From a virus: a stretch of DNA of 24,845 nucleotides. Positions 1 to 24,845 of this stretch are shown piece after piece. Made by a program: the position numbers and the translations under genes. Each line of letters begins with the position of its first letter. The first letter of the stretch is position 1. The notes below the pieces were generated by a model that searched no databases, was not told the origin of the DNA, and saw nothing but the letters and a program-made list of their open reading frames with translations. The stretch lies in the IMG/VR virus record IMGVR_UViG_3300005613_000394, positions 1 through 24,845 of that record; one strand, given 5' to 3'.

Positions 1-2
1 AT

Positions 3-1091
3 TTAAGAAATTGCATCTATGTTAATAGTACGTCGATCGACTTCACCAAATTTTTTATGGTAAGTAATTACTTTGGAATCTCTACCACTGCTCCACCCTC
101 CTCGACTTGCATAAGCATCTTTTGCCGCTAGTGTTCTGTGCTGCTCAACTATCATTAAATTTGTTTCAATCATTTTAGTATTGTGAAGATGACCAGTATG
201 AGCATAGACAAATTTAGACCTTCCATATTGAGCTTTGAATTTTGATACAAAAACTGAATCTAATGCCGTCATATTTCTTTTATGACCATGATGGTAGAAT
301 AAACAACAATCACCCCACTCAACACAATAGTACGGTGTAGGATTTGTATCTATTGTTATTCGTGGCTCATTTTCATAGAATACACTTAACGTTTCACGAA
401 GCCAAATAGATGATGCCATATCATGATTACCCTCCGCCATTATTACGTGAACGGTTGGATATTTTTCTAATAGCATAGCAATAACTTGACGAATTACTTT
501 TATCGCTACTCTTACTAATTTAGTAAACCTAGTATCTGCATCTAATAAATGTCTATTTTGTGGCGTGACTGCATCCATTCCATCCCAATGTAGAAAGTCA
601 CCTAATTGTGCAAAGATGCAGCTTTCGGCTTTTGGGCTGCTGTCGATAGCATATTTGAAATAATTTATTAATGTTTTTTCCGCTATTTTCATATCCCAAT
701 CTTCACCAGTTTCATCACCCCATGCCATCATACCAAGATGATAATCGGTTAACGTATATTGGTTAATTAGATTTTTGTATGTTTTGTGATTAGGTTTTGA
801 TATTGGGTCAGCTGGTACTATCTCATCATTTAGAGCTTTAATTGCTAACCTTAGATTTTCAATTTTATCCTTTTCAGTAACTTCGGTTTTTACCCACTCC
901 ATTACTAAATTGCCATCCTTATCTGTTAAGGTGCTTTTGCCTTTTATAGATAAATTATCTATATTGGTAATTATATTGTATTCTTTTAATTGTTCTTTAT
1001 TAAGATAGTATTTCGGATTGCCGACACCTTTGTTGGGCTTGATTTTAAATCCTAACTTTTCTGCAATTTCTGAACTTAATCTTTTTCTCAT
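3..1091 (-). CDS. Calcineurin-like metallophosphoesterase
   Basis: This 362-residue protein has the full metal-binding motif set of the calcineurin-like phosphoesterase superfamily: D116-x-H118, G164-D165-x-x-H168, G221-N-H-D224, a His cluster at 267-270 and H298-T-G-H301-x-H303. It should be a two-metal hydrolase acting on a phosphodiester or phosphomonoester; the substrate cannot be read from the sequence. Residues 1 to about 45 resemble a small helix-turn-helix module and are joined to the catalytic domain by a charged linker, so the enzyme may act on DNA. It starts with ATG 26 bases after the holin candidate and ends 2 bases from the window edge with a TAA, so it is complete. Its place behind the lysis genes suggests late co-transcription. 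The superfamily is very secure, the biological role is not. Confidence 0.93.
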   Translation of the reverse strand: MRKRLSSEIAEKLGFKIKPNKGVGNPKYYLNKEQLKEYNIITNIDNLSIKGKSTLTDKDGNLVMEWVKTEVTEKDKIENLRLAIKALNDEIVPADPISKPNHKTYKNLINQYTLTDYHLGMMAWGDETGEDWDMKIAEKTLINYFKYAIDSSPKAESCIFAQLGDFLHWDGMDAVTPQNRHLLDADTRFTKLVRVAIKVIRQVIAMLLEKYPTVHVIMAEGNHDMASSIWLRETLSVFYENEPRITIDTNPTPYYCVEWGDCCLFYHHGHKRNMTALDSVFVSKFKAQYGRSKFVYAHTGHLHNTKMIETNLMIVEQHRTLAAKDAYASRGGWSSGRDSKVITYHKKFGEVDRRTINIDAIS

Positions 1092-1117
1092 GTTAGAATT
1101 TTTTTATTTTGTATACG

Positions 1118-1369
1118 CTATTCGTTTGATTTTTTACCTATTTTTAACTCAATTAAATTCTGAGCCGTGACTATTCCAAGGAGTAAACATACGAAAATTA
1201 AATCAATTAATAAGATGTTTTCAGCCGTTTCAATTGATAAATAAGAGTAATGAATCCAACCAACGCAAAGCATTAAAGCGAATGCAGTTGTCTTTCGTGC
1301 TGAATTGCCTCTTTTATCATTAGTGAACGTATATAAAAAGCCTAGAAAAAAATCCTTTATTGCTTTCAT
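1118..1369 (-). CDS. Small two-helix membrane protein, holin candidate
   Basis: This 83-residue protein has a short basic N-terminus, two predicted membrane helices at about residues 27-45 and 50-70 separated by a short polar turn, and a lysine-rich C-terminus. That is the pattern of class II-type holins. The ATG overlaps the TGA of the M15 peptidase gene by four bases (ATGA), so the two are probably translationally coupled, which fits a holin-endolysin pair. There is no sequence signature that proves holin function, and the call rests on size, topology and neighbourhood. It could also be another small membrane protein of the lysis block. Confidence 0.65.
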   Translation of the reverse strand: MKAIKDFFLGFLYTFTNDKRGNSARKTTAFALMLCVGWIHYSYLSIETAENILLIDLIFVCLLLGIVTAQNLIELKIGKKSNE

Positions 1370-1836
1370 AAAATAGGGTATTCAATTCCGTTCTCATCTT
1401 TTAACTTTGGCAACGATATTAAATCTCTCCAAGTCATACCGAAAGATTTTTGAAAGTGCGGATTATCTTTGAATTTTGACCAGTCACCACCCCACGTATA
1501 TCCATGACTTTTAAAGAACTCAACAACCTTAGCAAAGTACTTATCTTGTTTCCATGAAGCTGTTTCTAAAGTGCCGTTACCGTCTTTATCGAATAGGATT
1601 ACAATATCAAAAGCTAGTCCGTAATTGTGAATTGATTGACCGCCTTTTGCGTTGGTCACTTTCGGACGTTTAGCGTATAACTTATCTTGTTCTTCATTTG
1701 TTCGGTAAACGTGACTAAACCGAAGTCGTACGCCTTTAGGTAACTTCTTATTGATCTCTAAATAATAACGCTCTAATTCCTCTCTAATTAAAGGGTGAGC
1801 AGTCTTTATTCTTTCAATAGTTAATTTGTCGTACAT
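1366..1836 (-). CDS. Endolysin, M15-family L-alanyl-D-glutamate-type peptidase
   Basis: This 156-residue protein carries the M15 zinc peptidase signature S68-x-H70-x-x-G-x-A-x-D77, with the third ligand H127 in a D-N-P-H-F motif. M15 phage endolysins cleave peptide cross-bridges or stems in peptidoglycan, releasing virions at the end of infection. There is no signal peptide, so export would depend on a holin. Between the second and third zinc ligands lies an EF-hand-like acidic loop (D83, D85, N87, G88, E91), which recalls the calcium dependence known for the phage T5 M15 endolysin. The gene overlaps the upstream coiled-coil gene by one base (TAATG) and the holin candidate by four (ATGA), a tight lysis cassette. 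Confidence 0.93.
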   Translation of the reverse strand: MYDKLTIERIKTAHPLIREELERYYLEINKKLPKGVRLRFSHVYRTNEEQDKLYAKRPKVTNAKGGQSIHNYGLAFDIVILFDKDGNGTLETASWKQDKYFAKVVEFFKSHGYTWGGDWSKFKDNPHFQKSFGMTWRDLISLPKLKDENGIEYPIL

Positions 1837-2204
1837 TATTTCGCTTTCTCCAATTTATAAATCCTTTCCGTATGGTCATCAACAGTACCTTTGACGTGAG
1901 TTAATTCATCAATGTGAAGCATCATTACCTCAATCATTTTTTCGCTATGCTTGTGATTTAATTCGTTGTCCTTTTTCATTATGAAAACCGTATCTTTTAC
2001 AACTTGCATTTGCTCCTGCATCAATTCCTTGAATAATTCGTTATCTTTTTTCAATTCAGAAACCACTTCTTTTTTAACCTCCGACTTGGTCACGCCCCAA
2101 AACCATTTTATCCACTTTATAATGATAGGAGAAAGGGCTAAAAGTATGCCGAAAATTAAATATAAAATACTTGGTGTTTGAAGTGCCTCAACAAATTCTT
2201 TCAT
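1836..2204 (-). CDS. Membrane-anchored coiled-coil protein, spanin- or holin-like
   Basis: This 122-residue protein has one hydrophobic helix at about residues 13-36, followed by a basic segment (with W33 and W36 at the helix end) and a long charged heptad-like helix from about residue 40 to the C-terminus. An N-terminal anchor followed by a coiled coil is the topology of inner-membrane spanins, and its place just before the endolysin supports a lysis role. I see no companion outer-membrane lipoprotein, so the spanin reading is incomplete. A haemolysin XhlA-like holin accessory is the main alternative, although in that family the membrane helix is usually C-terminal. The gene starts 2 bases after the fibre gene and its stop overlaps the endolysin ATG. 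Confidence 0.55.
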   Translation of the reverse strand: MKEFVEALQTPSILYLIFGILLALSPIIIKWIKWFWGVTKSEVKKEVVSELKKDNELFKELMQEQMQVVKDTVFIMKKDNELNHKHSEKMIEVMMLHIDELTHVKGTVDDHTERIYKLEKAK

Positions 2205-2205
2205 T

Positions 2206-3993
2206 TTATAATCCTAATTCTGTTAATGTAAATTCGCGCGTAAGTAAAGCTTGATATACTCCGCTATGATTCCCAACAGTAATACTTACACCACTGTAAT
2301 ATATTCCAACACTTGCCGAATCTCTTGTACTTACCCATACACGTGTAGTTGATGCACCTATTGAATGATTGAAGGGCGCATAGTTCAGGTAATCGCGTGT
2401 TATGCTCAAATTAAAAATGTTTGTCAATTCCTTATAATTGCATACGTACCAACCCGTAAAACTTGCCTGAGTATATGGTTGATTGTCTAGTTGATTAGTT
2501 AGCGTATCTGCTGCATTCAATGTATTATAATAAGCGCGAACGGTTGCACCTCCAACGTTCCAAGTTGACCAATCAATCACTATTCCATTTGCATAAATTT
2601 GAGTACCTAAACTGTCCGTAAATCGGTTTAAATTACCAAATGGATTGTTTGCGTTTAGTGTAAAAAAGTCTACACCGTTACCAAATTGCAATTCACCGTC
2701 ATCTTGTGCTTGATAAGAAATATTCGCACCCGTCTTAAACAAACTCGCAGAATTATTCGGTATTACAGGATCAGGAATTACAACCGTACCGCCTACAATA
2801 GTTCCAACCGCTCCAGCAGTTGCGTATTCAACAATCACATTCAACGCCTCTTCAGGAACTAAGGAATCAAACGCCGCACCGTTAACCGTTATTTCAGAGT
2901 TTCCAACTATTACGTTAGCCGTTCCACCACTTACAACCGTTTGATTAAATATACCATTTAGATTAACCGTTGAATCAGGTGCAACTATATCTGTTGAATC
3001 TTCCGCTTTAATGTCTGTACTACTTATTATCGTTCCTGCCGTATCTTTTAACACCGCAACACTATCATCAATTCGATAATAAGCCCCTTGAATTTCTCCT
3101 ACCTGAGTTGATCCTGTTGATTGCCTTACAATAATGTTTTCAGTATCTCCACTCGGTACTTCTGCCCATAATTCGCCGTTAATATTTACAATAACATCTG
3201 CGCAAGTTATAGGATTAGGAATTTGTATAATTCCGTCAACATTCGTACCTATCGGCGTTCCATTTACATATTCAACAGGAACGTCTAAAGTACCACCGCT
3301 TGCAACTGTATTGAATGCTTCATCATTAACCGTAACGGTGGCATCTACGCACGTTATAGGGTTTGGAATTGTAATAACTCCGTCAACATTTGTTCCTACT
3401 GCCGTTCCATTTTCATATTGAATTGGAATATCTAAAGATGCACCGCTTGATAATTCAGCAAATGAAACCGAGTTAATAGATATTTGAACGGGTAAACAAA
3501 CCACAGATGGCGGTGGTGTTACGCCACTCATTGGGATAGCGCACTTATTATATCTAAAACCTTGCTTTAATTTAAGATCAACGGAGCAACCTGTAACCCT
3601 ATCACTAAATTTGTCTGTAAACGTTTGGATTGAACCAGTTTTTATTAAATCTAATTCAGGATAAGTAGTGTCTTTTGCCCAAAATGAAAGTAAGTCTTGA
3701 GCGCATTGTATCATGTCGCTTTTAACCTCATTCTCATTTGTACTTTCTAAATCTGTTTCCTCATCCCGAACTTGGGCAACCTGTGCAACGAAATAAACCC
3801 TAAAGTTATAAGTAAACTCGTTATCATTGAAGTTTTGTGATAAGTCCTCCATCCACATTAGCGGATAGGTAAACCAGCTCTCTTTGTCGTGAAGTACTAT
3901 ATTATATGCCTCACCGTTTCCGAACGTCTTTATCTGATAATGCGCATCCGCGAACTGTCGATTTAACTTTATTATTTGGTTGTACGTTTGCAT
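2206..3993 (-). CDS. Fusion structural protein: tail-terminator-like head, beta repeats, lectin-like tip (receptor-binding candidate)
   Basis: This 595-residue protein has three parts. Residues 1 to about 150 resemble a stand-alone Bacteroidetes phage virion protein (an A-D-A-H motif near 15-18, Y-P-L-M-W near 43-47, then a conserved aspartate/serine region) that looks like a tail-completion or terminator domain. Residues about 166-411 hold about five degenerate beta repeats of roughly 50 residues; the first two (166-214 and 215-264) are nearly identical in their second half and share V-G-T-N-V-D-G and I-P-N-P-I-T. Residues about 512-595 read like the DUF1566/Lcl fold of the C-type lectin group, with a K-E-L helix near 521-523 and V-W-V-S-T near 552-556. 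I infer a surface-exposed adhesin anchored to the virion by its N-terminus. No reverse transcriptase is nearby, so diversification by a retroelement is not supported here. Confidence 0.7.
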   Translation of the reverse strand: MQTYNQIIKLNRQFADAHYQIKTFGNGEAYNIVLHDKESWFTYPLMWMEDLSQNFNDNEFTYNFRVYFVAQVAQVRDEETDLESTNENEVKSDMIQCAQDLLSFWAKDTTYPELDLIKTGSIQTFTDKFSDRVTGCSVDLKLKQGFRYNKCAIPMSGVTPPPSVVCLPVQISINSVSFAELSSGASLDIPIQYENGTAVGTNVDGVITIPNPITCVDATVTVNDEAFNTVASGGTLDVPVEYVNGTPIGTNVDGIIQIPNPITCADVIVNINGELWAEVPSGDTENIIVRQSTGSTQVGEIQGAYYRIDDSVAVLKDTAGTIISSTDIKAEDSTDIVAPDSTVNLNGIFNQTVVSGGTANVIVGNSEITVNGAAFDSLVPEEALNVIVEYATAGAVGTIVGGTVVIPDPVIPNNSASLFKTGANISYQAQDDGELQFGNGVDFFTLNANNPFGNLNRFTDSLGTQIYANGIVIDWSTWNVGGATVRAYYNTLNAADTLTNQLDNQPYTQASFTGWYVCNYKELTNIFNLSITRDYLNYAPFNHSIGASTTRVWVSTRDSASVGIYYSGVSITVGNHSGVYQALLTREFTLTELGL

Positions 3994-4028
3994 AAAATTT
4001 AAGTAGCTTCTTGTCTATTTTTTCAAAT

Positions 4029-4586
4029 TTACTCATCTGGAGTAGGATATAAAAATTTATTACATTTTGGAGCGTGTCCACTTCCTAGATAAACACTTAC
4101 AGTTGGTCTACCTAATTCTGGTAACATGTCTGCGCTAGTGTTAGCTTTCATGTATAAAGGATATAGATTAGCCTTTGCAGTTAGATAGTCCGTTAAACGC
4201 TCTGAAAAGAACTCAGCTTTATCCTTCATTCTATTCTCAATTCTTGCTAATTCTTTTGTACCTATTGGATTTGAATAATCGCTATTATTTGTTGCAGTAG
4301 ATTTATTTCTAAAATTAAACAATAAAGGTATCTGCAATTCGTACAAAGTCCAATAAAGCAAAGCGTTTGAGATATACTTATTAACTAGAATTAAGTCATT
4401 CCCTGCCAAAGTTCCTGCGATTACTTTAGCTTCTAAATCGTCATACAAAACAGTACCTAAATATGATTGAATGTATTGAACTTGACTTTGCCAAATAGTC
4501 GGCAAAATCTTTTTCATGTCTACATTCTCGTCAAGTGCAGAATTGTTTTTAACGAATTTTTCTGATATAAATAGTCCTGATGTCAT
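4029..4586 (-). CDS. Head-tail connector protein (DUF6712-like)
   Basis: This 185-residue protein begins with L-F-I-S-E, followed by an acidic N-V-D-M-K motif and an amphipathic helical region that contains Q-x-x-Y-I-x-x-x-L-G. This is the pattern of the Bacteroidetes phage DUF6712 family, which is usually placed next to the portal and is thought to act like gp6-type adaptors joining portal to tail. It lies 1 base after the portal stop codon, which fits that role. The helical, mixed-charge composition with no membrane segment or signal peptide also fits. I recognised the family by eye and assigned the function by context. Confidence 0.65.
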   Translation of the reverse strand: MTSGLFISEKFVKNNSALDENVDMKKILPTIWQSQVQYIQSYLGTVLYDDLEAKVIAGTLAGNDLILVNKYISNALLYWTLYELQIPLLFNFRNKSTATNNSDYSNPIGTKELARIENRMKDKAEFFSERLTDYLTAKANLYPLYMKANTSADMLPELGRPTVSVYLGSGHAPKCNKFLYPTPDE

Positions 4587-4587
4587 A

Positions 4588-6453
4588 TTATTTTCTTCTT
4601 ACTAATCTAGTCTCCCAAATATGGCGACAGTATGGTACGTGAATATTCGTATCGGGCAATGTTCTCCAACCTCCGCGACTTGTAAATACGTCTAAATCCA
4701 TTCCATTATTTAACGCTCTAATCTGCTCAATAGTCCATGATTTAGTTTTGCTCATCTCTACCATCTTTCTACAAAACGGTCTAGTAGTGTCAATTATATC
4801 ACCGCCTTTAACGTCATTACGTTTCACATACTTGTAAACGACAAACACCTCGTTTTTATCCGCTTCTCGTGTTCCTTTGGTGGTTACTCCATTCTCATCA
4901 ATTAAACCCTTTTCAGTTAACGATTCAGTTAACTTTGTATAGTCAGCGGTTGTGATCTTTAACGTGCTTTGTATTTGCTCTGGATCATTACCTCCGATAA
5001 GCATTTTTAAAACGCTTTGCTCTTGTTGAGTAATGAATTTAGATTTTAGTATTTGTTCTTTGTCAAAAGCATCATCCGTTCCGAATATTGGCGTTTGTCT
5101 TGACTTAACCAACTTCAATTCGCCATCATCAATTCCCGTTTCGCTAAACATTTTAACAAGTTTATCGTCTGCGCTCATTACTACCGTTGTAGTAGTAGAT
5201 TCTTCTTTAACTGGCGGATAGCCGAAACGCTCAAGGATTTGATTTTTAGTTAATACGGCTTGCATCAATTGTTCGGTCATTACTCCGCTAATTGTACGCT
5301 TTTTGATTATTTCAATCTTACCGCTTTGTCCGTTAAAATTAAGGATATTAGTAAAATAGTCCTCGTACACTTTTTGCTTTTGATCTACATAGCCATTTTG
5401 CCACGCTTCAATAGCGGTTCTTTTTTCGTCTGCGTTGTTATTAAATCCGTTCTGACCTTTCAATCCAACGATTACTGGATCAACACCATGACCTGTATAA
5501 ATTTCGTCACGAATAGAATTATTTAGATTTATAAATCTATCATCTTGACCATTTGCATTAAGTGGCGTTATCTCAACTCCGCTCTCTTTATCTTCGTTAA
5601 ACGATTTAATCGACCGACCTGCGTTATCTGTACCGTGAAGTACATTATCGAAGTCGTTTACAATTTGTCTTTTTTGTTCGTCTGTCGGTTCTCCGTTGTA
5701 AAAGTTAATCAAGTACCCACTTGAGAAACCGTTCTTAACGTTGTTATAAGTAAAGTTACCAATCTCATAATCAGCCGCCACGTAAGGAATACAAGCGATA
5801 TAGTCAGGTAATGGATAAACGCCTAGGTTAGGTCTGTATTCTTTGTAGTAAACTAAGTATCTTTTATTCTTATCAATTTCGGTTTTATCCTTAGTCCATT
5901 TAAATAATTCAAACGTTGTAAAATCTTCATTTTCTTCTGGCTTCCTTACGCTCCAATCATTTGTATAATAAAAAATAGGGTCTTTCCATTTGTTATCTGC
6001 TTCATTCCATACGGGCTTAGATACACGAATTTTTGAAAAATCTATATGATAAGGTTCAACTTTATCAAGTGCCTTATTGTAAACCATTTCATTCGCAAAA
6101 CCACCCTGAATAATATGATCCTTTACTGTTCTCTCGAATACTTCGTTATCTGTAATTCGATTGATAAAAGATTGAACCGCTATTTTATTAGAAAAATCTA
6201 AACCGATATTTGAATAACTCAATCCTTGACCTGTAATAAAATCACATTTGGAATTAATTATAGCGTTGTTCTTTGCGCTCGAATTGTAAAGATGAATAAG
6301 GAAGTCAGGGTATCGGTTATACCATTCACGATCATTCTTATCGTTTCCGTAAATAACCCAGTCAATACGCTTCTCGATTTTAAATTCAGGCGTTTTATGA
6401 CTTTCAAATGAATGAAGTTTGCCATCACGATAAAGAAATATATTACGGCTCAT
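4588..6453 (-). CDS. Portal protein with MuF-like C-terminal domain
   Basis: This 621-residue protein is a portal subunit, the dodecameric ring through which DNA enters and leaves the capsid. The N-terminal two thirds have the usual portal features: a hydrophilic start, a region of F-I-T-G-Q-G followed by mixed helices, and a tunnel-region sequence around V-D-P-V-I-V-G. The last 60 or so residues carry paired motifs R-P-F-C-R-K-M and V-P-Y-C-R-H-I-W with an R-G-G-W between them, as in the C-terminal part of MuF/SPP1 gp7-type minor head proteins, probably a zinc-binding knob. Portal and minor head functions therefore seem fused, which would explain why no separate minor head gene is visible. 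The gene overlaps the preceding one by 11 bases and is followed after 1 base by the connector. Confidence 0.88.
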   Translation of the reverse strand: MSRNIFLYRDGKLHSFESHKTPEFKIEKRIDWVIYGNDKNDREWYNRYPDFLIHLYNSSAKNNAIINSKCDFITGQGLSYSNIGLDFSNKIAVQSFINRITDNEVFERTVKDHIIQGGFANEMVYNKALDKVEPYHIDFSKIRVSKPVWNEADNKWKDPIFYYTNDWSVRKPEENEDFTTFELFKWTKDKTEIDKNKRYLVYYKEYRPNLGVYPLPDYIACIPYVAADYEIGNFTYNNVKNGFSSGYLINFYNGEPTDEQKRQIVNDFDNVLHGTDNAGRSIKSFNEDKESGVEITPLNANGQDDRFINLNNSIRDEIYTGHGVDPVIVGLKGQNGFNNNADEKRTAIEAWQNGYVDQKQKVYEDYFTNILNFNGQSGKIEIIKKRTISGVMTEQLMQAVLTKNQILERFGYPPVKEESTTTTVVMSADDKLVKMFSETGIDDGELKLVKSRQTPIFGTDDAFDKEQILKSKFITQQEQSVLKMLIGGNDPEQIQSTLKITTADYTKLTESLTEKGLIDENGVTTKGTREADKNEVFVVYKYVKRNDVKGGDIIDTTRPFCRKMVEMSKTKSWTIEQIRALNNGMDLDVFTSRGGWRTLPDTNIHVPYCRHIWETRLVRRK

Positions 6454-6847
6454 TTACTACGTATTGAATTGTTAAATCGTGTTCTATAAAGTTTGAAGTT
6501 TCGGGAGATGCTAATAAAACCATTATCCCTCTTTGAACAATTGCACCACTTAATTCAGGATCTAAATTAGTAGTGCTTTCTTGCTCTCTTACTATGTAAT
6601 TATATCTACCTTCGTTAAATAAAATTAGTGAAGAATTTAGGCGATCGTCAACGCCTTCGGTAATGTTAAATAAATTTGATCTATTCCTAGCTGCTCCAAA
6701 AATTGAAACATCTTGACAAATACAAGTATTACTCGTCTTCGTCTGATCGCTCTGAAACTCGAATAGGTAAATCGGTTCCGCTATCGTTGTCTTCTCCTTT
6801 AGACTTAGTGCGACGTTTTCCGTTGTTGCTCCCTTCGTTAATTTCAT
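6443..6847 (-). CDS. Structural-region protein of unknown function
   Basis: This protein has 134 residues when read from the ATG at 6847; a longer reading from a TTG at 6853 adds only two residues. It starts M-K-L-T-K-G and contains Y-L-F-E-F, an isolated F-N-I-T-E-G-V motif, a Y-N-Y-I-V-R-E-Q-E-S region and T-N-L-D-P. That pattern recurs in small beta-rich proteins beside Bacteroidetes phage capsid genes, although no function is established. It may be a head-decoration or neck protein. Its first 119 bases overlap the 77-residue gene upstream in another frame, and its end overlaps the portal start by 11 bases, so all three are probably co-translated. Confidence 0.7.
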   Translation of the reverse strand: MKLTKGATTENVALSLKEKTTIAEPIYLFEFQSDQTKTSNTCICQDVSIFGAARNRSNLFNITEGVDDRLNSSLILFNEGRYNYIVREQESTTNLDPELSGAIVQRGIMVLLASPETSNFIEHDLTIQYVVNEP

Positions 6848-6962
6848 CTTCAAATATATTTAATCCAAGTTTGGAATAAAGTTCTTCTTTTCCTTCGGTT
6901 ATTTTTAGCATACCGATCTTTGAACCCATTACCAAACCTATAAATTCCTTTTTTATTTTCAT
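6729..6962 (-). CDS. Small protein with charged tail, unknown function
   Basis: This 77-residue protein has a compact N-terminal half (about residues 1-40) with a K-K-E-F-I-G start and an L-G-L-N-I-F-E end, like short hypothetical proteins common in the head modules of Bacteroidetes phages. The second half is acidic, basic and serine-rich, without visible fold, and is encoded by the same DNA as the start of the next gene. The ATG lies just after a terminator-like hairpin. I believe the N-terminal half is a real gene, while the C-terminal half may be shaped mainly by the overlapping frame. No function can be assigned. Confidence 0.55.
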   Translation of the reverse strand: MKIKKEFIGLVMGSKIGMLKITEGKEELYSKLGLNIFEDEINEGSNNGKRRTKSKGEDNDSGTDLPIRVSERSDEDE

Positions 6963-6971
6963 AAAGATAGT

Positions 6972-7002
6972 AAAAAGGGGGTTAATAATTCATCAACCCC
7001 CT
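6972..7002 (-). terminator. Intrinsic terminator after the 173-residue gene
   Basis: On the minus strand an 8-bp perfect stem (AGGGGGTT with AACCCCCT) with an 11-base loop is followed directly by a run of five T. It sits 10 bases after the TAA of the gene ending at 7012 and before the next ATG at 6962. It could end or attenuate transcription so that capsid-region genes are made in larger amounts than the genes downstream. Confidence 0.8.
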
Positions 7003-7011
7003 GATTAATTT

Positions 7012-7533
7012 TTAAGCAATCGACAATCCTGCGATTACCAAAGGATCAACTTCATACGGGGCGTTTCCTGAACGAGCCGTAAATGTCAAAGTATATCCGT
7101 TCATTTCGTTCATAGTCGCTCCAGTTTGTCCTACCGTTCCGTTAAGGTCTGCTCCTTTGTCATAACCGATAGCCCAGTATAAACCGTTCTCATCTTGTAC
7201 GATAATTAAAGTAGGTGAACTTGAAACCAATTTAAACTCAACGTTTTTCGCCGCTGATAATTTAAGCATTGATACAGTTACAACTGTTTCGTAAACTTGA
7301 TTACCATTTTCTTTTGTCATTGTTGTCACAAAGTTTGCGCTCTCCTTTTTAATACCATAACGGTAAAAATCAGTAGCCGCAACTTGTGTCAATGTAGTGA
7401 TCTCACCTGCTGCAATTACGCTAGTAGATTTATCAATATCGCTAAGACCTGTAATAAGGAAAGAATCTTGAACAACTCCCCCTAAACCGTCTTCGCATTC
7501 TTCGGCAAATCCTGCCGTTGGTACACACGCCAT
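7012..7533 (-). CDS. Major tail (tube) protein or head decoration protein candidate
   Basis: This 173-residue, mostly beta-strand protein lacks membrane segments and a signal peptide. The C-terminal half has W-A-I-G-Y-D-K-G, a G-A-T-M-N-E-M-N-G-Y motif and T-F-T-A-R, as in abundant virion proteins of Bacteroidetes phages often annotated as structural or tail-tube. It is flanked by two intrinsic terminator-like hairpins (7552-7572 and 6972-7002), so it sits in a separate transcriptional segment right behind the capsid gene, as expected for a protein needed in many copies. Tail tube is my first choice, capsid decoration the second. N-terminal cysteines (C3, C13) are unusual for a phage virion protein and might be a processing or disulphide feature. 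Confidence 0.55.
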   Translation of the reverse strand: MACVPTAGFAEECEDGLGGVVQDSFLITGLSDIDKSTSVIAAGEITTLTQVAATDFYRYGIKKESANFVTTMTKENGNQVYETVVTVSMLKLSAAKNVEFKLVSSSPTLIIVQDENGLYWAIGYDKGADLNGTVGQTGATMNEMNGYTLTFTARSGNAPYEVDPLVIAGLSIA

Positions 7534-7551
7534 ATTTTTAAGATTTTATAA

Positions 7552-7572
7552 AGAGGGGAATCTCACCCCTCT
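7552..7572 (-). terminator. Intrinsic terminator-like hairpin behind the capsid gene
   Basis: A 7-bp stem (AGAGGGG with CCCCTCT) with a 7-base loop lies in the gap after the major capsid stop codon at 7588. On the minus strand it is followed by TTTATAAAAT rather than a clean U tract, so termination is probably partial. That would suit read-through from the capsid gene into the next gene at reduced level. Confidence 0.6.
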
Positions 7573-7587
7573 CTAGTTATTATTTTA

Positions 7588-8529
7588 TTACGGTACTAAA
7601 GTAAATTCTACAACTTGGTCAGTAAACCAAACTTGTGTTCCTCTTGTCCAATCAGCATCAACTAATACTTTCTTGTTTGTAACTGGATCAACTCGGAAAG
7701 AAAATTCTGTATCGTTTTCTCCATCCATTCCAATGATAAGGTTTGATGGATAAGTTAAGATTGCTCTGTTAGTTCCTCTCAAACCGTAAGTAGGGCGAAT
7801 TTTAACATCTGTACCATAGTACATTGTGTCACCATCTTCTGATTTGTAATGGAACATATTAGCCGCTTTCAATGCAGAAATGTAAAGGTCATACCAAGTT
7901 TTAGGTACATACATTACGTTATCTGTACGCTCTGAAAGTTCCTCAGTACGTGACAACCATAAACCTTCAAGAATTGATAAAATGTTAGCAGCGGTTACTC
8001 CTGTTGCAACTGTTACGCCTCCTGTGTTTCCATCAATTGCGTCACCTGCTGCGTCGATAATTTTCAACCAACCATTGTAACGGTTTAAGTTAGCCGTACC
8101 AGATGCTGTGTCACCTCTCCAATCCGCTACATCAATAGCTTGGATAAGTTTCATGTTTTTCTCTGCGAAATAGATTTCAGCAATTTCTTCAGGCATAACT
8201 TGTTTACCTGTCATTGTGCCTTGCTTTAAAAGGATTTGAGTCCACTTATTTCTAAGATCGTCTAAACACAAATCTTCTGCAATAGCAACTTGCTTTACAG
8301 TGATAGGTTTGTCAGTAAAAGTAGTTGTTCCGCTCGCTGAACGTGAACATCCTGAACCGTCTTGAAATACAACGTCAGTTTCTAAATAATGTAAGTTGGA
8401 AGTTCCTTTTAATCCAACTTGTACAGTTGCTTCGCTCGCCGTTAATTCAGGTGCAACTTGTAAATAACCTACTAAAGGAAAATCTCTATTTTCAATATAG
8501 GCTGCTAGGGCTGATACATCAAATGCCAT
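7588..8529 (-). CDS. Major capsid protein (HK97-fold candidate)
   Basis: This 313-residue protein follows the protease-scaffold gene and precedes a strong structural candidate, the classical place of the major capsid protein. It starts with A-F-D-V-S-A-L-A-A-Y and has alternating beta and helical regions, a central helix with E-E-I-A-E-I-Y, an acidic P-domain-like middle, and a final W-F-T-D-Q-V-V-E-F strand common to Bacteroidetes phage capsid proteins. An HK97 fold is inferred. No N-terminal delta domain is seen because the scaffold sits in the upstream gene. The start is ATG with an A-rich upstream sequence and no Shine-Dalgarno sequence. Confidence 0.82.
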   Translation of the reverse strand: MAFDVSALAAYIENRDFPLVGYLQVAPELTASEATVQVGLKGTSNLHYLETDVVFQDGSGCSRSASGTTTFTDKPITVKQVAIAEDLCLDDLRNKWTQILLKQGTMTGKQVMPEEIAEIYFAEKNMKLIQAIDVADWRGDTASGTANLNRYNGWLKIIDAAGDAIDGNTGGVTVATGVTAANILSILEGLWLSRTEELSERTDNVMYVPKTWYDLYISALKAANMFHYKSEDGDTMYYGTDVKIRPTYGLRGTNRAILTYPSNLIIGMDGENDTEFSFRVDPVTNKKVLVDADWTRGTQVWFTDQVVEFTLVP

Positions 8530-8535
8530 ACTTTT

Positions 8536-9171
8536 TTATTTTAAATTTTTAGTGAATATGTTTTCTTTCTCTTCTTTTTTAAATGGATTGAAAACGGGTT
8601 TAACTGGTGATTTTGTTGGCTCATCCAACAGTTCCTCAAAAATTTCTTTTGAGAAAGTCTTTAACGATTCAAATTGATCATTGATTGATTTTTTAAACTC
8701 AACCATTTCAGATTTAAACGCTTCATTTTCTTCTTTCAAAAATTTGTTTTCTTTTTCCAAACTTTCGATTTTAGAAAATATCTTTTCGCTTTCAATTCGC
8801 TCGATAATTCTTTTAACTTTTTGTTGTTGTGGAGATTCTTCGCCCATTGGTTCAACTACGGGAGCAGCAATTTCTTCGCCATCTTCTGTAACCTCTTTTA
8901 CTTCGGCAATTACACCATCAACTTCAACAACGATAACACGACCATCTTCGAGAATGTACTCACCCATTGGTGCAGCAATAGGATTACCTGCTTCGTCCAT
9001 TACAACGATAGCCGCATCAACTTCAACCGCAGGCTCGATAGTTAACTCTAAGCCGTCTTGTGTTTTTACCATTTCAAATTTTTCATTAACTACTTCCGCT
9101 GCTACTTCTTTAGCCTCTGGATTAGCCGTAAAAAATTCTTTCAATTTATCTTTAATTGATTGTTTTTCCAT
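8536..9171 (-). CDS. Possible nested scaffold gene (internal start)
   Basis: Translation from the internal ATG at 9171, in the same frame as the protease, would give a 211-residue protein made of the linker and coiled-coil scaffold part only. The 19 bases before this ATG are almost only A and T, the kind of initiation region seen before other starts in this window. Nested scaffold genes in the same frame are known in lambda-like phages (C/Nu3). I see the start context and domain boundary, and expression is inferred. Confidence 0.35.
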   Translation of the reverse strand: MEKQSIKDKLKEFFTANPEAKEVAAEVVNEKFEMVKTQDGLELTIEPAVEVDAAIVVMDEAGNPIAAPMGEYILEDGRVIVVEVDGVIAEVKEVTEDGEEIAAPVVEPMGEESPQQQKVKRIIERIESEKIFSKIESLEKENKFLKEENEAFKSEMVEFKKSINDQFESLKTFSKEIFEELLDEPTKSPVKPVFNPFKKEEKENIFTKNLK

Positions 9172-9780
9172 TTGATTATTATTTATTATTGATTCTAATT
9201 CCTTAGTGAAATCCTTATTAAATTTGCGCTCTCTAAAATGACCTTCTATTGAGAAACCTTTGAAAGTTCCGTTTTTAACTTGTTCCCAAATCTTATCATT
9301 TTCGACACGCATTGAAATAAACCAACTTCCGTCTGCTTCAACCTTGAATCCTTTTGGCGGAACTGTTCCACGCTTAGAATCTAAAAAGATTGATTCGCAA
9401 ACAAAAACACCCTCCGCAGGTTGGTCGGATTGGTGCATGATGTTAGTAGATTTATCGAGGGCGTGACGGTGGAAGTTTAGCCAAATCTTTTCGATATTCT
9501 CAGCTAAAAAGACAACGTTATACGCACCACGATAATCGTCATATCTTGGTATCTTCAAGTCTGCGATCATTGCATAACCTGAAATTATACGCTTATCTTC
9601 GTTCTCAACTTTAAAAGCGTTGGAGGTAATTTTGAATTGATCGCCGTTGGTTACAACTTTGAATTTTTGATCAGTAGATGAAAAAGCCACCCAATCAGAT
9701 TCGGTCGCGGGATCATCCACGAGTGCGATTTGAAACTCGGTTGCTTTTTGTTCTGCTAGGTCTAAAACGAAAGTGTCCAT
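8536..9780 (-). CDS. Prohead protease fused to scaffold (XkdF/S78-2-like)
   Basis: In this 414-residue protein, residues about 60-185 form a protease domain of the XkdF (peptidase S78-2) type. I-S-G-Y-A starts the domain, H116 lies in N-I-M-H, there is an acidic E-S pair at 129-130, and the nucleophile candidate S177 lies in G-F-S-I-E-G. Residues about 240-310 are a valine-, glutamate- and proline-rich linker with a dG-E-D-G-like repeat pattern, and residues about 325-395 are a strong coiled coil typical of scaffolds. The protein should direct capsid assembly and then cleave itself and its partners. An in-frame ATG at codon 204 (position 9171), right behind an AT-only stretch, could give a separate 211-residue scaffold. 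The gene follows the tape measure by 35 bases and precedes the capsid gene. Confidence 0.85.
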   Translation of the reverse strand: MDTFVLDLAEQKATEFQIALVDDPATESDWVAFSSTDQKFKVVTNGDQFKITSNAFKVENEDKRIISGYAMIADLKIPRYDDYRGAYNVVFLAENIEKIWLNFHRHALDKSTNIMHQSDQPAEGVFVCESIFLDSKRGTVPPKGFKVEADGSWFISMRVENDKIWEQVKNGTFKGFSIEGHFRERKFNKDFTKELESIINNNQMEKQSIKDKLKEFFTANPEAKEVAAEVVNEKFEMVKTQDGLELTIEPAVEVDAAIVVMDEAGNPIAAPMGEYILEDGRVIVVEVDGVIAEVKEVTEDGEEIAAPVVEPMGEESPQQQKVKRIIERIESEKIFSKIESLEKENKFLKEENEAFKSEMVEFKKSINDQFESLKTFSKEIFEELLDEPTKSPVKPVFNPFKKEEKENIFTKNLK

Positions 9781-9815
9781 ATTTATATAACTATTTTTTT
9801 TTTAATTATGTTATT
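9781..9815. repeat. Intergenic leader repeat, copy 2
   Basis: The short gap between the tape measure and the protease gene is nearly identical to the gap before the tail-chaperone gene (17547-17579). On the minus strand both contain TAACATAATT, a run of nine or ten A, and GTTATA just before the ATG, with about 34 of 37 positions matching. These are the only two copies I found by eye. A regulatory or translational role is possible, for example a strong A-rich initiation region. Confidence 0.6.
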
Positions 9816-11963
9816 TTACCCGAAAGTTGCTTGCTGCTTAATCTTCGCTACCATGCCTTGCGTATCTGTGATATCCTGCTCTAGTACATACACTTTAGTC
9901 GGTGGTGTTATTTGAGTTGAACCTGTATTAAATTGATCAGTATTCGGTGGTGTATTCTCTTTTATTATGTCATCATTTAAACCTCCACTATCTGAAATCC
10001 CACCGCTTGAAACGTCAACCGCTGGAGCGTTTATAATTTTATTAGCTTGCGCTACACCTGACAATACCGCACTTATACCTAAAAGTATAGCAGGAATGTT
10101 TGCAGGGAATGGACCAGTAGTCGCTCCAACTGCCACCGCACCTGAAATAGCTTTAGCCGTATCAATCGCAATTTGTGCAATGGCTACCGCCTTTTCAATT
10201 TTTTGTTGCCTTTGAAGTCGTTTAATTTCTGAATTTGTAAGTTTCTCGCCTGCTTCCTGCTTTTTCTTAATTCGTGCTATTTCTTTATCGTTGGCTATAC
10301 TGTTTATAGATTCGACAATAGATATTAAATGTTCAGCACTTTCAATAGTTGCGGCAACTTGTTGCTCTCTTAATTCACGTTGTTGCTCCGCTAATTCTTT
10401 ATCTGCTTCAAGTTTCTCTTGTCTATATTTTTCCTCTATTTGTGCAAGTTCATATTCTTGCGCTTCTTTCAATTCAGCCGTATTAAGACCAAATTCCTCC
10501 GCATCAATTAATAATTGTTCGTACTTTAATCTAACTGCATCAATTTCTTTCTCTTGATCTTCTAATAAGCTAATTCTATAATCCTCTCTAATCTTTGCGA
10601 TTTGTTCATTTAGCTTTTGCTCTTGTCTTGCTCTCTCTTCTGCTGCTTTTTTAGCTGCTTCCTCTTCGGCTTTAGCTTTTAAATCTGCTTCATTCTCAAC
10701 TATTTCAACTATCTCATCACTTGCTGCTTGTTGCGCTTGTTTACGCTTTTCTAATTGCTCTCTGTTAAATCGTGTAATGTTGTTTTGTGCTTTTAACAAA
10801 GCATCTTCTTCATCTTGTAATGTTTTTTCAAAGGCTGCTACTACTTCGTTATAATCAAACCCCCATGCTTTAGCTTGTTGCTCCGCAGTTTTACCATTCA
10901 TCTTAGCTATGTCCTCAAATAATTGCCTTTGAGATTCCAACTTCAATCTATTACTTTCTAAAACAGATTTTAATTTATCCCGTTCAGCTTCTAAGACTTG
11001 AAGTCTTAAATGCTCCGTAGCCTTGCCCTCTGCATCCAATGTGTCAATTTGCATCTCTAAGGCTCTTATTTCTTCGTCTTTTGCTTTTGAGTATTCCTTA
11101 GATTCTTTTTCGATTTGTGCTAATCGTTCTCTATGCCTTGCTCTATTTGCTTTAGATTGCTTCTCACGTGCAGCTTCGGATTTAGCTTCTTCACCAAACA
11201 ATTTTTCATAGGCTAAAATAACCCAACCAATTGGACCAAGTAGCGCAAGAATAACCGTTCTTAAGTTTTTCCAATCCGAAATGAAGTCTATTATAGGCTT
11301 TTTAAACGCAACAATAGCAGCAACTAAAGCACCTATACCAACAACGATTAATCCAATAGGATTCGCTGCCATTGCAGCGTTTAATGTTCTTTGTACGGCA
11401 GCCATTGCAATAGTTGAGGCTTTTTGTATTTTCTCAAGACCTATCCGCAAGTACATACCTGCAACGGCATCTTTGTTTAAAGCATTTGCTAAAGTCTGAA
11501 CTCCGTTCATTATACCTTGTACGGCTATTACATTTTGAATAGCTTTTTGAACGGCTGCACTTTCAGTACCAAATAAAGCCATTGCTCCCTGTGCTGCCTG
11601 AAATGCTCCACCGATTGCCTGACCTGCACCAATTAAACCGTCTAGTCTTTTCGTGTCACTCGCTAATAACCTAACCCTATTATTAACGTCTGCAATTCTA
11701 TCCTCAAGTTGTGCCGCCTCAACCGCCAACGCTCTAAACTCAGCGCTATTTTCGTCCAACGTATTTAGTTGGTCTTTCATTTCACGCAACTGAGTTTTTA
11801 AACTTTTTGTTGCCGTTGTCGTTTCGCCTATACCTTGAGTAACTTTATCGGTTGACTGTTCGCCAGTTGTTCCGATTTGTTCTAATTCGGTTTTAATTTC
11901 GCCTAACGTCTTCGGTGCGTTACCTGCGTTTATGGTTAGATTTATTGCTGCTACTTCACTCAT
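9816..11963 (-). CDS. Tail tape measure protein
   Basis: This 715-residue protein has the classic tape-measure build. It opens with a helical region (about 1-110) rich in heptads, then a hydrophobic stretch near residues 200-225 (glycine, alanine and isoleucine). A very long lysine- and glutamate-rich coiled coil runs from about 265 to 560, and a second hydrophobic, glycine- and alanine-rich stretch lies near 595-650, followed by a proline-rich end. The protein sets tail length and passes into the cell wall at injection. At about 0.15 nm per residue it would span a tail of roughly 107 nm. It follows the large tail protein by 3 bases. The frameshifted chaperone genes are upstream of two other tail genes rather than immediately next to it, which is less usual. 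Confidence 0.9.
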   Translation of the reverse strand: MSEVAAINLTINAGNAPKTLGEIKTELEQIGTTGEQSTDKVTQGIGETTTATKSLKTQLREMKDQLNTLDENSAEFRALAVEAAQLEDRIADVNNRVRLLASDTKRLDGLIGAGQAIGGAFQAAQGAMALFGTESAAVQKAIQNVIAVQGIMNGVQTLANALNKDAVAGMYLRIGLEKIQKASTIAMAAVQRTLNAAMAANPIGLIVVGIGALVAAIVAFKKPIIDFISDWKNLRTVILALLGPIGWVILAYEKLFGEEAKSEAAREKQSKANRARHRERLAQIEKESKEYSKAKDEEIRALEMQIDTLDAEGKATEHLRLQVLEAERDKLKSVLESNRLKLESQRQLFEDIAKMNGKTAEQQAKAWGFDYNEVVAAFEKTLQDEEDALLKAQNNITRFNREQLEKRKQAQQAASDEIVEIVENEADLKAKAEEEAAKKAAEERARQEQKLNEQIAKIREDYRISLLEDQEKEIDAVRLKYEQLLIDAEEFGLNTAELKEAQEYELAQIEEKYRQEKLEADKELAEQQRELREQQVAATIESAEHLISIVESINSIANDKEIARIKKKQEAGEKLTNSEIKRLQRQQKIEKAVAIAQIAIDTAKAISGAVAVGATTGPFPANIPAILLGISAVLSGVAQANKIINAPAVDVSSGGISDSGGLNDDIIKENTPPNTDQFNTGSTQITPPTKVYVLEQDITDTQGMVAKIKQQATFG

Positions 11964-11966
11964 TGA

Positions 11967-14900
11967 TTATGGATTAATTGTGATAAATTCGTTTGATGAT
12001 ACACATACTAAAATAGTTCCTGCACCTTGCGCGGATACATTTACACTTGTAACACCGTTAACTGTTGTACCTGTCAACGCTCTAATTCTATATTGATTCG
12101 TTGCGGTTTCTTTTCTAAAATACCAGATTTGACCTATTGTATAATTATAGGTTAAACCGTCTAAGTAAATATCTACGGGTGCGCTTGATGCATCTATTAA
12201 ATAGCCTTTTGCCGCGGAATCTAAATACTCGCTTATAGATATGCTCTTTATTGTTGATGCTTGTTTTGGCTCGACTTCTTGATTATTTAAATACGTCTTG
12301 TTTGATTCCGTAACGGTCAAACCATCACAATTGATTAAGGTTACATTTTGTAAATTAGCCGATACAATACAATTATTTGAACTTAATAAATTGATATTAT
12401 TCGCTCCTGAAAATATACGATTTGCATCTCCGTTAACTATTATATTACTAGCTGACTTTGATAGTACGTTATTCGAACCTTGCACTTGTTGCGTATTCGA
12501 ATTATATAAGTTATCGTTCTGCTTTGGATTATTGCTAATTCTTAACAAAGGATTATATTGAGCTTGCGTTACTTGAGTTGTAATAGTTCCGTCTTGAGTG
12601 GCTGGCTCAAAAGTACCTCCCTCACCATTTGCAATTAATACAGTGGATTTAAACGGGCTTACCTCTTTCAATTTAAGAAATTCGCACTTTGTTAAATTGG
12701 TATTTGTGGGATTGAATCCGTTTATTTTATATAGTCTGAAATAAGCATTTTCGAAGTGGTATAAATCCCTAAATGACCATTGATTAAAATCAAGCGGTGT
12801 TATGTGAACAAAAGCCTCTACTATCTTACTATCTTGGTCGGTAATCTCACGAATGAATTGACTATGATATTTATTATATAGATTGTTATCCGTTACCGTA
12901 ATTGCTTCAACTGAATCGTCATAATATACTTCTTTTGGAAGTCCGAAATTTATATCCAATGTAGGATTGTAAGGATCATCAAAATGACCTGCGTAAGGGT
13001 ATTGTATAAACGTGTCACCTGCAGGGTTTGCAATCCTTGAGTGTTTCCAAGGCGGAGAACATGGTTTTAATCCGCCATAGTATAAAGTTCTCCAGTTGAA
13101 ATTGGTACTAACCTTTTGTCCTAAATCGTCAACTTTAACAATAGTAGGCACAACTAAGGTACTTGTTCCCGGTCCTTTGTCTGCTAATGGTGTAGGGCTT
13201 GATGTTAATTTAGATACGAAATTCTTTGTTGTAAATGCATTATTTACTATTATCTCGTCTTGTCCGTAAGTTTCCTCATACGAGTTTAGATATTTATCAT
13301 TCAAATAATCTTTATCGTCTTTGTGCTTATATAGGTAAGTCTTAACGTCAAGCGCACCCATAGGTTTGAAAGTAATTCCTTTATCAATTGATATTTTTGT
13401 ACTTAAATCAACTACATTGCTAGTATAAAATGTATCACGCGGAGCGATTAATAAATTCTTTTCGTTATTCGGATCAATATCTGCGTACAAATTGTATTCC
13501 TTAAAGTAATTCAAAACAAAATCCGTTTGCAATACTTTCGGAACACATCTATAAATATCAAGTAAATTACCCTCCACTAATGAAGTATTGGAAACTTTAT
13601 TGAAAAATACACCTTGTTCAAACGTCATGTCTGCCTGACCATTTGAAAAGACACCGCCAATAGTTCTAAAATAATTAGGATAATCAGTATTGTATTGTGC
13701 GCTCCATACTATTTTGATCGTGTCGCTTGGTGATAATAATAGATTGGAAATCGACCATTTTATTCTATTAGGTGGTTCTTCAAATCTCGCTATATCTCCC
13801 AATATCCCACCTAAGTAAGTTCTGTATTGATCACTCGGATAAGTAGGTGATAAGTCAGTTGATCTATTCCCAACCGCATAAACTCCCGTACCCATTCGCA
13901 TCTCTATTTCTTCGGTCGTGTAAGTAACGCCTGCGCTATGGTCATAAAATAATACTTTGATTTTTACGTCAATATGTCCTACTGATTGTAAACTATTAAT
14001 TGTATCATTCGGTTTAAATCTAGCAGTTAAATCTAAATATCCGTTAATGTCATAATATCCCTTTTGGGCAACCGTATATACACCAGTAGCAGGATTGTAA
14101 TTTGTGCCACCGTCAAATATCTCATTTGCAAATAAAATAGTCGTGTCAGCCCCGTAGCTACCTTTATTTATATTTGCCGTTGTTTCTCCTCCCGTGTCTG
14201 ATGTTTCTGGCGTATCGGCTTTAAATTGCCTTGCTTCAATTTGTGTAAGGTCTAATTTGAATTGCTCAGGACTTGATGGTATTATTAAGTGCTTGAAATG
14301 ATCAGCAAAAGCTGAATCAGTAAATTGATAGGTAAATCCTGCATCTGCAAAAATCCTATCCCAATATTCCTGCGCAAATATAGCGCACCCGATATGCTCT
14401 ACTTTCCAAGTAACGGTATCACTAGAGAAACCAAAATCAATTAATGGATAAATATATCCTTTACCTAATTCAGCTGGAACAAGCGCGCCATCTTCAATAA
14501 TTTGATATATACCATCAGGATCAACACCGCTCGAATACTGTTGTAGTTCAGCCGTTAAAAGATGGTTATACGTGTCTAATCCTTGAACATCTGACAAATA
14601 AAGCCCTTGAATACTTTTAAATAAGTTAGCAAAATTTGAATAAATGGTTATTGAATACTCAACATCTAAATTATTAGTTTTCACCAATTCATTAAGCTGA
14701 CAATAACCCTCAATTACCCGAATAGAATCTACTAAATAAATTACATCAGCCTTAATTAAAGGGTTAAAAGTAGATTCATAAACGTTAATATCGAAGATCA
14801 TCCCGAACACTTTAGCGGCTTCCTTGCTATTCGGTACGGTTATACTTTTCGAATACGTTGCGCTTCTCTTTTCAGGCTCTATAATATCAGCTATTGACCT

Positions 14901-14969
14901 AGTGAAAGACGGATCTAAAGACCTAGACAAAGGTATTTCGTACCCGTTAATAAATAGTTGCTCTCTCAT
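11967..14969 (-). CDS. Large tail/baseplate protein with beta-helix-like segment
   Basis: This 1000-residue protein begins with F-I-N-G-Y-E-I, then a polar N-terminal domain with a K-S-I-T-V-P-N motif, as in large tail proteins that Bacteroidetes phages place before or next to the tape measure. The middle is beta-rich and uncharacterised. Residues about 830-896 hold a short run of V-x-G-N/S-N-type repeats (N-I-I-V-N-G-D, N-N-I-N-L-L-S-S-N-N, T-V-T-E-S-N), which suggests a parallel beta-helix or trimeric spike. The last 70 residues form a separate beta domain. It probably belongs to the baseplate or tail tip. The ATG overlaps the stop codon of the preceding gene (TAATG). The precise role is not proven. 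Confidence 0.7.
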   Translation of the reverse strand: MREQLFINGYEIPLSRSLDPSFTRSIADIIEPEKRSATYSKSITVPNSKEAAKVFGMIFDINVYESTFNPLIKADVIYLVDSIRVIEGYCQLNELVKTNNLDVEYSITIYSNFANLFKSIQGLYLSDVQGLDTYNHLLTAELQQYSSGVDPDGIYQIIEDGALVPAELGKGYIYPLIDFGFSSDTVTWKVEHIGCAIFAQEYWDRIFADAGFTYQFTDSAFADHFKHLIIPSSPEQFKLDLTQIEARQFKADTPETSDTGGETTANINKGSYGADTTILFANEIFDGGTNYNPATGVYTVAQKGYYDINGYLDLTARFKPNDTINSLQSVGHIDVKIKVLFYDHSAGVTYTTEEIEMRMGTGVYAVGNRSTDLSPTYPSDQYRTYLGGILGDIARFEEPPNRIKWSISNLLLSPSDTIKIVWSAQYNTDYPNYFRTIGGVFSNGQADMTFEQGVFFNKVSNTSLVEGNLLDIYRCVPKVLQTDFVLNYFKEYNLYADIDPNNEKNLLIAPRDTFYTSNVVDLSTKISIDKGITFKPMGALDVKTYLYKHKDDKDYLNDKYLNSYEETYGQDEIIVNNAFTTKNFVSKLTSSPTPLADKGPGTSTLVVPTIVKVDDLGQKVSTNFNWRTLYYGGLKPCSPPWKHSRIANPAGDTFIQYPYAGHFDDPYNPTLDINFGLPKEVYYDDSVEAITVTDNNLYNKYHSQFIREITDQDSKIVEAFVHITPLDFNQWSFRDLYHFENAYFRLYKINGFNPTNTNLTKCEFLKLKEVSPFKSTVLIANGEGGTFEPATQDGTITTQVTQAQYNPLLRISNNPKQNDNLYNSNTQQVQGSNNVLSKSASNIIVNGDANRIFSGANNINLLSSNNCIVSANLQNVTLINCDGLTVTESNKTYLNNQEVEPKQASTIKSISISEYLDSAAKGYLIDASSAPVDIYLDGLTYNYTIGQIWYFRKETATNQYRIRALTGTTVNGVTSVNVSAQGAGTILVCVSSNEFITINP

Positions 14970-16240
14970 TATCTTCTTTGTCTAAAATTATCACTTAACT
15001 CTATCTCAATTGAAAAGTTAAACGTCTTATCTACTTCATCCTTTAACTCATTCCAACTTGTAGATTTAATTAAACAAGGTTTGAAATTGTGAACGCCTGA
15101 ACTATCCACGAACTCTAAATAAGCCTGAGGACTAAATGATAATTCTTTTAACCAATCATTCGTTGATTGGTCAATTAATCCGCTTTGTAATGTGATCGAA
15201 TCAGTTGATTTGACGTAATAGTTTACTTTCGTATCGGTAACGTGATTATAAACCAATCCATCCAATGTCAATATATTTCTATTTGTGATATAGGTCTTTC
15301 GCTCTGCGCTTGTTGACTTCTTGCTATCTGCTTTGAAGTTAAACGAATCAAAAGCCCCGTATTCATTTTCGAAGTGAATCCTATACGTTTCGTAAAAGCA
15401 TTCTGTATCTATCTCAAAGTATAGTATTTCACTTACTGGAATTGCACCCGTTCTAAATAGTTGAACGGTATAACTTGCCACCGTTGGAATAATAACGGGT
15501 TGCGCTCCTACTAAAAATGCTCCCGTAATATTGTTCAGACTTTGCGGACTTGTGGCGACTGAATTTAAACGGCTTTGGTCTAGTGATGGGTTTGAATTGT
15601 TCGGTATATCAAAAGTAGAAATTAGTACGCCACTTGCATCATAGGTTTTGACTTGAAGATAATCTACATTATTCGGTGAGCTAGTCATATACCAATGCCA
15701 TCCTAATTGATTTGAATATACTTTGTTATTCTTTTGATTAGTTAGAAATTCTCCTATGCTAGTGGTTAAACAAATGTAATTCTCAAACTCATCATTGTTA
15801 TAAAAATCAATAAATCTATGGTGTTCTAAACTTGCTCCCCATGCGTATTGAATTTTACCAGTATATAGATTAGGATATTGCACGATTGGATCGTCAGCCG
15901 TAAGTCGATACTCTTCTCCGTACTCAACAAAATACTTTATAATAGCGTTGTCAGTTACTCGAATAGCATCCGTATCGTCATACGGTGGTATTGTTTCCTT
16001 TACATAATTCTCTATGATGCTATGCAAGTCTTGTATACCGTATCTGTAAAATGGATCAGGTGATACTTTGGTTCGTATAACCTTGGTTAATCCGCTTATA
16101 TAATCAATGATATTAATATCAAAGATATATTTATAATCAGGCTTCGCCACCGTTACCGCGTTGTTTTGAAATATAACCACATTCATAGGGTTATATACCG
16201 GACTAAAATCTTTATTATCCGTTTTAAGAACTAATGCCAT
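14969..16240 (-). CDS. Tail structural protein, beta-rich
   Basis: This 423-residue, beta-rich protein has no membrane segment. Residues about 30-110 carry Y-K-Y-I-F-D, a conserved P-x-P-x-x-R-Y-G region and an I-I-E-N-Y-V motif, resembling a structural protein family of Bacteroidetes phages that is found between tail-completion and large tail genes. It is co-transcribed with both neighbours, overlapping the upstream gene by 17 bases and the downstream gene by one base. I interpret it as part of the distal tail or baseplate. Specific function unknown. Confidence 0.6.
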   Translation of the reverse strand: MALVLKTDNKDFSPVYNPMNVVIFQNNAVTVAKPDYKYIFDINIIDYISGLTKVIRTKVSPDPFYRYGIQDLHSIIENYVKETIPPYDDTDAIRVTDNAIIKYFVEYGEEYRLTADDPIVQYPNLYTGKIQYAWGASLEHHRFIDFYNNDEFENYICLTTSIGEFLTNQKNNKVYSNQLGWHWYMTSSPNNVDYLQVKTYDASGVLISTFDIPNNSNPSLDQSRLNSVATSPQSLNNITGAFLVGAQPVIIPTVASYTVQLFRTGAIPVSEILYFEIDTECFYETYRIHFENEYGAFDSFNFKADSKKSTSAERKTYITNRNILTLDGLVYNHVTDTKVNYYVKSTDSITLQSGLIDQSTNDWLKELSFSPQAYLEFVDSSGVHNFKPCLIKSTSWNELKDEVDKTFNFSIEIELSDNFRQRR

Positions 16241-16781
16241 CTATTGTATTTTTTAAACTAATTTCTACTTCTCTTGCTCCTGCCTTTTCCAATTTTTTAG
16301 TCAGGTCTTTGATTAAATCCTCGTCAACAATATTGGTAAAGAAATTCGTTGCTGGCTTACCTTGTCTAAATATTGATTCTCTTAAAGCAAAAGGATTGTA
16401 TCCGTTAACTCTTGACCATTCAGTAAGTGCGCTTAATGGCGGCTTTTTATCTTTATATCTAAACGGGCTTGAGGTATTTCTATTTATCCATGCTCCACCG
16501 TCTGCCCTTGCACCTCCTACACCTTGAACGCCTTTATCGACAAACTGCCAATAGTCCTCCATTGTCAACTCGAACTGATAAGCCGAATTAAGGAATTGAA
16601 TATTGAATAGTACCGATTGCTTTAAGGCTTGTGCCGTAATACCATGCACCGCCGTATCTAGTGATCTCCTTAACGATTCTTGTAATTCGTTGCCGAAGTT
16701 TTGTAATACACCCGAAATAGTTTCATCATCTCCAAGTCCTTGAAGTTCTGAATCATCTAATTCGAATAAATTACTTGCCAT
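16224..16781 (-). CDS. Tail-completion/neck-like protein
   Basis: This 185-residue protein has an acidic N-terminus (F-E-L-D-D-S-E-L), a helical region and a Y-W-Q-F-V-D-K-G-V motif near 82-90 followed by glycine-rich and aromatic turns. It recalls HK97 gp10-type tail-completion or minor tail proteins as they appear in Bacteroidetes phages. It is embedded between the tail chaperone and the beta-rich tail protein. The upstream -1 frame product of the chaperone gene ends 11 bases inside this gene. Role inferred from weak motif similarity and context. Confidence 0.55.
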   Translation of the reverse strand: MASNLFELDDSELQGLGDDETISGVLQNFGNELQESLRRSLDTAVHGITAQALKQSVLFNIQFLNSAYQFELTMEDYWQFVDKGVQGVGGARADGGAWINRNTSSPFRYKDKKPPLSALTEWSRVNGYNPFALRESIFRQGKPATNFFTNIVDEDLIKDLTKKLEKAGAREVEISLKNTIDGISS

Positions 16782-17546
16782 ATCTTAATTCATTTTTAAT
16801 TCGCTCTCTTTCCATCTCCTCCGCTTTCACTTCCGATTCTAAAAGCAAGTATTCCAACTTACTTAAAAAATCTATTAAATTCCTTTCACCCGTTGCATCC
16901 CAATTTTCGTTTAATTGTTCGCTTACGTCTTTTATAGTTTTGAACCATCCGTAACGCTTAGCAAGTCGGTTTTTGTTTGGTCTAGTATTTTGTTCATCTC
17001 CTTCAACTTCTGATCTGAATAGTCGTTTAAAATTCTCGTGAACTCTGTTGAGAGATTGAAAAAAAAAACGGCTATTGGATTGGCTACGCTCATTGGTATA
17101 TCCTTAAACTGATCTATCAATTCAATCGTTTGGTAATCTTCTAACTTAATATACTTCTTTCGAAACCATGAATAGTTATAAGGTCGTGCCAAATGGAATA
17201 GGAATAAATGCAAATTAATATCTATATCTTTGGTTGCTTCCATTACTCCAGCGTATTGTGAAGCGGTCAACTTATTCGGATTCAATTCAAATTCAAAGTG
17301 CTGACCGTTCAACCGTATTTCTTTTACGATCTTAGTAGGCTTATCACTTTTAAATAATTGATTGACCTCATTAAGTTTGTCAATACCTATGTTAGCCGCT
17401 TCCTCTTCTGAACATTCAAAAGTAACCGCGGCTAGTTTAATCATCTGCTCAATGGTTTCCAATTCGCTTCCGCTCTTACGTGACAATTTCACACGCTCAA
17501 TGTATTTGCGTATTGTGATGTCTGACCAATTTTTCGGTTGCTTCAT
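16771..17546 (-). CDS. Tail-assembly chaperone, long frameshifted product (gpGT-like)
   Basis: Reading the 204-residue gene at 17546-16932 into a T10 run (17068-17059 on the minus strand) and shifting by -1 opens a second frame that continues without a stop to the TAA at 16773-16771. The fused product has 258 residues: 162 from the first frame and 96 from the second. The second part starts F-Q-S-L-N-R and contains A-K-R-Y-G-W-F-K-T-I followed by a helical, acidic region, typical of tail-chaperone T domains in Bacteroidetes phages. It has no ATG of its own before its last 14 codons, so it cannot easily be made alone. It also fills the 150-base gap that the short gene leaves before the next ATG at 16781. 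This is the standard arrangement of the lambda G/GT genes. Confidence 0.8.
16932..17546 (-). CDS. Tail-assembly chaperone, short product (gpG-like)
   Basis: This 204-residue protein begins M-K-Q-P-K-N-W-S-D-I-T, is mostly helical and acidic, and has no membrane segment. It lies directly behind the large terminase, before the tail proteins. By analogy to lambda G it would bind the tape measure during tail assembly. The T10 run encodes V160-F-F-F163 at a place where it can slip, and the zero-frame product ends 41 codons later. The relation to G is inferred from the frameshift layout and context rather than from clear sequence similarity. Confidence 0.7.
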   Translation of the reverse strand: MKQPKNWSDITIRKYIERVKLSRKSGSELETIEQMIKLAAVTFECSEEEAANIGIDKLNEVNQLFKSDKPTKIVKEIRLNGQHFEFELNPNKLTASQYAGVMEATKDIDINLHLFLFHLARPYNYSWFRKKYIKLEDYQTIELIDQFKDIPMSVANPIAVFFFNLSTEFTRILNDYSDQKLKEMNKILDQTKTDLLSVTDGSKL

Positions 17547-17579
17547 ATCTGTATAACTTATTTTTTTTTAATTATGTTA
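17547..17579. repeat. Intergenic leader repeat, copy 1
   Basis: The gap between the large terminase stop codon and the chaperone ATG is almost the same as at 9781-9815: TAACATAATT, nine A, then TAAGTTATA and ATATG on the minus strand. The terminase TAA lies inside it. The copy begins a morphogenesis transcript segment, as does the other. No Bacteroidetes -7 box (TAnnTTTG) is present in either copy. Confidence 0.6.
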
Positions 17580-18788
17580 ACGGCTTATGTGATAAATTCC
17601 ACTTGACTTCATAGTTTTGTGCGCTTCATTGCATATTGCTCTACTCATTACGTAGTCATCATGTAGACCACTAGGCGCACTATATTTGATTGTCCTAGTC
17701 TTTAGGTTGTATTCATAAGTAAACGCTTCTAATTCGCTTATTTGCCAATCCTGACCTATTATCCCTATCTCCTTATTCTCAAATGCGACTATAAGATTCT
17801 CAACAATTGCTTGTTTGCTTTTGCTTGTCGTTACGAATGGCTTAACCTTTGATTTATTGTAGTTGACTTTATCCCTTATCTGTTCATAAATTGCATCCTG
17901 CGCACCGTTAGATTCAATCAATACATTAGGCTTGTACTTATTTAATTGGGTTACTACGTTGTTAATTATAGTTGACCATTCCAAATGCCGCCAACGCTCG
18001 CAATATACTTCTCTGTTGTTCTGATCTACGATTGTCAAAACTGTGTAATCGTCTGCACGACCTAAGTCGACACCTGCAAATAGTGTTCTCGTTTCTTCTC
18101 CCGTATCTATACATTCCTTTATATTTCTAAATACGCTTGATGCGTCATCTAAGAACTCCGCTAAATACTCTTGTCTAAAGATGTGATCTGGGAGCATACG
18201 CCTTGCATCCTCAATCTCTGACCTTTCAATAAATGGATTATCGAATGAGGTACCATAAAATGAATGATAGTTGTCATTGTTAATGGATTGATTGAAAAGC
18301 GTATAAAATTGATTCTTACCTTTGGGAGTGGATAATAATAAAACCTTTTTACCTTTGACTAGAACGGTAGCCTTTAAGACTTCATTCCATGCTTCTGGCT
18401 TCCAGAATGCCACCTCATCACCTACCAATGCGTCAAACGTTTCACCCCTAATTGAATCGTATGCTTCGGCTGAATAGAATAGTATAACGCTACCTGTATC
18501 AAACTCTATAATCAAATCGGAGTTGTTCATACGAACGACAAAAGGACACTTGCCTAATGCCCTTACTACTTCCTTAAATACTTTCTTGCATTGTTTGTAA
18601 GTCGGAGAGATCCAACCTACTTTCCAGTTGTGATTTTCAATAGCCCATTTTAACGCTTGGTTTTCACCTAGTAGCGTTTTACCGAACTGCCTACCGATTG
18701 ATACAACAAAATACTTACCTTCTCCTTGTATTGCTTTGTGTATCTCTAGTTGCTTCGGATGAGGTTTATATAAAGTTAGCTTCCCCAA
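17577..18788 (-). CDS. terL: Terminase large subunit
   Basis: This 403-residue protein is the ATPase/nuclease motor that packages DNA into proheads. The ATPase part has the Walker A-type sequence G32-R-Q-F-G-K-T38, the Walker B acidic pair D124-E125 in L-V-G-D-E-V, and the coupling motif S153-T-P-K-G. The nuclease part of the RNase H type has D241 in G-V-D-L-G-R, a second acidic residue in L-I-E-S-N-G, and a D-D pair in G-L-H-D-D-Y near the C-terminus. The start is a TTG that overlaps the small-subunit gene by 13 bases; no ATG is available before the first conserved motif (L-Y-K-P-H-P). Length and order agree with the family. Confidence 0.95.
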   Translation of the reverse strand: MGKLTLYKPHPKQLEIHKAIQGEGKYFVVSIGRQFGKTLLGENQALKWAIENHNWKVGWISPTYKQCKKVFKEVVRALGKCPFVVRMNNSDLIIEFDTGSVILFYSAEAYDSIRGETFDALVGDEVAFWKPEAWNEVLKATVLVKGKKVLLLSTPKGKNQFYTLFNQSINNDNYHSFYGTSFDNPFIERSEIEDARRMLPDHIFRQEYLAEFLDDASSVFRNIKECIDTGEETRTLFAGVDLGRADDYTVLTIVDQNNREVYCERWRHLEWSTIINNVVTQLNKYKPNVLIESNGAQDAIYEQIRDKVNYNKSKVKPFVTTSKSKQAIVENLIVAFENKEIGIIGQDWQISELEAFTYEYNLKTRTIKYSAPSGLHDDYVMSRAICNEAHKTMKSSGIYHISR

Positions 18789-19228
18789 TCTGTCTTATGG
18801 CTTGTGTCTTTTACTTCTACCTTTTCAGGCTGATATAATCCTGTTAACTTGCTGATCTCGGCTAGGCAACTTTTATAATCAGATCCTTTGACTAAATCCT
18901 TGCAAAGATAGAAGCGTTGTATTTCTTCTTTCGTCTTATTTTCCTTCTTACCAAGTTCCCAAAGTTCCTCCCATGCTTCAACTAATCTTAGGTTGTATTT
19001 GACCATTCGATCCCTATCAATGGCGTGCGCTTTCTTTGTTTGATCTCGGAGTTCTTGAACTCTTAAGGAAATATTAAGGTCAGACATTAATACAGATGCC
19101 TGTACATTAACAGATTCAATTGTAGTGGTTTCCTTAACATCATAAGCTTGTCTATACGCTTCCGATTGATTACCTAACTTGACAACCAACTGTGCGAATT
19201 TCTCTTGCTTAACTGTTAATTTTTTCAT
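18776..19228 (-). CDS. terS: Terminase small subunit
   Basis: This 150-residue protein begins K-L-T-V-K-Q-E-K-F and continues with a helix-turn-helix region (N-Q-S-E-A-Y-R-Q-A-Y near residues 19-28), the pattern of the Terminase_2 family. It should recognise the packaging site and regulate the large subunit. The C-terminal half is charged and helical, suitable for oligomerisation, and the last residues overlap the large-subunit gene. It starts with ATG 2 bases after the SAP-domain gene. Confidence 0.9.
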   Translation of the reverse strand: MKKLTVKQEKFAQLVVKLGNQSEAYRQAYDVKETTTIESVNVQASVLMSDLNISLRVQELRDQTKKAHAIDRDRMVKYNLRLVEAWEELWELGKKENKTKEEIQRFYLCKDLVKGSDYKSCLAEISKLTGLYQPEKVEVKDTSHKTDWGS

Positions 19229-19230
19229 AC

Positions 19231-19659
19231 CTAACTAATTTCGTCTAACTCTTGTAATAATGCTGCTTTGCTTTTGCCTTTTACTCTTAATCCTTGTTCA
19301 GAGCAGTATCGTTTAAACTCTCCCCAACTTAAATCTAAATGGCTGTGTGACACTACTTGATCAAATTCCTTTTGATTTTGTGGCACTCCTTTAAACTCAA
19401 CTATTGGTTGTGACTTCTTATTATGCCAAATAACGATCTGTTCGAACATTGACTTAACACATTGACCGCAAGATAAATCTACTTTTGGTAAGTCATTTAA
19501 AGACTTTTGCCTTCCGTAAATCTCTATTGATTCCTCAACTCGCAAATCATCATAGATTCGATTGATCTCTTTAATCTTATTTATATCAATTCTTGATCCA
19601 TGGCTTAATGCTTTACGTATTGAATCAATGTAGGGATTAATTTCTTTTAAAAAACTCAT
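19231..19659 (-). CDS. SAP/HeH-domain protein next to terminase
   Basis: This 142-residue protein has a C-terminal helix-extension-helix at about residues 111-140 (S-W-G-E-F-K-R-Y-C then G-K-S-K-A-A-L-L-Q-E-L), which is the SAP/HeH DNA-binding fold. The middle contains C64-G-Q-C67 in a hydrophobic stretch. The N-terminus is helical and charged. Similar small proteins precede small terminases in Bacteroidetes phages, so a role in packaging or in DNA binding near the packaging site is plausible, but it is not proven. The ATG overlaps the TGA of the 37-residue gene. Confidence 0.6.
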   Translation of the reverse strand: MSFLKEINPYIDSIRKALSHGSRIDINKIKEINRIYDDLRVEESIEIYGRQKSLNDLPKVDLSCGQCVKSMFEQIVIWHNKKSQPIVEFKGVPQNQKEFDQVVSHSHLDLSWGEFKRYCSEQGLRVKGKSKAALLQELDEIS

Positions 19660-19769
19660 AAATTTAATAATGCAACGGATTGATAAATTAGATAACCTGC
19701 TAAGATCAATACGATAATAGCGACTATTCCACCACCTACTGTTGGTTTTGGTTGTTCTGATGTTGTCAT
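19656..19769 (-). CDS. 37-residue membrane peptide
   Basis: This small gene is read from the ATG at 19769 to the TGA at 19656. The product has a polar, proline-containing N-terminus (about 10 residues, S-E-Q-P-K-P-T), a glycine hinge and one hydrophobic helix of about 18 residues, ending with a polar tail. Both ends overlap the neighbours by the ATGA pattern, so it is part of an uninterrupted chain and is probably translated. Function unknown. Confidence 0.65.
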   Translation of the reverse strand: MTTSEQPKPTVGGGIVAIIVLILAGYLIYQSVALLNL

Positions 19770-19996
19770 AATATTTGTTTTTGTATTAATTTATAAAATA
19801 AAGGCATAGCCATATAAATAGGGTTTAATGTTATTAATGAAATGATCCAACCTAAATGAAACGATAAGCAAAACAAACAGTTAAATGGCTTAAAATCCAA
19901 TATTAATAGATTTGGATGCGCCATATCCATTTTATTGTATATTTCACGCTCGTAGATATACAAAGCCGTTAGCGTTAATAGTATCGTTGTTATCAT
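19766..19996 (-). CDS. Small membrane protein with CxxC motif
   Basis: This 76-residue protein has a short hydrophobic N-terminus, a polar middle and a C40-L-F-C43 motif followed by an aromatic, hydrophobic segment (about 45-68) that probably crosses the membrane. The pattern K-P-F-x-C-x-x-C is shared by small Bacteroidetes phage membrane proteins of unknown function. The ATG overlaps the sigma-like gene (ATGA) and the TGA overlaps the 37-residue gene. Whether the cysteines bind metal or form a disulphide is unknown. Confidence 0.6.
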   Translation of the reverse strand: MITTILLTLTALYIYEREIYNKMDMAHPNLLILDFKPFNCLFCLSFHLGWIISLITLNPIYMAMPLFYKLIQKQIL

Positions 19997-20439
19997 TGTA
20001 TTAATTTATTTATAATGTGGTCAAATCGCTCTTTAGCGTGTTGTCTGCTTATACCTGTCGAACTCTCTACCCAACTGGCATTCAATCCTCGATCTAAAAA
20101 GGCTTTAATCCATAACCTTTCAATATGTGATAAATCGCTTTCGGCTATAATTTCGTTTAATTCTAGAGTGTAGTCAATTTCATCATCACAATTAATTTGA
20201 CAGTCATCTATATTAATAGTATTTATTTCTTTAATAGCTTTATTTAGGTATTCATTTTTTATGACTATCCAAAGATACGCATTTTCTTTTGATTTTTCAA
20301 TTGCATCAAATAGTCCTTGTTCATCTCTTAATTTTATTATCACATCATGACATAAATCTTCATAATTTATGCGATCAAATCTTTTGCATATTGATTTTAT
20401 CTTTGTGTAATTATCTGAAATGAAGCTATCAAAATTCAT
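19993..20439 (-). CDS. Sigma-70-like RNA polymerase factor
   Basis: This protein has 148 residues when read from the ATG at 20439; a longer reading from a TTG at 20463 adds an atypical N-terminus. The first part has Y-E-D-L-C-H-D-V-I-I-K-L near 26-37, which resembles region 2 of ECF-like sigma factors. The C-terminal 30 residues (N-A-S-W-V-E-S-S-T-G-I-S-R-Q-H-A-K-E) form a helix-turn-helix like region 4. Such short sigma-like proteins are frequent in Bacteroidetes phages between early and late genes and may redirect RNA polymerase to phage promoters. The A7 run just before the ATG suits Bacteroidetes initiation. Function inferred from motifs and position. Confidence 0.7.
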   Translation of the reverse strand: MNFDSFISDNYTKIKSICKRFDRINYEDLCHDVIIKLRDEQGLFDAIEKSKENAYLWIVIKNEYLNKAIKEINTINIDDCQINCDDEIDYTLELNEIIAESDLSHIERLWIKAFLDRGLNASWVESSTGISRQHAKERFDHIINKLIQ

Positions 20440-20532
20440 TCGTTTTTTTGCTAATATACACAAATAATTAATATTTTGTACTTATTATTTTTTTAAATAC
20501 GAATGAAATGTAATAAAGTAGCTTATTAAATC

Positions 20533-20682
20533 TTAAAACCAACCTAATAAAAAGAACTTTTTTAATCGCTCTTTAAAATATAGGTGAGCATAATGTTTTA
20601 AAGTTGATGACAATTCATCTTTAGTCAACTCTTTATTTTCGTACTCATTTAAAAGTAAATAGTGATAATCTTTGCTTTTCAT
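20533..20682 (-). CDS. 49-residue basic/hydrophobic protein
   Basis: This short gene starts at the ATG at 20682, 4 bases after the VRR-NUC stop codon, and ends with TAA at 20533. The product is helical with a run of K, E and L (K-E-L-T-K-D-E-L) and a basic, aromatic C-terminus (R-L-K-K-F-F-L-L-G-W-F). It follows the nuclease gene directly, which argues for real translation, but it has no recognisable domain. A possible partner or toxin-like membrane-binding peptide is speculation. Confidence 0.5.
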   Translation of the reverse strand: MKSKDYHYLLLNEYENKELTKDELSSTLKHYAHLYFKERLKKFFLLGWF

Positions 20683-20686
20683 AATG

Positions 20687-20959
20687 TTAAATATTAAAAG
20701 TATTAATTTCAAAGACTTCTGTAACCTCTAATTCATTTATAAATACACGCTTTCCTAGTCCTAATAATTTGTTAATCATTCGCTTTTGTAATTCGCTCAA
20801 TTGATCATTTTTTTCTTTTGATTCAACAAAACAATCAACTTCACCTTTTTTTATCATTTGATAATCTGGGATTCCGTTTTTATTAGTTGCAATTAAATTG
20901 ATGCAAAACCATCCTGCAGATTCCCATTCATTTCGTATTTTATCCGTTTGTTTTGCCAC
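20687..20959 (-). CDS. VRR-NUC domain nuclease
   Basis: This 90-residue protein is a VRR-NUC (restriction-endonuclease fold) nuclease. It shows G-I-P-D at 29-32, an E46-S-K48 catalytic pair and a conserved Q58 in L-S-E-L-Q-K, followed by a basic helix and a final beta strand. Such proteins commonly pair with helicases in phages and are thought to cut branched or flap DNA. The start is GTG at 20959, overlapping the helicase gene by 20 bases. No other start is available before the catalytic region. Confidence 0.85.
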   Translation of the reverse strand: MAKQTDKIRNEWESAGWFCINLIATNKNGIPDYQMIKKGEVDCFVESKEKNDQLSELQKRMINKLLGLGKRVFINELEVTEVFEINTFNI

Positions 20960-22175
20960 AATTAAAGTCTTGATTAAATTGCTTGATATTATATTGCTTT
21001 TTATTTATTATCCTTTTATAAATCTTTTCACTAATTCCACCAATCTCAAAGATAAAAAATACATCATTTGACTTTCGGCTCATGGTTGTAAGTCGATCCC
21101 TCGACTGGATATAATTTTTGCCACTAAAACCAAAATTATAATAAATTAAATATTCTGCTTTAGATAAGTTCATCCCCTCACTTCCTGACTGCTGAATAGC
21201 TATTGACTGGTTTGTATTATTGAACTCGTTTAAATCCGTTGTAATATCATCAGAATATACTTGATTAATTAAATCTAGTTCACCTTTAAATTGATAGAAT
21301 ATTGCTATTTTTTTATTATTAAATTTTTGCTTAATGAATTGAATTTTACTATCGTCAATGATTATAACGTTACCACTCTCACCAATACAAGTACCGTTAT
21401 AAATTTGATGCAATTTGCTCATTAATTTAACTGGTGTATCTGCTAGTATTTCATCTGTTTGTCCTTTTATAAAACGATCATTTAATAATGCTTTAGCTAG
21501 TTGATAGGTTATCGGCTTCATTTCGCAGTAAAGTATTTTTTCACTTATAACCGTTTCAAAACCTGCATCTTTTTGAGTGAATGTAATTAAGTAATTATCA
21601 ATTTTATTTTGTATTAATTTTCTATTTGCCCTTGTATAGTCGTTTGATGGGTATCCATTTCCGTAATTTATTTTTACTATGTTAACGTAATTTGTAGCCC
21701 ATTTATAAAAGTTAATCTCTTTAAATGGCGTGTAATTACTTACCCAGAATTGATGATACCATTGTGAACCACTTTCAACTGCTGGACTTCCTGATAAGAA
21801 TATCATTGGAAGATTATTAAATTTTTGTTTGATTAGTTTCGTTCTATTAGATGGTTTAGGAAATGCTCCGTTGACGTGATGTTCATCCAAAACAATTAAA
21901 TCAAAATTACCCACAACTTTATGTAATGATTCGTAATTTGTAACTGTTAATTGAAATCTATAACCCATTTTTTTATAATCGCTCTCAATACTACTAATCG
22001 CTTTCTTTTTAGTAAGAAATAAAACTCGATTAACCGCTAATAATTTACAAGCTTCTAATGTCATTAAAGTCTTTCCGCATCTAACCTCAGCAGCAAGATA
22101 GCAAATATTTAACCGTTTTATTTTTTCGGCTATTTGGTTTGCAATATCAATTTGATAATCTCTTAATTCCATCAT
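20940..22175 (-). CDS. SF2/SNF2-type DNA helicase
   Basis: This 411-residue helicase has Q-motif-like R-D-Y-Q near 5-8, Walker A in E-V-R-C-G-K35-T36, the DEAD-box variant D97-E-H-H100, motif III S128-G-S-P131, and motif VI near 365-376 (Q-S-R-D-R-L-T-T-M-S-R). It should unwind or remodel DNA with ATP. Its neighbours are the primase-helicase upstream (4-base overlap) and the VRR-NUC nuclease downstream (20-base overlap), the usual phage trio for replication and recombination. Codon 1 or codon 2 could be used as start. Confidence 0.9.
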   Translation of the reverse strand: MMELRDYQIDIANQIAEKIKRLNICYLAAEVRCGKTLMTLEACKLLAVNRVLFLTKKKAISSIESDYKKMGYRFQLTVTNYESLHKVVGNFDLIVLDEHHVNGAFPKPSNRTKLIKQKFNNLPMIFLSGSPAVESGSQWYHQFWVSNYTPFKEINFYKWATNYVNIVKINYGNGYPSNDYTRANRKLIQNKIDNYLITFTQKDAGFETVISEKILYCEMKPITYQLAKALLNDRFIKGQTDEILADTPVKLMSKLHQIYNGTCIGESGNVIIIDDSKIQFIKQKFNNKKIAIFYQFKGELDLINQVYSDDITTDLNEFNNTNQSIAIQQSGSEGMNLSKAEYLIYYNFGFSGKNYIQSRDRLTTMSRKSNDVFFIFEIGGISEKIYKRIINKKQYNIKQFNQDFNCGKTNG

Positions 22176-24421
22176 TTATTATCATCTATTTTGCTTATCC
22201 AATTTTGGATCGTTCTACGACTTACTCCAATTAATTCAGCAACTTTTGATCTATTGAAATCTGGATCTTTTTTATAAATCATTTTCAATTTGTCATAATT
22301 ACTCTCTGCTTTTCCAAATGCGGCTTTTATTTCTATTGTTTCATTACTTTCTAGTTTTATTTTACGTGCATTATTTACAAAATAATTGCTTAATTTTTCT
22401 GCTTTCAATATACTTTCCTTTGATATATTTATATTATTTTCTTTATTCGGATTAAAAAATAAATTAAATATATGAATAAGAAGAGCAAATCTAGGAATAT
22501 ATGACTTTTGCTTTGGATACATTGACTTCAAATATTCATTTTCATCATCATTGTTTTGATGATTTGTTATCTTATTAAAGATCCGTATCCATTCTAATTT
22601 AGCTTCAGGTGTAAATTTTAGTCTAATTGGTTTAATATTTCCGTTATCATCTCGGTTAACACTTTCTTTCATCTCTTGAAAAAATTGAACTATCACTTGT
22701 TCATACCATTTAATTGTATCGTATTCCAGTTCCTTATCATTATATTCGTCAACGATAGCATCAGGAAAAGATAATAACATTCTATCCATAAAGCCGTTCT
22801 CTTTATTTTCTTCTGTACTAAATGAATTAAAAATAGTAGGTTGAATACCACCTAAAACGGGTATAAACGGCTTTTCTACGAATGAACTCTTCGCCGTCTT
22901 TCTATTCATAAATACCGACTTTCCGCTCCATGTACTTAACCAAAATTCAAGGTCTGAACCTGCTCGATATTTATTCATATCTTTTAACCATCCTGCTAAT
23001 TCATCTTTAAATACACCAACCGCATTATCGCTTTCTTGGTGCAAGTCGACCAATGCTTCCAAAGTAATATCATTTGCGATAAATTGACTTTTTACTGCTG
23101 GCTTTGGTTCGGGATGAATTTCTTTATCTTTCTTGGATAGATTATTAAAATACTCTTGATTTTTCATTGCTTCAATATACTTCTTAATCTCCTTACTATT
23201 TTCTTTCATTAATGGGAAAATCACGTTATTAATACTAGGTGTTTTTCCTATTCCTGCTTTACCTACTACGGCTAACCAAATAACCGCTTGCTCATTCCAT
23301 CCTTTTTTAACCTCCATTTCAATAGAATTACCAATACAAATAGAAATTAACCAGATCAAACTTGAACCCATATAATCTAAGTTTGAATCTAATTTTGTTT
23401 CACACTCTTTTAAATAGAATTGAATGTCTTTAGGAAATATATCAATAGGAAAATCTAATTCAGTTAAATAAATTTTTGGCTCTTTGATAGTAGGTTTTAT
23501 TTCGTCAACTTTTGACTTTATACGGCTTCCATATCCTTGATCATACAAATCTTTTGCACTATCTGAGAAGTTACCATTATGGTATTTATAGGTATATGCA
23601 GCGTATGGGCTTATAAGTGTTTCATGTGGGTAAATTGTTCCAGTTGAAAATAAATACATACATCCTGAATCTCTAAATACATATCCAGAATGTTCTGCGC
23701 TTGATCCATGCCTTTTAATTAAATAATGTTTGTTTTTTTGCCCATTTCTAGGAATAGTAAAATCATCCTCTATAACGCTCCATATATCGTTCTTATCATT
23801 GAACTCATCCCATGGCTTAATATTACCGTCTTCATATTCTTTTTTAATTTTAGATTCAATCTTTGGTTGTTCAGTTATGTAGTTGTAAGATTTACAAATT
23901 TTCCAAAGCGTATCCCTATCTTCATCTGTAATAAATTCAATATCAAAATACGATTTATTATTTACTTTGTTTTGAGGATAGATAAAAACGTAACCACCAA
24001 TGCCACGAGTTTCAATAATTGCTTCTTTGTGTCCTTTTAAAACGGCTATTTTAGTATTACCTACACATCTCTTTGATTTATAAAGAATATGATAACCGCC
24101 TGATAATGTTTTATAAACTACAAATTTATTTTTAAAGTCTATTATTGTATCAATTAACGTTTGATAGAACTCTTGCCAAAATTCATTCATTTCCAGCTGA
24201 GTACTAAATACTTTCGTATCAATATCAATTACTTCTAGGAAGTCAAAACCTGTGACAATTCCAATTCCTTTAGTACTTGGATCATTGAACTGTTTTATAA
24301 ATTGATCTTTTGATAGCTGAACCGTTTGGCATTCTTTCCATTTATAATTCGGTGTCTTATTTTCGCCTACCGTAATAAGAGAGAAGTTTTCTAAAAATTT
24401 TAATGCTAATTGTTCATTCAT
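22172..24421 (-). CDS. Primase-polymerase fused to D5-like (DUF3987) helicase
   Basis: This protein has 749 residues from the ATG at 24421. The longer reading from a GTG at 24457 translates a terminator-like hairpin and is unlikely. The N-terminal 160 residues are an archaeo-eukaryotic primase (PrimPol): G-I-G-I-V-T-G at 52-58, catalytic D66 and D68 in V-I-D-I-D, H111 in S-G-G-Y-H, and E-T-R-G-I-G-G at 137-143. Residues about 320-680 are the DUF3987 ATPase with Walker A G387-K-A-G-I-G-K-T394. Residues about 721-745 carry a helix-turn-helix (R-S-K-V-A-E-L-I-G-V-S-R-R-T-I). This is the replication initiator of the phage, with its DNA-binding end in the right place to recognise the iterons upstream. 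Confidence 0.93.
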   Translation of the reverse strand: MNEQLALKFLENFSLITVGENKTPNYKWKECQTVQLSKDQFIKQFNDPSTKGIGIVTGFDFLEVIDIDTKVFSTQLEMNEFWQEFYQTLIDTIIDFKNKFVVYKTLSGGYHILYKSKRCVGNTKIAVLKGHKEAIIETRGIGGYVFIYPQNKVNNKSYFDIEFITDEDRDTLWKICKSYNYITEQPKIESKIKKEYEDGNIKPWDEFNDKNDIWSVIEDDFTIPRNGQKNKHYLIKRHGSSAEHSGYVFRDSGCMYLFSTGTIYPHETLISPYAAYTYKYHNGNFSDSAKDLYDQGYGSRIKSKVDEIKPTIKEPKIYLTELDFPIDIFPKDIQFYLKECETKLDSNLDYMGSSLIWLISICIGNSIEMEVKKGWNEQAVIWLAVVGKAGIGKTPSINNVIFPLMKENSKEIKKYIEAMKNQEYFNNLSKKDKEIHPEPKPAVKSQFIANDITLEALVDLHQESDNAVGVFKDELAGWLKDMNKYRAGSDLEFWLSTWSGKSVFMNRKTAKSSFVEKPFIPVLGGIQPTIFNSFSTEENKENGFMDRMLLSFPDAIVDEYNDKELEYDTIKWYEQVIVQFFQEMKESVNRDDNGNIKPIRLKFTPEAKLEWIRIFNKITNHQNNDDENEYLKSMYPKQKSYIPRFALLIHIFNLFFNPNKENNINISKESILKAEKLSNYFVNNARKIKLESNETIEIKAAFGKAESNYDKLKMIYKKDPDFNRSKVAELIGVSRRTIQNWISKIDDNK

Positions 24422-24519
24422 AGGTTTAAATAAAAAACACCCTATCGAACTAGCCACTAGGAAAGGCGTTGCTCAATAGGATGTTTAAAATAATTCTTTA
24501 GTAATTCCTAGTTACTTAT
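24422..24519 (-). promoter_or_regulatory. Primase mRNA leader with terminator hairpin (possible attenuator)
   Basis: The probable leader RNA between the promoter and the primase ATG contains two hairpins. The first is AGTAA/TTACT (24516-24500) with loop CTAGGAA. The second is a large one. Its outer stem is 11 bp: AAACATCCTAT (24486-24476) with ATAGGGTGTTT (24445-24435), including one U-G pair. An inner GCC/GGC stem closes a loop with TTCCTAG, and a T6 run follows. The loop sequences are exactly complementary over 7 bases, so the two can kiss. Confidence 0.6.
24432..24486 (-). terminator. Terminator-like hairpin just before the primase gene
   Basis: An 11-bp stem with an inner stem-loop, ending in six T, lies 10 bases before the primase ATG on the minus strand. 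It would stop transcripts from upstream genes or, if the promoter at 24526-24559 is right, attenuate the primase transcript itself. Confidence 0.75.
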
Positions 24520-24525
24520 TTGAAT

Positions 24526-24559
24526 CAAATATAATAGTTTTTTTCAAAACAAAAGCAAA
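24526..24559 (-). promoter_or_regulatory. Bacteroidetes-type promoter of the replication operon
   Basis: On the minus strand TTTG (24559-24556) is followed after 22 bases by TATATTTG (24533-24526), an exact match to the Bacteroidetes -33/-7 pattern (TTTG or TTG, 17-23 bases, TAnnTTTG). It lies 20 bases from the first iteron array and about 105 bases before the primase ATG. Transcription would start near 24520. Confidence 0.65.
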
Positions 24560-24578
24560 TTATTATATTTTTTTTTTA

Positions 24579-24631
24579 GTGCGCACTACTGCGCAAAATT
24601 GCGCACCTATTTCGCACCTCTTTCGCACCTC
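24579..24631. repeat. Left iteron cluster of the candidate origin
   Basis: Five CGCA cores occur at 24582, 24592, 24602, 24613 and 24624, that is every 10-11 bases, one turn of DNA. The last three form 11-base units (TTGCGCACCTA, then TTTCGCACCTC twice). TGCGCAA and TTGCGCA form an inverted repeat at 24590-24605. The 21 bases from 24588 recur at 24807 with one mismatch. Confidence 0.8.
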
Positions 24632-24664
24632 TTAACCCTTGTAAACATTAAGAAAAATGCTTTT

Positions 24665-24758
24665 TAGGTGCGAAATTGCACACCTAAAGCAAAAAAAATA
24701 AAAAAAATAAAAAATAAAAAATGTAATAATTTAATTAGAGGTGTAAAAATTGCGCACT
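24665..24758. repeat. Middle origin elements: two spaced sites around an AT-only tract
   Basis: A near-perfect inverted repeat at 24665-24686 (TAGGTG to CACCTA around a GCGA-like core) and a single TTGCGCACT at 24750-24758 flank a 46-base stretch (24691-24736) of A and T with one G. Such tracts serve as unwinding elements in iteron-type origins. Confidence 0.65.
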
Positions 24759-24793
24759 AAATGTATAAAATCTTAGTATTTTCAAGGCTTTAA

Positions 24794-24845
24794 AGGTGCG
24801 CAACATACTGCGCAAAATTTCGCACCTTGCACACTACTGCGCATA
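24794..24845. repeat. Right iteron cluster of the candidate origin
   Basis: CGCA cores at 24799, 24811, 24821 and 24840, plus a degenerate CACA at 24830, follow the helical spacing of the left cluster. CACTACTGCGCA (24832-24843) repeats 24584-24595 exactly. The cluster runs to the window edge and may continue. Confidence 0.75.

Follow-up and report, generated by a model that had tools for sequence, protein, structure and literature searches.

Frameshifted tail chaperones are a textbook example of ribosomal recoding, and dnaX, compared between Thermus and Escherichia coli, illustrates that the same pair of products can be obtained through different machines. Run-length thresholds for slippage differ between bacteria, and the nine-T threshold stems from hosts other than the ones at issue here. 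As described so far, transcriptional slippage involves runs of more than eight T (PMC3711429), selection against runs becomes apparent at a length of nine in a large share of bacterial genomes (PMC1088944), and poly-T makes E. coli RNA polymerase more prone to slip (PMC6260861). The described systems closest to the locus analyzed here are the gpG/gpGT pair of phage lambda, the gpE/gpE+E′ pair of phage P2, the Shigella gene mxiE, and a pair of adjoining genes in Nonlabens phage P12024S.

The window, a virus record of 24,845 bases (IMGVR_UViG_3300005613_000394, positions 1 to 24,845), had been proposed in a sequence-only reading to carry a programmed −1 frameshift in a tail assembly chaperone gene (Table 1). 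On the minus strand, an uninterrupted T10 (17068-17059) lies inside a 204-codon ORF (17546-16932), and the −1 frame runs on from there for 96 codons to a TAA at 16773-16771, which overlaps the ATG of the next gene (16781) by 11 bases. The extension fills the 150-base gap between the zero-frame stop and the next gene, and its sole ATG opens its final 14 codons. All these coordinates and counts were correct as originally given. The position of the run was likewise exact, but its description as near the end of the frame was loose: about 42 zero-frame codons lie downstream of it, and this long zero-frame tail is itself conserved. The RYGWF motif reported in the extension is real and is conserved as YGW[FY] in near relatives and as [WY]GW in nearly all.

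Table 1. Features of the frameshift locus and its neighbors in the window.
Feature	Coordinates	Strand	Evidence
Probable tape measure protein, 715 aa	9816..11963	-	Several tape-measure PHROGs, best E 8e-5
Next gene, 185 aa; start overlaps the −1 stop by 11 bases	16224..16781	-	Same order in L002-L004
−1 frame extension, 96 codons plus TAA, T-like domain with RYGWF	16771..17061	-	T domain at −1 in all relatives
Predicted G-T fusion product, 258 aa, from the two frames	16771..17546	-	
Zero-frame ORF, 204 aa, G-like product	16932..17546	-	ORF list and relatives; AlphaFold2 model pLDDT 85
Dual-coded overlap: zero-frame tail and start of −1 extension	16932..17058	-	Both frames open beyond synonymous expectation
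T10 slip run, codons GTT TTT TTT TTC	17059..17068	-	T9/T10 in 224/224 intact related loci
Terminase large subunit, upstream gene	17577..18788	-	phrog_2 E 5e-48; PF03237

Three genes (16781-11967) separate the −1 extension from the probable tape measure gene downstream, and the lambda-type placement directly upstream of the tape measure gene was thus not found. The minus-strand order at 4588-18788 is unusual: terminase, frameshift gene, tail-like genes, and tape measure gene, followed by head protease, capsid candidate, and portal. An A10 at 9794-9803 and an A9 at 17561-17569 (coding strand) are noncoding, lie immediately 5′ of gene starts, and are probably A-rich leaders.

The extension itself, used as the first query, recovered three relatives; each carries T10 at the corresponding position and keeps the −1 frame open, and their zero-frame tails are similar as well. 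With the zero-frame protein as query, the search relied on one peptide touching the slip site, which demands FF, and on another located elsewhere; two later searches with T-domain peptides, which are unable to select for the T run, returned 80 loci each. Altogether, 224 intact locus records from IMG/VR contigs, two Bacteroidota MAGs, and the cultured Nonlabens phages P12024S/L were analyzed, the majority of them found via the T-domain peptides. The records form 61 clusters at 80% identity and 33 at 50%, and clusters are the safe counting unit because some records represent one contig fetched twice. All 224 share the same layout, with a zero-frame ORF, a second, open ORF at −1, and T9 (203 records) or T10 (21 records) between them, the run being never shorter or longer and the two frames overlapping over 22-73 codons; an in-frame or +1 arrangement of the second ORF was found in none of the 224. 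The comparison of homologs that the sequence-only reading had suggested as a check thus upheld its central proposal, a −1 transition joining G-like and T-like domains in a Bacteroidota phage, in every relative found.

Scanning of genomes with the T-domain profile yielded two Bacteroidota MAGs with the layout; a genome scan with the fused profile returned no relatives, and tblastn searches of INPHARED with single sequences (either frame, or two distant fused members) found nothing. P12024S was reached via a 423-aa neighbor protein. The most distant T domains vary too much for their alignment to be usable in scanning. One locus, set apart from the intact ones (L125:2440-3270), retains its T9, but a TAA upstream of the run ends the zero frame prematurely, owing to either error or decay. 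In Flavobacterium phage 6H (L151:10047-10927, minus strand), checked as a second isolate, gp10 resembles the G fold; its gene contains no T9, and downstream of it there is coding potential in two other frames, which could reflect more than one frameshift or sequencing indels.

Runs of at least nine T occur once in 173 kb of other coding sequence of the related loci, as opposed to 61 of 61 representatives at the slip site. Elsewhere in the genes of these loci, long runs of A or T are scarcer than expected (for example, A9 or longer, 1 versus 6.2 expected; T8, 0 versus 3.7), which counts in favor of RNA polymerase slippage at the site. In a dual-coding test, the protein and codon usage of one frame were fixed, synonymous codons were chosen at random, and the chance of the other frame staying open over the overlap was determined. 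Summed over 37 clusters, log10 P came to −53 (zero frame) and −64 (−1 frame), values that overstate the significance because the clusters are related; nevertheless, both frames are clearly kept open across the overlap. From these comparisons, we consider it very probable that the T run is the site of a programmed frameshift that would yield a short G and a long G-T product.

The best explanation of how the frame is changed, and in our assessment a reasonably probable one, is RNA polymerase slippage with the addition of one U as the main mechanism. Faithful mRNA would be translated into the 204-aa G-like protein, whereas realignment of RNA polymerase on the T run, with one U added, would produce an mRNA that is read in the −1 frame past the run and gives the 258-aa G-T fusion. 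In this scheme, which is modeled on lambda gpG/gpGT, the tape measure protein would be coated by the abundant short form, and tail-tube subunits would be recruited by the rarer long one. The pattern of conservation around the run bears on this choice. The floor of nine T holds across three codon phases, and the residues to either side of the run vary: codon 1 encodes V, G, L, I, A, C, F, Y, T, or D, and codon 4 encodes C, L, W, Y, F, or S, the bases that complete the nine T being constant. Among the 61 representatives, eight T are the invariant columns, with no others in the scanned flanks. Where codon 1 gives one T, codon 4 gives two in 13 of 13 clusters, compared with 7 of 48 otherwise (Fisher p 1e-8, 80% clustering); this flank compensation is suggestive only, because the codon-1 T was lost independently just 4 times in the tree, 2 of them on well-supported branches, and a paired test is unable to reach significance. 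A possible need for a hydrophobic F or L at the end of the run in the −1 product could account in part for the maintenance of T9, a point against the polymerase reading.

The fusion could instead arise by −1 ribosomal frameshifting, with tandem Phe-tRNAs slipping on U UUU UUU within the run in the absence of strong stimulators, as in lambda or P2. The heptamer, which conforms to the slippery X XXY YYZ pattern, is in frame in all relatives, and its universal presence counts against the polymerase reading. P2 E/E′ slips at T TTT TTG in the context GGT TTT TTG TCG, compared with GGT TTT TTT TTG TCG in one clade of this family, and a low rate of unstimulated slip would fit the chaperone ratio. Transcriptional slippage at such runs, by comparison, reaches 15-30% (PMC4256274), above the lambda G:GT ratio of ~30:1 (PMC5009743), which again weighs against RNA polymerase. 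However, the ribosome does not need nine T: polymerase is favored because at least nine T are always kept, though ribosomal slip needs at most seven, and the wobble base of the third codon and the base after the heptamer would be free to vary, yet are always T. In particular, a T-to-C change that is silent in both frames and retains the heptamer as U UUU UUC was seen in 0 of 39 eligible clusters versus 5.2 expected (P 0.004 at 80% clustering; P 0.03 at 60% and P 0.09 at 50%), and the conserved Phe codons elsewhere in the T domain are TTC in 36-38% of clusters. Nor were the usual stimulators seen in the first 37 clusters, of which one has a Shine-Dalgarno-like site upstream and none has downstream structure with z < −2 in 50- and 80-base windows, pseudoknots being outside the folding model. 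Such stimulators are usual for ribosomal frameshifting but not strictly required. For Citrobacter tssM, their lack was argued in the same way, and slippage was then demonstrated on RNA (PMC4256274). On balance, unstimulated ribosomal frameshifting is the main rival but appears less probable than RNA polymerase slippage. The lambda G/GT logic invoked by the sequence-only reading is thus supported for the two-frame architecture and less so for ribosomal slip as the default, as at least nine T and the lack of stimulators favor RNA polymerase slippage, which that reading had mentioned as a further possibility.

Less probable still, transcriptional and ribosomal slippage might add up to the needed ratio, the run of at least nine T being kept for both; it does satisfy the published requirements of each (PMC3711429), but no observation demands two mechanisms. 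It is very improbable that the T part is translated on its own, from an internal or coupled start, without any fusion: the −1 ORF of P12024S holds an ATG and is annotated as gp39, but the only ATG in the window lies 14 codons before the end of the extension, and conservation of the −1 frame begins at the T run, and on these two grounds we rejected a separate T gene. We give even less credence to a homopolymer assembly or sequencing error, a decayed gene, or DNA-level phase variation. Long homopolymers are indeed error-prone and frequent in phase variation, but independent assemblies and cultured isolates agree on the frame relation across all 224 loci, without a single in-frame or +1 case, and T9 and T10 differ through flanking substitutions rather than indels; sequencing error, pseudogene, and phase variation were rejected as a general explanation, being contradicted by the comparative data.

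Assignment of the pair to the tail assembly chaperones draws on its architecture and on weak profile and fold matches, and is weakly supported. Pfam and PHROG searches with the window proteins gave no convincing family match for this pair; below threshold, PF10109 (Phage_TAC_7) was matched by one member at E 0.0027 and the tail protein family phrog_166 at E 3e-4. Compared with predicted viral structures, the G model (pLDDT 85) matched P12024S gp38 at E 1e-10 and, weakly, an annotated tail assembly chaperone at E 0.014, whereas fold searches of the PDB with the G and T models returned nothing; confidence is low for the T model (pLDDT 68), which is helical. The name tail assembly chaperone given in the sequence-only reading is retained as a predicted role: the pair resembles G/G-T in architecture, the PF10109 and phrog_166 matches are sub-threshold, the one structure match to an annotated chaperone is weak, and the gene does not sit beside the tape measure gene.

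We see about even chances that, in a broad group of Bacteroidota phages, the ratio of short to long chaperone is set at RNA polymerase by way of an invariant stretch of nine or more T, a task for which lambda and P2 rely on the ribosome. If polymerase slippage is indeed at work, evolution would keep the product pair rather than the mechanism, and the family would provide a natural test of what sets the run-length thresholds of RNA polymerases. The literature searched, which included few subscription papers, contained no report of transcriptional slippage in a tail chaperone. Pfam cut-offs are not reached by the family, and its one isolate is split into two PHROGs of unknown function; therefore, its two-frame nature has gone unannotated. 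With a cultured phage and host available (Nonlabens phage P12024S/L), the question of mechanism is directly testable.

Like lambda gpG/gpGT, this family has overlapping ORFs that give a short product and a predicted −1 fusion, and the tape measure gene belongs to the same late operon. In lambda, however, the shift is ribosomal and occurs at GGGAAAG just before the G stop (PMC5009743), as opposed to T9/T10 and an overlap of 22-73 codons here; there is also no detectable sequence match between the two, and in the window three genes intervene before the probable tape measure gene. In Shigella mxiE, too, two overlapping ORFs are fused when an extra U is added within a U run (PMC1088944), but mxiE is a bacterial regulator gene in which this was shown experimentally, whereas the present case is a gene of a phage structural module and is deduced from sequence. 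P12024S gp38 and gp39 are direct relatives, with profile hits for each of the two frames (E 5e-10 and 3e-8), the G fold match (E 1e-10), T9, the −1 frame, and a position adjoining the large terminase gene, but they are annotated as two separate hypothetical proteins, overlap by 24 codons, and have CTT as codon 1. The two genes (L068:8952-9646, corresponding to NC_018271.1 23136-23830; T9 at L068:9394-9402) resemble one G/G-T pair; the annotated gp40 lies on the other strand and covers the end of gp39. A very similar codon context is that of P2 gpE/gpE+E′ (Phage_TAC_7 type), likewise a −1 fusion at a T run, and weak PF10109 matches occur in this family; the P2 site, however, is T6G and is annotated as translational, whereas every relative here has at least nine T, and the G and T domains are larger. 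The slip context of P2 gene E (L231:1376-1390) is three T shorter than that of one clade of this family, offering a natural run-length comparison.
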